64,000 nt of DNA from Pseudoalteromonas xiamenensis. Its GTDB lineage: Bacteria > Pseudomonadota > Gammaproteobacteria > Enterobacterales > Alteromonadaceae. The notes below the pieces were generated by a model. The model was not told the origin of the DNA, did no database searches, and saw only the letters and a program-made list of their open reading frames with translations. The translations under genes were made by a program, and so were the position numbers. The stretch is from positions 372,001 to 436,000 of the forward strand of contig NZ_CP099917.1 in assembly GCF_030994125.1 (NCBI RefSeq), written 5' to 3'. This document shows, in pieces, positions 1-64,000 of the stretch. The number at the start of each line of letters is the position of its first letter. Positions within the stretch are counted from its first letter, which is position 1.

Positions 1-715
1 TTTTTAACAAACCGCCAAACCCTTCTTCATTCACTTGACCTGCAACAGACGCTGAATACGTGCCTATTTTATCTGGCTCCACGCTATTCATCACAGTGGT
101 CCAGTCTAAACCTGTAGAACGAATTGCATCCGTTGCCGCAAAAATAGTCGCTTGCAAGCCTCGCGGTTGATAACGGCTGTTATATAAATTTGCCGGTTCA
201 AAACCTGTAGGCAGCTGACCTGCTGCCTTTATAGGGTTGTCACGGTAAGTATCGTGTTTAACTTCCACCAATCCCTGAATGGTCACCTTTACTTCTTTTC
301 CTTCGATTTCTTCCACTGTCCAGTTGTTTGGAATAGGATTTGGAAGATCACGCTGTTTTACAGTAAAACAAATAGGTGTAGATTCATCACTGGTAAGCGT
401 CATACGCTGATGACCATGAGTTGCATCAACGTCAAAATGGTTCTTTTCAATTTTGCGAATTAGCGTACCGTCTAAGATTTGTTGACCTAGTTTTTTTTCT
501 ATTTCATCAACGCCGATTGGTTCACCTGAGGCTTGTACGTATTCGCCATTTTCAATGCGCACCAGATTCATCAATGTTGCTAAACCTAAAAACGTTTCTT
601 TTTTCTCTTGCTCGTCAAGCGTATTCAATACAATTCGTCTAAATCCTTGATGGAATGAAGTGCGACCCGCCGCATTAATCCCACCCATACCAACGATCAC
701 TGGTAATGCTGTCAT
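1..715 (-). CDS. fabY: Beta-ketoacyl-ACP synthase FabY (partial, 3' end outside window)
   Basis: The reverse strand reads open from an ATG at 715 to the window edge, giving the first 238 residues of a longer protein. It opens MTALPVIVGMGGINAAGRTS and continues with a long N-terminal region, then a QLPTGFEP motif and an ATDAIRSTGLDW segment near the edge. This matches my memory of FabY (Pseudomonas aeruginosa PA5174 type), a roughly 630-residue condensing enzyme that starts fatty acid synthesis by joining acetyl-CoA with malonyl-ACP. The catalytic Cys-His-His part lies beyond the window, so activity cannot be judged here. It is divergent from the GlxA-type regulator at 839, and a short intergenic region with a dyad separates them. 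The family call is firm; the symbol rests on the N-terminal resemblance. Confidence 0.85.
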   Translation of the reverse strand, partial: MTALPVIVGMGGINAAGRTSFHQGFRRIVLNTLDEQEKKETFLGLATLMNLVRIENGEYVQASGEPIGVDEIEKKLGQQILDGTLIRKIEKNHFDVDATHGHQRMTLTSDESTPICFTVKQRDLPNPIPNNWTVEEIEGKEVKVTIQGLVEVKHDTYRDNPIKAAGQLPTGFEPANLYNSRYQPRGLQATIFAATDAIRSTGLDWTTVMNSVEPDKIGTYSASVAGQVNEEGFGGLLK

Positions 716-763
716 TTCTGAACCCAACGTAATTACTACTATGACTAACATTGTAAATGCTTT

Positions 764-779
764 ATGATGGCACCATCAT
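764..779. promoter_or_regulatory. 7-bp perfect dyad between fabY and the GlxA-type regulator
   Basis: Arms ATGATGG and CCATCAT flank a 2-base spacer in the 123-bp divergent intergenic region. The dyad lies 49 bp upstream of the fabY start and 59 bp upstream of the regulator start, where a dimeric repressor or activator could act on both genes. No known binding consensus was recognised, so operator function is an inference. Confidence 0.35.
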
Positions 780-838
780 GCATATACAGCCACACAACAA
801 CCATTTTAGGCCATATCTAACTGGTCAGAGGATTTGAT

Positions 839-1833
839 ATGTCTGCAATAAACGTGGCGTTCGTCGTCTATGAACAAATGTTGGTCACAAGTTTAACCCT
901 GCCTATTGAAATGCTTAAGGCTGGAGAAGCGTTTGCAAAGAGACACAGTAATAGAAAAACTTTTCGTATACTTGATATTCAATTAGTAAGCGAAATGGGC
1001 CGAACCATTCCAAGTATTATCAGTGCTCCAATCCCAACCACTCCGATTGCCAATGCAAATCAACAGCAAGACTTCATAATAACCCCGAGTATTTGGCGAA
1101 ATCCGCGTCCAGTACTTCGCAATTCTGCAGGTTCAATTGATTGGTTGAACAAACAATGGGGGGTGGTGCGACGTTAATCGGTGTTGGTACAGGGGTTTGC
1201 CTTATTGCAGAAACCACTCTACTCGATTCACATCCAGCGACAACACATTGGCATTATGCATCGCAGTTTAAGCGTGATTACCCAAAGGTTGATTTAAAGC
1301 CCGATTACTTTATTACTCAATCTGAAAGGATGTATACCGTCGCAAGTTTAAATGCGCTTGCCGATGTCATCGTCCACCTGATTTCTCAAATATATGGAGC
1401 GTCAGCAGCTCAACACGTTCAACGTAATTTTTCTCATGAAGTACGAAAGCCATATGAAGAACAGCGATTTCTTGAAGGAGGTAGTGATAGGCACCCAGAT
1501 GAGCTCATCGCGGATATCCAATTTTGGCTTAAATCCAATATGCATGAAGAAATCTCATTTCGTGAAGTTGCCGCACAGTTTGGCATTTCCTATCGCACGA
1601 TGACACGCCGATTTAATCAAGCGATTGCTTTATCACCGCTGGAATATCTTCAAAAAATCCGCATTCAGGCCGCGACTGATTTACTGGCCGGTTCGAATCT
1701 AGAAATTCAAGAAGTTGCGATCGCGGTGGGATTTTCGAGTCAAGGTCAACTTACTCGATTATTCAAAGCTTATCTCGGGCAAACACCAAGCGAATATAGA
1801 AAAGTAGTCAGGAAAAAACTTTTCTCTCAGTAA
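839..1833 (+). pseudogene. GlxA/FtrA-family AraC-type regulator, frameshifted at a G tract
   Basis: Two overlapping reading frames together make one DJ-1/PfpI-like plus AraC-HTH protein. The first runs from the ATG at 839 to a stop at 1177 and carries the N-terminal DJ-1-like part (NVAFVVYEQM). The second takes over at about 1158 and carries ATLIGVGTGVCLIAE, then a C-terminal AraC double helix-turn-helix (EISFREVAAQFGIS, then EVAIAVGFSSQGQLTRLF) to 1833. The switch falls at a run of six G at 1158-1163. One more G would restore the expected WLNKQWGGGATLIGVGTG reading. Family members sense small molecules or act as activators; the ligand here is unknown. Both halves look otherwise intact, so the break is either recent or a sequencing error. 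Confidence 0.8.
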
Positions 1834-1851
1834 ACTTAAAAACAGAAAAAC

Positions 1852-2325
1852 TTAGAGTACCGCTTCAATCGTGAGTAATTTATTACCATTTGCAAAAGTG
1901 TGAAAAACTTCGTCGCCCTCTTCCATTCCCGCTAATTTACGGCCCATTGGGGAGGCAGGCGTTATTGTCCAAACTACACGGTTTTTGTATTCCAGTTTTA
2001 AGCCACCTTGGCTTGGACCGAGGAAATACCAATATTCGGTCTCTTCATCGTCCGCCAACATTATGAGCGAACCCACTTGTACTTTATCCGAAGAAAGTGT
2101 GAGTACGCTTTCATATTCTTTATATGATTTTATTAAACTATCCGCTCGTTCACTGTGTCCGTGCGCTAAGTAGCCCGCCTCTATCGCGAGCGAGTCATAT
2201 TGCGTTTCAGCGACACTTTGCTCGTGAACAGCTCCTGCCCTTGCGTTTTCCGCAGCGTCTTTTGCCTCATCAATTAGCTGTTCTAATAGAAAGAGTATTT
2301 GGTGTGTAACCGCCTGTTTGTTCAT
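1852..2325 (-). CDS. GreA/GreB-family elongation factor-like protein
   Basis: This 157-residue protein ends in a GreA/GreB C-terminal FKBP-like domain (about residues 80-157), with a VQVGSLIMLADDEETEYWYFLGP segment and a closing SPMGRKLAGMEEGDEVFH motif typical of the fold. The first 75 residues are helical, as expected for a coiled coil, but the segment does not match the classic GreA tip motif. It may therefore bind RNA polymerase like Gre or Rnk proteins without stimulating transcript cleavage. The gene starts at the stop codon of the upstream lipoprotein gene, overlapping by one base (TAATG), so the two are probably translationally coupled. Confident at the family level only. Confidence 0.8.
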   Translation of the reverse strand: MNKQAVTHQILFLLEQLIDEAKDAAENARAGAVHEQSVAETQYDSLAIEAGYLAHGHSERADSLIKSYKEYESVLTLSSDKVQVGSLIMLADDEETEYWYFLGPSQGGLKLEYKNRVVWTITPASPMGRKLAGMEEGDEVFHTFANGNKLLTIEAVL

Positions 2326-2759
2326 TATCGCATTACCTCAAACTCTTTTATTGCCAACTCTTGGATTCCATCGAACACGACAATTTTCCATACCATTTGC
2401 TCTGACGAACACACGCCTACCATCCCTTGTGCAAAATAAACACCTGTTGAAACTTCTGAAAAAGTAATTGGAATACGGCCCATGTTCATATTCACGCCAG
2501 TAATAGTTGCAGTTAACTTACGATTTTCCTTTGCACTAACAAGTATTGGAAAAGGTTCTTCACCTTTAATTGTACTGAAACCCAAAATAACTCGCTCAGT
2601 TTTTAAACGATCAAGACATTCTTTATCGGAAAGGCAAAATTTAACGGAATTTGAACTTTCACTTTTTTCTGAACTTTCGTGTATACTTGATGATGACTCT
2701 CCACACCCAAAAAGGGCTAACGAGATCAGAAAGGGAAAAAACGTATAAATAATGCGCAT
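2325..2759 (-). CDS. Putative lipoprotein of unknown function
   Basis: This 144-residue protein begins with a hydrophobic signal ending in the lipobox SLALFGC, so Cys19 should be lipidated. A serine-rich, low-complexity linker follows (about residues 20-40), then a compact domain with two Cys (CLSDKECL) and a later Cys (VGVCSSE) that could form disulfides. A VNMNMGRIPITF segment is prominent. I do not recognise a characterised family. It lies directly upstream of the GreA-like gene with a one-base overlap, and is divergent from the ccoNOQP operon. A location on the inner or outer membrane facing the periplasm is inferred from the lipobox. Confidence 0.7.
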   Translation of the reverse strand: MRIIYTFFPFLISLALFGCGESSSSIHESSEKSESSNSVKFCLSDKECLDRLKTERVILGFSTIKGEEPFPILVSAKENRKLTATITGVNMNMGRIPITFSEVSTGVYFAQGMVGVCSSEQMVWKIVVFDGIQELAIKEFEVMR

Positions 2760-2857
2760 TTTTACATCGAATTAAGAATGAAGTAATTGGGTCGAGATAG
2801 TAACAAATATTTTTGTAAATGTGTCATTTCCAAAATTTCAAAAACTCAGTTCGAAAT

Positions 2858-2871
2858 TTGATTGATGTCAT
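2858..2871 (+). promoter_or_regulatory. Candidate Fnr box upstream of ccoN
   Basis: The 14-mer TTGATTGATGTCAT matches the Fnr consensus TTGAT-N4-ATCAA at 8 of 10 informative positions: a perfect left half and three of five in the right. It lies about 210 bp upstream of the ccoN start, in the promoter region of an operon known in other bacteria to be Fnr-controlled. An Fnr/EtrA gene sits at 10163-10897 in this window. No second, better site was found in the region. Confidence 0.4.
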
Positions 2872-2961
2872 TATTTTATGCGATTGAGGTATCTTTTTAA
2901 TTGCAAAGAAATTATCATTTTCCCTGCAAAAAATAAGGTTTCTCGAGTTCGTTTTTTGTAC

Positions 2962-2992
2962 TTTTCAAGTACTTAAATGTAGTACTTGAAAA
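2962..2992. repeat. 12-bp perfect inverted repeat in the ccoN leader
   Basis: TTTTCAAGTACT at 2962-2973 and AGTACTTGAAAA at 2981-2992 are exact reverse complements around the 7-base loop TAAATGT. There is no following T tract, so it is not a standard terminator. It lies 90 bp upstream of the ccoN ATG, downstream of the candidate Fnr box, and could be an operator for a dimeric regulator or an RNA hairpin in the leader. Confidence 0.6.
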
Positions 2993-3082
2993 TGACAAGT
3001 AACGGAATCGTTGAAAATATAACAGGGCCTGTTTTACAGGTAATTCATTTCTAAACGCATAAATTGCAGCGGAATCCAGAAA

Positions 3083-4516
3083 ATGAGCCAAACAGTAGCA
3101 TCACAAACTGAGTACAATTATAAAGTTGTACGCCAATTCGCTATCATGACAGTGATTTGGGGCATCGTTGGCATGGGTGTAGGTGTGTTTATCGCGGCCC
3201 AGCTTGCTTGGCCTTGGTTAAACTTCGACACTCCATGGTTAACTTACTCTAGACTACGTCCGTTACACACGAACGCAGTTATTTTCGCATTTGGTACAAG
3301 TGCACTATTTGCAACGTCTTACTACGTTGTACAGCGTACATGTCAAACGCGTCTTTTCTCAGACAAACTTGCAGCATTCACCTTTTGGGGTTGGCAAGCA
3401 ATTATCGTATCTGCGGCAATTACATTACCTCTTGGTATTACGTCGTCAAAAGAATACGCTGAGCTTGAGTGGCCTATCGACATCGCTATCGCGATTGTTT
3501 GGGTAAGTTATGCAGTGGTGTTCTTCGGTACGCTAATCAAGCGTAAAGTATCGCACATCTATGTTGCTAACTGGTTCTACGCGGGTTTCATCATTACGGT
3601 TGCAATTCTTCATATCGTAAACAGCATGGCAATCCCTGTTTCACTAACTAAATCATACTCAATCTACGCGGGTGCTGTGGATGCGATGGTTCAGTGGTGG
3701 TACGGCCACAACGCGGTAGGTTTCCTACTAACTGCAGGTTTCTTAGGTATGATGTATTACTTTGTACCGAAACAAGCTGGCCGTCCGGTTTATTCTTACC
3801 GTCTATCTGTTGTTCACTTCTGGGCACTTGTTTCTCTATATATCTGGGCAGGTCCTCACCACCTTCACTACACCGCTTTACCTGACTGGACTCAATCACT
3901 CGGTATGGTTATGTCAGTGATCCTATTCGTTCCGTCTTGGGGTGGTATGATCAACGGTATCATGACGCTTTCTGGCGCATGGCACAAACTACGTACTGAC
4001 CCAGTACTACGTTTCCTTGTTGTTTCTCTTTCATTTTACGGTATGTCTACGTTTGAAGGTCCAATGATGGCTATTAAGTCAGTAAATGCGCTTTCTCACT
4101 ACACAGACTGGACTGTTGGTCACGTACACTCAGGTGCGCTAGGTTGGGTTGCTATGATTTCAATCGGTGCTATCTACCACCTAATCCCTGCTCTTTTCGG
4201 TCATTCAGGCATGTACAGCGTGCGTCTTGTTAACACACACTTCTGGTTACACACTGTTGGTGTAGTTCTTTACATCGTTGCAATGTGGATCTCTGGTGTT
4301 ATGCAAGGTCTAATGTGGCGCGCAGTAAACGCTGACGGCACGTTAATGTACAGCTTTGTACAAGCACTTGAAGCATCTAAGCCTTTCTACATCATGCGTT
4401 TCCTTGGTGGTGTGTTCATCGTTACAGGTATGCTTGTAATGGCTTACAACACTTTCCGTACAGTTACAGCAAAAAGCGGCTCACTAGCTGACGACGCTAA
4501 AGCACAATTGGCTTAA
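3083..4516 (+). CDS. ccoN: cbb3-type cytochrome c oxidase subunit I
   Basis: This 477-residue protein is the catalytic subunit of the high-affinity cbb3 oxidase, which reduces oxygen to water at the inner membrane while pumping protons. It has about 12 membrane segments. The metal ligands are visible: His62 in RPLHTNAV (heme b), His209 in WWYGHNAV with Tyr253 in YIWAGPHH (the expected crosslinked His-Tyr pair), His259/His260 (copper B), and His347/His349 in [11 protein letters not shown] (hemes). Length and motifs are normal for CcoN. It heads the ccoNOQP operon, with ccoO 12 bp downstream. The leader holds an Fnr-like box and a 12-bp inverted repeat, consistent with low-oxygen control. Identification is very secure. 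Confidence 0.98.
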
Positions 4517-4528
4517 GAGGTGTAGAAC

Positions 4529-5149
4529 ATGGCAAATAATAACTCAACCAATAAACATGAAATTGTAGAAAAGAACGTTGGCCTGATGGCTATCCTAACG
4601 GTGTTCGCAATCAGTTTCGGTGCATTGGTAGAAATCACACCACTTATGTTCCAAAAAGACACAACTCAACCAGTAGAAGGACTACGTCCGTTAACTGCGC
4701 TTGAGCTTGAAGGTCGAGACATTTTCGTACGTGAAGGCTGTTACGGCTGTCACTCTCAAATGATCCGTCCTTTCCGTGACGAAGTTGAGCGCTACGGCCA
4801 CTACTCTGTTGCGGGCGAATCAGTATGGGATCACCCATTCCAATGGGGTTCAAAACGTACTGGTCCTGATTTGGCACGTGTTGGTCATCGTTATTCAGAC
4901 GATTGGCATTATGCTCACTTAATGGATCCGCGTTCAGTAGTTCCAGAGTCAAACATGCCTGGCTATCCTTGGTTAGACAAAAACGTACTAGACGGCAAGT
5001 TGACCGCCAAGAAAATGGAAGTCTTTAAAGGGTTTGGTGTTCCATACACTGATGAAGACATCAAAGGCGCAGAAGCGGCAGTTAAGGGCAAAACAGAAAT
5101 TCAAGCTCTAATCGCGTATCTGCAACAGCTTGGTACACACTTGAAGTAA
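4529..5149 (+). CDS. ccoO: cbb3-type cytochrome c oxidase subunit II (monoheme cytochrome c)
   Basis: This 206-residue subunit is anchored by one N-terminal membrane helix (about residues 18-36) and exposes a c-type heme domain to the periplasm. The heme-binding motif is CYGCH (Cys71, Cys74, His75), and the likely axial Met143 is in SNMPGYPW. It passes electrons from CcoP toward the CcoN active site. It is preceded by a good ribosome site (AGAGGTG) 12 bp after ccoN and followed by ccoQ 6 bp later, so the four genes form one transcript. Nothing unusual was noted. Confidence 0.98.
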
Positions 5150-5155
5150 TTTATT

Positions 5156-5341
5156 ATGGATTACGGAACATACAGAGGCATTTTAACTCTGGTAATTTTG
5201 GTACTGTTTATCGTTATTGTTGTGTGGGCTTATAGCAAACGCACTAAAAATCGTTTTGATAATGCTGCAAACGCTATATTTGAAGACGAGAAAACGCACA
5301 ATGAAACGATCTCTAAAGAGGAAAAGGAGTCTGAAAAATGA
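5156..5341 (+). CDS. ccoQ: cbb3-type oxidase small subunit CcoQ
   Basis: This 61-residue protein has a single membrane helix at about residues 7-26 followed by a charged cytoplasmic tail rich in Lys and Glu, the usual build of CcoQ/FixQ. In other bacteria this subunit stabilises the assembled oxidase or its association with CcoP. Its last four bases overlap the start of ccoP (ATGA), indicating coupled translation. The position between ccoO and ccoP makes the call certain despite low sequence conservation in this family. Confidence 0.93.
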   Translation: MDYGTYRGILTLVILVLFIVIVVWAYSKRTKNRFDNAANAIFEDEKTHNETISKEEKESEK

Positions 5342-6309
5342 CTAGCTTTTGGAGTATTTGGGTCATCGTATTGACCTTATCGTGTCTTGCTATCATCTTC
5401 GGCTTGCTAATTTGGAACCTGAAGAATTACGCAGGTGTAGAAGAAGGCGCAAGTTGTGGACATGAGTACGATGGTATTGAAGAACTGAACAACCCACTAC
5501 CTAAGTGGTGGACAATCATGTTCTTCGCTACGTTTGTTTGGTCTGTATTCTATCTTGCAGCATACCCGGGCCTAGGTAACTGGGAAGGTCTATTCAAATG
5601 GACAAGCTCAAACCAAGGTATCACATCAATGGCTGAATCTAAGCAAGCGGTGATTGATGCAAAGGCAAACGGTGAACGTGTGCAACTTGACCAAGAAGTT
5701 CGTGCGGCAGAAGAACGTTTCGGCCCAATCTTTAAACAATACGCTGCTCAAGATATTGAAGTATTAGTTAAAGATGAAAAAGCACTCGAAATTGGTCAAC
5801 GCCTGTTCTCACAAAACTGTGCCCAGTGTCACGGCTCTGATGCGCGCGGTGGTGTTGGTTTCCCTAATCTTTCAGATAACGACTGGTTATACGGTGGTAC
5901 ACCTGACAAGATAAAAGAAACTATCCTTCACGGCCGTAAAGCAGCTATGCCAGCTTGGAAAGACGCGTTAGGTGAGCAAGGTGTTAAAGAAGTTACCGCT
6001 TTCGTTCTTAGCCTTTCTGGTCGTAAAGTAAACCAAAAAGACGCTGACGCTGGTCAAGCTCGCTTTGCAATGTGTGCTGCGTGTCACGGTATGGATGGTA
6101 AAGGTTCTGTAGCACATAACCTACCATTTGGCGCACCAAACCTAACAGACAACATTTGGTTATACGGTGGTTCTCAACGTGCAGTTGAAGAAACACTTAA
6201 CCATGGTCGTCAAGGTGTGATGCCAGCATGGAAAGACATTTTAGGTGAAGAAAAAGTTCACCTATTAGCTGCATACGTTTACAGCTTATCGCATAACGAA
6301 AAGCACTAA
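5338..6309 (+). CDS. ccoP: cbb3-type cytochrome c oxidase subunit III (diheme cytochrome c)
   Basis: This 323-residue protein has two membrane helices (about residues 7-27 and 57-77) and two c-type heme domains in the periplasm. The heme sites are CAQCH (Cys161, Cys164, His165) and CAACH (Cys246, Cys249, His250), each followed by a conserved NLSDNDWLYGG or NLTDNIWLYGG stretch and an MPAWKD segment carrying the likely axial Met. It is the electron entry subunit of the oxidase. The two heme domains are clearly internal duplicates. It overlaps ccoQ by four bases and ends just before a strong terminator, so the oxidase operon is ccoNOQP only. Confidence 0.98.
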   Translation: MTSFWSIWVIVLTLSCLAIIFGLLIWNLKNYAGVEEGASCGHEYDGIEELNNPLPKWWTIMFFATFVWSVFYLAAYPGLGNWEGLFKWTSSNQGITSMAESKQAVIDAKANGERVQLDQEVRAAEERFGPIFKQYAAQDIEVLVKDEKALEIGQRLFSQNCAQCHGSDARGGVGFPNLSDNDWLYGGTPDKIKETILHGRKAAMPAWKDALGEQGVKEVTAFVLSLSGRKVNQKDADAGQARFAMCAACHGMDGKGSVAHNLPFGAPNLTDNIWLYGGSQRAVEETLNHGRQGVMPAWKDILGEEKVHLLAAYVYSLSHNEKH

Positions 6310-6330
6310 TAACGTAAGTTATCTAAGATC

Positions 6331-6360
6331 AAAAAAGCCTCCGATTGGAGGCTTTTTTTT
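6331..6360 (+). terminator. Rho-independent terminator after ccoP
   Basis: The hairpin GCCTCC-GATT-GGAGGC (6337-6352) is followed by eight T and preceded by six A. It closes the ccoNOQP operon 21 bp after the ccoP stop and separates it from the fixH-ccoI-ccoS transcript. Confidence 0.93.
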
Positions 6361-6419
6361 GGGTTTTTATAAGGATTTAAGATAGAATGCTTGCACCAAT
6401 TTTTAGTTGTTGAGTCACT

Positions 6420-6911
6420 ATGAACCCTACTCCGTGGTATAAAAATTTCTGGCCTTGGTTTTTAATGTTTTTCCCACTTGTGAGCATCGTCGCATGTGTA
6501 TTGCTTGTGTTTGTTGCCGTTGGAAATGGTCCAGATTTAGTTGTTGATGATTACTATAAAAAAGGTAAAGCGATCAACCTAGAGTTAACTAAGTTCGACA
6601 AAGCTAAAGCGTTATATCTACACGGGGATCTTAACGTTGCTGAACATCGAATTGCGTTCGATTTTACAAAAGGTGATCATAGTCAAGTTACAGCGCTTAA
6701 AGCTTCATTTTATCATCGCACAATTAAGAAACACGACTTCAACGTCACTTTATTGCAAAATGCTGACGGTCATTTCACCGCGACAGTTGAACACTACGAA
6801 CCTGGTGCATATACCATATTCCTTGAACCTATGGATGGCAGCTGGAAGTTAAAAGAAAATCTAGAGTTACCAACGAAACAAACTGTCTCTATCAGCCCTG
6901 ATTATAAATAA
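6420..6911 (+). CDS. FixH family membrane protein
   Basis: This 163-residue protein has one N-terminal membrane helix (about residues 10-33, WFLMFFPLVSIVACVLLVFVAV) and a soluble periplasmic beta-rich domain. The GPDLVVDDYYKKGKAIN segment just after the helix is the hallmark of FixH/CcoH. FixH proteins are needed for assembly and stability of the cbb3 oxidase, possibly by handling CcoN or CcoP intermediates. It lies after the ccoP terminator and 11 bp before the copper ATPase gene, so it opens the maturation operon. The pattern FixH-CcoI-CcoS is standard. Confidence 0.93.
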   Translation: MNPTPWYKNFWPWFLMFFPLVSIVACVLLVFVAVGNGPDLVVDDYYKKGKAINLELTKFDKAKALYLHGDLNVAEHRIAFDFTKGDHSQVTALKASFYHRTIKKHDFNVTLLQNADGHFTATVEHYEPGAYTIFLEPMDGSWKLKENLELPTKQTVSISPDYK

Positions 6912-6922
6912 GTAGGTTAGCC

Positions 6923-9298
6923 ATGTCGCAAAGTTGTTTCCACTGTTTGGAACCCATACCAAGTGGATTTGATGGACAGGTTACCTATGAACACGAACAA
7001 CATCCTGTCTGTTGTATAGGCTGTCAGGCCGTCGCTGAGCATATTATTGCTGAAGGAATGAGCGATTATTATAAGTTTCGAACAGTCAAAGCTGGCAAAG
7101 TCGAAAACTTAGTCCCTGATCAACTTAAAATCATCGAAAGCTATGATAATGATGCTATTCAGGAAGATTTTATTTCGCATCAGGGCAGCCTAAACGAAGT
7201 ATTGTTGAGTGTAGAAGGCATTAGTTGCGCCGCATGTGCATGGCTCATTGAAAAACAACTTTTAGCACTCAACGGCGTTGCGCGAGTGGACGTTAACACA
7301 TCGACCCACCGCGCGATGATCTTATGGGACCCTTCGCTCATCAAACTCAGTGAAATGATAGCGAGTCTACATAATATTGGTTACAAAACCTACCCATTTC
7401 AAGCGGATGAAGAAGCAAGTCAAAAACAAGCGGTAGCGAAAGCATATGTCCGACGACTTGGCGTTGCCGGCATCATGACGATGCAAGTCATGATGTTTGC
7501 CTTTGCCATGTACTTTGGCATGTTCTCTGGTATGGATGAGAACTTCGAAGAATACTTCCGCTGGATTAGCTTTGTCCTTGCAACGCCTGTGATCCTATAT
7601 TCAGCCTTGCCTTTTTTATCTAATGCGATAAAAGGACTCAAAGCCAAACAGCTCAATATGGATTTGCCCGTTTCAATGGCAATTTTCGGTGCATATGTAG
7701 CAAGCAGTTACGCGACAATTATGCATACGGGTGAAGTTTACTTTGAATCTATCTGTATGTTTACCTTCTTATTGTTACTCGGTAAATATCTTGAATTTAG
7801 AGCAAGATTAAAAGCGAGTGAGTTCACAGCCAATTTGCACAAGCTACTCCCCTTGACGGCAAGAAAATTACTCGAGTCAGGCGAAGAGCTGATTATTGCA
7901 GCTAAGCAATTAACACTGGGTGACAAAATCCTTGTTAAAGCAGGTGAAACAATACCAGCTGACGGACTCGTTATCGAAGGCAAAACTTCCGTAGACGAGT
8001 CGATGATGACTGGTGAACACCTCCCCGTTTCTAAAATAGTAGGCAACCAAGTCTTTGCCGGCACAAATAATCATGATGGTGTCATTACCATTGAGATAAA
8101 TCAGCTTGGTCAAAATACTTTAATCAATCAAATCATTCGCTTGCAACATAGTGCCCTGACCAAAAGGCCAAAACTCGTTGAAGTTACTGATAAAGTTGCA
8201 CAGTGGTTTGTTGCCTGTCTGCTACTCTTCGCAACCGCCACAGCGATTGGATGGTACCCTATCTCTCCAGACAAAGCCTTTTGGATAACTATCTCTGTAC
8301 TTGTTGCGACTTGTCCTTGCGCGCTGAGTTTAGCAATTCCCACAGCCTTGACTTGTGCCGTCGCCAATTTGACAAAAAAAGGCATTTTAATAAAAGAAGC
8401 ACATGTGTTAGAAACGCTGCCAAAAGTTACCCGTTTTGCATTTGATAAAACAGGGACTCTTACGGAAGGTCGATTTACAATTACCGACGTTGTGACACTG
8501 AGTGATTCATACGACAAAGAGACTTGCTTAAAGTTTGCAGGGCAATTGGAACATTTTTCTGAGCACCCTATCGCGAAAGCGTTTGAAGACTATTTTCCCA
8601 ACAATCGAGCTTTAGACAACGTCGAAGTTTGCTCAGGTTATGGCATTCAGGGCGTTATTCAAAACCTAAATATCGCCATAGGTAAACCATCTTGGTTTGA
8701 TAATTATGAAAGTGACGCACAAGCCGTTTTATTTATCGACGCTAAGCCAGTCTGTGAATTTAAATTAAGTGACAAAGTTAGAAATAGTGCACGCAACGTC
8801 ATCGCGCAATTAAAGTCACAGGGTGTAACGTCTCACATGCTCACCGGTGACTCATCCAACTCAGGTCGTTTGCTTGCAACGCAACTTAAAATGGATTCAG
8901 TCCAAAGCGCTTGTACGCCTAAAGACAAACAGTCCTATGTAGACGATTGGGCATCCAAAGGCGAAGTCGTTGCAATGGTCGGCGACGGAATCAATGACAG
9001 TCCGGTTTTCAACTCAGCACACTTATCCATAGCAATGGAAACAGGCGCGGATATTTCAAAAAATACGGCCGATGTAGTACTGTTACGGAGTGACTTAGTC
9101 GCGATACCTGCGTTAATAACGGTTGCCAAAAAAACGAAACTAATTGTTCGCCAAAATCTTGCTTTGTCACTGATTTATAATGGCTCCATTCTACCTCTCG
9201 CGGCATTAGGGATGGTTGAACCATGGCAAGCCGTTATCGGTATGTCTGCAAGTTCGATTATCGTTATATGTAACTCTTTAAGGTTACTTAAACTATGA
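6923..9298 (+). CDS. ccoI: Heavy-metal P-type ATPase CcoI/FixI (copper for cbb3 oxidase)
   Basis: This 791-residue P1B-type ATPase exports copper across the inner membrane for insertion into the CcoN active site. It starts with a Cys-rich domain (Cys5, Cys8, Cys30, Cys31, Cys34), as in FixI-type ATPases, then an HMA domain with the metal motif SCAAC (Cys102, Cys105). Later come the membrane CPC motif in ATCPCALSLAIP (about residue 464), the phosphorylation motif DKTGTLTEG (about 507) and GDGINDSP. These mark the slow-turnover CopA2/FixI class. Its stop overlaps the start of ccoS (ATGA). Very secure. Confidence 0.96.
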   Translation: MSQSCFHCLEPIPSGFDGQVTYEHEQHPVCCIGCQAVAEHIIAEGMSDYYKFRTVKAGKVENLVPDQLKIIESYDNDAIQEDFISHQGSLNEVLLSVEGISCAACAWLIEKQLLALNGVARVDVNTSTHRAMILWDPSLIKLSEMIASLHNIGYKTYPFQADEEASQKQAVAKAYVRRLGVAGIMTMQVMMFAFAMYFGMFSGMDENFEEYFRWISFVLATPVILYSALPFLSNAIKGLKAKQLNMDLPVSMAIFGAYVASSYATIMHTGEVYFESICMFTFLLLLGKYLEFRARLKASEFTANLHKLLPLTARKLLESGEELIIAAKQLTLGDKILVKAGETIPADGLVIEGKTSVDESMMTGEHLPVSKIVGNQVFAGTNNHDGVITIEINQLGQNTLINQIIRLQHSALTKRPKLVEVTDKVAQWFVACLLLFATATAIGWYPISPDKAFWITISVLVATCPCALSLAIPTALTCAVANLTKKGILIKEAHVLETLPKVTRFAFDKTGTLTEGRFTITDVVTLSDSYDKETCLKFAGQLEHFSEHPIAKAFEDYFPNNRALDNVEVCSGYGIQGVIQNLNIAIGKPSWFDNYESDAQAVLFIDAKPVCEFKLSDKVRNSARNVIAQLKSQGVTSHMLTGDSSNSGRLLATQLKMDSVQSACTPKDKQSYVDDWASKGEVVAMVGDGINDSPVFNSAHLSIAMETGADISKNTADVVLLRSDLVAIPALITVAKKTKLIVRQNLALSLIYNGSILPLAALGMVEPWQAVIGMSASSIIVICNSLRLLKL

Positions 9299-9468
9299 GC
9301 ATAATTTACGTTTTAATACCAATTGCAATTCTTTTTGTGTTGATTGCCATTGGGATATTCTTTTGGGCTGTTCGTAGCGAGCAGTTTTCCGATTTAGAAA
9401 AACAAGGTCACAGTATCTTGTTTGACGATGACAAAGAGCAGCACAAAAAGGCCAATGAACGAGATTAA
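9295..9468 (+). CDS. ccoS: cbb3-type oxidase assembly protein CcoS
   Basis: This 57-residue protein has one membrane helix near the N-terminus (about residues 4-26, with IYVLIPIAILFVLIAIGIFF), followed by WAVRSEQFSDLEKQGHSILFDDD. The segment W-A-V-x-S-x-Q-F-x-D-L is diagnostic of CcoS/FixS. CcoS is required for cofactor loading of the oxidase together with the CcoI ATPase. The ATG overlaps the ccoI stop by four bases, and the 3' end overlaps the start of the next gene (ATG at 9455) by 14 bases, showing a tightly coupled operon. Confidence 0.93.
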   Translation: MSIIYVLIPIAILFVLIAIGIFFWAVRSEQFSDLEKQGHSILFDDDKEQHKKANERD

Positions 9469-10124
9469 TCTTTTTGCAGCTTTTTTAATGGGGTTGTTTG
9501 GTAGTGGCCATTGTCTTGTTATGTGCGGGGGTGGCGTCGAGCCTACAACTGGCTTCAAAGCACGAAAGCCCGTTTGTCATTGCACTTTGCTATAACATAG
9601 GAAGAATGACCAGTTATGGCGTAGCTGGGCTACTGGTTGCGTCGCTAGGCATTCAATTTGCAAAGCAAAACACCATGTTTGCCCTATCTCTATCAATGGT
9701 CAGCGCATTGTTTATGATACTTCTAGGTCTTTATATAATGCGTATCGCTGCGTCACTACAATGGATAGAAAAGGCAGGTAAAACGGTAATATGGCAACAT
9801 CTTGTCAAAATTAATCGACATCTACTACCAATTGATAGCTACCCAAAGGCGCTTGCCTATGGTGCACTTTGGGGATGGCTACCATGTGGGCTCGTGTATT
9901 CTGCGCTGACTTGGACTCTTTCGGCAGAATCGCCTCTGCAAGGTTTGCTAATAATGTTCGCGTTTGCTTTGGGCACCTTTCCGGCTCTACTTTTGACGAG
10001 CCAAATTTCAACCAAAGTGAGTTCTTTCATTAATCATCAAATTGTGCGTATTTTGCTGGGAAATTTGTTTATTTGGTATGGTATTTATCTACTTATCATT
10101 GCAAGCAATAAGTTAGTACATTAA
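9455..10124 (+). pseudogene. SafE/TauE-family membrane protein after ccoS, frameshifted at a G tract
   Basis: The expected start is the ATG at 9455 (MNEINLFAAFLMGLFGSGHC), overlapping ccoS. That frame holds the family signature GSGHCLVMCGG and then breaks at a run of five G (9527-9531). The rest of the protein, starting VASSLQLASKH, continues in another frame to 10124. Two extra G would restore MCGGVASSL; removing one G would give MCGVASSL. The remainder has about five membrane helices and the WGWLPCGLVYSAL segment typical of the family found after ccoS in many Proteobacteria, where it is thought to take part in copper handling for the oxidase. The gene is otherwise intact, so the break may be a sequence error. 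Confidence 0.82.
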
Positions 10125-10162
10125 TCTAGCAGGTGAAAGGCGTCAGTTTTAATGGAATTATT

Positions 10163-10897
10163 ATGGATTTAAATAACCCCAATCGTGCAAGATCTAACTG
10201 CACCATAAGTTGTAACAACTGCAGTATAAGCCAGCTATGCCTGCCATTTAGTTTAAATGGCCAAGAAATGGATCGCCTAGACGAAATCATTGAGCGAAAG
10301 AAACCTCTTCATAAAGGTGACTTTTTGTTTGAATCAGGTGCCGAACTAAACGCAATTTATGCCGTCCGCTCTGGTAGTTTTAAATCTTTTACCATTTCCG
10401 AACAAGGCGATGAACAAATCACAGGATTTCATTTAGCAGGTGACCTTGTCGGCTTTGACGCAATCAACAAAATGCAGCACCAAAGTTTCGCTCAAGCACT
10501 TGAAACATCTATGGTCTGCGAAATACCGTTCGATACATTAGATGAACTCGCTGGTAAATTACCTAAACTTCGTCAGCAGATCATGCGTTTGATGAGCAGT
10601 GAAATTAATTATGACCAGGAAATGCTGTTACTTCTTAACAAGAAAACAGCAGAGGAAAGACTCGCTACATTCATCTATAACCTTTCAAACCGTTTCGGCG
10701 ACCGCGGCTTCTCACGCAAAGAATTTAGATTTACGATGACTCGTGGTGAAATCGGTAATTATTTAGGCCTGACAGTTGAAACGATCAGTCGACTCTTGAG
10801 CCGTTTTCAAAAAGCAGATCTTATTAAGGTGGAAGGTAAATTCATTACTATCCTTGATATTCCTGAACTTGCAAAAACTGCTGGAATATCAATTTGA
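10163..10897 (+). CDS. fnr: Fnr/EtrA global anaerobic transcription regulator
   Basis: This 244-residue Crp/Fnr-family regulator is closely similar to E. coli Fnr over its whole length. The iron-sulfur ligands are present: N-terminal cysteines at 13, 17, 20 and 26 (the last three match the essential set) and the internal Cys in [11 protein letters not shown] near residue 119. The cAMP-like fold (about 30-150) is followed by a helix-turn-helix with recognition helix [13 protein letters not shown]. The [4Fe-4S] cluster is lost in oxygen, so the protein activates low-oxygen genes such as ccoNOQP. The ATG at 10163 is preferred over an upstream GTG at 10133, because family members begin shortly before the Cys cluster. 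It follows the oxidase maturation genes and ends at a terminator. Confidence 0.95.
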
Positions 10898-10903
10898 TCT
10901 AGG

Positions 10904-10927
10904 GCAACCATTTGGTTGCTTTTCCTT
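10904..10927 (+). terminator. Terminator after fnr
   Basis: The hairpin GCAACC-ATTT-GGTTGC (10904-10919) is followed by TTTTCCTTT, 7 bp after the fnr stop. Its T-rich tail is also the start of the left arm of the inverted repeat that reaches the uspE ribosome site. Confidence 0.8.
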
Positions 10928-10980
10928 TAACATTAGGCTATTTGATGTACACTGATACTAAACGCCTAATGTTTAAAGGA
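10923..10980 (+). promoter_or_regulatory. Inverted repeat covering the uspE ribosome binding site
   Basis: TCCTTTAACATTAGGC at 10923-10938 pairs with GCCTAATGTTTAAAGGA at 10964-10980, giving 16 bp with one bulged T and a 25-base loop. The right arm contains the AAAGGA ribosome site, which ends 7 bases before the uspE ATG. If the transcript starts upstream of the left arm, uspE translation could be masked. If it starts within the loop, the RNA would lack the left arm and be freely translated. Confidence 0.55.
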
Positions 10981-10987
10981 CATCGAA

Positions 10988-11908
10988 ATGGAAAGCATCA
11001 AAAATATTCTCGCTGTAATCGACCCCACAAAAGATCACCAACATAGTCTCGATAGAGCTGTCGCGTTAGCTCAAAAAACGGGGGCTGAGATCACGGCTTT
11101 CTTGTCTATTTATGATTTCTCTTACGAGATGACAACAATGCTATCTCGAGAAGAACGCGAGGCCATGAGAGATGCAGTGATCAATGATAGAAATGCTTGG
11201 ATTCATGAGTTACTGTCTGAGTACGATGCACCAATCTCTAGCCGTGTTGAATGGCATAATCGCCCTTTCGAGTCAATTATTAATGCCGTTCTCGAAGAAG
11301 GCTATGACCTTGTAGTAAAAGGCACGCATCAGCATGACACGTTCAAATCTGTCATTTTTACCCCAACCGACTGGCATTTAATTCGAAAATGCCCTGCGCC
11401 AGTTTTACTTGTTAAAGAAAAACAATGGCCAAAGAATGGTCATATTCTCGCTGCAGTAAACGCGGTATCAGATGACGATTTACATATTGAATTAAACGAT
11501 CGCATTATCAAAGACGCGCAATTTATCTCTAACTTAGCAAACGCAAAACTTCATCTAGTTAATGCATACCCTGCAACACCTGTGAACATTGCTATCGAAA
11601 TTCCAGAATTTAACCCTTCTCAATACACTGAAGCGGTCAAAAAGCATCACGAAAATTCAACCTATGAATTAGCTGAAAAATATGGATTATCGAAAGAAGA
11701 CTGTCTTGTTAAAGAAGGTCTACCTGAAGACGTTATTCCAGCAGTTTCAAAAATGCATAATACCGAGCTTGTCGTTATAGGCTCTGTTGGCAGAACCGGT
11801 TTAAGTGCGGCATTAATTGGCAACACGGCTGAACATGTTATCGATAACTTAGATTGCGATGTATTGGCATTAAAACCGGACGGTTACAAGAGTCCATTAC
11901 AAGGATAA
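10988..11908 (+). CDS. uspE: Universal stress protein E, tandem Usp domains
   Basis: This 306-residue cytoplasmic protein contains two Usp domains (about residues 1-145 and 155-302). The second ends with the ATP-binding-type signature VIGSVGRTGLSAALIGNTAEHVI; the first has a degenerate form (KGTHQHDTFKSVIF). Tandem UspE proteins are induced by growth arrest and stress, and uspE next to fnr is a conserved arrangement in gammaproteobacteria. Its ribosome site AAAGGA lies in the right arm of a long inverted repeat, so regulation by RNA structure is possible. Ligand binding by the first domain is uncertain. Confidence 0.93.
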   Translation: MESIKNILAVIDPTKDHQHSLDRAVALAQKTGAEITAFLSIYDFSYEMTTMLSREEREAMRDAVINDRNAWIHELLSEYDAPISSRVEWHNRPFESIINAVLEEGYDLVVKGTHQHDTFKSVIFTPTDWHLIRKCPAPVLLVKEKQWPKNGHILAAVNAVSDDDLHIELNDRIIKDAQFISNLANAKLHLVNAYPATPVNIAIEIPEFNPSQYTEAVKKHHENSTYELAEKYGLSKEDCLVKEGLPEDVIPAVSKMHNTELVVIGSVGRTGLSAALIGNTAEHVIDNLDCDVLALKPDGYKSPLQG

Positions 11909-12018
11909 CTCGCGACGATAAACGATATTTTCGACGTTGCTAGCCCGTTCTCTATCGCATTTCCCACCCATTTGGGTATAATTGCGCCCTCTTTTTTGCA
12001 GTTGATTTAAGGGGGCGC

Positions 12019-12933
12019 ATGTCGCACTCAAAAGAAGCTAAAGCAGCCTATAATCTAAACAAGTTACAGAAACGAATTCGCCGTTTAGCTGGCCTTGCCG
12101 TTGGCGACTTTAACATGATCGAAGACGGCGACCGCGTGATGGTTTGTTTGTCTGGCGGTAAAGATAGCTATACATTGCTTGATACACTCCAGCATTTGCA
12201 ACGTGTCGCGCCCATCCGCTTTGAATTGTTTGCAGTCAACTTAGATCAAAAGCAACCTGGATTTCCCGAGCATATTCTTCCTGAATATCTTGATACTTTA
12301 GGAATAGAATACAAAATCGTTGAAGAAGATACTTACAGTATCGTAAAAGAAAAAGTGCCAGAAGGTAAAACGACTTGTTCACTCTGCTCACGTCTTCGTC
12401 GTGGTATTCTTTACCGAACAGCGAAAGAAATGGGCGCAACCAAGATTGCGCTTGGACATCATCGTGATGATATTATCGAAACAATGTTTTTGAATATGTT
12501 TTATGGAGGCAAACTCAAAGGTATGCCACCAAAATTAATGAGTGACGATGGCGAACATATGGTCATTCGCCCTCTCGCTTATGTAAAAGAAGCAGATATA
12601 GAGAAATATGCGTTTAGCCAAGGTTTCCCGATTATCCCTTGTAATCTATGTGGCTCGCAAGAAAACCTGCAACGAAAACACGTAAAGCAGATGCTTCAAG
12701 ACTGGAATAAATCACACCCAGGTCGAGTAGAAAGCATTTTTACTGCCATGCAAAATGTCGTGCCTTCACACCTAGCCGATACAGAACTATTTGGTTTTAA
12801 ACAACTAGACAAAGCGAATGTTGTTGATGGTGGTGATATCGCCTTAGACAAACCAGACTTCAAATCTTTGCCGATATCTCACGAGGACGATGAAGATTCA
12901 GCGGTTCAGATCCAAACAATTGAACTTGCGTAA
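12019..12933 (+). CDS. ttcA: tRNA 2-thiocytidine(32) synthetase TtcA
   Basis: This 304-residue enzyme adds sulfur to cytidine 32 of certain tRNAs, using ATP and an iron-sulfur cluster. The PP-loop motif [11 protein letters not shown] is at about residues 45-55, and the two cluster or sulfur-transfer motifs are CSLC (about 121-124) and CNLC (about 212-215). The conserved [27 protein letters not shown] segment fixes the family as TtcA rather than TilS. Length is normal, with a short acidic C-terminal tail beyond the core. It is transcribed alone and ends in a bidirectional terminator. Confidence 0.96.
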
Positions 12934-12957
12934 AAAAAGGAGCTTCGGCTCCTTTTT
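12934..12957. terminator. Bidirectional terminator between ttcA and the DUF2987 gene
   Basis: The stem AAAAAGGAGC with loop TTCG and GCTCCTTTTT gives a strong UUCG-type hairpin with A and T tracts on both sides, so it can stop transcripts from both strands. It starts at the last codon of ttcA. Confidence 0.92.
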
Positions 12958-12997
12958 CTTTAATCCATTTTATTAGCTACGAATGCAGAAACTATTG

Positions 12998-13639
12998 TTA
13001 CTTTGCAATCCATGGAACAATATTTTTTATCTCTACGTTAGCGTTGACCAAAACGTTTGAATCAATAGTATTTTCCATAGATATTTTACACGTTTTAGCT
13101 TCGCATAAAGCACCTGGTATATCGACCTCATCGTCAAACTCTATTTGAATTCCTTTTTGAGTCGGCAATAAAAAGGACAACAGTTTGCCAATGAAAAAGC
13201 CAGATAGATTAGTTAGCAAATCGTCGAACTCATCATTCACTTGATTTATGACTGAAGTATTTAGTTGCTTCAACTTAATCGAAGGTGCCTCTATCTGCAT
13301 TTTCAATTGACATTCATGCGCAGGATTTTTCGGTTCGACTACAATGACAGCTTTATCAGCATCAAGTTGCTTATCCAGCGGCAACAAAAGCTGAGCATGT
13401 TTGGTATACGACAAAGGTAAACTGTTGTTCTCAGTTATTAATTTACCGCTTTTAATCTCACAGGGCTCAAGCGTAACGCTATCAACCAAATAAAAATTGA
13501 TTTGCGCATATTCATACTGCCCTTTGTCCATGACTTTCAATCGGTCATAGAATCCGTCATACGAAACAACAAACTCTGAAGCGTTTGCTATTGGTGCTAA
13601 CACCATTAGCGAAAACCCGACAATACTACTTTTCATCAA
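12998..13639 (-). CDS. DUF2987 domain-containing exported protein
   Basis: This 213-residue protein has an N-terminal signal peptide (about residues 1-20, cut after IANASE) and a periplasmic domain that begins FVVSYDGFYDRLKVMDKGQYEYAQINFYL. This opening resembles the DUF2987 family of Shewanella, Vibrio and Pseudoalteromonas, which has no known function. The VVEPKNPAHEC and EVDIPGALCEAKTC segments contain four cysteines that may pair. Its start overlaps the end of the Bax-like glucosaminidase gene by 14 bases, so the two are co-translated. A shared envelope role is an inference from this overlap. Confidence 0.8.
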   Translation of the reverse strand: MMKSSIVGFSLMVLAPIANASEFVVSYDGFYDRLKVMDKGQYEYAQINFYLVDSVTLEPCEIKSGKLITENNSLPLSYTKHAQLLLPLDKQLDADKAVIVVEPKNPAHECQLKMQIEAPSIKLKQLNTSVINQVNDEFDDLLTNLSGFFIGKLLSFLLPTQKGIQIEFDDEVDIPGALCEAKTCKISMENTIDSNVLVNANVEIKNIVPWIAK

Positions 13640-14450
13640 AATACACCTGATTGTGTCTTATCATGTCACTTAGCTCGTCAATATAATCCGAGCCACGTTC
13701 TGAATAGGAATGAAGCCCACGTGCCAGTTCGGTTGCATCTATCGGTCTTTTTTCAGCTCGCATTTGAGCTCGCAGTTCACGTAGTTCGAGATAAGCTCGA
13801 TTCGTGTTAATGTTTCTAAAATAAGAACCAACCGCTTCTTGAATAGACTTGAAGGCAGCAACTTCATGTGCAGCTTCGTCACCTCGATGTTGTGGCACCA
13901 TGCCACAACCTTTTCTATAGCACCATTGTCCGAAAAAATTCAGTCCAATTCGGGCAAAACGAGACGTCCCCCAAGCACTTTCATTTGCGGCTTGCATGAG
14001 TGCAAGCTCTCTTGGGATCACATCTACTCTTTTTAATGCGGCTTTTAACCGCTCTTGGCTAAAGTTTGAATCCGCTACAAGTTTGTACTTTTCGAAAATT
14101 TTGGTAATTTTCTTTTTTTGCGCTTTGGTGAGTGGCTCTTCAAACTGCACCATCATTAGTGCTATTTCGAGCGTGGCGCGTTCTTCTAAAATTTTTTTAT
14201 TCTCGGCAATCACATGTGGCTTAATAAAATCAAAGAAAGCTTTTTTCTTAAGTGCCACGTCCTGAATTTCACCAAAATCAGGTAGCTTCACATTGTGAAG
14301 TGGTTTCTCCTCAACCTTTGGCGGCTGAACAGGTTTTTCATCAACCTCTGTGATTTCGGTTTCATGCTCTGGAGGCGTAGTTAAGAATGGATAGAGAAGT
14401 CCCCAAGCACTAACGAGTATAAAAACCAATCGTAATAAAACGGTTCGCAT
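13626..14450 (-). CDS. Bax-like glucosaminidase domain protein
   Basis: This 274-residue protein has an N-terminal membrane anchor or uncleaved signal (about residues 5-25). A Pro/Glu-rich linker follows, then a C-terminal glucosaminidase-type domain (about 120-274). The ANESAWGTSRFARIGLNFFGQWCY segment carries the likely catalytic Glu. YSERGSDYIDEL near the end is typical of the Bax family. Such enzymes are expected to cut peptidoglycan glycan strands in the periplasm. It overlaps the DUF2987 gene downstream and is divergent from dgt. Activity on peptidoglycan is inferred from family membership. Confidence 0.85.
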   Translation of the reverse strand: MRTVLLRLVFILVSAWGLLYPFLTTPPEHETEITEVDEKPVQPPKVEEKPLHNVKLPDFGEIQDVALKKKAFFDFIKPHVIAENKKILEERATLEIALMMVQFEEPLTKAQKKKITKIFEKYKLVADSNFSQERLKAALKRVDVIPRELALMQAANESAWGTSRFARIGLNFFGQWCYRKGCGMVPQHRGDEAAHEVAAFKSIQEAVGSYFRNINTNRAYLELRELRAQMRAEKRPIDATELARGLHSYSERGSDYIDELSDMIRHNQVYFDEK

Positions 14451-14617
14451 TCATTTCTCAAAATAAATCAGTTCCTGATTTGTTGTACTGATTAAGGTCA
14501 AACGAAGCGCAATTATACTAAAATTAAGCAACGAAGGCGAATCTACGTACTCATCGATTGACAGAAAACACGCCCGCTGTTTACATTGATTTATATAAAT
14601 AAAATTTGGATGGCATA

Positions 14618-15907
14618 ATGACAGAACGTTGGCAATCTAGACGTCACCAACAAATAAAAAACCGACCCAATGACAACCGCTCACCTTGGCAAGTTGACCG
14701 GTCACGCATCATTCACGCAGCTGCATTCCGACGTTTACAATCAAAGACACAAATTATGAGTATAGGTGTGAATGATTTTTATCGCACTCGCCTTACTCAT
14801 TCTTTAGAGGTAGCTCAAATTGGAAGTGGTATTTTACGTCACCTAAGAATTAAGCATCCCGAGTATCGCCAGCTTGTTTCAACGAGCTTGATTGAAACAT
14901 TGTGTTTAGCTCATGATATTGGACATCCTCCATTCGGTCATGGCGGAGAAACCGCTCTGAACTACTTAATGGCTGATTATGGTGGATTTGAAGGTAACGC
15001 TCAAACATTAAGAATCGTCGCAAAGCTCGAGCCCTACAGCAGTGGCTATGGAATGAATCTAACGCGACGTACCTTACTCGGATTTATAAAGTATCCTCAA
15101 CTAATCGATACGCTTTGGCACAGCAAACCAAATCACCATGAAGAACACCGTTTTATCCAAGCTCACCATTGGTTGCCTGCAAAAGGACTCTATGGCTGTG
15201 ATGAAACTATTTTTGAATGGATTTTAGAGCCATTATCAAATGGTGATAGAGGCCTTTTAACGTCACATAAACCTTACAACGAATACAAAAGTAAGACGCT
15301 CTATAAATCAGTGGATTGTAGTATTATGGAGTTGGCTGATGATATCGCCTATGCCGTACACGACTTAGAAGATGCCGTGGCTACCGGTACGCTCACTCAA
15401 GCTCAATGGGAAGAGCACGCAATGCCAAAGCTCACCCTGTTAGATAATCCATGGCTTAAAAACAACCTTTCAAGTTTATCTAAACGACTCTTCAGCGAAG
15501 ATGAATCTATTAGAAAAGATTTAATAGGTGAGCTGGTTAACTTATTTATTATTAGTACAAATTTAGAGATCCAACACGAAGGGTTTGAGAATGAGCTGCT
15601 TAGATACGTAGCCAAATTAGACGAACATCATGAAAATATGCTGTCAGTGTTCAAAACTTTTGTTTATGAACAACTGATCAGAGATCCCAAAATGCAGCAA
15701 ATTGAATTTCGTGGTCAGAACCTGCTTATCGACTTATTTCAAGCATTTGAAAGTGCCCCACTGAGACTATTGCCAAAGTCTACACAACTTGATTGGTTAA
15801 AAGCAGGTGAAGAATCCCAACAATATCGAATACTTTGTGATTATTTGTCTGGTATGACCGATGAATACGCAATGAAAACCCACCAGCGTCTATTTAATGG
15901 GGCATAA
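14618..15907 (+). CDS. dgt: Deoxyguanosinetriphosphate triphosphohydrolase-like protein
   Basis: This 429-residue HD-domain enzyme hydrolyses dNTPs to nucleoside and triphosphate. Motifs include RLTHSLEVAQIG (first His), LCLAHDIGHPPFGHGGE (the HD metal pair) and MELADDIAYAVHDLEDAV (the last Asp). The ATG at 14618 fits the family start MTERW better than the in-frame TTG 12 bases earlier. The length matches the dGTPase-like type 2 family, which often acts on several dNTPs. It stands alone. The T tract of the terminator for the opposite-strand DUF3718 gene begins inside its stop codon. Confidence 0.92.
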   Translation: MTERWQSRRHQQIKNRPNDNRSPWQVDRSRIIHAAAFRRLQSKTQIMSIGVNDFYRTRLTHSLEVAQIGSGILRHLRIKHPEYRQLVSTSLIETLCLAHDIGHPPFGHGGETALNYLMADYGGFEGNAQTLRIVAKLEPYSSGYGMNLTRRTLLGFIKYPQLIDTLWHSKPNHHEEHRFIQAHHWLPAKGLYGCDETIFEWILEPLSNGDRGLLTSHKPYNEYKSKTLYKSVDCSIMELADDIAYAVHDLEDAVATGTLTQAQWEEHAMPKLTLLDNPWLKNNLSSLSKRLFSEDESIRKDLIGELVNLFIISTNLEIQHEGFENELLRYVAKLDEHHENMLSVFKTFVYEQLIRDPKMQQIEFRGQNLLIDLFQAFESAPLRLLPKSTQLDWLKAGEESQQYRILCDYLSGMTDEYAMKTHQRLFNGA

Positions 15908-15934
15908 AAAAACCAGCTCAATGATTGAGCTGGT
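15906..15934 (-). terminator. Terminator for the DUF3718 gene, overlapping the dgt stop
   Basis: The 10-bp stem ACCAGCTCAA-TGA-TTGAGCTGGT (15912-15934) has six A on its left side, which give a T tract on the minus strand. It therefore ends the DUF3718 transcript. On the plus strand the trailing bases are CTAAAA, so it is a poor stop for dgt. Confidence 0.85.
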
Positions 15935-15969
15935 CTAAAAAGCATCACTAATGTGACAGGAGATCTAAA

Positions 15970-16392
15970 TTAGATTGCAGCGTTCTGATATTGCTTAACA
16001 AATTCTTTAACTGGCATGTTATTACAACGTAATGAACGAGAGTTAAAGCCTAAGCTATTTACGCCTTTCTCAACCGCTTTTAAACAAAGAGCAGTATCTT
16101 GAGTTGATGATTTTGCTACCAACTTAACTGCTTTTTGTTCAGCCGCCGCTGAGTTGAATTCTACTTTTGCAAGGTTACGAATGTCTTCGCCGTTACACAC
16201 CAAGCTCTTAGAGAACTTTGACAAAGTAATGTGGTGTTGACGTGCGATTTTGCTAGCTGCCTCAAATCCTTCGTTTGCCGCTACAGTACATACTTGAGTT
16301 TCAACAGAATTGTTTGCAGCAACATATTGTTGAGCATTTACAGAAAAACTAACTGCAGCTACTGTTGTAACGATTGAGAGCATCTTAAACAT
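15970..16392 (-). CDS. DUF3718 domain-containing exported protein
   Basis: This 140-residue protein has a clear signal peptide (about residues 1-20, ending SVNAQ) and a periplasmic part with four cysteines arranged as two pairs (VCTVAANEGF and LVCNGEDI; LCLKAVEKG and LRCNNMPV). The repeated Cys-containing unit, with the second Cys followed by N, is characteristic of DUF3718 proteins of Alteromonadales. Two copies of one module are visible (about 30-75 and 95-140). Function is unknown. It is a single-gene unit with its own terminator. Confidence 0.82.
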   Translation of the reverse strand: MFKMLSIVTTVAAVSFSVNAQQYVAANNSVETQVCTVAANEGFEAASKIARQHHITLSKFSKSLVCNGEDIRNLAKVEFNSAAAEQKAVKLVAKSSTQDTALCLKAVEKGVNSLGFNSRSLRCNNMPVKEFVKQYQNAAI

Positions 16393-16620
16393 AATAAACC
16401 TCCAATGAACGAGTTGCGCGCATTATATAATCAACTTTTTTGTTGTAAAGTGTATTTATTATTCAACTTGAACATTTAATGATCTATTCACAAAGTCGCT
16501 AACTCGCACTAATTATCAACTAACAAATTCGTTTCTGTTAACATTCTCTTCCGTGTTTTTCCACGGTCTAAATGATAAGATTAAGGTTGACCAAAACGAG
16601 AAAAATAATAGGATGCTCGA

Positions 16621-17445
16621 ATGAAGATAGTTTCTTTCAACATAAATGGCTTACGAGCTCGTATCCATCAATTGCAAGCACTTATCGACAAGCACCAACC
16701 TGACATTATTGGATTGCAAGAAATCAAAGTACATGACGAAGCGTTTCCGCTTGCAGATGTTGAAGCGCTTGGGTATCACGTCAGTTTTCATGGCCAAAAA
16801 GCACATTACGGCGTCGCATTACTATCCAAGCAAAAACCGATTGCCGTTGCGAAAGGCTTCAGTACTGATGAAGATGACGCTCAACGACGAATGATTATTG
16901 GCACATTTAAGCAAGCAGATGGTTCAACCCTTACTGTAATGAATGGTTATTTCCCACAAGGAGATAACATAGCTCACGAAACTAAATACCCCGCAAAACG
17001 CAAGTTCTATTCAGATTTAATGAATGAATTAGTTAATTTACATACTCCGGAACAAAATCTTATCGTCATGGGTGATATTAATATTTCACCTGTTGATTTA
17101 GATATCGGCATTGGTGAACCGAACCGCGTTCGTTGGTTAAAAACAGGAAAATGCTCTTTCCAACCAGAGGAACGAGAATGGCTGGCCACGCTACTCAATT
17201 GGGGCTTAACAGATACATTTAGGCATTTAGCGCCTAATCAGACAGAGAAGTATTCTTGGTTCGACTATCGTTCAAAAGGGTTCGATGACAACCGAGGTCT
17301 TCGAATTGATGTAATTCTCGCTACATCCTCTTTAGTACCTATTTGTAAAACTAGTGATATAGACTACGAACTTAGAGGCATAGAAAAGCCTTCAGATCAT
17401 GCGCCAGTCTGGGCGGAATTTGATGTGGAGTTAGTAGACGCTTGA
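16621..17445 (+). CDS. xthA: Exodeoxyribonuclease III
   Basis: This 274-residue DNA repair enzyme of the EEP nuclease family acts at abasic sites and removes 3' blocks. Visible motifs are [10 protein letters not shown] at the start, [12 protein letters not shown] (metal Glu), [22 protein letters not shown], and C-terminal LRIDVILAT and [12 protein letters not shown] (catalytic Asp-His). Length and order are normal for XthA. The following membrane protein gene overlaps its stop (TGATG), so they are co-transcribed. Its upstream region of 228 bp is shared with the divergent DUF3718 gene. Confidence 0.95.
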
Positions 17446-18065
17446 TGGCCTTAACCGCGTTTTTGGTGTTTTGTCTAACATTCGAAAAACGGACGTACAC
17501 GTTACTCTTAACTCGTCCAGAACGTCAAACTGGCGTTCTGGCAATAGCCGTTATTCTTGCCTGTCTTTGGCAAATCAAAGCCGGAATTTTACCTGAATTA
17601 AATATTCACATTCTGGGGATCACGGCTGCAACCTTAGTCCTTGGATTCAGGTTATCTATGCTAACCTCGACAATCGCTTTGTTCATCACGTTGCTGACAA
17701 AAAACTATACGCTAGATAGTTTTGTCAATGCTTGGGTGTTCTCTGTGATTCTACCTGTTTTCTTTACTTATGGTTTGTATTTACTAATATATCGTTTTTT
17801 ACTTCACCATTTTTTCGTGTATATATTCGTTGGCGCTTTTATCGCAGGTGGTATGACCGCCGCTTTCCGAATAATCAGTTCATCGTTATATTTCTACTAT
17901 ACTGGCGTATACGATTGGCAAACGCTTAGCGATAACTATCTCTATTTTAGTGTTATCATGTGGTTCCCTGAGGCTATGCTCAATGGTATGGCTATCACTT
18001 TACTTATTACCTATCGCCCGCACTGGGTAAAAACTTTTTACGACAAGGAATATTTGAATAAATGA
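17445..18065 (+). CDS. Energy-coupling factor-type (CbiM-like) membrane permease
   Basis: This 206-residue integral membrane protein has about six helices. The pattern LNIHILGITAATLVLGFRLSMLTS resembles the S-component/CbiM family (HxLG motif in the second helix), and FVYIFVGAFIAGGMTAA follows later. CbiM proteins bind cobalt or nickel for ECF transporters, but no ATPase or T-component gene is nearby and the N-terminal metal-binding His of CbiM is absent. The substrate is therefore open. The start at 17445 overlaps the xthA stop, and the end overlaps the rlmA start by four bases. Confidence 0.7.
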   Translation: MALTAFLVFCLTFEKRTYTLLLTRPERQTGVLAIAVILACLWQIKAGILPELNIHILGITAATLVLGFRLSMLTSTIALFITLLTKNYTLDSFVNAWVFSVILPVFFTYGLYLLIYRFLLHHFFVYIFVGAFIAGGMTAAFRIISSSLYFYYTGVYDWQTLSDNYLYFSVIMWFPEAMLNGMAITLLITYRPHWVKTFYDKEYLNK

Positions 18066-18865
18066 GTAATTTATTCCGCTGCCCTATTTGTTCAAGCGAC
18101 TTTACGTCACAAGACCACACTTTGGTTTGTGAAAACAGGCATCAATTTGACCGTGCAAAAGAAGGTTATTTTAACCTACTGCCTGTGCAATTTAAAAAGT
18201 CTAAAGAACCTGGCGATAATCTTGAGATGGTGCAAGCTAGACGTGCTTTTCTCGCGACTGGACATTACTCATTTTTGCAATCGGAATTAGTTTCGAAAGT
18301 AAAACAATACAATGCTCAGGCGCTACTCGATATGGGCTGCGGAGAAGGGTTTTATACACAAGCGCTCAAAGTGGATGACCGCACTCAGGTATATGGACTC
18401 GACATTTCTAAAGCCGCTGTGAGATATGCTGCAAAACGATACTCAGACTGTGTGTTTGCGGTCGCATCTTGTAAGCAAACGCCCTTTAATGATGGTCTTT
18501 TTGATGGGATTATTAGTGTCTTTGCACCATTGTTTGTTGAAGAAGCACACAGACTGTTATCTGATACTGGAATGATTATTCAGGTATCCCCGGGCCCTAA
18601 TCATTTATATGAACTTAAGTCCAAGATATATAGTGATGTGAAACTTCACGACCTTCCACAATGTCCATCTCAGTTTGAGCTGGTTGATCAACATATTATT
18701 CGACGTGACGTTGAGTTGATTGCACAAGATGCGTTAAATTTAATTCAAATGACGCCATTTGCTTGGAAATTCAGACCTGAACATTTAGACGATATTAATA
18801 ATCAAGCAATCATCCCTGTAACGCTTGAATTCTGTATTACGGTACTTCGTAAAAGAGCAGTTTAA
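18062..18865 (+). CDS. rlmA: 23S rRNA (guanine(745)-N1)-methyltransferase RlmA
   Basis: This 267-residue enzyme methylates G745 of 23S rRNA. The N-terminal zinc site uses CPIC and CENRHQF (about residues 8-27), and the SAM-binding motif is LLDMGCGEGFYTQAL (about 92-106). The signature YFNLLPVQFKKSKEPGDNLEMVQARRAFLATGHY between the two domains is diagnostic of RlmA. The gene is the third of the xthA-permease-rlmA run and converges on yfbV, with the two stops overlapping by four bases. Confidence 0.95.
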   Translation: MSNLFRCPICSSDFTSQDHTLVCENRHQFDRAKEGYFNLLPVQFKKSKEPGDNLEMVQARRAFLATGHYSFLQSELVSKVKQYNAQALLDMGCGEGFYTQALKVDDRTQVYGLDISKAAVRYAAKRYSDCVFAVASCKQTPFNDGLFDGIISVFAPLFVEEAHRLLSDTGMIIQVSPGPNHLYELKSKIYSDVKLHDLPQCPSQFELVDQHIIRRDVELIAQDALNLIQMTPFAWKFRPEHLDDINNQAIIPVTLEFCITVLRKRAV

Positions 18866-19311
18866 AACTGCTCTTTGGTGAACGCGTTGTCCATTTTATC
18901 GAACATGTCTTTCAGTAACATTGCTAACTCTTGATAGCGCGGCTTTTTAGCTGAGAAAGGTGCATCGTAGCCGTTAGCAACCATTTTTTGGTAAAGCTCT
19001 TGATACCAAGATGATAATTGTGGCGTTAATTGTGTTTCAGCTCGTTTACCCAGCCACAATAGACCTTGCACTGGAAGCGATAAGAAAAACAACGCAATCG
19101 CAATGGACTGTGGTAAATACTGCATACCCAATGCCGTGGTTTGGGTAAAAATAGTCACGATTGCAAGAATGGGCATGATAGATATGCCTAATTCGGTGGC
19201 TTTGATTACGCGATATTCCGCAAATATCGGCGCCAATTCCTTCCGCATCGGCCACGCTTTCGCGTAGTCTCGTCCAAGTTGAACTTGAGAAATCATACTT
19301 TTTTGCATCAT
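18862..19311 (-). CDS. yfbV: YfbV family protein (UPF0208, DUF412)
   Basis: This 149-residue protein has two membrane helices (about residues 41-61 and 67-86) with cytoplasmic ends. In E. coli YfbV is the terminus macrodomain insulation protein that limits MatP-dependent constraint, and it also lies next to ackA, as here. The FSLGRDYAKAWP-type opening (QLGRDYAKAWPMRKELAPIF) supports the family. Whether the macrodomain role holds in this genus cannot be seen from sequence. Confidence 0.88.
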   Translation of the reverse strand: MMQKSMISQVQLGRDYAKAWPMRKELAPIFAEYRVIKATELGISIMPILAIVTIFTQTTALGMQYLPQSIAIALFFLSLPVQGLLWLGKRAETQLTPQLSSWYQELYQKMVANGYDAPFSAKKPRYQELAMLLKDMFDKMDNAFTKEQF

Positions 19312-19461
19312 GTCCCCTTGGTGCTAACGTTTTACTCAAAAATCAGGTAAAATTAAACCAAATCAAGGTCAATTCTACCTTCGTCTAGTGCGGCGTTTGT
19401 AAGCGCCTATACCTAGAGCTTAATACGCGTATACGGTTATTGTCAAAACGGATATCAATCT

Positions 19462-20664
19462 ATGCCATCTCAACACGTCCTCGTTCTAAATTGCGGAAGC
19501 TCAAGTTTTAAATTCGCCATTATCGCTGCATCAACAGGTCACGAAATTTTTAGCGGCCTTGCTGAACGCTTAGGTGACGCTGCGCCATCTCTGAAATACA
19601 AAGTTTCAGGAACTAAAACGGAGGTTGAACTACCGCCACATGCAGAGCACAAAGCTGCTATCTTAAAACTTGTTGACCTCATCACAGAACTTAAGCTTGG
19701 CGACGACCTCGTTGCTGTAGGCCACCGTGTTGTTCATGGTGGTGAGGCTTTCACCCAATCTATCTTAGTAGATGGGGACGTTCTTGCTGCAATTCAACAA
19801 ACGTCTGCTCTCGCGCCGCTTCATAACCCAGCTAATTTGCTCGGTATTGATGTTGCAACCAGCGCATTTAAGCACTTGCCTCAAATCGCTGTTTTTGACA
19901 CTGCATTCCATCAAACAATGCCTGAACACGCCTATCTATACGCGTTACCTTACGAAATGTATCAAAAACATGGTATCCGTCGTTACGGTTTTCACGGTAC
20001 AAGCCATTATTATGTATCGGAACAAACACACCAAATTTTAGGCCTTAATAAAAATAATTCTAAAATTGTGACCGCCCATTTAGGTAATGGCTGCTCCGTT
20101 ACGGCAATAAGAAATGGTCGCTCAGTCGATACAAGCATGGGTCTCACGCCTCTTGAAGGTTTAGTGATGGGCACACGCAGTGGCGATATTGACCCAGGCC
20201 TGTTTGCTTACCTGAGTGACCAACTGGGGTACTCAAGCAAAGAAATCGATACGCTGTTAAACAAGCACAGTGGACTTTTAGGGATCTCAGCGTTGTCTAA
20301 TGACTGCCGCGCTATCGAGGAAGCGGCTGCAAATGGACACAAGCAAGCCCACCTTGCGCTAGAAATGTTCTGTTTTAGGTTAGCAAAGTACATCGCGTCT
20401 TTTGCCGTTTCACTTGGCGGATTAGATGCGCTTGTATTTACAGGTGGAATAGGTGAAAACTCAGATCTTATCCGTCAGCGAGTAATCGAACAGTTAGCCT
20501 TTTTTGGTATGGCTTGTGATCATGAGAAAAACCAAGCAGCTCGCTTTGGTCACCAAGGTATTATCAGCACTGAAGACTCTAACGTTATAGCACTTGTGGT
20601 TCCCACCAACGAAGAATGGGTTATCGCAAAAGATGCGGCGCGCATTGCGAAGGAGACAAAATAA
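19462..20664 (+). CDS. ackA: Acetate kinase
   Basis: This 400-residue cytoplasmic enzyme interconverts acetyl phosphate plus ADP with acetate plus ATP. Motifs include [13 protein letters not shown] at the N-terminus, [54 protein letters not shown] and FTGGIGENS. It forms an operon with pta, whose ATG overlaps the ackA stop by one base. Together they form the AckA-Pta pathway, which excretes acetate as overflow or in fermentation and recovers ATP. Nothing unusual was noted. Confidence 0.98.
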
Positions 20665-22823
20665 TGGGCAGACGCATTATGTTAGTGCCGATTTCGACAG
20701 GAGTCGGCCTTACCTCTGTTTCAGTCGGTCTTGTCCGCGCGCTCGAACAAAAAGCCGTTAAGGTGAATTTCTTTAAACCTATCGCTCAACCTCGTAAAGA
20801 TGAGCAAGGCCCTGAGAAGTCTACGTTAATAGTGAAACAAGGTTCAAGTATCAATCCACCAGCGCCATTTGAACTTACCTATGCTGAGAATATGATAAGC
20901 GAGGGTAAAGGTGATGATTTGCTTGAGGAAATCGTTGAACGATTTGAAAGTGGAACAACGAATGACGAAGTTGTCATCATTGAAGGTATGGTGCCTACGC
21001 GTCGTCAACCGTACGCTGGCCGAGTAAATCGTGAGATAGCACAAACTTTAGGTGCCGATATCGTGTTTGTTCTGACGCCTGGCAATGACAGCAACGACGA
21101 ACTTGAAGACCGATTAGAGATTGCGGCTGGTAACTATGGTGGTGTAAAACATTCTAGAGTGCTTGGTTGCATTTTCAACAAAGTAAACGCGCCTCTCGAT
21201 GAGGATGGCCGTGCAAGAGCGGATTTAGTCGACCAACACAACCCCGATATGTTGGAGAATGAACTCAACCGCCTCGCCTCTCTGCCTATCTTTAGAAAGC
21301 ACCCTTTTATGCTCCTTGGCATGATCCCTTGGGAATTTGACCTGGTTGCCCCTCGTGTAAAAGATTTGAGTGCTTATCTTAATGCCGAAATTATTAATGA
21401 AGGTGATATGACTCATCGACGCCTCAGACGCGTGACTTTCTGTGCGCGTACTGTGTCTAACATTCTTAATCACTTTACGCCGGGTGCGCTCATTGTCACT
21501 CCAGGCGACCGTTCCGACGTGTTAGTTGCAGCCTGCTTATCCGCGATGAATGGCGTCAAGCTTGGTGCAATTTTGCTTACAGGTGGTTTCAAACCAGAAC
21601 AGCGGATCATGAAGCTCTGTGAACAAGCAATGCAAACCGGTCTGCCCATTTTAGCGACACAATCGGACACGTGGAAAACGTCGCTGCTTCTTCATAATTT
21701 TAATATGGAAGTACCGTGTGACGACGAGCAACGAATTGAAAAGGTTAAGCTCCACAACGCAGCCAATATCGATTCTGATTGGCTAGATGATTTGGCGAAA
21801 GGGGTTGCAAAAACCCGCAAACTTTCGCCTCCGGCTTTCCGTTATCTATTGACCGATTTGGCCCGTCGCGCAGCAAAAACGATTGTGTTACCCGAAGGTA
21901 ATGAGCCTCGTACTATCAAAGCAGCGGCTATATGTGGCGAACGTGGTATAGCTAAAACGATATTGCTTGGCGAGCAGGAAGAAATTTACCGTATCGCTGA
22001 GCAACAAGGTGTTGTACTCAATGAAAATGTGATGATTCTCGAGCCTAAAGACATTGTGAACAACTACGTTGGGCCAATGGTTGAACTCAGGAAAAATAAA
22101 GGGTTGACCGAAGTTGTAGCCGAAGAACAACTTCAAGATAACGTAGTACTCGGCACCATGATGTTGGCTCAAAACGACGTCGACGGCCTTGTCTCTGGCG
22201 CTGTGAATACAACGGCAAATACGATTCGTCCTGCACTGCAGCTTATTAAAACAGCTCCTGGCTCTTCGCTAGTCAGCTCCGTTTTCTTCATGCTTCTGCC
22301 AGATCAGGTTTTAGTTTACGGTGATTGCGCAATAAACCCAGACCCGACTGCACAGCAACTTGCCGATATTGCTATTCAATCAGCCGATTCAGCTAAAGCA
22401 TTCGGCATTGAACCTCGAGTTGCAATGATTAGCTATAGTACTGGCACTTCAGGCCATGGCGCGGATGTAGATAAAGTACGTGAAGCGACTGAAATTGCAA
22501 AATCAAAACGTCCTGATTTAATGATTGATGGGCCTTTGCAATATGATGCCGCTATCATGGAAAACGTTGCAAAGAAAAAGGCACCGAACAGCCCTGTAGC
22601 GGGTAAAGCCACGGTGTTTGTATTCCCAGATTTAAACACGGGGAATACAACATATAAAGCGGTACAACGTAGTGCTGATTTAGTAAGTATTGGGCCGATG
22701 TTACAAGGTATGCGAAAGCCGGTGAACGACCTGTCGCGTGGTGCTTTGGTTGATGATATCGTCTACACAATTGCTTTAACCGCGATTCAAGCTAAACAGT
22801 TGGAAACGAAAGTAACCAACTAG
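20664..22823 (+). CDS. pta: Phosphate acetyltransferase (long form)
   Basis: This 719-residue enzyme converts acetyl-CoA and phosphate to acetyl phosphate. It is the three-domain form: an N-terminal P-loop-like dethiobiotin synthetase-type domain ([21 protein letters not shown]), a central DRTGG domain (about 220-340) and a C-terminal PTA domain (about 390-719) with [18 protein letters not shown] and [15 protein letters not shown]. The ATG at 20664 is used; an in-frame upstream codon at 20616 lies inside ackA. The coupling with ackA (TAATG) supports equal expression. A long hairpin follows the stop. Confidence 0.97.
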
Positions 22824-22831
22824 GTTACTTT

Positions 22832-22870
22832 GCCAAGCCAATAAAAAGGTTTTAATTTTATTGGCTTGGC
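22832..22870 (+). terminator. 15-bp perfect hairpin after pta, possible terminator
   Basis: GCCAAGCCAATAAAA (22832-22846) and TTTTATTGGCTTGGC (22856-22870) are exact complements around a 9-base loop. There is no T tract after the right arm, so termination may be partial, or the hairpin may act as an mRNA 3'-end stabiliser. It lies 9 bp after the pta stop and 55 bp before the ACT-domain gene. Confidence 0.6.
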
Positions 22871-22924
22871 TATACTATCTAGAGAGACATAGGTATTCAT
22901 TTTGCACGAGTAAGCAGGTAACGA

Positions 22925-23308
22925 ATGTCAAAACAAACTTTGCAGCTTCTAACAGAAAACTTTGCTATCCACAGTATGGATGAAACTGCTGACATTCCTA
23001 CCGCGGTATTTAAAGCCAACGTATTCTTTATTGCCAAAACCCCGGATGAACTTTCTATTGTCTGTCCATCTACTATCCACATAGACAGTTTCGCCACTGA
23101 ATCCAATTGGCGTGCGTTGGAAGTTGTTGGCCCACTTGGGTTTTCCCTGACCGGTATTATGGCAAACATCTCAGGGGTGCTAGCTAAAGCAAATGTATCT
23201 ATTTTTGCCATTTCTACGTATGACACTGATTACATATTAGTCAAACAGCTACAAGTAGATGACGCAATTAAAGCCTTAAAAAAAGACGGATATCATTTTT
23301 TAAATTAG
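22925..23308 (+). CDS. ACT domain-containing protein
   Basis: This 127-residue cytoplasmic protein is built of two ACT-like halves (about residues 1-58 and 60-127). The second carries the clear pattern GPLGFSLTGIMANISGVLAKANVSIFAISTYDTDYILVK, which fits the ACT_7/CASTOR-type family. ACT domains usually bind amino acids and regulate partners. There is no catalytic domain, so this is a small sensor. It leads a five-gene operon with the EIIA-like, YffB-like, DapE and M15 genes. A link to amino-acid or lysine metabolism is inferred only from dapE in the operon. Confidence 0.8.
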   Translation: MSKQTLQLLTENFAIHSMDETADIPTAVFKANVFFIAKTPDELSIVCPSTIHIDSFATESNWRALEVVGPLGFSLTGIMANISGVLAKANVSIFAISTYDTDYILVKQLQVDDAIKALKKDGYHFLN

Positions 23309-23312
23309 CCCT

Positions 23313-23810
23313 ATGCAATCACCGATTTCTTATTGTCCTATCACGCAGATAACCCAACCAATATGTAATCTAGCAAGTCCTTTTTCTGGTAAAGTGGTTT
23401 CGTTAAACACGCATCCAGACCCTATTTTTTCTTCTGGGATATTAGGCAAAGGTATTTGCGTTGAGCTTTCGAATGAAATCGTCGTTGCGCCATTTGATGG
23501 TGCAATACTGGCCATCAAACAAGGCGGGCTTGAATGGATTTTGGAATCGTTTGAAGGCCACAAAGTGCTTATTCACCTCTCTTTACCTTGGCACCTACAA
23601 ACGCCAGAATATTTAAAGCTTATACATACTCAAAGCTCAGCAATGCGCCGTGGCGACAGTTTGGTTAGATTGGCGCTACCAGTAGACACGAAGGCGCTCG
23701 CGACCTATGTGGTGCTGAATGAAAATCGAAAATTAAGTTATTACACGCCCCTTAAACAAGTAAAAGCGGGTATAGACCCATTAATCACTATTGCAGAGGA
23801 ACAAAAATGA
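23313..23810 (+). CDS. EIIA(Glc)-like protein lacking one active-site histidine
   Basis: This 165-residue protein aligns along its length with E. coli EIIA-Glc: ASPFSGKVVSL, LGKGICVEL, EIVVAPFDGAILAI and VLIHLSL. The phospho-acceptor His90 is matched by His88 in VLIHLSL. The second active-site His75 (in TNHAFS) is replaced by Leu73 (GGLEW), and the zinc/GID motif after His90 is lost. In E. coli, His75 is needed to pass the phosphate to IIB. This protein may thus accept but not transfer phosphate, or be purely regulatory. No EI, HPr or EIIBC gene is nearby. Confidence 0.8.
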   Translation: MQSPISYCPITQITQPICNLASPFSGKVVSLNTHPDPIFSSGILGKGICVELSNEIVVAPFDGAILAIKQGGLEWILESFEGHKVLIHLSLPWHLQTPEYLKLIHTQSSAMRRGDSLVRLALPVDTKALATYVVLNENRKLSYYTPLKQVKAGIDPLITIAEEQK

Positions 23811-24151
23811 CCACAATCATGTATGGTATTCCTAATTGTGACACAATCAAAAAAGCAAAGAAGCAACTTGAGGCACAAGGCGTAAACTTTAAGTTTCACG
23901 ATTATAGAAAAGATGGTGTGTCCGACTCTCTCATAAAAGAATTTTTGACCTCGCTCACATGGGAAGAACTCCTTAACAAACGTGGCACGACCTTTCGCCA
24001 GTTAAGTGAAGAACAAAAAAACAACCTTAACGAGCAAACCGCAATAGAACTACTTGTCGAATACCCAGCAATGATAAAACGTCCAGTGCTCGTTCATAAT
24101 GGAGAGTATCTAATTGGGTTCAATCAGAAACAATATGAAGAGCTAAACTGA
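23807..24151 (+). CDS. ArsC/Spx-family protein, YffB-like
   Basis: This 114-residue thioredoxin-fold protein has a single redox Cys12 in [14 protein letters not shown], the YffB/Spx pattern with no CxxC. The C-terminal part has [18 protein letters not shown], where RP marks the cis-Pro loop. YffB proteins sit next to dapE in many gammaproteobacteria, as here, and are thought to be glutathione-dependent thiol reductases rather than arsenate reductases; the substrate is unknown. It overlaps the preceding gene by four bases and ends 1 bp before dapE. Confidence 0.88.
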
Positions 24152-24152
24152 T

Positions 24153-25286
24153 ATGTCATTTAGCGACACACTCCAACTCGCACAAGCTTTAATTCAAAGG
24201 CCGTCGGTGACGCCTGAAGATGCGGGATGCCAATCTTTAATGAATGAACGCCTTGTTTCCTTGGGCTTTGACGTTGAAGAGTTGTTCTATACAGACACCC
24301 TCAACACATGGGCGCGTAAAGGCAAGTCGTCTCCTCATTTTTGCTTCGCGGGCCATACTGACGTTGTTCCTGTGGGTAAAGAGTCTGATTGGTTATATCC
24401 TCCTTTTGAGGGTAAGGTAGTTGATGGCTATTTACATGGCCGCGGCGCTGCAGACATGAAAGGCTCGCTTGCAGCAATGGTGGTCGCTACTGAGCGTTTT
24501 GTTAAAAAGCACCCCAACCACAAAGGCTCGATATCATTTTTGATTACCTCAGATGAAGAAGGGCCTTTTGTCAACGGTACGACCAAAGTAGTCGATTTGT
24601 TAGAGTCGAGAAATGAAAAAATAGACATGTGCCTAGTTGGAGAGCCTTCTAGTCGTTCTGAGCTAGGTGATGTCGTGAAAAACGGGCGCCGAGGCTCGCT
24701 GACTGGTCATTTAACAATTATCGGTAAGCAAGGCCATGTTGCGTACCCTCACCTCGCACTCAACCCTATTCATTTAGCAGGTGACGTGATTCAATCGCTA
24801 AGCTCGATTAATTGGGACAACGGCAATGAGTTCTTCCCGGCTACGAGCTTTCAAATTTCGAACATTCATGGTGGTACGGGCGCAGGTAACGTCATCCCTG
24901 GCTCGGTTGACGTTCAGTTCAATTTCCGCTTTTCAACTGAAGTTACGGCGGATGAGCTCAAATCTCGAGTTGTTCAAGTGCTAGAATCTAGGGGAATTGA
25001 ATTTAGATTAGACTGGACTCTTAATGGCCTACCATTTTTAACTGAACCGGGAGAGCTTCTTACTGCAACGTTGAAAGCCATAAAAACAGTGACGGGTATT
25101 GACTCGAAGCCTGAAACGTCAGGCGGCACATCGGATGGTCGATTCATTGCCCAAACAGGCTGTAAGGTGATTGAATTAGGCCCAATTAACAAAACGATCC
25201 ACCAAGTCAATGAATGTGTCTCTATCGACTCTCTAGAAAAACTCACTGACATCTATGAAGCAATACTCGTTGAGTTACTAGCATGA
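24153..25286 (+). CDS. dapE: Succinyl-diaminopimelate desuccinylase
   Basis: This 377-residue zinc enzyme removes succinate from N-succinyl-L,L-diaminopimelate in the lysine and peptidoglycan precursor pathway. The metal ligands are visible: His in [11 protein letters not shown] (about residue 68), Asp in [13 protein letters not shown] (about 101), Glu-Glu in TSDEEGP (about 136) and the C-terminal His in TIHQVNECV. The GGTSDGRF signature is also present. It sits between the yffB-like and M15 genes with a four-base overlap downstream. Identification is certain. Confidence 0.97.
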
Positions 25287-25960
25287 GAATCGATGTACTA
25301 GAACTAACTGGCAAAACTCAAACGCATGTAGTTCAGTATGAAAATGTACTCGTTCATCCACTCGTGATCGGTTCGTTACATGCGTTAAAACAACGAGCAC
25401 AACGCGCAGGTTTTGATCTTAGTATTGCTTCGGGTTTTAGGTCATTTGAGCGACAAATGCTTATTTGGAACAACAAGTTTGATGGATTACGATCTGTTTA
25501 TTCGTATGAAGGCAAAGAACTTGATGTCAACGTGCTTAGCGTATTTGAACGGATAAGCGCCATTATGCTCTTTTCGGCGCTTCCCGGTGCAAGCCGACAT
25601 CATTGGGGATGTGATTTTGACGTATATGCAAAAAATCTCACCTCCGACGCGTATCCGCTCCAGCTAACACCTGCAGAATATTTCCATGGTGACCAAGCCC
25701 CCTTCTACATGTGGTTAGATGAAGAATTGAAGGGCTCAGACTTTTACTTTCCATATCGGGAGTTTCGAGGTGGAGTTGCCGAAGAGCCATGGCATATTAG
25801 CTTTCATCCTGTAGCCACGCGTTACGCACAAACCATGACAATTAATCATCTTATTGAAGCACTTGTTAACTCTGATGTCCGAGGAAAAGAAGAAATCATC
25901 TCCCATTTGCCTAACCTCTATTCGAAGTATATTTCCAACACGTGCAAATTTAGTCTTTAA
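25283..25960 (+). CDS. M15-family metallopeptidase (D-Ala-D-Ala carboxypeptidase type)
   Basis: This 225-residue protein carries the M15B zinc motif: SGFRSFERQ, then [12 protein letters not shown] (the SxHxxGxxxD ligands, about residues 106-114) and EPWHISF (the third His). It probably trims stem peptides in peptidoglycan. There is no obvious signal peptide, so it may act in the cytoplasm or be exported in another way, as noted for related LdcB/YcbN-type genes near dapE. It is the last gene of the ACT-EIIA-yffB-dapE operon and is followed by a bidirectional terminator. Confidence 0.88.
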
Positions 25961-25976
25961 TGGCACAGTGAGCAGC

Positions 25977-26004
25977 AAAAAATAGGGCTTAACCGCCCTA
26001 TTTT
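25977..26004. terminator. Bidirectional terminator between the M15 gene and alaA
   Basis: AAAATAGGGC-TTAACC-GCCCTATTTT forms a 10-bp hairpin with A/T tails on both sides between two converging genes. The last two bases overlap the alaA stop. Confidence 0.85.
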
Positions 26005-27220
26005 AACTCTGTTTGTAATGGCTAAAAAACCGCTCAACGCGTTTCATTGCAGGTTCTAGCTCATCTTTGTGAGGCAAGAATACTACTCGAAAATGGTCTG
26101 GCTTTGGCCAGTTGAATGCTCGACCATGCACAAGTAGAATTTTCTCTTCCCGCAGTAAATCCAACACCATTTTCTCATCGTCTTTAATGCCAAATTTCGC
26201 AATATCTACCTTAGGAAACGCATACAACGCTCCCATCGGTTTCACACAGCTTAGTCCGTCGATGCTATTTAGCGATTGTGACACGATATTCCGTTGCTCA
26301 TATAAACGACCTCCTGGTTCAATTAACTGATCTATCGATTGAACACCACCCAATGCCTGCTGGATCGCAAATTGTGCTGGTACGTTTGCACATAAACGCA
26401 TTGACGCAAGCATATCTAATCCCGATATCAAGTCCGTCATTCTGGAGATTTTTCCACTTAGGACCATCCATCCCATTCGTAAACCCGCCGCACGATAAGT
26501 TTTAGCGAGTCCATTGAACGTAATAACAGGTAGGTCTTCGCACATTGCCGCGATAGAAAAATGCTCGACACCTTCATAAAGAATTTTTTCATAGATTTCG
26601 TCGCTTAGGATCAACAAGTTGTTCTCTCGCGCTACGGTCACGAGTTCTTCTAGCAACGCTTTGCTGTACACAGCACCTGTCGGGTTATTAGGGTTTATCA
26701 GCACCAACGCTTTCGTTTTAGGCGTCACCTTTTTACGAATGTCGGCGATATCAGGAAACCAGTCTTGTTCCTCGTCACACAAATAATGTACAGGCGTTCC
26801 ACCGGCTAACTTTACAGAAGCAGTCCAGAGTGGATAATCTGGTGCAGGAATTAAAACTTCATCACCATCATTCAATAACGCTTGCGTAACCATTTGAATA
26901 AGTTCGCTAACACCGTTGCCTATGTAGATGTTATCGACGCTGATGTTTGGTAATTTTTTCTGCTGATAATGTTGGTATACGGCAACACGCGCTGAATATA
27001 GGCCTTTTGAATCACAGTAACCTTGCGCTGAGTATAAATTGCGGATGATATCTCGGTGCATATCTTCTGGCATATCAAACCCAAATGCGGCTGGATTACC
27101 AATATTGAGTTTTAAAACTTTAAGGCCCTCCTCTTCCATTTTCTTTGCTTGTGCAAGAACAGGACCCCTGATGTCGTAACAAACGCCATGTAATTTGTTA
27201 CTCTTTGAAATTCTAGACAT
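26003..27220 (-). CDS. alaA: Alanine transaminase AlaA-type aminotransferase
   Basis: This 405-residue PLP enzyme of class I/II aminotransferases is closely similar to E. coli AlaA (YfbQ), which makes alanine from pyruvate and glutamate. Conserved motifs are LKLNIGNPAAFGF near the start, YIGNGVSELI, LINPNNPTGAVY, ILSDEIYEKI and FNGLAKTYRAAGLRMGW, where the Lys forms the internal aldimine. The C-terminal FRVVFLPHKDEL segment is also typical. The gene stands alone with its own terminator. Confidence 0.92.
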   Translation of the reverse strand: MSRISKSNKLHGVCYDIRGPVLAQAKKMEEEGLKVLKLNIGNPAAFGFDMPEDMHRDIIRNLYSAQGYCDSKGLYSARVAVYQHYQQKKLPNISVDNIYIGNGVSELIQMVTQALLNDGDEVLIPAPDYPLWTASVKLAGGTPVHYLCDEEQDWFPDIADIRKKVTPKTKALVLINPNNPTGAVYSKALLEELVTVARENNLLILSDEIYEKILYEGVEHFSIAAMCEDLPVITFNGLAKTYRAAGLRMGWMVLSGKISRMTDLISGLDMLASMRLCANVPAQFAIQQALGGVQSIDQLIEPGGRLYEQRNIVSQSLNSIDGLSCVKPMGALYAFPKVDIAKFGIKDDEKMVLDLLREEKILLVHGRAFNWPKPDHFRVVFLPHKDELEPAMKRVERFFSHYKQS

Positions 27221-27314
27221 ATTCCCCCCTCTGTAGAGAGCTAGAATAGCTCAGACAAAGAGGGAAAAATAGTAGCTTTTGAAATCGTTGAAAATGAAAT
27301 TAATTCAAGTTCAA

Positions 27315-27659
27315 TTAGCCGTTTGCGTCAAGCCACGCGTTTAGTTTTGCCTTTGAACCTGCAACCTGCTCAGCAAGACCTTGAGCAATTTCTTTTGCTA
27401 GTTCATGCTCATCTTTTATTAACGCTTGTTCAATCTCTCGTGCAGTATTGCTGAGACTAAGCGCGCCAAATTGAGCGGCGTTTGATTTTAAGCTGTGCGC
27501 GTTTCGAATTGCGCTTTGCATGTCGCCATGCAGCGCTAACATCACTTCTGATTCCAGACGCTCGAATTCACTACAACAAAAAACCAGTGTATCGTTAAAC
27601 TGCTCTCCTAGAAGGGATTGCATGCTTAATAGTGCACTTTCGTCGATGGTGACATTCAT
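27315..27659 (-). CDS. Stand-alone Hpt (histidine phosphotransfer) protein
   Basis: This 114-residue protein is a single Hpt domain, with phospho-acceptor His55 in NAHSLKSNAAQFGA. It would carry phosphate between a hybrid kinase and a response regulator. No kinase or regulator gene is adjacent. The closest hybrid kinase in this window (38264-40945) already carries its own Hpt domain, so the partner is likely elsewhere. It is transcribed alone, upstream of alaA on the same strand. Confidence 0.88.
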   Translation of the reverse strand: MNVTIDESALLSMQSLLGEQFNDTLVFCCSEFERLESEVMLALHGDMQSAIRNAHSLKSNAAQFGALSLSNTAREIEQALIKDEHELAKEIAQGLAEQVAGSKAKLNAWLDANG

Positions 27660-27762
27660 ACTTTTTCCTTATCTACAAACCGTTTCCAGTGATTTTTTAC
27701 TGCTCTTGTAATGCTAGCTAAAACTGGGAATTAAGCAAAGGTTTAATTATACACGAGTCACT

Positions 27763-27912
27763 ATGATAAACTTCGATAAATTCAGCGTTGTTTGTCCAAG
27801 CGATGGTAATATTTCCTTTATTGTCTTCACTTTCGAATTGCTTCTGAACAGTTATTATCAACCTACAAACATTCTTAATCGGTTAACGCATTTGGAGGAC
27901 CGACTTGGCTAG
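27763..27912 (+). CDS. Possible 49-residue upstream ORF overlapping the DTW gene start
   Basis: An ATG at 27763 opens a 49-codon frame beginning MINFDKFSVVCPSDGN and ending in RLTHLEDRLG. Its stop lies just inside the DTW-domain gene, whose strong ribosome site is embedded in the ORF's last codons. No convincing ribosome site precedes it (only a short GAG). It could be a leader ORF for translational coupling or chance. Nothing recognisable is encoded. Confidence 0.2.
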   Translation: MINFDKFSVVCPSDGNISFIVFTFELLLNSYYQPTNILNRLTHLEDRLG

Positions 27913-28504
27913 AGCCTTATGTGAACACTGTGGATTTATCTTGAAACGCTGTATTTGCGATGACTTAATTCCTAAATATGAAAATGCGGTGCATTTACTC
28001 ATATTACGTGACAAATCAGAAACTAACCATGCCAAAAACACAGCATGTTTGTTACCTTTGGTATTTTCACACACCACTATTATTGATGGCGATGTGGAAA
28101 CTATCGAGGCTGAACTAAAAAATATCGATTTAGATAACGCTGCGATACTCTATCCTTCTGAAAATGCATTAATATTGGACGAAACTCAATCACTCGAATT
28201 AAAGGTAAAAACATTGGTCATACTTGATGGTAGCTGGAAAAAGGCATTCAAACTTTACATGTCTTTGCAGCAGCTCAGAGTATTGCCTTGTATTAGCTTT
28301 AAGGCCGTGCCACAAAGTCGTTATCGTATTCGTTCAACAGATCTTAGCTATAGCCTCTCTTCATTTGAAGCAAGTGTATATGCTATAAAGTGCTTAGAAA
28401 AAGTGCAGTTAGCGGAACATGTGTCTTTTTTCGAAAAATTCATCAAAAAACAAATTCAATTAATGCCTGAGTCACTACATAAACGCTACCAAGGTAAACC
28501 ATAA
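27905..28504 (+). CDS. DTW domain protein (tRNA aminocarboxypropyltransferase family)
   Basis: This 199-residue protein begins with an N-terminal zinc-type cluster (CEHC then CICD, about residues 6-18). It carries the family core LDGSWKKAFKLY, where the usual DTW is DGSW, and SRYRIRSTDLSYSLS. DTW proteins such as TapT/TuaA transfer the aminocarboxypropyl group from SAM to tRNA uridine 47 (acp3U). The TTG at 27905 is preferred because a GGAGGA site lies five bases upstream and the Cys cluster follows at once. It is directly followed by the HEWWH-motif gene with no gap. Confidence 0.82.
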   Translation: MARALCEHCGFILKRCICDDLIPKYENAVHLLILRDKSETNHAKNTACLLPLVFSHTTIIDGDVETIEAELKNIDLDNAAILYPSENALILDETQSLELKVKTLVILDGSWKKAFKLYMSLQQLRVLPCISFKAVPQSRYRIRSTDLSYSLSSFEASVYAIKCLEKVQLAEHVSFFEKFIKKQIQLMPESLHKRYQGKP

Positions 28505-29269
28505 ATGTATAGGACAGGGCCTGATTATCGTTTCGATGACCAAGTCGATTTTTCGGATATCAAAGACACGTTTGGTTTTAATACAATCAAAATCGGCCAG
28601 TGGGTAACTAAAGAAGAACGATTGTTAGCTGCTAATTTGATTTACGATGCTTTTGCTGACTTGAGCCTAATTTTAAACGTACCAAGTAAATTACTTGGCT
28701 TGCGACAAACCCTAAACCTTGCGTTTGGCACCGGTGGACAGCTTGGAGTTCAAGCGCATTACGCAGCCCATACGAGAACGCTCGCGCTTGCAAAAAACGC
28801 AGGTAAGGGGGCACTAGCACATGAGTGGTGGCACGCGTTCGACCACTATATCTGTAAATTTCTTTTCAAAGACACAAAATCAACTCAATTTGCATCAAGC
28901 TGTTGGCTACAGAGCGTTATTTCGAACACTCACCCACTAAATCAATATTTAGACAACTTATTTAGACTGCTATTTCTATCATCCGATCAACGCAACATGA
29001 GTCTATATATGAATAGAGCTACATCACTTGACCGACAACAAAAACAATTTTATTACGCCAAACCAGAAGAACTTTCGGCTCGTGCCTTTGAGCACTTTAT
29101 TGCTTCACACCCCGACATTATCAATCAATTTCTAGTAAATGATGTGCTCGGAAGCGATCTAGAAAAACAAGGAGGCTTTCCCGATAGCGCACTATCAAAA
29201 AGCATAGGAGCACTATATTCCCAATATTTTAACCACTTAGGTTACTTGTTGCAGCGCAGCTTGCAATAG
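28505..29269 (+). CDS. HEWWH-motif putative metalloprotein (CLCA_X / LPD1-like)
   Basis: This 254-residue protein has a striking HEWWHAFDHY motif (His106, Glu107, His110) preceded by AKNAGKGALA, a zinc-peptidase-like core. It resembles the CLCA_X family of Alteromonadales and the LPD1 domain of large phage and plasmid polyvalent proteins. The C-terminal half is helical, with a KPEELSARAFEHFI segment that may supply a further metal ligand. There is no signal peptide, so it is probably cytosolic. It starts right after the DTW gene and its 3' end overlaps the opposite-strand EAL gene by 41 bp. Function is unknown. Confidence 0.7.
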   Translation: MYRTGPDYRFDDQVDFSDIKDTFGFNTIKIGQWVTKEERLLAANLIYDAFADLSLILNVPSKLLGLRQTLNLAFGTGGQLGVQAHYAAHTRTLALAKNAGKGALAHEWWHAFDHYICKFLFKDTKSTQFASSCWLQSVISNTHPLNQYLDNLFRLLFLSSDQRNMSLYMNRATSLDRQQKQFYYAKPEELSARAFEHFIASHPDIINQFLVNDVLGSDLEKQGGFPDSALSKSIGALYSQYFNHLGYLLQRSLQ

Positions 29270-31670
29270 ATTCAACGAGCCACTGTACGTATTCGTCGAA
29301 GGGCATAGGACGCGCGATATAGTACCCTTGTCCATAATCACAGCCGTATTTTTTCAATAAAAGATAAGCGGTTTGACTTTCAACTCCTTCTGCGACCACA
29401 GAAGAACCTAAACTGTGTGACATATCACACGTTGCGTTACAAATCGTTTGATTACTAGGTATGTTTTCCATATTCATCACGAATTGCTTATCAATTTTTA
29501 ACTCATCAAACCCAAGTTGCGTCAAATACGCTAACGAAGAATAGCCCGTACCGAAATCATCGATTGCCATCTTTACGCCTATTTGCCGGTAATCTTCAAA
29601 AACACCGCGAATGGTATTCATATTACCAATCGTCGCGGATTCTGTAATTTCTAAGGTTATTTTTGATGGCGATAAATCAAGTTGAGTCAATAAAGTAATT
29701 AAATGGACGGGTAATTCTCTTCGAGCTAAATCTTTACCCGAAATATTGAGTGACAAAACATGCTCAGGATAGACTTCACTTAACACTTTTTGATAAGTGA
29801 GCCCTTTCTCAACCACCCACTCCGTGAGCGAATGGATTATCCCGGATGACTCTGCTATTGGAATGAACTGGTCTGGTGGGATCTGCCCTAATATTGGGTG
29901 ATGCCAGCGCAATAAGGCTTCCGCACCATAAACCTGACCTGTCTTCAAACAAACTTGAGGTTGCAAGTACAATTCAAACTGTTCGCTTTCAACCGCGTCT
30001 CGAAGTGCAGCGGAAATCTTGAGTTTTCTTTCTGAGATTACCGAATTAGCAACATCAAATATATGCCACCTGTCGGCGCTCATAGTTTTAACGGACATCG
30101 CTTGTAAAGCTCGTTGTACAAGTTGATCTGGTGATGTCGCATGCATTGGATAGTTCGCCACACCAACTTCAAGCTGGTCAACAAGCTGCACTCCTTTGTA
30201 TTTCACGCCCTCTTCGAACACTGAAGAAAGTAAACAAACAAATTGTTCAATGGTTGAAAGCTCTAATTTCCCTTCAATAAGGATAGCAAACACACTGTCT
30301 TCCAATCGAAATAAGTAGGAAGGACCTGAGTCTGTTACTTCAATGGGTGATTTTGACAACACCGATAATTGTTCATTAAGCTTTGAAATCAGTATCTTTA
30401 GATGTTTCTGTGCGTAATCCATACCAAAATTAATGCGTGTTTGCTCAACCACAAAAGCTTTGAAAAGCAATAACGAGTGTTCTTTATTTTCTTCCATTTT
30501 TTGTCTAAGTACACGAAATAGGAAGTTCTTGTTTGGGCTACCCGTTTCATCATCATGGAGCGAGTAGTAAACAAACGTTTTCTGACGCTGTATTTCACGT
30601 AATAGCATGGCTGCGCACAATAAAATGACATGAACGGTAATCGCAATTTGGGTCACGTTAACTAATCGGTAAGGCATTGAATTAGTCAGTTGTGAAGCTA
30701 TCCAGTAACAGACTAAACCAGTCAAAGTTAACCAAGCCATCAATACTACTTTTTTGATTGACGTTTTCTTACTGAATCGAATAACCAAACCAAGGTTTAA
30801 GACGAGCGTGACGGTTAAAGAAAGGAATAACAAGGTGATTGGTACACCTTTCCAAAGTTCCAAAAATGCGAGAAAAACAAAGACTATTCTAAGCCCTTGG
30901 ATAAAGGCATCGATTGTCGGTTCAAAATCTCTTACTTGGTACGTCAGACGGTAATAAGAAACACTCGAAAACAGTGCAATGATCAGCCAAAAACTATTGT
31001 TATCACTGACTACTTGCGCAGGTAACGGGCCAATTAAGACTTCGGAAATCCCCGTTAAAGACATAGAAAGCAAGGCGACACCCACAAAGTATATTGCACC
31101 ATAGATAGTGCGTTCTCCTTTTCGGACCGTTGCGAAGCCCACCATAATCAGCGCAATCATTGCCACAAGACCAGCTTGAAGTCCGTTCCACGCTATTCGT
31201 ATGTTGTTTTGATCGATAAACACATTTTGAGGTACAACTGAAAACGTGATTTTTGTTTTTGCTCTACTCGTGAGTTTCACAGCAACTTGCTGAGATTCGG
31301 GACGTTCAATAGCAATGAATGGAGACGAGCTAGTACTGGCGTTTACCTCGTTACTTTCTACCACCTTTCCATTTTCATACAGGTAAAGAACAAGCGAGAC
31401 ACCGATTGGTTTCGAGGTAGTAAAGATGACTGGACTCGATTCTTCGGTTTTCACAATAAACCAATAATCGACCGATGTTGAATCGATAAAAAACGCTTCT
31501 TCATCCAAAGGAGAAAGATCCGGCGCGCCAATTGCATTTTCAAGATGAGATTCTTGTAACCCGCTTTGCCATACCATAACAGAGTATGGAACAGATTGCT
31601 GTGCCCTAGAAAGTATAGAAAGGCTAATCACAAAGAAAAACAGCACACACAGTACTGAGCGCAATCGCAT
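29229..31670 (-). CDS. EAL-domain phosphodiesterase with membrane sensor and degenerate GGDEF
   Basis: This 813-residue protein has a signal peptide (about 1-24), a periplasmic sensor domain (about 25-165), about seven membrane helices (170-355), a degenerate GGDEF (about 370-550) and a C-terminal EAL domain (about 555-800). The EAL residues look complete: EALLRW (about 582), LNISGKDL, LEITES, DDFGTGYSS, LKIDKQF and VAEGVES. It should therefore hydrolyse cyclic di-GMP. The GGDEF has SLHDDETGSPN but no GGDEF signature (FAILIEGK in its place). The ATG at 31670 is chosen, with the ribosome site AAGGAGG ahead; an earlier GTG at 31676 is unlikely. Confidence 0.92.
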   Translation of the reverse strand: MRLRSVLCVLFFFVISLSILSRAQQSVPYSVMVWQSGLQESHLENAIGAPDLSPLDEEAFFIDSTSVDYWFIVKTEESSPVIFTTSKPIGVSLVLYLYENGKVVESNEVNASTSSSPFIAIERPESQQVAVKLTSRAKTKITFSVVPQNVFIDQNNIRIAWNGLQAGLVAMIALIMVGFATVRKGERTIYGAIYFVGVALLSMSLTGISEVLIGPLPAQVVSDNNSFWLIIALFSSVSYYRLTYQVRDFEPTIDAFIQGLRIVFVFLAFLELWKGVPITLLFLSLTVTLVLNLGLVIRFSKKTSIKKVVLMAWLTLTGLVCYWIASQLTNSMPYRLVNVTQIAITVHVILLCAAMLLREIQRQKTFVYYSLHDDETGSPNKNFLFRVLRQKMEENKEHSLLLFKAFVVEQTRINFGMDYAQKHLKILISKLNEQLSVLSKSPIEVTDSGPSYLFRLEDSVFAILIEGKLELSTIEQFVCLLSSVFEEGVKYKGVQLVDQLEVGVANYPMHATSPDQLVQRALQAMSVKTMSADRWHIFDVANSVISERKLKISAALRDAVESEQFELYLQPQVCLKTGQVYGAEALLRWHHPILGQIPPDQFIPIAESSGIIHSLTEWVVEKGLTYQKVLSEVYPEHVLSLNISGKDLARRELPVHLITLLTQLDLSPSKITLEITESATIGNMNTIRGVFEDYRQIGVKMAIDDFGTGYSSLAYLTQLGFDELKIDKQFVMNMENIPSNQTICNATCDMSHSLGSSVVAEGVESQTAYLLLKKYGCDYGQGYYIARPMPFDEYVQWLVESIASCAATSNLSG

Positions 31671-31973
31671 CCCCACCTCCTTGAGTATTGAACTGCCGCC
31701 AGTTAAAAGTATGGGAGATTACGTGGAAAAAACAACAAAGATTTTAGGAGGTAATCGTGATAAACAAAGGTTTAATCTAAAATGGCTGTAAAATTATCTG
31801 TTAAAAGACAAAAAGTGAACCTAACTTTAGCAGTCCCAATTCGCATGGAAGGTGATGTTATATAGAGCAATTACTCATTTGGGCCGAGGAAACAGTGCGA
31901 CTATCGTCACACTTTTCTCCGATGCGATACAACCCGTAAACAAACACTACAACTGCTCCGCCATTTTTTCGTA

Positions 31974-32558
31974 TCAGTTATCATCACTTATACGACTGGC
32001 TACGGCGCTATTTTGGCCTTTATATTTTGCGTCTTTACGTTTGTTATATGGATTTTCAGCTGAACTACTCATTGTTTCAAAACTTAGGGCACCAATCTTC
32101 ATTTTGGGTCTTAACGCTAGAGGTAACTTACCTGAATTATAGAATTCTAAAACAATATTTCCTGACCAGCCTGGATCAATTCGATGAGCCGTCACGTGTA
32201 CCATAAGCCCAAGACGAGCTAAAGATGAGCGACCATCTAACCATCCCACCAAATCATCTGGCAACGTAACCGATTCATACGTCATTGCCAGCGCAAGTTC
32301 GCCGGGATGCAGGAAAAAAGCTTGTCCCTCTGCAATTTCAATTTCATCGCTCATGATGTTTTCCATTGCGGCGTTGATTTCTTCTTTTTTACCACTCAAA
32401 TCAACATAAGGTGCTGCGTGATCTTGGAAAACTCTGAATTTGTTACCAAGCCTTAAATCCACGGTAATGCCCGAAACCATATCATCACTTGGTCTTGGAG
32501 TGATAATGATACGGTCTGTAGCAATGGCTTCTTTGATATGAGTATCTGAGAGTCTCAT
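31974..32558 (-). CDS. dcd: dCTP deaminase
   Basis: This 194-residue trimeric enzyme converts dCTP to dUTP, the main source of dTMP in gammaproteobacteria. The active-site signature [15 protein letters not shown] (Arg and Glu region) is followed by [23 protein letters not shown]. Length is normal for Dcd. It begins 4 bp after the mrp stop, so the two genes form an operon divergent from metG. The 297 bp between dcd and the EAL gene holds no supported gene. Confidence 0.95.
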
Positions 32559-32562
32559 CTAA

Positions 32563-33636
32563 TTAATCATCCGTCATAAGAATTTCTACTTGGTTACTCG
32601 CCAAGTTTTGATAATAAAGTGTACTTGCCAGAATGCGCGCACATGCCCGGTAGTTTAGCGCGATTTCAGGTACTTCTGCGAGCGCTTCCTGGGCTTTTTC
32701 CCCTTGCTCTCGAATTGCAGTATGAAGTGGAATTTCGGCAATCAACGGTACGCCATGGCGCATAGCCAACTGTTTTCCCCCATCACGACCAAATACGTCT
32801 GATTCTTGTCCACAATGCCCACAGATAAAATAACTCATGTTTTCAATTAACCCGAGTATTGGCATGTTTACTTTAGAAAACATCGCGATGCCTTTTTGTG
32901 CATCCGCGAGCGCTAAATCTTGTGGGGTCGTTACAATAACAGCACCACTCGCGGGAACTTTTTGTGACATGGTGAGCTGTATATCACCCGTCCCTGGAGG
33001 CATATCGACGATAAGATAATCGAGTTTCCCCCACGCGGTTTCATTGAGCAATTGATTTAAAGCCTGTGAGGCCATAGGCCCACGCCATACTGTTGCTTCA
33101 CTCGCAGGAACCAGAAACCCTATTGATTGAGCTATCAAACCATGTTTTTCAAGCGGAAGCAGTGTTTTGTCATCTGACGCCAACGGTTTTGCATCTTCCA
33201 ACCCCAGCAATTTGGGAATGGACGGTCCGTAAATATCACCATCAAGAACACCAACTTTTGCGCCTTCCTGTTTCAACGCGTAAGCTAGATTTATGGCCGT
33301 TGTTGACTTTCCAACGCCCCCTTTTCCAGAGGCAACCAACACAATATGCTGAATTTGTTTAAATTTGGGTGTATCTGGCAAATGTACCACTGTGGCTACT
33401 GAAGTGGACTTCGCGAGTGTTGAACTTAAAAACGAAGAAAGTGTCTCTGAGAGCGATTGCGCGGCAAATGGCAGAGTTAATTTTATCTCGACACTATCCG
33501 ATTTGACAGACACATTTGTCACCCATTCTTTTGGAATTCCTAAGGGACATTCAGCGCTTTTAAACTCGCTCAGTGCGGCATAAATTTCGGAAGTTGTCGA
33601 GTCATCACTCGAAAACCACTTTTTAATATTGAACAT
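32563..33636 (-). CDS. apbC: Iron-sulfur cluster carrier protein ApbC/Mrp
   Basis: This 357-residue P-loop protein of the Mrp/NBP35 family carries [4Fe-4S] clusters to apo-proteins. The deviant Walker A motif is VASGKGGVGKSTTAINLAYAL and the cluster-binding motif is CGHC near residue 275. The DUF59-like N-terminal domain covers about residues 15-95. The ATG at 33636 (MFNIKKWFSSD) is preferred over the 17-codon longer start, because that extension reads like leader sequence. It is divergent from metG, as in E. coli, and followed at 4 bp by dcd. Confidence 0.94.
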   Translation of the reverse strand: MFNIKKWFSSDDSTTSEIYAALSEFKSAECPLGIPKEWVTNVSVKSDSVEIKLTLPFAAQSLSETLSSFLSSTLAKSTSVATVVHLPDTPKFKQIQHIVLVASGKGGVGKSTTAINLAYALKQEGAKVGVLDGDIYGPSIPKLLGLEDAKPLASDDKTLLPLEKHGLIAQSIGFLVPASEATVWRGPMASQALNQLLNETAWGKLDYLIVDMPPGTGDIQLTMSQKVPASGAVIVTTPQDLALADAQKGIAMFSKVNMPILGLIENMSYFICGHCGQESDVFGRDGGKQLAMRHGVPLIAEIPLHTAIREQGEKAQEALAEVPEIALNYRACARILASTLYYQNLASNQVEILMTDD

Positions 33637-33772
33637 GATAATAAAACACGTTTTCGTGGTGAAAAAGGCACGGGAATTATGTAACATTCAACACATTAAA
33701 ACCAGTCATCTGTGACGTACGTCTTAACGTATTAGACGCAACCCACAAAATTATGAGCGACGGACAATTCGT

Positions 33773-35794
33773 ATGACAAAGAGAAAAATTCTCATTACTA
33801 GCGCCCTACCTTACGCTAATGGGCCAACGCACCTTGGTCACCTATTAGAATATATTCAAACTGACATTTGGGCTCGTTTCCAAAAAATGCGCGGTCATGA
33901 AGCTTATTATGTCTGTGCGGACGACGCGCATGGTACGCCAATTATGCTTAACGCGCAGAAGCAAGGCATTACACCAGAAGAAATGGTGGCTAAAGTCAGT
34001 GTTGAGCGTCAACGTGATTTTTCTGACTTCCACATCGAATTCGATAACTATCACTCAACGCACAGTGACGAGAATCGCGAATTTGCAGAATTGATTTACA
34101 ACCGCCTGAACGCAGCGGGCTACATTAAGAAACGCACAATTTCGCAACTTTTCGACCCAGAAAAAAGCATCTTCTTGCCAGATCGTTTCGTGACAGGCAC
34201 TTGCCCAAGCTGTAAAGCCGAAAATCAAAATGGTGACAGCTGTGATGTCTGTGGCGCAACCTACGCACCAACTGAACTTATTAACCCACGTTCTGCTATG
34301 TCGGGAGCAGAACCTGTACTAAAAGATTCAGAACACTTTTTCTTTGACCTGCCCGCATTTGAAGACATGCTAAAAAGCTGGTTACGTAGCGGCAGTATTC
34401 AGCAAGAAATGGCGAACAAGCTAGATGAATGGTTTGCTGAAGGTCTACAACAATGGGATATCAGCCGTGACGCGCCGTATTTTGGTTTTGAAATTCCAAA
34501 TGCGCCTGGTAAGTATTTTTACGTTTGGCTAGACGCACCTATCGGTTACATGGCTAGTTTCAAAAACTTATGTGATAAGAAAGGCATCGACTTTGATGCG
34601 TTTTGGGCAAAAGATTCTGACACTGAGCTTTATCACTTTATCGGTAAAGACATCATTTATTTCCACAGTCTATTCTGGCCAGCCATGTTAGATGGTGCTG
34701 AGTTTAGAAAACCGACGAATATTTTTGCTCACGGATTTATTACCGTGAATGGCGCAAAAATGTCAAAATCTAAAGGTACCTTTATCAAAGCACGTACGTA
34801 TTTAGATCATTTAAACCCTGAATACTTACGTTACTACTACGCAGCCAAGTTAAATAGCGGTATTACCGACCTCGATATTAACCTCGAAGATTTTGCGCAG
34901 CGCGTAAATTCCGATTTAGTTGGCAAAGTTGTCAACATAGCGAGTCGTTGTGCTGGTTTCATCAGCAAGCGTTTTGATGGACAACTTAGTCCTGATGTTG
35001 CAGAGCCCGCGTTGTTTGACGAATTCTCCGCAGCAGCATCAACTATCGCGGATATGTATGAGAACAGAGAGTACAGCCGAGCAATTAGAGAAATCATGGC
35101 GTTAGCTGACAAAGCTAACCAATATATCGATGCGGCTGCACCTTGGGTTTTGGTAAAAAATGACGAAACTCAAAAACAAGCTCACGATGTTTGTTCAATG
35201 GGCTTAAACCTCTTTAAAGTGATAATGACCTATTTGAAACCCGTACTCCCAAACATGGCTCACAATGTTGAAGTATTCTTTGGCACTACGCTTAACTGGG
35301 ACGAAGTCAGTACACCGCTGGTATCTCATCCAATTTCTGCATTTAAAGCACTAATGCAGCGAGTAGAAATGGACAAAGTAAATGCGATGCTTGAAGAATC
35401 AAAAGACAGCTTAAATTCAGCGCCTGCGATAGACCCGAATAGCCCTCTTGCGAAAGAACCGATTGAAGCTGAAATCGAATTTAACGATTTTGCAAAAGTT
35501 GATTTGCGTGTCGCTTTGATAGCAAAGGCCGAACATGTTGAAGGCGCCGAAAAACTCCTCAAGTTAACTCTTGATTTAGGTGGCGAAACCCGTCAGGTAT
35601 TTTCTGGGATTAAATCTGCTTATACCCCTGAGCAACTCGAAGGGAAGCTCACTGTTATGGTGGCGAACCTTAAGCCACGCAAGATGCGCTTTGGTATGTC
35701 AGAAGGCATGGTGCTTGCGGCAGGCCCAGGTGATAAAGAAATTTATCTACTTAATCCTGATTCAGGTGCGCAACCTGGCATGCGAGTCATGTAA
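33773..35794 (+). CDS. metG: Methionyl-tRNA synthetase
   Basis: This 673-residue class I synthetase charges tRNA-Met. The motif [11 protein letters not shown] (HIGH-type), the zinc-knuckle cysteines in [18 protein letters not shown], and KMSKSKGTF are all present, followed by an anticodon-binding domain. The C-terminal tRNA-binding domain (about 570-673, starting FAKVDLRVA) provides dimerisation. Size and domains match E. coli MetG. It is divergent from mrp and ends at a perfect palindromic terminator. Confidence 0.98.
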
Positions 35795-35804
35795 GTAAAG
35801 ACAT

Positions 35805-35844
35805 AGAGAAACAAAAAGGGCCAATTGGCCCTTTTTGTTTCTCT
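35805..35844. terminator. 40-bp perfect palindromic terminator after metG
   Basis: Each half of 20 bases is the exact reverse complement of the other (centre between 35824 and 35825). The core is AAAAAGGGCCAATTGGCCCTTTTT. The A and T tracts allow function in both directions, though no gene converges from the other strand within 350 bp. The perfection over 40 bp is unusual. Confidence 0.9.
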
Positions 35845-36200
35845 TATCTATGTTATCCACGGGCTAAGCAAAACAAACCCGTTATATATCCGTTTTTTAG
35901 CGATTCGAGTCTACTTTCACCTGAACCTGAGTGGTTCCCTATTTAAGCGCATTCGGGTCCAAAAACTCTTTTGATAGCCCTTTACTGTTATTTTCACTGC
36001 AAACTTTGACGCCTAAGTGCACGACACACTTAATGATCATATGAAAGGCAAAACCAAAGCTCGCCATCGGATACGTGTGCGACTTCGCCTTACCTTAGAA
36101 AGAGCTATTCTCTTTAAAAATCATAAAATTGCCAAAAATCACTACTTGTTAACTAAATATGGTTTAACCCTAAAATCACTCTGTTCTCCCACTAGACATT
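35845..36200. other. Non-coding interval after metG
   Basis: I see no supported gene, RNA or repeat in this stretch. A 65-codon plus-strand frame at 36017-36214 has no ribosome site and an atypical Arg/Lys/His-rich composition, and its end overlaps the glycine-zipper gene in antisense. Confidence 0.5.
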
Positions 36201-36365
36201 TCAGGTTTTTTTAAAGCTTCCCAAAGCGACGCCAAGCCCTGCGCCAATCGTTATTCCTAGCCCAACACTATCAAAGAAAAACTGGCCACATATAATGCCT
36301 ACTCCCGCTCCTAGGGCGATTGCTAATCCGAGGTTTTTTGCGTTGTTTTTAAGATTTTCTGCCAT
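36201..36365 (-). CDS. Small glycine-zipper membrane protein
   Basis: This 54-residue ORF starts MAENLKNNAKNLGLAIALGA and consists mostly of two hydrophobic helices with GxxxG-type spacing (GLAIALGAGVGIICG and GLGITIGAGLGVALG), ending FKKT. The ribosome site GAGGA lies 7 bases before the ATG. Small glycine-rich proteins of this kind insert in membranes and often oligomerise. No named family is recognised. It lies downstream of the multi-pass membrane protein at 36433 on the same strand, so co-transcription is possible. Confidence 0.6.
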   Translation of the reverse strand: MAENLKNNAKNLGLAIALGAGVGIICGQFFFDSVGLGITIGAGLGVALGSFKKT

Positions 36366-36432
36366 TTAAATTTCCTCAATAACACAGTTATGCGCTAAAC
36401 ACCTTAATCTTCTTTAGATATTGATGACTCAA

Positions 36433-37143
36433 TTACAAATTCGATGCAACTGTACTATAGTTCGCTTTCTGTTCAGTGTTTACATGCCGTAGCATCGATA
36501 TACCTAATACGAAGAACCACACAATTTGCCCCAACCCAAACAGCGCGGTTGTGATGTCGAAAAATGAATTTGTTGAAAGGAATGAAAGCCCTGAAAATAA
36601 TGTCAACACGCCTGACACACCTACCACTAACCCAATGTAATGCAACGCTTGATATAAAACCCGATATCGAATACCCACGTAACTTATAAGCAACACCCAA
36701 ATAGCACCTACAAGCTCAATCCCTCCACCGAGAGCATCAACGAAGATGTTAACTGTATTACTGATCGTTAGTGCTTGAACCGGGTCTGTTACCTCATACT
36801 TGGCAAGTACACCAAGACTAGTTAAAAATACGAAACTACTTGCTAATACGATAAATGACCAAAGCATGCCAACAACAGCCGCATATTTCATCAATTCAGG
36901 AGAAAATGGCTTGAGCCAAGTATAGAGAGATTGTACTAACAAAATTAGCGTAAAACTGAAGAGCACGCCGATAACCACGTAACCAGCAAAAAATGCGTCC
37001 CTGTTCTGTACGATAAACGCGAGACGCGTTTGTGGTGTGGTATTAGAACTCGGATCTAATAATCCAAAAAATAAAACAAATCCAAATATATACGTCATCG
37101 CAAGTATGAGGGCTGCAACTCCACCGCCTTTTTTTATAGGCAT
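36433..37143 (-). CDS. Multi-pass membrane protein of unknown function (DUF4386-like)
   Basis: This 236-residue protein has about six membrane helices, a loop with GLLDPSSNTTPQTRLAF after the first helix, and VNIFVDALGGGIELVGAIWVLLISY in the middle. The layout resembles the DUF4386 group, but I cannot confirm the family by eye. No catalytic motif is visible. A region of 274 bp without a clear gene lies upstream, before the peptidase gene on the other strand. Confidence 0.55.
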   Translation of the reverse strand: MPIKKGGGVAALILAMTYIFGFVLFFGLLDPSSNTTPQTRLAFIVQNRDAFFAGYVVIGVLFSFTLILLVQSLYTWLKPFSPELMKYAAVVGMLWSFIVLASSFVFLTSLGVLAKYEVTDPVQALTISNTVNIFVDALGGGIELVGAIWVLLISYVGIRYRVLYQALHYIGLVVGVSGVLTLFSGLSFLSTNSFFDITTALFGLGQIVWFFVLGISMLRHVNTEQKANYSTVASNL

Positions 37144-37417
37144 TTTTTTATCCTTTTACGTCGATAAGTGCCACCAATGTACATTCTCCATTCCTAATTC
37201 AAGAATGAGAACGACCATCCTATTTTGGAAAATTAGCATAGACACTATTTAGCACCTAGTTTAGAAATGTATCTAGATGTTTATCCTTGTAATGAAAATT
37301 GGTTTTCTCTGGTCTTAGAATACAAAGATTCAAAATTAATTGGGACTTTCACGTGATTTTAACGGACGATGAACAACTTCTTGAAACTCGCCTTTGGGAC
37401 GAAAACAAGGAAATAAA

Positions 37418-38227
37418 ATGAAAATTATCTTTATTTTACTCTTTGTGTTTTCTGCTTCATCTTGGTCTGTTGAGATCACATGGGAGGGGCTAAACACCTT
37501 TTCTGAAAGTCAGCAATCCACGATGCGTAATTGGGTGCATTTTGGACTTAAAACCAATCAAACTGTTCTTGGCGATCTCAAGATTCATAATTTACACATT
37601 GATTTTAAAGGTCTTTATTTTGCCACTGAGCCAGTACCTTGGGCCTTTGTAAAAAGAGAGAATGTTGAAGCTATTGAACTTCATGTCTATCGTTATGCTT
37701 CGCTAGAGCGCTTAAAAAAGGATTGGACACTGTACCATGAAATCGTTCATCTCTATCATCCTCGCTTTGCAACTGAGCACTTTTGGATCAGTGAAGGACT
37801 CGCTACCTACTTGCAAAATATCATTATGATGAAGGCTAATATCATCACCAAACAAGAGTTTCGCAGCAGATTGTCCGCGGGTTTTGAACGTGGAAAACAG
37901 TCAACAAGGAAACATATTGGCAAGTTAAGTTCAATTTCAGATGAGATGTGGTCAACAAAAGCCTATCAACGCGTGTACTGGAGTGGTGCCGCTTTCTTTC
38001 TTGAGGCTGATTTGGCACTTAGGGAAAAAAACAATAAAACCTTGGTTGAGGTAATCCAGAACTATCAAAATTGCTGTAGAAAGAAATCTGATTCTGCGGC
38101 TCATTTCATTGAAGCACTAGATGCAATCAGCCAAAGTGCAATTTTCTCGACACTCTTTGCAAAATATCGAAATCGGCAAGATTTTCCTATCGTGTCAGCT
38201 GAGCAAATACGTCAAGTGAGTCAATGA
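37418..38227 (+). CDS. Exported HEIVH zinc peptidase-like protein
   Basis: This 269-residue protein has a signal peptide (MKIIFILLFVFSASSWS). The zinc-peptidase motif is HEIVHLYHPRF (His107, Glu108, His111), followed 15 residues later by WISEGLATYL, where Glu126 is the likely third ligand. The W-x-x-EG(L/I)A pattern is typical of Peptidase_MA-like gluzincins. The ATG at 37418 has an AAGG site, and the longer start at 37394 lacks one. The mature protein is periplasmic or secreted, with a Cys-Cys pair (NCCRKK) near residue 220. The substrate is unknown. Confidence 0.72.
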   Translation: MKIIFILLFVFSASSWSVEITWEGLNTFSESQQSTMRNWVHFGLKTNQTVLGDLKIHNLHIDFKGLYFATEPVPWAFVKRENVEAIELHVYRYASLERLKKDWTLYHEIVHLYHPRFATEHFWISEGLATYLQNIIMMKANIITKQEFRSRLSAGFERGKQSTRKHIGKLSSISDEMWSTKAYQRVYWSGAAFFLEADLALREKNNKTLVEVIQNYQNCCRKKSDSAAHFIEALDAISQSAIFSTLFAKYRNRQDFPIVSAEQIRQVSQ

Positions 38228-38263
38228 GACCTTAATATCATGCGAGTTTTTAATTAAGTTTGA

Positions 38264-40945
38264 TCAGCTTGCCTTTTCACAGCCAAGTTCAATTGCGCTG
38301 TCAATTGCGTTGAGTAATTGTGACACCAACTCGTCGATACGCGTGAAGTCTTGTTCTTTTAATGCAGAATCTAATGCTGTCGCTTTTTCTTGGATTGTAT
38401 TGCAATCAAACATACCTGCTGTGCCTTTAACCGCATGAATTGAACGTCCTAGACCTTCATAATCCTGATACTTCGCTTGATTTTGAATCTGGACCTTTTG
38501 TTCATGTAATCCGCTAATGTACTTTTCTTGCAAACGAGCAAACTCGTCTTCAGGCAAGGATACTTCTTTTGGCGTCGGTGCGTTCAAATAATGGCTTACT
38601 TTCTTGGCAAAAACCTCTCGATCGATTGGTTTTGCCAGATGGTCAATAAATCCCTGTTTCAAATAGCGCTCAATTTCATGGCGCATCGTATTTGCTGTCA
38701 ATGCAATTACGGGGGTGCTGCTTCCCGTAGCAAGAATAAAGTTTAGCGCCTGCTCTCCATCCATGACGGGCATCTGAATATCCATCAAGATAAGGTCAAA
38801 CTCATCGTCTAAAACCGCTTGAACAGCTAACTGACCATTTTCAACACACGTTACATCGAGCCCCATTCGTTCTAAAATTCGCGAAATAAGCTTGCGATTA
38901 TCTTCATGGTCTTCCGCTAATAATACTTTCCCTTCCAGAACCGTATTTTGTTCTTCTGCTCGATGATATTGTTGGTCCTGATAATCTCGATGAATTTCTT
39001 CAAAGTTGCTGATCCAACGCGTTTTATCGGTTGGGTAAAGTCCCAAAGTCAATGTAAACTCTGTTCCTGAACCCACCTCGCTTTTAACCTCAATATCGCC
39101 ATCCAATTTCTGCGCTAAGCTCTTCGATATATTGAGCCCAAGCCCTGTACCACCGTATTTACGGCTCGTCGAAGAATCTGCTTGGTAAAAGGCTGTGAAT
39201 AGCTGCTTCTGCTCTTGAGAGGTCATGCCGATACCAGTGTCTTTAACACTTATGAACAATCTATTGTCCGCCTGCTTCACTTCGATGGATATTTTCCCCA
39301 CTGTCGTAAACTTCATTGCGTTAGACGTTAAATTCAATAGAATCTGACGAAGACGAGTAGGATCAATCACGATATAATCAGGTAATGGAAAATGATATTT
39401 CAATTCAAACTCAAGCCCTTTATCTCTTATCTGTTTACCCAATAAAGATTCGACTTGAGCAATCGTATCAAAAAGATTTGACTCTATCAGTTCAACTTCC
39501 AGTCTATTCGCTTCAATCTTCGACATATCTAAAATGTCATTGATTAACCCCAGTACGTGGCGAGCGTTTTGTAAAATGATGCCGATAGCATTGTTACGCT
39601 CATTTGGTTTTATGTCTCCAAGTACTATCCCATCTGCATAACCAATAATTGACGTCATTGGGGTACGAATTTCATGGCTCATATTGGCCAAAAAGCGACT
39701 CTTTGATTCACTTGCATCTCGCAGCTCTGACGCTAATTGCTCAAGTTCAAAAGTTCGTTTTAAGACTTTGGCTTCGAGGTTTTTATTCAGTTCCAAGTTA
39801 TCATCATGTAGCAATCGGAATTTATCCGCCACCGCAAAGGCTAGCAACATGGCATCTAGTGCGGTACCTATAAGACCGAGTAAATACAGGTTAACAGTTA
39901 GCGGTGGCAAAATTCCTAAATTAGTCAAATTACCAACCATGTTTGGGATCATCATCGCCACGTACGCCAACACGAAATAACGAGCAGGCTTAAACCCATC
40001 TAAAATACACCGTACGCCTATATACAGTCCTAGGCAAAGGGCAACACCAGTGACCAACGTTGACCACAAAAAGCCAAATCCAGGGAATAAGATACAAAAA
40101 GGAACCCCCATCGTCGCGACAATGCCCACCAGCATTGACGCTTGCGCTAGATTCGGATGCGATTCTTTTAAACGAAGCAAGTTATTATAAAACAGGATAT
40201 TGGTGATTGGCGTTAGCGCAAAACCGAGCCAATGAAGATGGGCAGAATAAACATTAAAGAGTTGGTCGGAAATATGGAAAAAGTGGCTCCACGCAAAAAC
40301 CCAACATGCAGTAAATGCCGCGTAAAATAGGTGTGTTGTGTCTTTTGAGCCAAGGTAGATTAATAAGTTATACAGTCCGAGCACAATCCCTACGCCAAAA
40401 CAAAGCGTCATAATGAGATTTTCAACAATGACCTGCTGTTTAAACTGCTCCACTGGCATAATGACCAACTTAGTTGGTGTGTAAAAGAAGTCGCTTTCAA
40501 GAAGTGTGACAAGGGTATAACGTTCGCCAGGCTTTAATCGAATCGTGTTTCCATAGTGAAATGCAAATTCATTTGGTGTATTTCCACCGGTCACATACCG
40601 CTCAACGCCTGACTTTGAATAAATACGGCTTTCTATCTTTGATACAACGGTATTGTACGGATATAAAACCAGTTCTTCGTAGGGTGACGCGTTGACTAAA
40701 TCTAGAACCAACCAATATCGGCCGCCAAACAAACTGGTATTCTGAAGTTTAGGTAATGAAGAAGCCCACGTTGCAACATCCTCAAATTGACTTGGGAAAC
40801 GCGTATGTTCGGCAGAGGCATAAAGGGTCGCCACAGTATGAAGGTTTTCACTTTGTTTATCTTCGGTGTAGACAAACTCTTTTGCCTCTGAAAAGCATGT
40901 AATTCCACTCAAAAAGAGACAAAAGACCAATAAAAAAATTCGCAT
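38264..40945 (-). CDS. Hybrid sensor histidine kinase with 7TMR-DISM, REC and Hpt domains
   Basis: This 893-residue phosphorelay kinase has a signal peptide (1-21), a periplasmic 7TMR-DISM extracellular domain (about 22-175), seven membrane helices (about 180-385), a coiled coil, HisKA with His about 424 in NMSHEIRTPM, HATPase (about 530-640, with DTGIGM and GGTGLGL), a REC domain with Asp about 722 in ILMDIQMPVMDG, and a C-terminal Hpt with His about 836 in SIHAVKGTAG. All phosphotransfer residues are present. The 7TMR-DISM sensor often binds carbohydrates or other small ligands. It lies next to, and on the same strand as, the TonB receptor, so it may sense the same substrate. Confidence 0.92.
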   Translation of the reverse strand: MRIFLLVFCLFLSGITCFSEAKEFVYTEDKQSENLHTVATLYASAEHTRFPSQFEDVATWASSLPKLQNTSLFGGRYWLVLDLVNASPYEELVLYPYNTVVSKIESRIYSKSGVERYVTGGNTPNEFAFHYGNTIRLKPGERYTLVTLLESDFFYTPTKLVIMPVEQFKQQVIVENLIMTLCFGVGIVLGLYNLLIYLGSKDTTHLFYAAFTACWVFAWSHFFHISDQLFNVYSAHLHWLGFALTPITNILFYNNLLRLKESHPNLAQASMLVGIVATMGVPFCILFPGFGFLWSTLVTGVALCLGLYIGVRCILDGFKPARYFVLAYVAMMIPNMVGNLTNLGILPPLTVNLYLLGLIGTALDAMLLAFAVADKFRLLHDDNLELNKNLEAKVLKRTFELEQLASELRDASESKSRFLANMSHEIRTPMTSIIGYADGIVLGDIKPNERNNAIGIILQNARHVLGLINDILDMSKIEANRLEVELIESNLFDTIAQVESLLGKQIRDKGLEFELKYHFPLPDYIVIDPTRLRQILLNLTSNAMKFTTVGKISIEVKQADNRLFISVKDTGIGMTSQEQKQLFTAFYQADSSTSRKYGGTGLGLNISKSLAQKLDGDIEVKSEVGSGTEFTLTLGLYPTDKTRWISNFEEIHRDYQDQQYHRAEEQNTVLEGKVLLAEDHEDNRKLISRILERMGLDVTCVENGQLAVQAVLDDEFDLILMDIQMPVMDGEQALNFILATGSSTPVIALTANTMRHEIERYLKQGFIDHLAKPIDREVFAKKVSHYLNAPTPKEVSLPEDEFARLQEKYISGLHEQKVQIQNQAKYQDYEGLGRSIHAVKGTAGMFDCNTIQEKATALDSALKEQDFTRIDELVSQLLNAIDSAIELGCEKAS

Positions 40946-40984
40946 GTGACGCCTTGTTATTAACTTCTTATTATAATGACATAA

Positions 40985-43234
40985 TCAATAGGCATATTTC
41001 ACACTGATCCCTAGTCTGCGCCCTTCTCCTTTAAAGTCCTCAAGCATACCTAAAAAGTTGCTCAAGTCGAACTTTAAATGACTATATTCTTCATTTAACA
41101 GGTTTTTCCCCCAAACACCAACAGTCCAATTGTCTTTGGTGTACCACAAATTCGCATGCCAAAGTGCGAATCCGTCTTGTTTTGCATAGTCACTCTCTTT
41201 CTGATCAAAAAAGTACTCGGACTGATAATCAACACCAACGTTAAACTTTATTGGGTACGTACTTAATGTATAGTACAAATCCGCGGTACCATTAAACTTT
41301 GAAGTAAAAGGAAGACGATTGTTTGTGAGTACGACTCCCGCTGGGTCGACAAATTCATCGAATTCGGCTTTAGGAATATAGCCAAATGTTAATGCCGTTT
41401 GCAGTTGTGGTGTTATCTGGTTACGAAGTTCAAACTCCGCACCGTAAATCGTCGATGTACCGACATTTTCCAGCAGTTGGAGTGGTAACTGATTAGGGTC
41501 TGACGATGGTTGATTCATGAAGACCTGCTGATCTTTATAGTCATACCAAAATACAGCCCCATTCGCGCTTGTCTGTTTATCTTGGCTGTTGAATCGAAAA
41601 CCAAGTTCATGGGCGTTTAACGACTCAGGGCCATAGTAAGCAAGTTCAGCTTGTTCAAGACTTGATAAAAATCCGCCATTATACCCACCACTTTTTGTGC
41701 CTGTAGAGAAACTATAGAAGCCACTTAAAGATTCGTTAAAATGATGATTCCAAGCAAGTTTACCCGATAATTTTGTATCACTTTCATCGCCATTTACATG
41801 GTAAAAGGGAACCCAAACACCTTCTATCATCTGCGGAACTGGCACTACATTGAGATCTGCGACACTGTCATAGTCTAACGTCTCATGACTGATACGTGCG
41901 CCAATTGTGACGACATCATTTTCACTAAACAACCAATCATACTGAGTAAAAACGCCAAAATCTGAACTCTTAATTTCGTTGTCATATTTAAATGTTGCGG
42001 TAAGCGACGCTGGCGCAATGCCACGTAAATCTCTTAATATGTCATTTTCATTATCTTGATTAATTTCCTCGTGTTGCTGAAATAATCCAACGGTTAAATG
42101 TCCTGATTCAAACTGGCTCTGCAACAGTAATTCATTACTGAAAAAATCGTTATCAAGCCCAAGATACCCTTCACAAAGATTTGCAGGGCTGCCATCGCAA
42201 TTGAAATGATGTAACCTATCTAATGTTGAGATCTGCGAATGCAGCGTAACGGTTGATCTATCGCTGAAAAACCATTGATATTCAATACTAAGACCTTTAG
42301 AGCGAGTATGGTGTGGAGAATGATTATTTACCGCGACATCCCAAAATGAATCACTACCATCATTGAAACCGAACCGATCATAACACTTAGTAGAGCCTGC
42401 ATCTTCTGGTGAACACAAGACTAAGTTAACCGGATCAGCATAAACGCCTATGTTTCCTACAGGCTGAACAATACCATTCCAATGACCGTAACGTGCTTGC
42501 ACATACAGCTCTGAATTGTCCCAAACTTGCTTTATACCTAGTCGAACATTGTTTTGTTCCATGCCTGCTTCTGGTGCAGCGACATATAAATTATCCGTCG
42601 TGTATTCGTACTTTTTGTGAGAAAAAGACAATCTCATGGCAAGATCTTTTGACCAAACGTAGTTTGCCGCACCTTCTGCTTCTTTATATGCATCGGTACC
42701 AGCACCTATTTGAAAATACCCTTCATTTTCAAATGTTGGCCTGACTGAACGAACCAAAATTGCACCACCGGTACTATTACGCCCGAACATTGTTCCTTGA
42801 GGGCCTTTTAACACTTCAATCTGTTCAACATCAAACAAATTGACCAATTGATTGTTGCCTGAACCTACGGGGTTACCATCGACATATATCCCGATCGGCG
42901 CCGTATTCGCTGTGTTGTAGTCGATGAGACCTACACCTCGAATATTAATTGTGGGGGTTGTACCCTCAGCAGCATTTTGACTAATCTTAAGATTTGATGA
43001 AAAACGACCAAGTTCTGTAACGTCTTTTATTCCATTATCATCTAGCATTAGTCCTTTAACTACCGTTACGGAAACTGGCACGTCACTAATCTGTTGATTT
43101 CGTTTTTGCGCATAAACTTCAATCACTTCAAGTTCATGAGCTGTTTCTGATTTGTCCGCTTCCATATTTGCAGACGCACCAAACGAACCGAAAACACTAA
43201 GTAAACCGAGTGTTATTGCAGAAAGTTTAAACAT
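40985..43234 (-). CDS. TonB-dependent outer membrane receptor
   Basis: This 749-residue outer membrane receptor has a signal peptide (1-22), a TonB-box-like stretch (LEVIEVYAQKR), a plug domain (about 55-165) with PTINIRGVGLIDYN and VEVLKGPQG-type motifs (IEVLKGPQGTMFGRNSTGGAI), and a beta-barrel ending in aromatic Tyr (KYAY). The plug pattern resembles receptors for complex organic ligands more than ferric siderophores; the ligand is unknown. It lies downstream of the flavin oxidoreductase trio on the same strand, separated by 175 bp that contain two hairpins overlapping its leader. The sensor kinase follows it. Confidence 0.9.
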   Translation of the reverse strand: MFKLSAITLGLLSVFGSFGASANMEADKSETAHELEVIEVYAQKRNQQISDVPVSVTVVKGLMLDDNGIKDVTELGRFSSNLKISQNAAEGTTPTINIRGVGLIDYNTANTAPIGIYVDGNPVGSGNNQLVNLFDVEQIEVLKGPQGTMFGRNSTGGAILVRSVRPTFENEGYFQIGAGTDAYKEAEGAANYVWSKDLAMRLSFSHKKYEYTTDNLYVAAPEAGMEQNNVRLGIKQVWDNSELYVQARYGHWNGIVQPVGNIGVYADPVNLVLCSPEDAGSTKCYDRFGFNDGSDSFWDVAVNNHSPHHTRSKGLSIEYQWFFSDRSTVTLHSQISTLDRLHHFNCDGSPANLCEGYLGLDNDFFSNELLLQSQFESGHLTVGLFQQHEEINQDNENDILRDLRGIAPASLTATFKYDNEIKSSDFGVFTQYDWLFSENDVVTIGARISHETLDYDSVADLNVVPVPQMIEGVWVPFYHVNGDESDTKLSGKLAWNHHFNESLSGFYSFSTGTKSGGYNGGFLSSLEQAELAYYGPESLNAHELGFRFNSQDKQTSANGAVFWYDYKDQQVFMNQPSSDPNQLPLQLLENVGTSTIYGAEFELRNQITPQLQTALTFGYIPKAEFDEFVDPAGVVLTNNRLPFTSKFNGTADLYYTLSTYPIKFNVGVDYQSEYFFDQKESDYAKQDGFALWHANLWYTKDNWTVGVWGKNLLNEEYSHLKFDLSNFLGMLEDFKGEGRRLGISVKYAY

Positions 43235-43278
43235 TGTACCCCCTCGCGCAGCGAGAAAGGAGGTGCATCATGCACCTC
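43235..43278 (-). promoter_or_regulatory. Two hairpins in the TonB receptor leader
   Basis: On the minus strand, GAGGTGCA-TGA-TGCACCTC (43260-43278) is followed by CTTTCTCGC, and then CTCGC-TGC-GCGAG (43243-43255), whose last bases join the GAGGGGG ribosome site 4 bases before the ATG. The first stem's CACCTCCTTT repeats the anti-ribosome-site end of 16S rRNA and could pair with the GAGGGGG. This may form a translation switch or a terminator for the upstream operon. Confidence 0.45.
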
Positions 43279-43409
43279 TTTATTAAAATTAGGGAAATCC
43301 TAATCACTTTGTCTGCTTTCGATTATAGACCAATTGCATTTTATGAAAGCAATTTTGTCGTTATTTTTTAGGTTTTTAAGTGTTTTTGGCTCATTTTAGA
43401 ACAACTTGG

Positions 43410-45635
43410 CTACGAAAAAGGTTCAAAACCATTTTCACCCGATATTTCTAACTCCAAACCGCCAACTAAACGTGCCGTTTGCATACCCGCCATCACAGCC
43501 GCTTCAACACAACCCGCATTTACCCCTGTGGAAATCCAGTCTCCAGTAATAAACAAGTTATTGAAAATTGTGCCATCTGTTTTAAGCCGATATTGGCTAG
43601 ACCCCTTGACAGACAATACGTAACGTTCCGTAGGGTCGACATTCGCACGCCAATATTGTGAATCCAAAGCGGTTGAATTTTCGTTTGTAAATAACACGGT
43701 CGTATCAAAGTCGCCGTTAACATAGGCGTTTGGCCACAGTGGCGCCATCTCATTATGTACTTTGTTTAACCAGTTTGTTTTTACTAACTCTTTCATTTTA
43801 TTCGGAAAACTAAGGTCACTTTGTGGCGGATACTCACTGCAAGGAAGTGCGCTGCAAAAATACGCAATGTTTCTGGGTTCGTTTCCTTGTGGCCATTGCT
43901 CTTTGTCCAACAAATTAGCCATACCGGCCCACGTGTCAAACGGCTCAGAATATCCACTGAGAATTGGATGTTCGCCCGTTGAAGAACTCTGAAAACCCAG
44001 TTCATAGTCTGTTTTATTCAACCACAATTGGAACGCTTGTGTGGCAACAGCTTTAACTTGTGTAGCCTGCGCCTCAAACTTAGGATCAACCTTTAATAAC
44101 GTGGGGCATAAATGCTTAATAGCAGCAACTGAAATACCAAAGATAACCTCATCAAAATCGAGGCCCTTAACGAGTGTTTTGCTTTGAGCTTCCTTATTAA
44201 AATAAGCTTGATACTTTTCGCGATAACCCGACCAAAACGACTCGAGATTAATATTTTCACTTTGTAAAAACTCAGCAACGTCCTCTCTAATCTGAGTGAA
44301 ATCAGGCTCTGAAGGCCAGCAAGGTAAGCCTTTTACATCCACAAGTGGGCGATAGGATTCATGCTTCAATGGAGCTTGTTCTAGTATTTCAATTTCATTA
44401 ACTTGCCACTGCCCAAATTCATCTTGGGCACAACGAAGTTGTTCAACTTCGTTAAAGAATTTAAATGTAACCCCACGCTTTTCTAATAGCTCGTAGATTG
44501 GGGAAAATATCACATCGCCCATACCACCTTGCATTTTCCACATCACACCGCCTTGATAGCACAGCATGATACGTAACATGGCTAGAATCGAAACACCCGC
44601 TTCGACGTTCGGTTTATCAAAATTACCGTCTTCGTAGCCGAATACTAAGTCGTAAAACCCTCTTACTGGCGCCGAATCAACAGCATATTGTTTATCGGCA
44701 CCATTTCGCGTTAGCCATTCTTTAAAATCGTACTGGTTTAAATACCCAAATCCACGGTCATAAACCTTGTCTCGGATTAAACCCACAGTGACGGCGATGG
44801 CTAGATCCGCGCAAATGTATAGTCGACGTAAGTCGTCATTGTCATCAAGATGTTCAACGATTTCAGATTTTAACCAGCGGCGTATTTTCCTAACCAAATA
44901 CCATACACTTAAACTGTCTTGTTTCTTTTGTTGCTTATCTTGTGCACGTAATGAAACAACGTTGTTGAGTTGTTCCATTAAAATTGATGGGGTACTCCAA
45001 ATTTCCTGAGCTTCGTCTTTCACAGCATCAAACCAGGCATGAACGTCATCTTCAACATGGTTATAGGCTGATTTAACCTCTGTGACTAAATGCTGCAACA
45101 ACGACCTATCTCGTGCTTTCTTAGTCTGTACTTTTGTTCTCATGTTCAAAGTTTTGGCTTTCGACTCCAATTCACCGACGAATTGGTGAAGCCATGCGTG
45201 AAGCATTTTAAGAATTTGCCAAAAGTGTAAGTCCAGTGTGCCGTCAGCAGGATTGCCATCAATTACGGGGAATTCGATAGGCCATGTTTTCCATTCACTG
45301 TTGATTGGCTCTTCTAGGACTACATAGCTGTGTGGTCTAAATGCTTGTTGCCAAGTCGCAAGCGGCACTGTTGCAGGTCGAGCCAACTCATCATAAACAT
45401 ATTCCATCGTACGAAAAGCGTTAACATAAGCACCAAACCAAACGTGCAGACCGTGTTCTTCAATGCGTTGGCCATATTGAGCGTTTCTACCACTTGCTCC
45501 TTTCCCACCTAATCGCCAACCCATTTGATAAACGGTCAATTCGTAGTGTTCTTGCCAGTCGGGTTTCGTTGTTAAATAAACTGCGGCAGTCATGGCTGAC
45601 ACACCACCACCTAAAATAGCAATTTTTTTCGCCAT
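43410..45635 (-). CDS. FAD-dependent amine oxidase/desaturase-like oxidoreductase
   Basis: This 741-residue protein has an N-terminal FAD-binding Rossmann motif (AILGGGVSAMTAAVYL), the RLGGKGASGRN loop, and EEHGLHVWFGAYVNAF, which resembles carotenoid and phytoene desaturases. The C-terminal FITGDWISTGVNAGCVEAAVMAGMQTARLVGG is the second FAD motif. A long helical insert (about residues 150-300) is unusual and rich in Lys/Asp/Gln. There is no signal peptide, so a cytosolic or membrane-associated enzyme is expected. It follows the acetoacetate-decarboxylase-like gene by 2 bp in a three-gene operon. Substrate is unknown; a lipid or pigment is plausible. Confidence 0.8.
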   Translation of the reverse strand: MAKKIAILGGGVSAMTAAVYLTTKPDWQEHYELTVYQMGWRLGGKGASGRNAQYGQRIEEHGLHVWFGAYVNAFRTMEYVYDELARPATVPLATWQQAFRPHSYVVLEEPINSEWKTWPIEFPVIDGNPADGTLDLHFWQILKMLHAWLHQFVGELESKAKTLNMRTKVQTKKARDRSLLQHLVTEVKSAYNHVEDDVHAWFDAVKDEAQEIWSTPSILMEQLNNVVSLRAQDKQQKKQDSLSVWYLVRKIRRWLKSEIVEHLDDNDDLRRLYICADLAIAVTVGLIRDKVYDRGFGYLNQYDFKEWLTRNGADKQYAVDSAPVRGFYDLVFGYEDGNFDKPNVEAGVSILAMLRIMLCYQGGVMWKMQGGMGDVIFSPIYELLEKRGVTFKFFNEVEQLRCAQDEFGQWQVNEIEILEQAPLKHESYRPLVDVKGLPCWPSEPDFTQIREDVAEFLQSENINLESFWSGYREKYQAYFNKEAQSKTLVKGLDFDEVIFGISVAAIKHLCPTLLKVDPKFEAQATQVKAVATQAFQLWLNKTDYELGFQSSSTGEHPILSGYSEPFDTWAGMANLLDKEQWPQGNEPRNIAYFCSALPCSEYPPQSDLSFPNKMKELVKTNWLNKVHNEMAPLWPNAYVNGDFDTTVLFTNENSTALDSQYWRANVDPTERYVLSVKGSSQYRLKTDGTIFNNLFITGDWISTGVNAGCVEAAVMAGMQTARLVGGLELEISGENGFEPFS

Positions 45636-45637
45636 GA

Positions 45638-46597
45638 CTAAATGCCTCGCTCAATGAGTTCTTTTGCACTTTGTTGGTCAAAGTCCATTAAAACGTAAAA
45701 GCCAAAATCGAGTTTCTGAGTACCCAATTGAACACCAAACATAGCATTTAATGGATAAGCATCCACTTGATTAACAGTTAGATTAAAGTCATGTTTTAAC
45801 AAGCCAAGCTTATGCACTCGCTTTACGTCAGAAGGCGAATGCATAACGGCTTGATAAACCGCATTCGTGCCCTCTCCGTCTGGAAACTGTTTAAATAGAA
45901 TTTGATCCATTTGTGGGTGAACAAAACCGGACAACAACTGCTTCAAAAACGCTAGAGAAACATCGACTTGTTTGTTCGCATCATGCAAAAAATCGGCAAT
46001 GTGTGAGCCTAAATCGGCAATTTCTGAAAACCAAGATTCGTCACCTTCGATGCGATCAATCTCCAGTAATGTATGCCAGTCCATTTTGGTTTCAGGGGTG
46101 AAAGGTTGAAAGGTTTCCAGAGATAGGCTAAAACGCTTTGGCACTTGTGACAGATTTGGCATTTCATATCGGCACAAATATTTGTTGTAACCCCATGTCT
46201 CTCTTCCATTAATAAGCGCATTAATGTTATTAACCGTAATAAACGCGGGGAACCAATATAATCTCTTTATACGGTTATCAACTTTGTCAACTTGTGCAAC
46301 AGGAAGCCAGAAAATGATGTCCGTTTCTTGCATCCAACCATAGTTTGAAAAAGGCGGTGTTTTTGATGCAATGTTTTCAATATCAGTGAAGGTCAACATT
46401 AAATTATCAGACATCGCTTTGAATTCGAAGTCAGGCGATTGAACAACATTCAATGTGTTATCAATATAAGTCTGGATCACGTTAAGGTCTCCTTTCACAA
46501 AGAAACCGTACATCAACGCATTAAGCATTCTACATGGTGGTTTCGCTACAGGGTTACCTAAAAAATGTTGGTACTGAAATGGGGGATGTTCACTCAT
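45638..46597 (-). CDS. Acetoacetate decarboxylase-like protein
   Basis: This 319-residue protein contains the ADC core. GRETWGYNKYL (about residues 131-141) matches the family's GREIxGYPKK region, with Lys139 as the likely Schiff-base lysine; the usual second Lys is Tyr140. The flanking FITVNNINALINGRE and C-terminal GVQLGTQKLDFGFYVLMDF strands fit the fold. The protein is longer than the 245-residue classic ADC. It lies between the hydrolase-like gene and the FAD oxidoreductase, 2 bp from the latter. Related ADC-fold enzymes catalyse aldol or dehydratase chemistry, so the reaction is not predictable. Confidence 0.75.
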   Translation of the reverse strand: MSEHPPFQYQHFLGNPVAKPPCRMLNALMYGFFVKGDLNVIQTYIDNTLNVVQSPDFEFKAMSDNLMLTFTDIENIASKTPPFSNYGWMQETDIIFWLPVAQVDKVDNRIKRLYWFPAFITVNNINALINGRETWGYNKYLCRYEMPNLSQVPKRFSLSLETFQPFTPETKMDWHTLLEIDRIEGDESWFSEIADLGSHIADFLHDANKQVDVSLAFLKQLLSGFVHPQMDQILFKQFPDGEGTNAVYQAVMHSPSDVKRVHKLGLLKHDFNLTVNQVDAYPLNAMFGVQLGTQKLDFGFYVLMDFDQQSAKELIERGI

Positions 46598-46623
46598 TTG
46601 AATTCCTTGAGATGGCTTTGTGG

Positions 46624-47205
46624 TTAAGCTAGTTCAAATTGATGATGTTTTTTTGATTCACAATGCAATATTGCTGAACTTTTGCAAATTTCGGAAAAAT
46701 GTTTAGATGCAGCAGCATTGAATTTAGAGGATTCCGGATTCATAAATCCTGAAGAATAACGCGTGCGATAGCAATGAACACCAGCCGTTTTGCCAAGCTT
46801 GCAAATGATATCTTGTAGATTTGCCGGTTTATCATAAGCGAAATACAAATCAGTTTTACAGGCAGGTTTAAGATTCGAAAAGTGTTCTATTTGATTTGGA
46901 TAGAACCCCATGAAATGTTGCACTCGCTTAAGAGGGAGCTCAGACAGCGCCCGCCAAGTAGCAAGCGCACCTGCGCCAAACGCTACAATGACTGAGGGTT
47001 GAAACCGCATTATTGCTTCTTTGACTTTTTCACAATAGGTATCGTGGCCGCAGAGTCGATTATAGGTGTCTATTGCTTCGGACTCGGAACTAAAATGTTG
47101 AATTTCATTGAATGGTGAACACACTTCAACTTTACATAAAAACGGTGCCGAAAATGCGCTGAGTGCTGGTGTAATACCGTATTGGTCTGAAACGAGTAGC
47201 ATCAT
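46624..47205 (-). CDS. Alpha/beta-hydrolase-like protein without a visible nucleophile
   Basis: This 193-residue protein starts MMLLVSDQYGITPAL and has the strand-turn-helix VIVAFGAGALATWRAL (about residues 72-87) expected for the nucleophile elbow of dienelactone hydrolase-type folds, followed by VQHFMGFYPNQ. The elbow reads AFGAG, with Gly where Ser or Cys would be, so catalysis by the usual route is unlikely. Several Cys (24, 29, 52, 58) are noted. It is the first gene of the operon with the decarboxylase-like and FAD genes. The fold call is tentative. Confidence 0.5.
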   Translation of the reverse strand: MMLLVSDQYGITPALSAFSAPFLCKVEVCSPFNEIQHFSSESEAIDTYNRLCGHDTYCEKVKEAIMRFQPSVIVAFGAGALATWRALSELPLKRVQHFMGFYPNQIEHFSNLKPACKTDLYFAYDKPANLQDIICKLGKTAGVHCYRTRYSSGFMNPESSKFNAAASKHFSEICKSSAILHCESKKHHQFELA

Positions 47206-47405
47206 CTTTGGGTGCTCTTTTTTATTATTTTAATTAGTACCTAAAACTTAGCAGAATAAGTTTTTATTTCAAATTAATAACATTTTTTAAACATCAAAAT
47301 CTAAACACGTCGAAGTGAGAAAGCTAAGTTCGGAAAACTTTCTTGTTGTAGTCATCAAAAGATCATATTCCTACACAAAACTGTGTTCAAATTATGGAGA
47401 TAAAT

Positions 47406-47582
47406 ATGAATCTACAAAAAGTTGAACAACACAACCATTACGTCATGCCGATACAATATATATCGGTGAACAAGTCACAAGTTATTGTGCGAGATCATTT
47501 CGGCATTAAAAACATCACCTTTTCTTGCACAAAAGATGCTCGGAACTACGCCAAATCACTACAGCTCATGTTGGAATTCTAA
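47406..47582 (+). CDS. Small hypothetical protein
   Basis: This 58-residue ORF, from an ATG with ribosome site GGAG at 47396-47399, opens MNLQKVEQHNHYVMPIQYIS and ends AKSLQLMLEF. It has no signal, no membrane helix and no recognised domain; the pattern of alternating beta-like and helical stretches suggests a small folded protein. The in-frame ATG at 47394 has no such site. It is upstream of the solute-binding-protein gene by 54 bp and may share its transcript. Coding status is uncertain. Confidence 0.4.
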   Translation: MNLQKVEQHNHYVMPIQYISVNKSQVIVRDHFGIKNITFSCTKDARNYAKSLQLMLEF

Positions 47583-47636
47583 CCGTTTGTTTTAAATCTG
47601 CTAAACTGAGGAAATGCGTTCAAACTCCTCGGTATT

Positions 47637-48467
47637 ATGCGGGTAACCTTATTACTTTTCCTTCTAGTACTATCACGTTATTCATTTGCACACAGTGTCG
47701 AGTGGATCACGCTCGATTTTCCACCGTACTATATCGTAGATGACAAACGTGAAGGCTTGGGTCGAGATGAAGCCGTGATCCAACTTTTAAATCAAGCTCT
47801 GAAGGAATATACCGTAAGCTCTATTATGATGCCCGCAAGTAGAGCCATTTACGCGTTGAGAGATACTGATAAATTACGTTGTTTAATCTCGTTATACAAA
47901 ACGAATGACCGAGCCCAGTATTTACACTTTTCTTCCGAGTACAGCACGATTGGCTTACCAATTACAGTGGCTCTTAAGCGAGCAACACTTAACAAGCTAA
48001 AACTTAAAGAAAACAGCGCTATTTCGTTAAAAATGCTCCTCAAAGATGATGCTTTACATTTAGGCTTCACCGAAAACAGAGCCTTTGGCTTGGAAATCGA
48101 CAACGTACTAAAATCCGCTGAACAATCTCAACTTGAAGCTCGTCCTGGTGGTGATGCATTAAGAAGTCTGACTATGATGTTGTTAAAAGATCGTGTAGAC
48201 CTCGTACTTGGTTACGCAAGTGAGCATTTTTACGCCAAGCAGCTACAAGACCCTGATGATGAGCTAACCCAACTTTCACTTACAGAAACACCTGAACTCA
48301 GTTTCGGCTACGTTGGATGCTCGCGCCATGAAGATTCTGTCGACTATTTGAATCGAGTAGATGAAGTTCTGCGCAAGCTGCACGTTGACAATCGGTTTCA
48401 TGAAATTATGTTGCGCTGGCTTCCTGAAGGCTTGAAATCCAATCTGAACTACCATTTAGAAAAGTAA
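47637..48467 (+). CDS. Periplasmic solute-binding-like protein (TIGR02285-type)
   Basis: This 276-residue protein has a signal peptide (1-18, ending SFAH) and a type II periplasmic-binding fold resembling SBP_bac_3 domains: DFPPYYIVDD near the start, then LGFTENRAFGLEID and VDLVLGYASEHFYAK. Such stand-alone proteins of Alteromonadales lack transporter genes nearby and may act as extracellular sensors or binding proteins. The TIGR02285 assignment is from memory of the pattern (WITLDFPPYY). A terminator-like hairpin follows. Confidence 0.7.
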   Translation: MRVTLLLFLLVLSRYSFAHSVEWITLDFPPYYIVDDKREGLGRDEAVIQLLNQALKEYTVSSIMMPASRAIYALRDTDKLRCLISLYKTNDRAQYLHFSSEYSTIGLPITVALKRATLNKLKLKENSAISLKMLLKDDALHLGFTENRAFGLEIDNVLKSAEQSQLEARPGGDALRSLTMMLLKDRVDLVLGYASEHFYAKQLQDPDDELTQLSLTETPELSFGYVGCSRHEDSVDYLNRVDEVLRKLHVDNRFHEIMLRWLPEGLKSNLNYHLEK

Positions 48468-48514
48468 CATAATCTCGTTTTTAGCGTATACCGATATTCA
48501 TTTTAGGTTTGATT

Positions 48515-48560
48515 GGAGTAAAGCAACAGGCTTTCGCAAGTCACTTTACTCCTCTTTTCT
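48515..48560 (+). terminator. Terminator-like hairpin after the solute-binding-protein gene
   Basis: GGAGTAAAG (48515-48523) pairs perfectly with CTTTACTCC (48544-48552) across a 20-base loop containing an AGGCTTTCGCAAG mini-stem, followed by TCTTTTCT. The tail lies just outside the ccoG stop on the opposite strand. The T-rich side supports the plus direction. Confidence 0.5.
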
Positions 48561-49941
48561 ATTTTGAATAGAAATAGCTTTTTTTAACCATCTGTATTTC
48601 AGCATTTTGCTGAGATTCAACGATAAATTCGATTGGGTGCGCTTTACTCTTTAGGAAACTCGCATCTGCTTTTAACGTTACAGGTACTAGCATCATAGCG
48701 CCTGCATCTATATTAATCTGCTTTGGCGCGCTTACCTCAACGTCTACCAACCCTCGTACAGAAACCGTGTAGGACATCGGTTGTTGTGTCTTATTCACGA
48801 TGCTAAGTGTGTAAGGATTTTCCGCATACCCCATATAATCCATTCGATAAAGTGCGTTTCTATCTCGGATCACGGAAACTTCAATTGGCGTACGTAAACT
48901 CAACCATAAGAACATGACAACCAAAGTCAGCACCGTCAGACTGGCATAGCCGATACGTTTTAAGTTACCACTGCGACTCTTGATACCTAATGCACTGTTT
49001 TCACTTGAGTAAGCAATTAGATTTCGCGCGTAGCCAAATTTATCCATCGTGTCGTTACACGCATCAATACATAAGCCACAGTTAATGCACTCATATTGCA
49101 ATCCATTTCGAATGTCTATTCCCGCAGGACAAACCTCCACACATAAATTACAATCGACACAATCACCCAAACCCTGAGATTTATGATCTGCTTTTCTTTT
49201 ACGCGGGCCACGATGTTCACCTCGCGTTACGTCATAAGTCACAAGCTTCGTGTCTTTATCAAACATAACTGACTGAAATCGTGCGTATGGACATGCCACA
49301 GTGCACATTTTTTCGCGTAAAAATCCGGCATTTCCATAAGTGCAAAACATGAATAGCCCCACCCAAAAAGTGACAATACCTGACCATTCAAAATGGAACA
49401 ATTCGCTATACAAAGTTCGCACCGGTATGAAATAGGACATGAAGGTGGTTGCTGTTAAAAACGATATTAACAACCAGGCGACGTGTTTTATGGTTTTTCT
49501 AGTTACTTTCTTTCTATCCCAACCCGCTTTATCGAGTTTAATACGTTGATTTCGATTCCCTTCAACTCGGTGCTCGACCCAAGTAAAAAGTAACATCCAC
49601 ACAGTTTGAGGGCATACATAGCCACACCAAACTCGACCCAACCAGTTTGTAATAAAAAACAAACCAAATGCCGACGCCATAAACACCCAAGCGAGTATCA
49701 TCAGATCTTGTGGTAAAAACGTTGCGCCAAACACACGGAAATGTTGTGAACTCACATCGAGTAAGAATGCTTGACTACCATTGTAGTTTATCCAAGGGAT
49801 TAAAATAAAACTTGCCATAAGTATCCAACTTAAATAACGACGTATTCTTTGGAACTTACCCTTTTGCTCACGTACATAAATTGCCGAATCTTGCTTGTAG
49901 GGCTTTATGATTAGGTTTTCTTCTTTAATATCAAATTTCAT
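48559..49941 (-). CDS. ccoG: cbb3 oxidase accessory protein CcoG (FixG/RdxA)
   Basis: This 460-residue membrane protein is needed for copper handling and assembly of cbb3 oxidase. It has about five membrane helices, WCGYVCPQTVWMLLFTW (about residues 110-126) and a cytoplasmic ferredoxin domain with two [4Fe-4S] motifs: CVDCNLCVEVCPAG and CINCGLCIDACNDT (about 260-300). The C-terminal part is a periplasmic beta domain. It is not with the other assembly genes (6420-10124) but 40 kb away, next to a sigma-54 activator, and has a near-consensus sigma-54 promoter upstream. The start is preceded by a weak ribosome site. Identification is certain. Confidence 0.95.
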   Translation of the reverse strand: MKFDIKEENLIIKPYKQDSAIYVREQKGKFQRIRRYLSWILMASFILIPWINYNGSQAFLLDVSSQHFRVFGATFLPQDLMILAWVFMASAFGLFFITNWLGRVWCGYVCPQTVWMLLFTWVEHRVEGNRNQRIKLDKAGWDRKKVTRKTIKHVAWLLISFLTATTFMSYFIPVRTLYSELFHFEWSGIVTFWVGLFMFCTYGNAGFLREKMCTVACPYARFQSVMFDKDTKLVTYDVTRGEHRGPRKRKADHKSQGLGDCVDCNLCVEVCPAGIDIRNGLQYECINCGLCIDACNDTMDKFGYARNLIAYSSENSALGIKSRSGNLKRIGYASLTVLTLVVMFLWLSLRTPIEVSVIRDRNALYRMDYMGYAENPYTLSIVNKTQQPMSYTVSVRGLVDVEVSAPKQINIDAGAMMLVPVTLKADASFLKSKAHPIEFIVESQQNAEIQMVKKSYFYSK

Positions 49942-49978
49942 TGGCTTTACTTTTTCTACAAAGACTTACCTTCTAATG

Positions 49979-49993
49979 GCAAGTTTTAAGCCA
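49979..49993 (-). promoter_or_regulatory. Sigma-54 promoter of ccoG
   Basis: On the minus strand, TGGCTTAAAACTTGC matches the sigma-54 core TGGC-N7-TTGC, with GG and GC exactly 10 bases apart. The transcription start would fall about 27 bases ahead of the ccoG ATG at 49941. An AT-rich stretch and a palindromic candidate activator site follow upstream. Confidence 0.72.
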
Positions 49994-50057
49994 AATCTAA
50001 AAGTTATTTATATTGTTATATTTCAACAGGTTAAAACTTGTAAAGCGAATTCAATAT

Positions 50058-50071
50058 CGCGAAATATCACG
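50058..50071. promoter_or_regulatory. Candidate activator site upstream of ccoG (overlaps the regulator stop)
   Basis: CGCGAAATATCACG is one mismatch from a perfect palindrome and differs at one position from the 14-base core of the dyad in the activator's own promoter (51524-51537). It sits about 95 bp upstream of the predicted ccoG start site, a normal distance for a sigma-54 enhancer, and overlaps the activator stop codon. Confidence 0.55.
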
Positions 50072-51506
50072 TTTTCGCTAAATTTCGCGAATTAACACCT
50101 AGTTTCTTCATTTTTGAACGTAGTGTGCTTTCTGGCACGTCTAAAATTGTCGCGGCCCCCTTCGGACCAGAGATTCTGCCATCACAATAGTTAAGAACAT
50201 TCACAATATGTTGTGCAATCGCTTCGTCTAGCGTTTGATTGGTTACAACATGCTGAGAAAACTCCTCAAGCAAAGGTGTTGAAAGTTTTAAAATGCCGCC
50301 ATGATTTAAAATGGCTTCACGCTCAATAACATTCTGCAATTCCCGAATGTTTCCTGGCCAACTGTATTGCATGAATTTCTTCAATGCAGACTTTGAAATC
50401 CCGCGAAGTTTAGTACCAAGCTTATGATTAGTGAGCGCTAAAATTTCAGTTGCAAGTAAAGGGATGTCCTCAATTCTTTCTCGTAGTGGCGGTAACATTA
50501 TTGGAAACACGTTAAGCCGATAGAACAAATCCATCCGAAACGTTCCTGAACCGACCATATCCAGTAAATCCCGGTTTGTTGCAGCAATTAGGCGTATATC
50601 TACTTTAATTGTCTGTTGCCCACCAACTCGTTCGAATTCACTTTCTTGAAGGACGCGAAGAAGTTTGCTTTGAGCTGCAAGAGAAAGTTCGCCAATTTCA
50701 TCAAGAAATAAAGTGCCGCCGTGGGCAAGCTCAAAGCGCCCTTTCCGTCGTTCCACGGCCCCCGTAAAAGCCCCTTTCTCATGGCCAAACAATTCCGATT
50801 CCAGTAAGGACTCCGAAAAAGCTGCACAATTCACCTTTATGAAAGATTGGTTTTTTCTATTCCCTAAACGATGTAAACTTCTAGCAATCAGTTCCTTTCC
50901 TGTGCCATTTTCGCCTTGAATCAGCACCGTGCTTTCCGTTTTACTCACGAGTTCTACCTGTTGTAACACGTTTAAGAACCGCTCACTTTGTCCAACCATA
51001 CCGGAACTACGCCAGTCTGCATTTAATTCGTTAGTCAGATACTCGTTTTCTTCTTGGAGTTGCTCGGATAACTGCTGAACTTTTGTTAAGGCATCACGTA
51101 ACGCGTGTTCGGTTTGTGTTTGAATTGAAATATCGCGAAATATCGCGACAGCTCCGATAAGCGTATTGTCCTTCATGATGGGGGTCGTTGTATATTCCAC
51201 GGGGAAGCGAGAGCCATCTTTACGCCAAAATACTTCGTTTTTAACGTTTCGGACGTTTCCATCTTTAAGTGTTTGATATATTTTGCAATGTTCTGCCGGA
51301 TATACCGAACCGTCGGCATGACTGTGGTGATGATATTCGTGTATTCGCTTACCTATCAACTCAGATGCCATCCAACCTGTCATTTTCTCCGCCGCAGGAT
51401 TAACAAATACGGCATTGCCCTCTAAATCAAAGCCGTATATGCCTTCTCCGACAGAATTTAATAAAATTTCGGGGTCGGATAAAAATTGTTTTAATGGTGA
51501 GTTCAT
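50067..51506 (-). CDS. PAS-domain sigma-54-dependent transcriptional activator
   Basis: This 479-residue enhancer-binding protein has an N-terminal PAS domain (about 10-125, with GIYGFDLEGNAVFVN and IFRDIS), a coiled coil, an AAA+ domain with Walker A GENGTGKELIA (about 192), the sigma-54 contact motif GAFTGA (about 244), and Walker B LFLDEIGEL. It ends in a Fis-type HTH (GPKGAATILDVPESTLRSKMKK). The ATG at 51506 is chosen because a longer start would run through the operator. The PAS domain may sense redox state or a ligand. It lies upstream of ccoG on the same strand. Confidence 0.92.
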   Translation of the reverse strand: MNSPLKQFLSDPEILLNSVGEGIYGFDLEGNAVFVNPAAEKMTGWMASELIGKRIHEYHHHSHADGSVYPAEHCKIYQTLKDGNVRNVKNEVFWRKDGSRFPVEYTTTPIMKDNTLIGAVAIFRDISIQTQTEHALRDALTKVQQLSEQLQEENEYLTNELNADWRSSGMVGQSERFLNVLQQVELVSKTESTVLIQGENGTGKELIARSLHRLGNRKNQSFIKVNCAAFSESLLESELFGHEKGAFTGAVERRKGRFELAHGGTLFLDEIGELSLAAQSKLLRVLQESEFERVGGQQTIKVDIRLIAATNRDLLDMVGSGTFRMDLFYRLNVFPIMLPPLRERIEDIPLLATEILALTNHKLGTKLRGISKSALKKFMQYSWPGNIRELQNVIEREAILNHGGILKLSTPLLEEFSQHVVTNQTLDEAIAQHIVNVLNYCDGRISGPKGAATILDVPESTLRSKMKKLGVNSRNLAKT

Positions 51507-51521
51507 AGCGCCGAAGTAATG

Positions 51522-51548
51522 TTCGTGAAATATCACGAAAATATAGCA
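51522..51548 (-). promoter_or_regulatory. Extended -10 promoter and operator dyad of the activator gene
   Basis: The perfect dyad TTCGTGA-AATA-TCACGAA (51522-51539) lies directly downstream of the extended -10 element TGCTATATT (51540-51548, minus strand), so it covers the transcription start. This position fits autorepression by the encoded activator. Its core is shared with the site upstream of ccoG. Confidence 0.6.
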
Positions 51549-51604
51549 CAGCTGATGTTCTAAAGACTATGTTGTGATGCTAGGTATGCGAGTTGACCCA
51601 CCCA

Positions 51605-51796
51605 TTATTGTTGTCGAATCCAAATTTGCGTTTGTTCATTGCCCACTTGCTGTATCAATGTCATTTCACCGAGCACGCTTGAACTTGCCCCACCGACATC
51701 GTCATCTTCTGGTGGTTTTGGTTGACCTTTTCCTTTACCACAGGCAGTTATAAATACGAGTAGCGTTCCTAAAATAACGAGTTTTAGCTTAATCAT
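51605..51796 (-). CDS. Small lipoprotein
   Basis: This 63-residue protein starts MIKLKLVILGTLLVFITAC, a lipoprotein signal with Cys19 at the lipobox. The mature part is GKGKGQPKPPEDDD followed by GEMTLIQQVGNEQTQIWIRQQ. The ATG at 51796 with a GGGAG site is preferred over the longer start at 51847. Short lipoproteins of this build (basic, then Pro/Asp-rich) occur in many Alteromonadales; the function is unknown. It lies upstream of the activator gene on the same strand. Confidence 0.6.
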   Translation of the reverse strand: MIKLKLVILGTLLVFITACGKGKGQPKPPEDDDVGGASSSVLGEMTLIQQVGNEQTQIWIRQQ

Positions 51797-51898
51797 CAGT
51801 AACTCCCACCCCAGCGATACGATAATTTTGGATACATTTGTAACCAAGATTATAGGCTGAATATGGCAATTATGCGATTGATGGCAATAACTAAAACT

Positions 51899-52861
51899 TT
51901 ACGTGTGTTTTATACTCGCGGCTGAAAAACCAAAGTGCTTTTGAAATTGACGACTAAATGCGCTGACATCTTGGTAGCCAACTTCGTAAGCGATATCGTA
52001 CAGTTTACGGTGTGGAGATGCCTTTATTTCGTGAATTGCAGCTTCTAATCGAGCGATTAACACATATTTAGAAGGCGTCATTCCATACAGTAATTTAAAT
52101 GTTCGTATTAAATTCCGCACGCTCATCGAGCCAACCTTTGCCAAAGCGTCATTACTCAAATCACCGCCAAGATTAGTGCGAATAAACTGAACGACAGGAT
52201 GTAAACGTTTACCAGCATGTAAGTCTAAAACATTCAAATCAATGAATTGTTCTTGATTCACGATTACGTCGGGTATCACTAACCATTTTTTAAGTTGTAA
52301 AAGTATATCTCGGCCAAAATGGCGTTCAACGAGGAAAAAGACGAGAGCTTGAAAACAGTGGGTCGCACCTGCAGTGATAAATTTACCCGAACGCACAATT
52401 GGCTTATCTAGCATCAGTTCTACACTCGGATAGCGTTGCGCAAAGAAACGTCTTAACCACCAACTTGTCGTGACTGTTTCAGGTAGCGTCGTAACGCAAG
52501 CCAACATCAAAGCGACGCCTGTACAAGAACCAGCCACAATTTGAGCGTTGTTGATTGCGTCTTTTAACGACGATTGACAGTGGCTTATCGACTGACTTTC
52601 CAATATCAAGTTTTCGGAACCTCTATAACGAGAACCTAAAAACCAAATAACATCGTTCTCTATCCCAAGATTGCTTAACGGTTCGCACGGCATTGATATA
52701 CCCATACTCGTTTTTATTCGCGAACTTTGTGGACTGTATAACGTCACGGTCACAGCCAAACTTTCATCCTTTGCGATGAGGTTAGCGAAGTTAAAGTAAT
52801 CAATTATTCCGGCGATTGATGTCGCAACGACTTCATCCAAAGCGATAAGCGCGATCTTCAC
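51899..52861 (-). CDS. GlxA-family AraC-type transcriptional regulator
   Basis: This 320-residue regulator combines a DJ-1/PfpI-like N-terminal domain (about 1-180) with a C-terminal AraC HTH (about 225-320). The nucleophile-elbow region reads AGSCTGVALMLA with Cys about 113. The HTH has LAKVGSMSVRNLIRTFKLLYG and IAYEVGYQDVSAFSRQF. Unlike the other copy at 839-1833, this frame is intact. It is divergent from the MAPEG-type gene at 52958, and the 96 bp between them make it a candidate regulator of that gene. The ligand is unknown. Confidence 0.9.
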   Translation of the reverse strand: MKIALIALDEVVATSIAGIIDYFNFANLIAKDESLAVTVTLYSPQSSRIKTSMGISMPCEPLSNLGIENDVIWFLGSRYRGSENLILESQSISHCQSSLKDAINNAQIVAGSCTGVALMLACVTTLPETVTTSWWLRRFFAQRYPSVELMLDKPIVRSGKFITAGATHCFQALVFFLVERHFGRDILLQLKKWLVIPDVIVNQEQFIDLNVLDLHAGKRLHPVVQFIRTNLGGDLSNDALAKVGSMSVRNLIRTFKLLYGMTPSKYVLIARLEAAIHEIKASPHRKLYDIAYEVGYQDVSAFSRQFQKHFGFSAASIKHT

Positions 52862-52957
52862 TTGTCACTATTACCCATAATATTGTCATTAGCGCCAGTT
52901 TAGACCGAGTAATAAGCAATGTAAATTATGTACAACATCAAACAAAGGAGAATCACA

Positions 52958-53380
52958 ATGTGGATTCAATACCCAATATTCGTTCTACTCTGCTTAACTA
53001 TTACGCTTTGGTTAACAACATTTAAATTGCGACTAAAGGCTGTACTAAGTCGACAGATCACACCGCACGACCTTTTCTTTGCAAACACGCAAAGTTTGTC
53101 CAAACGAGCGATCTTGCTTGGAAAAAACTACGATAACCAATTTCAATTACCACTTCTTTTTCTGCTCGGGTTGTTCTTTGTAGAGTTGGAGCTGTTAGAT
53201 GGATTATTTTGGAAAGTTTCCGCTTGGATATTTGTTGTTACTCGACTTTGGCATTCCTATGAGCATGTTATTGCCATGAATTTACGTAGAAGAACCATAG
53301 CTTTTACCCTAAACGCTTGCAGTGTTTTTACGCTCTGGATGGGGCTTATGATCTATATGGTACAGGTAACACAGTCTTAG
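52958..53380 (+). CDS. MAPEG-family membrane protein
   Basis: This 140-residue protein has four membrane helices in the MAPEG arrangement: MWIQYPIFVLLCLTITLWL first, then a conserved loop with ANTQSLSKRAILLGKNYDNQFQLPLLFLL, with N and Q typical of the family. Two more helices follow. The family includes glutathione S-transferase-like enzymes. The ATG at 52958 has a good AAAGGAG site; the ATG at 52928 does not. It is divergent from the GlxA-type regulator at 51899, which may control it. Function is inferred from family only. Confidence 0.82.
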   Translation: MWIQYPIFVLLCLTITLWLTTFKLRLKAVLSRQITPHDLFFANTQSLSKRAILLGKNYDNQFQLPLLFLLGLFFVELELLDGLFWKVSAWIFVVTRLWHSYEHVIAMNLRRRTIAFTLNACSVFTLWMGLMIYMVQVTQS

Positions 53381-53451
53381 TTTTCACAACATTATCCTTG
53401 GAGCTCATTAGATGTTAAAATTTCATTTTACGATTTTTGAGCTCTAAACGC

Positions 53452-54894
53452 GTGAACGACAAGCTTTATATTCCCGATCATTTTATTGAAGACGTTAAAT
53501 CTTATCTCCCATCTCATTTGGCTATCGATGATTTCATTGAATATTGCAAACGCCCATTAAGGCGTTCCGTTCGCGTTAACACATTAAAAATGTCTGTGGA
53601 TGACTTTAAACAATCGTGTTCTGAACGCGGTTGGTCTATAACTGCCATCCCCTGGTGTGAAGAAGGGTTTTGGCTTGAAAGAACGGCGGAAGAAGAACAA
53701 ACCCTTCCAATCGGGAATACCGACTTGCACCTGAGTGGTTGTATTTACGTTCAAGAAGCAAGCTCGATGCTCCCACCCATGGTGCTCAGAGAGGCGCTTT
53801 CAGGTAGCCAAAAAGTCGTACTCGATGTCGCTGCAGCTCCTGGTTCTAAAACCACGCAACTTGCAGCACTGATGAACAATGAGGGTTTACTCATTGCTAA
53901 CGAGTTCTCTTCTTCTCGTGTAAAAGTACTTGCTGCCAATTTAAAAAGAATGGGCGTTGCAAATACGGCGTTATCCCATTTCGATGGTGCTATATTTGGC
54001 GATTACATGTCGGAATGTTTTGATGAAATATTATTAGACGCCCCCTGTTCAGGTGAAGGAACCGTTCGAAAAGACGAACATGCTTTAAAAAATTGGTCTG
54101 TCGAATCCAACATAGACATCGCAGCAGTTCAAAAGCAGCTTATTGTGAGTGCATTTCATGCCCTGAAACCTGGTGGGCATCTAGTTTATTCAACCTGCAC
54201 TCTTACCCCCATAGAAAATCAGCAAGTCTGCCAGCATCTTCTTGACTCATTTCCTAAGGGCGTTGAGATAGTTTCGTTGCACGCACTGTTTGAAGGCGCT
54301 GGGAAAGCAACGACAGACGAAGGCTACTTGCACGTATGGCCTCAAATATTCGATAGTGAAGGATTTTTTATTGCAAAGTTCAAGAAACTCGAAAGGGTAG
54401 AAAATAGCAATCAAAAAACCAAAAAGGGAAACTTCCCCTTCTCACCAGCGCCCAAAAAGGAAAAGCAGTTTTTTGATAACCTCATATCAAGTCAATTTGG
54501 TCTAAATACCTATTCTGGTAACTTATATGTGCGTGATAAAGAAGTGTGGCTGTTTCCACATGAAGCTACCGAATTACTCGAAAAAATTAAATATCAAAGA
54601 ATAGGTATTCTCGTCGGTACGACACACAAAAATGGGATTCGACTAGAACACGAGTTAGCAACCGCTTTCGGACACCTCGCCACTAAAAACACCTACGCTT
54701 TATCTCAATCGCAGGCGATCGAATACTTTAAAGGTCAAGATGTGACGTTGGAAGACAACACGAATAACAAAGGTGAAGTGATATTAACGCTTTGTGGTGC
54801 ACCAATTGGCCTAGGAAAATGGCAAGGTCATAAAATTAAGAACTCGTTACCAAGAGATCTCGTACAAAATGGGAACTTAATAAGCTGGGGATAA
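53452..54894 (+). CDS. rsmF: 16S rRNA (cytosine(1407)-C5)-methyltransferase RsmF
   Basis: This 480-residue SAM-dependent enzyme methylates C1407 of 16S rRNA. It has [10 protein letters not shown] (SAM binding, about residue 120), the catalytic cysteines in [14 protein letters not shown] and [13 protein letters not shown], and a C-terminal PUA-like extension (about 335-480) that is normal for RsmF. The opening [17 protein letters not shown] matches E. coli RsmF residues close to the start, so the GTG at 53452 is favoured; an in-frame TTG at 53437 is the alternative. It is transcribed alone. Confidence 0.93.
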
Positions 54895-55021
54895 CTTGGA
54901 CACAAGTTTTTGATAAATTCTGAATAAAATTTCAAAATAAATTTTAGTTACTTGAATTTACTTAAGTTTAAAAGGTTTCAATTATTTGTATATTTTCTGA
55001 CCTATTTACTACAATTAAAGA
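54895..55021 (+). promoter_or_regulatory. Region upstream of the candidate small RNA with a promoter-like element
   Basis: After the rsmF stop there is AT-rich DNA without a gene. TTGTAT (54986-54991) and TACAAT (55010-55015) are 18 bp apart and would start transcription near 55022, next to the terminator-ended segment that follows. No hairpin for rsmF termination is obvious. Confidence 0.4.
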
Positions 55022-55117
55022 ACTTCTACTTCTCCCTTAAAGTTGAAGGTGTTTAAGTTAGCGCATGGCTCTTTGAGCCTTCCCCTAAGCCCAGAATCTC
55101 TATTCTGGGTCTTTTTT
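55022..55117 (+). ncRNA. Candidate small RNA with own promoter and terminator
   Basis: A segment of about 96 bases begins after a TACAAT -10 element and ends in a strong Rho-independent terminator (CCCAGAAT-CTCT-ATTCTGGG-TCTTTTTT, 55090-55117). It contains C/U-rich single-stranded patches (CTTCTCCC and TTCCCCTAAG), a GGCTC-TTT-GAGCC hairpin, and no ORF longer than three codons. C-rich unpaired stretches can base-pair with ribosome sites, as in many Hfq-dependent RNAs. No known RNA family was recognised. It lies 127 bp after rsmF and 123 bp before the converging sensor kinase gene. Confidence 0.5.
55090..55117 (+). terminator. Rho-independent terminator of the candidate small RNA
   Basis: An 8-bp stem (CCCAGAAT/ATTCTGGG) with CTCT loop is followed by TCTTTTTT. 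It could also end rsmF transcripts reading through. Confidence 0.92.
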
Positions 55118-55240
55118 ATGCGAAAAAAAATAAAGATAGGTACAAATGAAAGGTAAAAGTGACCCTACATTTTGCGACATGGCAATAGCCGAGTTAGATC
55201 AGATACAGGCTTCCGTGGTCATGATGTCTACACTAGCGGG

Positions 55241-58200
55241 TTATGCAACTTCTTCACCTTCCACTTTTTGGATCGGTAGCTTAATGACAAACTCCACACC
55301 CTGCCCTTGTTTTGAGTGACATTTAATATCTCCTTTTAGAAGTTGCGTAACTAGGTTATACACAATGTGCATACCCAGCCCACACCCACCTTGATTGCGT
55401 TTTGAGGTAACAAAAGGATCAAAAATATTGGCGATTATTTCTGGTTTGACACCAACACCATTATCTCGATAGATAATTTCAACGTATTTGTTGTTTAGGT
55501 TTATTTCGGTCGTTACTTTCCCATTATCCTGTTTCTCAAAACCGTGGATCACTGAGTTATTAAGCAGATTCGTCAGAATTTGATAAATGGCACCTGGATA
55601 GGTAAGTAGGTCTTGACCTTCTTCTCCGGTCACTTCGACTTCGATGCCTTTACCTTTAATCATCGGACTCAACGAATCAAAGACATCCATGATGTATTTC
55701 TTAATATTTACAACCCGCTCTGTCTCACTGGATTGGTCAACAGCCACTTGCTTGAAGTTTGTAATAAGTGTTTGGGCACGATCAAGGTTTCGCATCACAA
55801 GGCCGTAACCGCTGTTTTGCTCTACAATAGACTTCTCTAACTCACTTTGTTTTAACGTTTTATTTTCTAGCTTTTTCTCGATTTGTGATAGGCATTCCAT
55901 GTTGTAAGTTAACGCAGTAATGGCCACGCCGAGCGGCGTATTTATCTCATGCGCGACGCCCGCCACTAGATTACCTAAAGAAGCCATTCGTTCACTTTCA
56001 ATCAGATCTTGTTGTGTACGTTTTAACTCCATCATAGCTTGTTCAAGTTTCTGGTTTTTCTTATACAATTCATCCGTTCTCATTGCGACTTTGATTTCTA
56101 ATTGCTCATTGAGTTTTTGCAATGCGTCTTGATGTGACTTCAATTCTGTAATGTCTTTGAGAGCGCCTGCAATACGCGTTGCTATTCCATTTGTATCTCG
56201 TGTAACGACCTTCCCTCTATCCAACACCCATACCCAGTTGCCCGCAATATCCTTTACTCTTAGTGGCACTTCATAACTATCTACGATGCCCTTAATACAA
56301 GACTCGAGCTTGTCTTCCAACAAAATACAATCTTTTGGATGCACGTAACGACTCATGTCTTCTACCTCTAGGCGTTCGAAGGAATCCGCATACTCAATAC
56401 GCGGTGTTACCCTGTGCCTAAATATCTGTTTCGTTTTTAAATGCCAATCCCAAAGCTCATCTCCGGAAGCCCAAAGTGACAACTCTAAGCGTTCTTGCAA
56501 CTCGGTCATTTTCCTATTGTCATCCACTACTTGTTTATAGCGTTTTTGTCTCATCCGAAGGAATATCGCAAGTAATCCTAATAAAACGATTGAGTAAATC
56601 AATTTTGACCAAAAATTCCACCAAATAGGCGCATAGACTTTGATTGCAAATCGTTTGATTGGTGAGTGTTGGTTAAACCGGTTAACGGTATAAACCTCTA
56701 CTTGGTAATCACCAGCTGATAGCTTGAGTAAGTTCACCTGACGTGTACCATTGGCCAAACGCAACCAAGTGTCGCTTAATCCGATAACGCGGTAGAAGTA
56801 TTTAAGTTGTCTATCTGACGTAAATTCTAAACTTGAGAATTGGAGCGAGATAATATCTTGGTCGTACTGCAACTCAATATTGGACGTTAATTCTGGCGCT
56901 CTGCTAATTAGTCCCGTTTCACTCGGTTGAAGCTGTTCACCAAGTACTGCTATCTCGCTGATAATAAGTGGGTTTTGATATTCTTTTATGTTGATTTTTT
57001 CTGGGTAAAACTGATTAAATCCTTTTGACCCTCCCATAAAAACACGGCCATCCGGTGAAAACCACGCTGCGTTGTAATTAAACTCATAGTCTTGGACACC
57101 ATCAACCGGTAGAAAGTTATAAATGGTGTAATCATTAACGTCTATTTGACTTAAGCCTCCACTGGTTCCAACCCAAACATGTGATTTTCCATCGAATATG
57201 ACCGACCAAATTGCATCATTTGCAAGTCCATCCGTTTGGCGTAACGTTCGCTCAACGCTAAAACTGTTACTAACGATAGAAAGGCCTGCTTCACTAGCAA
57301 CCCAAATTTTGCCTTTGTCATCGGCGACGATCATAAACACAATGTCTGACGCTAAACCGTGTTCTGTCGTTAGGTGTTCAATCCGACCATCTTGAAAACG
57401 GTAAAGGCCATCACCAACGGAACCAAACCAGAGAGTACGACCTTGAACCATGATAGACGTGACGTGATTTGGTGCTTTGATAGATAAATTTTTAAAAAAT
57501 GGTTCAAAATGTTGAGTACGCTCATCAAATAAGAGTAAACCACTACCACGCGAACTCGTCACGATTGCACCATCGTACACATTGACATCATTGAAGTTTA
57601 ATTCCGTTGCTGATTCAATTTCTGGTCGCCAATTTGACAACTCACTTGAATTTAAATCTAAACGGTATATTCCCGCACCTCGAGTCGTTATCCATAAATG
57701 CTGTCCGTGAATGAACAGTTTCGTGATAAATACATTTTCCAATGTAGTCATTTGCGGATAAATTTGTGCTGGTTTTATAAACCCAAAACCATCGAAGATT
57801 TTAGGTCCATCAGATGTGGCTATCCAAAGCGTACCATCTCCATCTAAGGCAAATCCTCTTACATCAGGAGAACCTATTGGGTTTTCGTTGTAATTAAACT
57901 CACCTACATGCCCAAAGGAGTCACTTAACTTAGACAAAAACTGCAATCCGCGTGTTTCGGTTCCAATCCAAAGGTCATCATCACTGTCACGCATGACAGA
58001 TAGAATGTTATTGTCTTGTAACCCTTGCTGATATTGTTCCGTTTTCTTCCAATGGCGAATGACTTTACCGCTGAGATTGAGCAAGTACACCCCATTTTCC
58101 GTCGCAAGCGTTATTTGATCTGCAGATACAGTTAGGTCGTTTAAAACGGCACCTTCATCTGGATCGAATTCTTTTTGCCAAACCACTTTCTTCGAGTTTG

Positions 58201-58890
58201 TATCAAGAACAATAAGTGTACTGTGCTGATTGAAAAGATAAATTCGGCTTGCGGATATTTCAAATCGGCGAAAATTTCCCTCGAGTATCAATTCATGTTT
58301 GTCTGACACAGAATCAAAAAAGCTCAAGCTATCGTCTGTCAAATAGAAGTATTGGGATTCTTTGCGAACGACATTTTTGACTTGCAATTTTTCGAATGGC
58401 AATGCTTCAGGTTGAAGCGTTGTTACATCGAGTATATAGGGAAATCCAATTTCCGTACTGACAATTACTTTATTCGTTTTACAGTCAATATGTGCAACGC
58501 GATCTGATGCGATAGCGTCATATTCAGACGCCAAAAAGGTTTGAAAAATACCTAAATCTGTATGGTAAACGCTGAGCCCAGTGCTTGTTCCTATCCACAA
58601 CTTGTTACTTTCGTGGCAAAGCGACGTAATAAATCCCCCGCCAAACTGTTTTTATTTTGTTGTTTTGAAACGAACTGCTTAAATTCATGTCCATCAAAGC
58701 GATTAAGTCCAGCTTGCGTCCCTATCCAAATGTAGCCAAACTGGTCCTGTGCAAGTGCGGTTACGCTGACCTGACTAAGCCCCGAGTCATAGTCATACCG
58801 TTTCATCACTTGAGAGGTATCCGAAAAATTCGGTGTACCCCAAGCTTGCAACGTCAGCATCGTAAATAAGATGGTGATGATTAGGCGCAT
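55241..58890 (-). pseudogene. Reg_prop/Y_Y_Y sensor histidine kinase, frameshifted at a G tract
   Basis: A large protein of about 1215 residues is split in two frames. The N-terminal part (58890 to 58591) has a signal peptide and the first Reg_prop blade (DQFGYIWIGTQAGLNRFDG). The main frame (from about 58635 to 55241) holds further beta-propeller blades, a Y_Y_Y domain, a membrane helix (about 56600), a PAS domain, HisKA with VAGVAHEINTPLG, and an HATPase (NNSVIHGF, GGCGLGMHI). The break falls at five C (58635-58639; G on the coding strand). One more G restores NSLAGGFITSLCHES joined to LWIGTSTG. No REC or HTH domain is present, so its partner is elsewhere. Confidence 0.87.
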
Positions 58891-58998
58891 AAGTTTTAAA
58901 GGACTAGTTAACCCTTTAACAACTATAGCAAACGGAAATTATTCTGCTCAACTATGAGCATTAATGACAGGTCTTCGCCTAAGATTTAAAAGCCTAGC

Positions 58999-60843
58999 TT
59001 ATTCATCTAAATCGAATTGGCTCCAGCCGCCGTTACCATGTAACAGTTGGTATTTCTCAAGTGTTCCGTTATGCAGAGATACAAGACTTATCGAAGAGTC
59101 ACTGACAAGGTATGTCTTTTTGCTACCTACTATAGGGTGTTTTTCAACATTCATTTGCCATCGCTTAGTAAATAAGTTTAACGGGCTATATGGGGCATAC
59201 AGCCAACTATCTAGTTTATCTAACACCTTAATAAGCTTTTTGGGGAATTCATTTTTAATTCCAGATGCCGTTAACTGCCAAATTCGATTATCGTGCTTGC
59301 CAAAACGCGCTTTCACGGAAAAGCAAAAGGAGTAATGTACGTCTCCGGACAAGATGATTGTTTCATTTGGTGTATCTGGACGCCTAAAGATATCGAGAAG
59401 TTTCTTCGCCGCACCTTCGTGCGCCATCCAATTCTCAACATCGACGAGCAATGGCTCGCCACACGCATTAAATAGCGCTTGAATTGCCTCTATCGCTTTG
59501 ACACCAAAAACGGGGGCTGGAGACACTAAAATGACTTGGTCGTGACTGACTAAATTTTGTTCGAGTTCGAGCAAACGATCCCAATCCATAAGACCAGATG
59601 GTTCGTTGAAATTATCATCATTGCGCCATCGATGCGTGCGTGTATCAAGTACAACCACTTTAGGCGTCGTGTTAAGACAATAGTGCCAACTATTAAAACG
59701 TTGCAATGGTTTCGAAAAAGATTTCCAATCCCAATGTTGGTCTTTTAATGCCTCGACAAAATTTAAGGTTAGTTGGTTGGTTGTTTCACCGGCATCGTTG
59801 CCTAAACCCTGAAATAACCAATAGGCAGTCATGCCGTTGCTGATGATCCGAGCACTTTGCGGGGTTTGATATACAGCCTGTTCCCATTTCGCGGTTAGAT
59901 TCCAGTCGTCTGTTACATCATGGTCATCAAACATCATTAATGTAGATACGTTGGCAAATATTCGTTCTGCACGTGGTAAATCGTCAACATACCGTTTTAT
60001 CCACGTTAACTCATGGTTAAAGTGAATTGCATGTTTTGCATTTGAGCCGATGTAATTGAGTTTCGAAAAATCAATCAATTGCCACGCTTCAGAAGACCAT
60101 GTTAATAAATAAAGCGCTATAAACTCAGAAAGTGAAATCAGATGATTGCCTGCTTTCATGCTTGTGAAATGAGGTTCATCTTTTTTAAACCAATACCCTA
60201 CACATAGTTTAGATCTGTTTTGCCATGGCGTTTTAGGTAAATAGTCCGGCCGATGATAAAGCTGCTCCTGAATGGACACTGGTAGCGCTAACATCGCATG
60301 TTTGTCGGGATATAGGCCTAAAAGTGCCGATAATTGCGTGATGGCGAGTAACATGGGACCTGCAACGTCATCTGCGTATATTTGATCTCCAGACATCAAA
60401 AGTAGTTGTGGCCCCAAATCTCCTCTTTGTCTTGCTGTTTCTACATATTGATCTGCAGTGCTTAAGCTATCACGGCTTTCGTGGTGAGGGTTACGACATG
60501 AACCATGCAAAACTTCTTCGAGTCGATTTGGAATAACAAGTTCAGGACTATCATTGTCGTAGGCGAGAAGGTTTAAATCTACTCTCTCATCGTCAATTAG
60601 AAGCTCATAGCTCAATTTAACGTCAACAGGAAATAGTTGTTTGGTTGGTACTAGCCTCAGAATATACAGCACGCAACGTTCACCGAGTTGAAGTTCGATG
60701 TCGTGCTGTTGAGCGCTGTATCCCGCTATGACGATTTTTGGATTACAACGTGTTGTCGTCACCAGTTGGAAGCACAATTGGTGAGCTTCTATACGCCTCA
60801 CCATTGGCTTCAAAAGGATTTTCGGTAAGTTAGCTCCTTGCAA
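58999..60843 (-). CDS. PhoD-like alkaline phosphatase family protein
   Basis: This 614-residue protein carries PhoD-type metal motifs: LMSGDQIYADDV (about residue 150), FDDHDVTDDWN (about 305) and LSGDVHYSFCF (about 495), with GSCRNPHHESRD ahead of the first. PhoD enzymes are calcium/iron phosphatases or phosphodiesterases, usually Tat-exported, but here there is no twin-arginine signal, so it may be cytoplasmic. The N-terminal part (about 1-95) is a beta domain. It lies between the sensor kinase gene and tatD on the same strand; a link is not established. Confidence 0.85.
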   Translation of the reverse strand: MQGANLPKILLKPMVRRIEAHQLCFQLVTTTRCNPKIVIAGYSAQQHDIELQLGERCVLYILRLVPTKQLFPVDVKLSYELLIDDERVDLNLLAYDNDSPELVIPNRLEEVLHGSCRNPHHESRDSLSTADQYVETARQRGDLGPQLLLMSGDQIYADDVAGPMLLAITQLSALLGLYPDKHAMLALPVSIQEQLYHRPDYLPKTPWQNRSKLCVGYWFKKDEPHFTSMKAGNHLISLSEFIALYLLTWSSEAWQLIDFSKLNYIGSNAKHAIHFNHELTWIKRYVDDLPRAERIFANVSTLMMFDDHDVTDDWNLTAKWEQAVYQTPQSARIISNGMTAYWLFQGLGNDAGETTNQLTLNFVEALKDQHWDWKSFSKPLQRFNSWHYCLNTTPKVVVLDTRTHRWRNDDNFNEPSGLMDWDRLLELEQNLVSHDQVILVSPAPVFGVKAIEAIQALFNACGEPLLVDVENWMAHEGAAKKLLDIFRRPDTPNETIILSGDVHYSFCFSVKARFGKHDNRIWQLTASGIKNEFPKKLIKVLDKLDSWLYAPYSPLNLFTKRWQMNVEKHPIVGSKKTYLVSDSSISLVSLHNGTLEKYQLLHGNGGWSQFDLDE

Positions 60844-60853
60844 ATACAGACCT

Positions 60854-61630
60854 CTACCTGATCACGCCTTTAAACAATGAATAAAAGTTGTTGGTCGTGG
60901 CTTCTGCGAGAGCTTGATAACTCAACCCTTTAAGATCTGCGATGAAATAGGCAACATCCTGAACATAGGCTGGTTGATTGGTTTTACCTCGGTGTGGCAC
61001 TGGTGCAAGGTACGGTGAATCAGTCTCAATTAATAACCTATCTAACGGCAGATATTTCACAACTTCCTGGAGTTCTTTCGCGTTTTTGAACGTAACAATA
61101 CCGGAAATAGAAATATAAAAGCCCAGATCTAGCGCTCGTTTTGCCATGTCTAGGTCTTCGGTAAAGCAATGTAACACGCCCCCACATTGGCTCGCATTAT
61201 GTGCTTTCATTAATGCTATGGTATCGTTTCGCGCATCACGCGTATGGATTATGAGTGGTTTATCTAACTGATTTGCGACCTCAATGTGACCAACAAAGCT
61301 GTCTTGTTGGACTTGCTTCGTGTCTTGCGAATAATAGTAATCGAGTCCTGTTTCACCTATAGCAACAACTTTCTCATGCGACGCCAAAGCAATTAGTTTT
61401 TCTTTATCTAATTCAAATTTTTGGTCTAGCGGATGAACACCACACGAAGCGGAAACATCCTTATACGGTAGGATTCTTTCCAGCATCGTTGGGAATTGAT
61501 CAAGTGTAACGCTTACACATAAAAAGTGTTCAACTTGTTTTGCACGAGCATTATCCAGTACTTCATCAAGCGAAACACCGAGTTTCTCCCAATCTAAACG
61601 GTCTAGATGGCAATGCGAATCTACGATCAT
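60854..61630 (-). CDS. TatD-family metal-dependent hydrolase (YcfH-type)
   Basis: This 258-residue TIM-barrel enzyme has DSHCHLDRLDW near the start, GETGLDYYYS, IHTRDA, LHCF and ETDSPYLAPVPHRG, which supply the expected metal ligands. YcfH-type TatD proteins are candidate DNases in quality control. The position after holB and pilZ in the tmk-holB-pilZ-tatD operon is the classical one for this paralogue and separates it from the Tat-linked TatD. It is the last gene of the operon. Confidence 0.94.
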   Translation of the reverse strand: MIVDSHCHLDRLDWEKLGVSLDEVLDNARAKQVEHFLCVSVTLDQFPTMLERILPYKDVSASCGVHPLDQKFELDKEKLIALASHEKVVAIGETGLDYYYSQDTKQVQQDSFVGHIEVANQLDKPLIIHTRDARNDTIALMKAHNASQCGGVLHCFTEDLDMAKRALDLGFYISISGIVTFKNAKELQEVVKYLPLDRLLIETDSPYLAPVPHRGKTNQPAYVQDVAYFIADLKGLSYQALAEATTNNFYSLFKGVIR

Positions 61631-61638
61631 AACTTCTC

Positions 61639-61965
61639 TTACATGGTGTAGGTTGGCTTATCAGAATTTAGGCTTGTGCCTAAAAGCTTAATAATTTTGT
61701 CGTTAAAAGGCTGGCTGTTTTCTCCAAACGCTACGCCAATTCCGGGCGGATTCGCATTCTGAGCGCCTTGTGGCGAAACCCACACGACTTTACCTTGAAT
61801 CACATCTTCTTCTAACGCATCTGGCAACGTTACGCGTAGCGCAACAGTCGTCCCTAATTCAAAACGCATGTTGCTTTTTACAAATAACCCACCCTCTCTT
61901 AGGAAAGCCATATAACAACGGTAAAGTTCATCTAGGTCTTCAAAATCCGCGAGTAATTCTTGCAC
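61639..61965 (-). CDS. PilZ domain protein
   Basis: This 108-residue protein is a stand-alone PilZ domain of the type found next to holB. It lacks the RxxxR and DxSxxG cyclic di-GMP motif: the visible core is GGLFVKSNMRFELGTTVALRVTLPD and QGKVVWVSPQGAQNANPPGIGVAF. Such PilZ proteins act in type IV pilus assembly by binding PilB or FimX rather than cyclic di-GMP. It is 8 bp upstream of tatD and 12 bp after holB, so it belongs to that operon. Confidence 0.88.
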   Translation of the reverse strand: MQELLADFEDLDELYRCYMAFLREGGLFVKSNMRFELGTTVALRVTLPDALEEDVIQGKVVWVSPQGAQNANPPGIGVAFGENSQPFNDKIIKLLGTSLNSDKPTYTM

Positions 61966-61977
61966 TCGTATCTCCTA

Positions 61978-62868
61978 TTACGATAACTGGCGTAGTGATT
62001 GTTGCAACATGGCTAAACTTAACAACATGTTCGTACCAGCTAACGTTTTTGTCTTTTTTACAAACAAGGTAACTGAATTAAGTTGTTCTGAAATTCGCTC
62101 ATAGGGCGCGCCTGCCAACGCTGCTTGTTTGATTCTTTGAGTTAAAAACAAACAAAAGGTGTCTACAAGCTCTGTTCTTTTGGCCAGCATAGAATTCAGT
62201 TCACTTAATTGCCATGCGGTTACGTCACTATTGGCACAATCATATAACGTTTTGATATTTGATTCTATTTCCTCTTCTTGCCAATCTAGGACAAGAAAAG
62301 GTTGCTGCAAAAATAAAGCCTGCCAAGGTTCAATTTCATGCGTATTAAGCTGGTTGCATAACCAGTTAGCACTTTGTTCTGCAACAACTAGTTGCTTAAA
62401 GCACCGGCTAGCTATTGTTGCAGGTAGACGTGATACGTCATCGCAGCATAGAATGAGATATCGATTAACATTTGGTTCTTCTAACGTTTTCAATAACGCA
62501 TTAGCAGCGGATGACGTCATTGTGTCTGCAAATCGGATAACAACAACTTTATTACCACCTTGCTGCGCAGAATGATAAATAAATTCACCTAGCTCTCGAA
62601 TTTGGTCAACGCCAATAGACGAATTTGCTTCACCAATATCCAGTCTGTCTGGATGATTACCCGCCTTTACCAGTAAACAACTTTTGCATGTCCCACAGGC
62701 TACCAAGCTACTTGGCATGTCACAAAGCAAACCTGCTGAAAGTGAACTTGCCAGTAAACTTTTTCCAGTGCCTTTTAAGCCATGTAGCATTATCGCATGG
62801 TGTAACCGGCCTTGTTGGAAAGTATGATTAAATTGCTGCTGCAGTTGTTCAAGCCAAGGTGCTAACAT
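61978..62868 (-). CDS. holB: DNA polymerase III subunit delta'
   Basis: This 296-residue clamp-loader subunit has a modified Walker motif HGLKGTGKSLLASSL (about residues 28-42), a four-Cys zinc module (CDMPSSLVACGTCKSCLLVKAGNHPD, about 50-75), and the C-terminal helical domain. The arginine-finger region ASRCF is present. It loads the beta clamp together with tau/gamma and delta. It overlaps tmk by 7 bases and lies in the mltG-tmk-holB-pilZ-tatD operon. Confidence 0.93.
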   Translation of the reverse strand: MLAPWLEQLQQQFNHTFQQGRLHHAIMLHGLKGTGKSLLASSLSAGLLCDMPSSLVACGTCKSCLLVKAGNHPDRLDIGEANSSIGVDQIRELGEFIYHSAQQGGNKVVVIRFADTMTSSAANALLKTLEEPNVNRYLILCCDDVSRLPATIASRCFKQLVVAEQSANWLCNQLNTHEIEPWQALFLQQPFLVLDWQEEEIESNIKTLYDCANSDVTAWQLSELNSMLAKRTELVDTFCLFLTQRIKQAALAGAPYERISEQLNSVTLFVKKTKTLAGTNMLLSLAMLQQSLRQLS

Positions 62869-63488
62869 ACCTTGTCCAAAAATTGTGAGAGCGCGTTATG
62901 GATATCGTCATGCACTTGCATCATTGTCTGACTTGCATCAATTTTGACTGCAAAATTCGCGTTTTCAACCAATGAAAGGTATTTATCTCTCGTTCGTTCA
63001 AAAAACTCTATAGCCTCTTGTTCAATTCTATCTAGCTCGCCTCGTCCTTTTGCACGGGAAAGCCCTAGACTTGGCTCAATATCCAAATAAAGAACTAAAT
63101 CAGGTGTGAGTCCATTTAGCACAATCGTTGCCAATGCGTCTAAATGTGCCTGCGGCAGTTGACGACCACCACCTTGATAGGCTTGTGACGACCAGTCATG
63201 TCTGTCGGCAAGCACCCATTGACCTTTTGACAGCGCGGGTTTAATCACATTGTGTATCAGTTGTGCACGCGCAGCGTACATAATGAGTAGTTCTGTTTCT
63301 GGTGCAACGCTTTCTTCATGATGACTTTTAACAAGGCTGCGAAGAGATTCCGCAAGCGGTGTACCTCCAGGTTCCCTAACTTTAACAAAGTCGATACCAC
63401 GCGTATTAAGCGCTTGCTCACAAATACCCATAGCGGTTGACTTTCCAGCGCCTTCAAGCCCTTCTATTACAATAAATCTACCCTGCAT
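62862..63488 (-). CDS. tmk: Thymidylate kinase
   Basis: This 208-residue enzyme phosphorylates dTMP to dTDP. The P-loop is GLEGAGKSTA (about residues 9-18), the DR motif is ADRHDWSSQAYQGGGRQ, and REPGGTPLAESLR is the substrate part. Length is usual for Tmk. The ATG overlaps the mltG stop by 11 bases and the stop overlaps the holB start, so the three genes are translationally coupled. Confidence 0.97.
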   Translation of the reverse strand: MQGRFIVIEGLEGAGKSTAMGICEQALNTRGIDFVKVREPGGTPLAESLRSLVKSHHEESVAPETELLIMYAARAQLIHNVIKPALSKGQWVLADRHDWSSQAYQGGGRQLPQAHLDALATIVLNGLTPDLVLYLDIEPSLGLSRAKGRGELDRIEQEAIEFFERTRDKYLSLVENANFAVKIDASQTMMQVHDDIHNALSQFLDKVC

Positions 63489-64000
63489 GTTTGCTCTTTT
63501 CTAAAAATAATTTAACCGCTTTATTATGTTCTTCAAGCGTTGTCGAAAACGTATGTCCACCTTCTCCATCCGCAACAAAATAATAATAATTTGTTTGCCT
63601 AGGATTTAATGCCGCAGTAACCGCCCCAGCTGATGGCATTGCGATTGGTGTCGGTGGCAACCCATCAATTCGATAAGTGTTATAGGGTGTCTTTTCTTTC
63701 AAATGTGCACGAGTGATATCGCCGTTGAAACGCTCACCTAATCCGTAGATCACGGTTGGGTCGGTTTGCAAACGCATGCCCTTACGTAGCCGATTGACAA
63801 AAACCGATGCCACTGTCGCTCGTTCGTCAGCCACCGCTGTTTCTTTCTCAATGATTGAAGCCAATATTAATGCTTCATAGGGCGTTGCGAGTGGCAAGTC
63901 ATCCATTTTATTCGCCCAAGTGGTTTTGAGCAACTTATCCATCTGCTGATGTGCCCTTTTAGCAAGATCAGTCGCCTTAGTGTAAGCAACATAGTGATAA
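63478..64000 (-). CDS. mltG: Endolytic transglycosylase MltG (partial, 5' end outside window)
   Basis: The last 174 residues of MltG are visible; the membrane anchor and start lie beyond the window. The YceG/LytM-like domain has catalytic Glu in ILASIIEKETAVADER (about 125 residues from the end) and PPTPIAMPSAGAVTAALNPRQTNYYYFVA near the C-terminus, diagnostic of the family. MltG cleaves nascent glycan strands in the inner membrane, probably terminating elongation. It is the first gene of the tmk-holB-pilZ-tatD operon in this window and overlaps tmk. Confidence 0.96.
   Translation of the reverse strand, partial: YHYVAYTKATDLAKRAHQQMDKLLKTTWANKMDDLPLATPYEALILASIIEKETAVADERATVASVFVNRLRKGMRLQTDPTVIYGLGERFNGDITRAHLKEKTPYNTYRIDGLPPTPIAMPSAGAVTAALNPRQTNYYYFVADGEGGHTFSTTLEEHNKAVKLFLEKSKHAG

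Follow-up and report, generated by a model that had tools for sequence, protein, structure and literature searches.

A second ccoG gene in Pseudoalteromonas xiamenensis and its neighbouring PAS/AAA+ activator: a probable dedicated sigma-54 circuit

Results

Organization of the activator-ccoG2 locus

The host genome (4.6 Mb) consisted of a 3.68 Mb and a 0.92 Mb contig, and the whole 64 kb stretch of DNA that was analysed is referred to below as the window. In it, an activator gene was followed on the minus strand by a ccoG gene, designated ccoG2, and the features of both were listed in Table 1. The ccoG2 product scored 524.7 bits against TIGR02745 (cut-off 316.7), which placed it among the CcoG proteins. 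The AAA+ sigma-54 interaction domain of the activator exceeded the PF00158 cut-off of 20.2 bits, and a GAFTGA sigma-54 contact loop was located at residue 245; across 129 orthologues this loop read GAFTGA in 120, GSFTGA in 8 and GAYTGA in 1. At the C-terminus, no match to the Pfam Fis-type helix-turn-helix model was obtained at E 1e-3, and a conserved STLRS helix was visible in the alignment. Among the best 25 NCBIfam models listed for the activator, no equivalog exceeded its cut-off. The genome also encoded RpoN (TIGR02395, 515.6 bits, cut-off 277.35).

Table 1. Genes and candidate regulatory features of the locus (positions in the window)
Feature	Position	Strand	Basis or remark
ccoG2 (460 aa), paralogue of the canonical ccoG and proposed target	48559..49941	minus	TIGR02745; FixG_C and Fer4 domains
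Putative sigma-54 -24/-12 element TGGCTTAAAACTTGC (TGGC-N7-TTGC)	49979..49993	minus	inferred transcription start near 49967
Proximal dyad, overlapping the activator stop codon	50056..50073	minus	weight matrix, 18.4 bits; centre ~97 bp before inferred start
Distal tandem dyad, within the activator gene at its 3' end	50074..50091	minus	18.1 bits; centre ~115 bp before inferred start
Activator gene (479 aa): PAS, sigma-54 interaction (AAA+) and putative C-terminal helix-turn-helix	50067..51506	minus	PF00158 242.7 bits; PF00989 53 bits
Exact inner dyad within the PAS codons; tentatively a further operator	51134..51147		sequence; missed in the earlier note
Perfect 18-base dyad TTCGTGAAATATCACGAA over the inferred activator start; proposed self-limiting operator	51522..51539		sequence
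-10-like box (TATATT) upstream of the activator gene	51540..51545	minus	read by eye; absent from the sigma-70 scan list

A second ccoG lineage inherited with the activator

The earlier note on this DNA had described a stand-alone ccoG. Its assignment as ccoG held against TIGR02745, but the gene was really one of two, a paralogy which that note had missed. The other, canonical ccoG of the same genome (C1:2380619-2381950) scored 555.2 bits against TIGR02745 and was 48% identical to ccoG2, and the cysteine motifs of the two copies aligned. The ccoN, ccoO and ccoP genes, together with a heavy-metal (copper-type) P-ATPase gene and fnr, were found at 3083-10897 of the window. In the earlier note the distant cbb3 genes had been placed under putative Fnr-type control; what was seen here is an fnr gene in their vicinity. 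In a ccoG tree of 52 hand-picked rows (50 of them different), all 33 activator-adjacent rows fell on one side of one branch with support of 83/68, which was recovered in 84% of 200 bootstrap trees. This suggested, with moderate support, that the activator-adjacent ccoG genes form one lineage.

Within the genus, the activator was detected at E <=1e-80 in 95 of 99 genomes (the host included), and some ccoG was present in all 99. The four activator-less genomes (G026, G030, G082 and G085) carried one ccoG each, which the tree placed alongside the canonical copy; this joint absence of activator and ccoG2 was counted in favour of a dedicated circuit. In 90 of the 95 genus loci, ccoG2 lay head to tail behind the activator gene within 300 bp, with a gap of about 130-280 bp. 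It followed at 1.2-2.7 kb in four others, and lay beyond the fetched stretch in the last (L213, genome G068).

A search of 394 genomes of the order yielded 49 activator matches at E <=1e-125, 35 of which scored at least 590 bits, the orthologue cut that we chose (next score down, 515.3). Two ccoG matches were counted by hand in 33 of these 35 genomes, and the single ccoG of the remaining two, G263 and G209 (80% and 88% complete), was the copy beside the activator. Two ccoG genes were also found in 23 of 199 other ccoG-bearing genomes of the order, so possession of a second ccoG does not always go with the activator. Second-tier activators, 45-50% identical (15 loci, L287-L301), were without ccoG within 3 kb in 14 of 15 cases, and a distant CcoG-like gene was seen at L287. 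The activator-ccoG2 pair was present in Shewanellaceae as well; the family (f6) was so assigned because L016, a Shewanella locus, neighboured L284 of f6 in the tree. L016 was the orthologue used from a contig search with at least 80 loci, L017 was compared outside the counts, and L018-L095 also lay outside the counts.

A conserved -24/-12 element precedes ccoG2

The sigma-54 core previously claimed upstream of ccoG2, TGGCTTAAAACTTGC, was found exactly at 49979-49993 on the minus strand. The window contained 2 such -24/-12 matches compared with 2.63 expected, the other lying inside the ccoO frame (4995-5009), and the match was rejected as stand-alone evidence on account of this chance-level frequency. 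The case was carried by conservation in relatives.

With anchoring within 80 bp of the ccoG2 start, TGG[ACT]-N7-TTG[ACT] was located 49-67 bp before ccoG2 in all 94 genus loci whose fetched sequence included ccoG (95 loci, less L213), and TGG and TTG were the most conserved columns of the anchored profile. A strict search covered 129 loci, 95 from the genus and 34 from outside it; 127 of them had ccoG in the stretch (all except L213 and L227). The element and, 60-110 bp upstream of it, a core dyad were found together in 113 of these 127. The -24 sequence of these 113 loci was TGGT in 65, TGGC in 46 and CGGC in 2, while the -12 sequence was TTGC in 104, TTGT in 5 and TTGA in 4, so that 9 of 113 departed from TTGC. 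Among the canonical ccoG upstreams, TGGY-N7-TTGC occurred in 1 of 18 (the distant CcoG of L287 left out).

Tandem dyads lie upstream of the -24/-12 element

The near-palindrome CGCGAAATATCACG, reported before at 50058-50071 and about 95 bp upstream, was in place, and its centre lies about 97 bp ahead of the inferred start. The site was real, but it proved to be one of two tandem dyads rather than a single one, the distal dyad (50074-50091) matching at 9 of 10 positions and lying 18 bp from the proximal dyad. In the anchored profile the dyads were blurred, as the distance between dyad and promoter varied by a few bases. A weight matrix was built from the genus activator-promoter dyads and run on the 127 ccoG2 upstreams (129 less L213 and L227), and it picked up most of the loci that the strict core search had missed. 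A dyad of at least 4 bits was detected at 126/127 ccoG2 copies and a pair at 113/127, with a spacing of 18-20 bp in 112 of the pairs and 30 bp in one. The background at this threshold was 10 of 352,570 flank positions, and 20 mononucleotide shuffles per upstream gave 59 single dyads and 1 double dyad in 2,540 sequences. In the control, 0 of 18 canonical ccoG upstreams had a dyad (the distant CcoG of L287 again left out). Relatives throughout the genus and in further families, Shewanellaceae among them, were found to keep the promoter and the dyads, which the earlier note had set as the test of its proposal.

The short head-to-tail arrangement of the two genes in most genus loci would also suit intergenic dyads that are a terminator or RNA hairpin of the activator message, with ccoG2 co-transcribed or read from an ordinary promoter. 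A terminator scan of 49800-51700 listed none at 50056-50091, and a sigma-70 scan listed no promoter upstream of ccoG2. Loci in which other genes separate the pair were also informative. Despite 1-7 kb of intervening sequence, the -24/-12 element stayed at ccoG2 in 8/8 such loci (L184, L200, L212, L216 and L221-L224), and in G068, with about 7 kb between the genes, TGGC-N7-TTGA and two tandem dyads were seen by eye at ccoG2. By the weight matrix, a dyad of at least 4 bits was kept in 7 of the 8 separated loci (not in L221) and a pair in 2 of 8 (L216 and L222). The retention of the promoter with ccoG2 argues against a terminator or read-through, and the terminator reading, rejected on the scan and the separated loci, is considered very improbable.

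Dyads are concentrated at the locus and vary with the recognition helix

The exact dyad CGYGAN4TCRCG occurred 3 times in the window, all at the activator-ccoG2 locus, and 8 matches were obtained when up to one mismatch was allowed (4.13 expected). Across the 4.6 Mb genome the exact dyad was found at 15 positions, and its backwards control was commoner (30). An AATA/TATT spacer was present in 4 of these 15, of which 3 were at the activator-ccoG2 locus, and the single one elsewhere preceded a gene which we take to be zapC. Exact CGYGAWATWTCRCG was found 27 times in 12 chosen genus genomes (backwards control 21), and 26 of the 27 lay at the activator-ccoG2 locus. As genome-wide counts were not above the backwards control they were set aside as uninformative; with unremarkable totals, only the placement of the dyads was striking. 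At exact-dyad stringency the circuit would thus be nearly single-target, and weaker sites may add targets.

Among the 127 loci in which an activator dyad was present, the putative recognition helix read PESTLRSK or NESTLRSK in 90, and the outer bases there were mostly CG. In four APSTLRS genomes the outer bases of the activator dyad were GA or AA, and those at ccoG2 were mostly AA or AT. Within-genome agreement between the dyads of the two promoters was 2.269, compared with a permuted mean of 1.903 and a maximum of 2.087 (2,000 permutations; n=60 of the 129 loci, in which both ccoG2 dyads were found by the finder). This agreement is supportive only, as kinship between genomes is still contained in the statistic.

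The GTGA half-site resembles CRP/FNR-type sites, which raises the reading that the dyads serve another DNA-binding protein, for example of the CRP/FNR type, and that the activator beside them has its targets elsewhere or uses different sites. The persistence of 5 exact dyads in 15 activator-less genomes (4-5 Mb) agreed with such a protein, but this number was below the backwards control of 14, and in the 12 activator-bearing genomes nearly all exact dyads were confined to the locus. Furthermore, the dyads of both promoters covaried, also with the recognition helix of the activator in the four APSTLRS genomes, and TTGAN6TCAA was found upstream of neither ccoG2 nor the activator gene. Recognition by another protein was therefore regarded as improbable.

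The activator promoter and an inner dyad

The perfect dyad TTCGTGAAATATCACGAA that had been claimed over the transcription start of the activator gene was present at 51522-51539. Within 140 bp before the activator gene, 122/129 loci carried a YGAN4TCR dyad in which 6 or more of 9 positions were palindromic (7 fell short of this threshold). A weakly conserved ataat box lay at the position of the -10-like box in the 95 genus loci, followed directly by the dyad and then by gg. From its position, the activator-promoter dyad may also overlap the ribosome-binding site.

The inner dyad recurred exactly at the same PAS codons in 37 of the 95 genus activator genes, 378-390 bp downstream of the start-site dyad. 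Elsewhere in these 95 genes 4 exact dyads occurred, and 94 ccoG2 genes had none; beyond the genus, a looser pattern showed the inner dyad in 4 of 34 loci. This recurrence would fit a variant in which the ccoG2 circuit is right but the activator activates its own gene, or loops the start-site dyad to the inner PAS dyad. Against this, the start-site dyad lies behind the -10-like box, which is a repressor position, and the exact inner dyad was absent from 58 of 95 genes. In codon bias, the inner-dyad codons ranked 13, 14 and 41 among the 259 conserved columns, which is raised but not extreme, and inherited codon choice may explain the inner dyad. Self-activation or looping was thus judged unlikely, and negative autoregulation through the start-site dyad is preferred.

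Invariant His and Cys residues in the PAS domain

H56, H59, H60, H61 and C74 of the activator PAS domain were invariant in 129/129 orthologues. PAS relatives at E <=1e-10 numbered 5,226 proteins, and H56, H61 and C74 were invariant in 24 aligned PAS sequences, namely the activator's own and 23 of 120 listed relatives. Our guess is that the signal is a redox, oxygen or copper cue perceived through this invariant His/Cys motif.

Discussion

Elements, spacing, conservation, co-inheritance and concentration at one locus were given directly by the sequence, and the combination looked for at the target of a bEBP, repeated upstream sites with a -24/-12 promoter, was found at ccoG2. These results suggested, with a probability that we put at about 0.85, that ccoG2 is driven by a dedicated, nearly single-target bEBP/sigma-54 circuit with negative autoregulation. 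In this circuit the activator would bind both tandem dyads, which are centred about 97 and 115 bp ahead of the ccoG2 start. With its PAS domain in the active state, it would open the RpoN polymerase at TGGC-N7-TTGC, so that the second CcoG is made. By binding the dyad over its own start site, the activator would limit its own synthesis. Binding, RpoN dependence, activation and self-limitation are steps that we infer here from sequence. The sigma-54 circuit proposed in the earlier note was supported in its outline and gained the conservation and the concentration of the dyads at this locus, but it was amended in two respects, the gene being a second paralogue and the upstream sites being two.

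The assembly of cbb3 oxidase is usually under Fnr/FixK logic. In the proposed circuit, one CcoG lineage would be placed under its own sigma-54 activator, apart from that logic. More speculatively, and with considerable doubt, CcoG2 might be no spare cbb3 part but the output of a self-contained redox/copper response, in which the PAS domain with its invariant His and Cys residues would bind a metal or redox cofactor and switch on a single membrane iron-sulfur reductase, separate from the cbb3 genes and the fnr beside them. The compact circuit has named candidate binding sites and is directly testable, and its single clear output would give a handle on what such His/Cys PAS domains sense.

In the portions available to us of PMC6515984, PMC12316311, PMC6446978 and PMC3377617, as in the rest of a search outside which most subscription literature lay, no report of sigma-54 control of ccoG was found. 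According to the accessible part of PMC6515984, one of the two CcoG proteins of Bradyrhizobium is a listed FixK2 target and neither belongs to the NifA+RpoN regulon.

Compared to CcoG/RdxA/FixG of cbb3 oxidase assembly, proteins marked by copper(II) reduction and a part in building cbb3, ccoG2 likewise passes TIGR02745 and shares the cysteine motifs of the canonical copy, but it probably forms a separate lineage and has a putative promoter of its own. In circuits of the NorR-norVW type, a bEBP lies beside its sigma-54 target. The present locus resembles them in the combination of sensor, AAA+ sigma-54 domain and a putative helix-turn-helix, in the repeated upstream sites and in the adjoining target gene. 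Differently, the sensor here is a PAS domain, the genes lie on the same strand rather than divergently and the target is ccoG2; the activator scored 348.2 bits on the NorR model NF003451, below its cut-off of 476. NifA and FhlA were the best-scoring NCBIfam models for the activator, with the AAA+ region in common, but its 390.9 bits for NifA (TIGR01817) and 380.9 bits for FhlA were below the cut-offs of 528.85 and 830, and both differ from it in sensor and targets.

Promoter elements and dyads

Two genomes of the genus carried an interrupted ccoG2, the second ccoG paralogue: in G060 (locus L127) the gene contained an in-frame TAG, and in G038 (L215) it was matched as two overlapping pieces. 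The upstream elements were retained at both loci. Reading by eye, the -12 element was TTGT or TTGA, not TTGC, at loci L191, L204, L209-L211, L216-L218 and L332.

The palindromic dyad also occurred as an exact copy inside the activator gene itself (listed below), and the same PAS codons held an exact dyad in 37 of the 95 activator genes of the genus. This internal copy could possibly serve as an extra operator, or else could reflect codon inertia. A fourth exact dyad with the AATA/TATT spacer was located elsewhere in the genome of P. xiamenensis (G000:C1:60194; positions 1501-1514 of the fetched locus L001), where it was flanked by -35- and -10-like sequences and lay ahead of a gene which we take to be zapC.

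Features within the activator gene
Feature	Window position	Location
Conserved His/Cys stretch of the PAS domain	51285-51338	Activator residues 56-74
Exact dyad copy	51134-51147	PAS coding region

Activator orthologues and the PAS domain

A more distant activator (50% identity) was found in genome G121 (L287/L336). About 0.7 kb downstream of it lay a CcoG-like gene, likewise distant (37%), and no dyad was seen in the 130 bp inspected upstream of this activator. Two ccoG genes without an orthologue of the window activator were present in 23 order-level genomes, for example in genus g42 of family f25.

Five PAS-domain residues (H56, H59, H60, H61 and C74) showed no variation in any of the 129 activator orthologues, and H56, H61 and C74 were also unvaried among 24 aligned PAS sequences. 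This invariant His/Cys set may constitute a metal or redox site.
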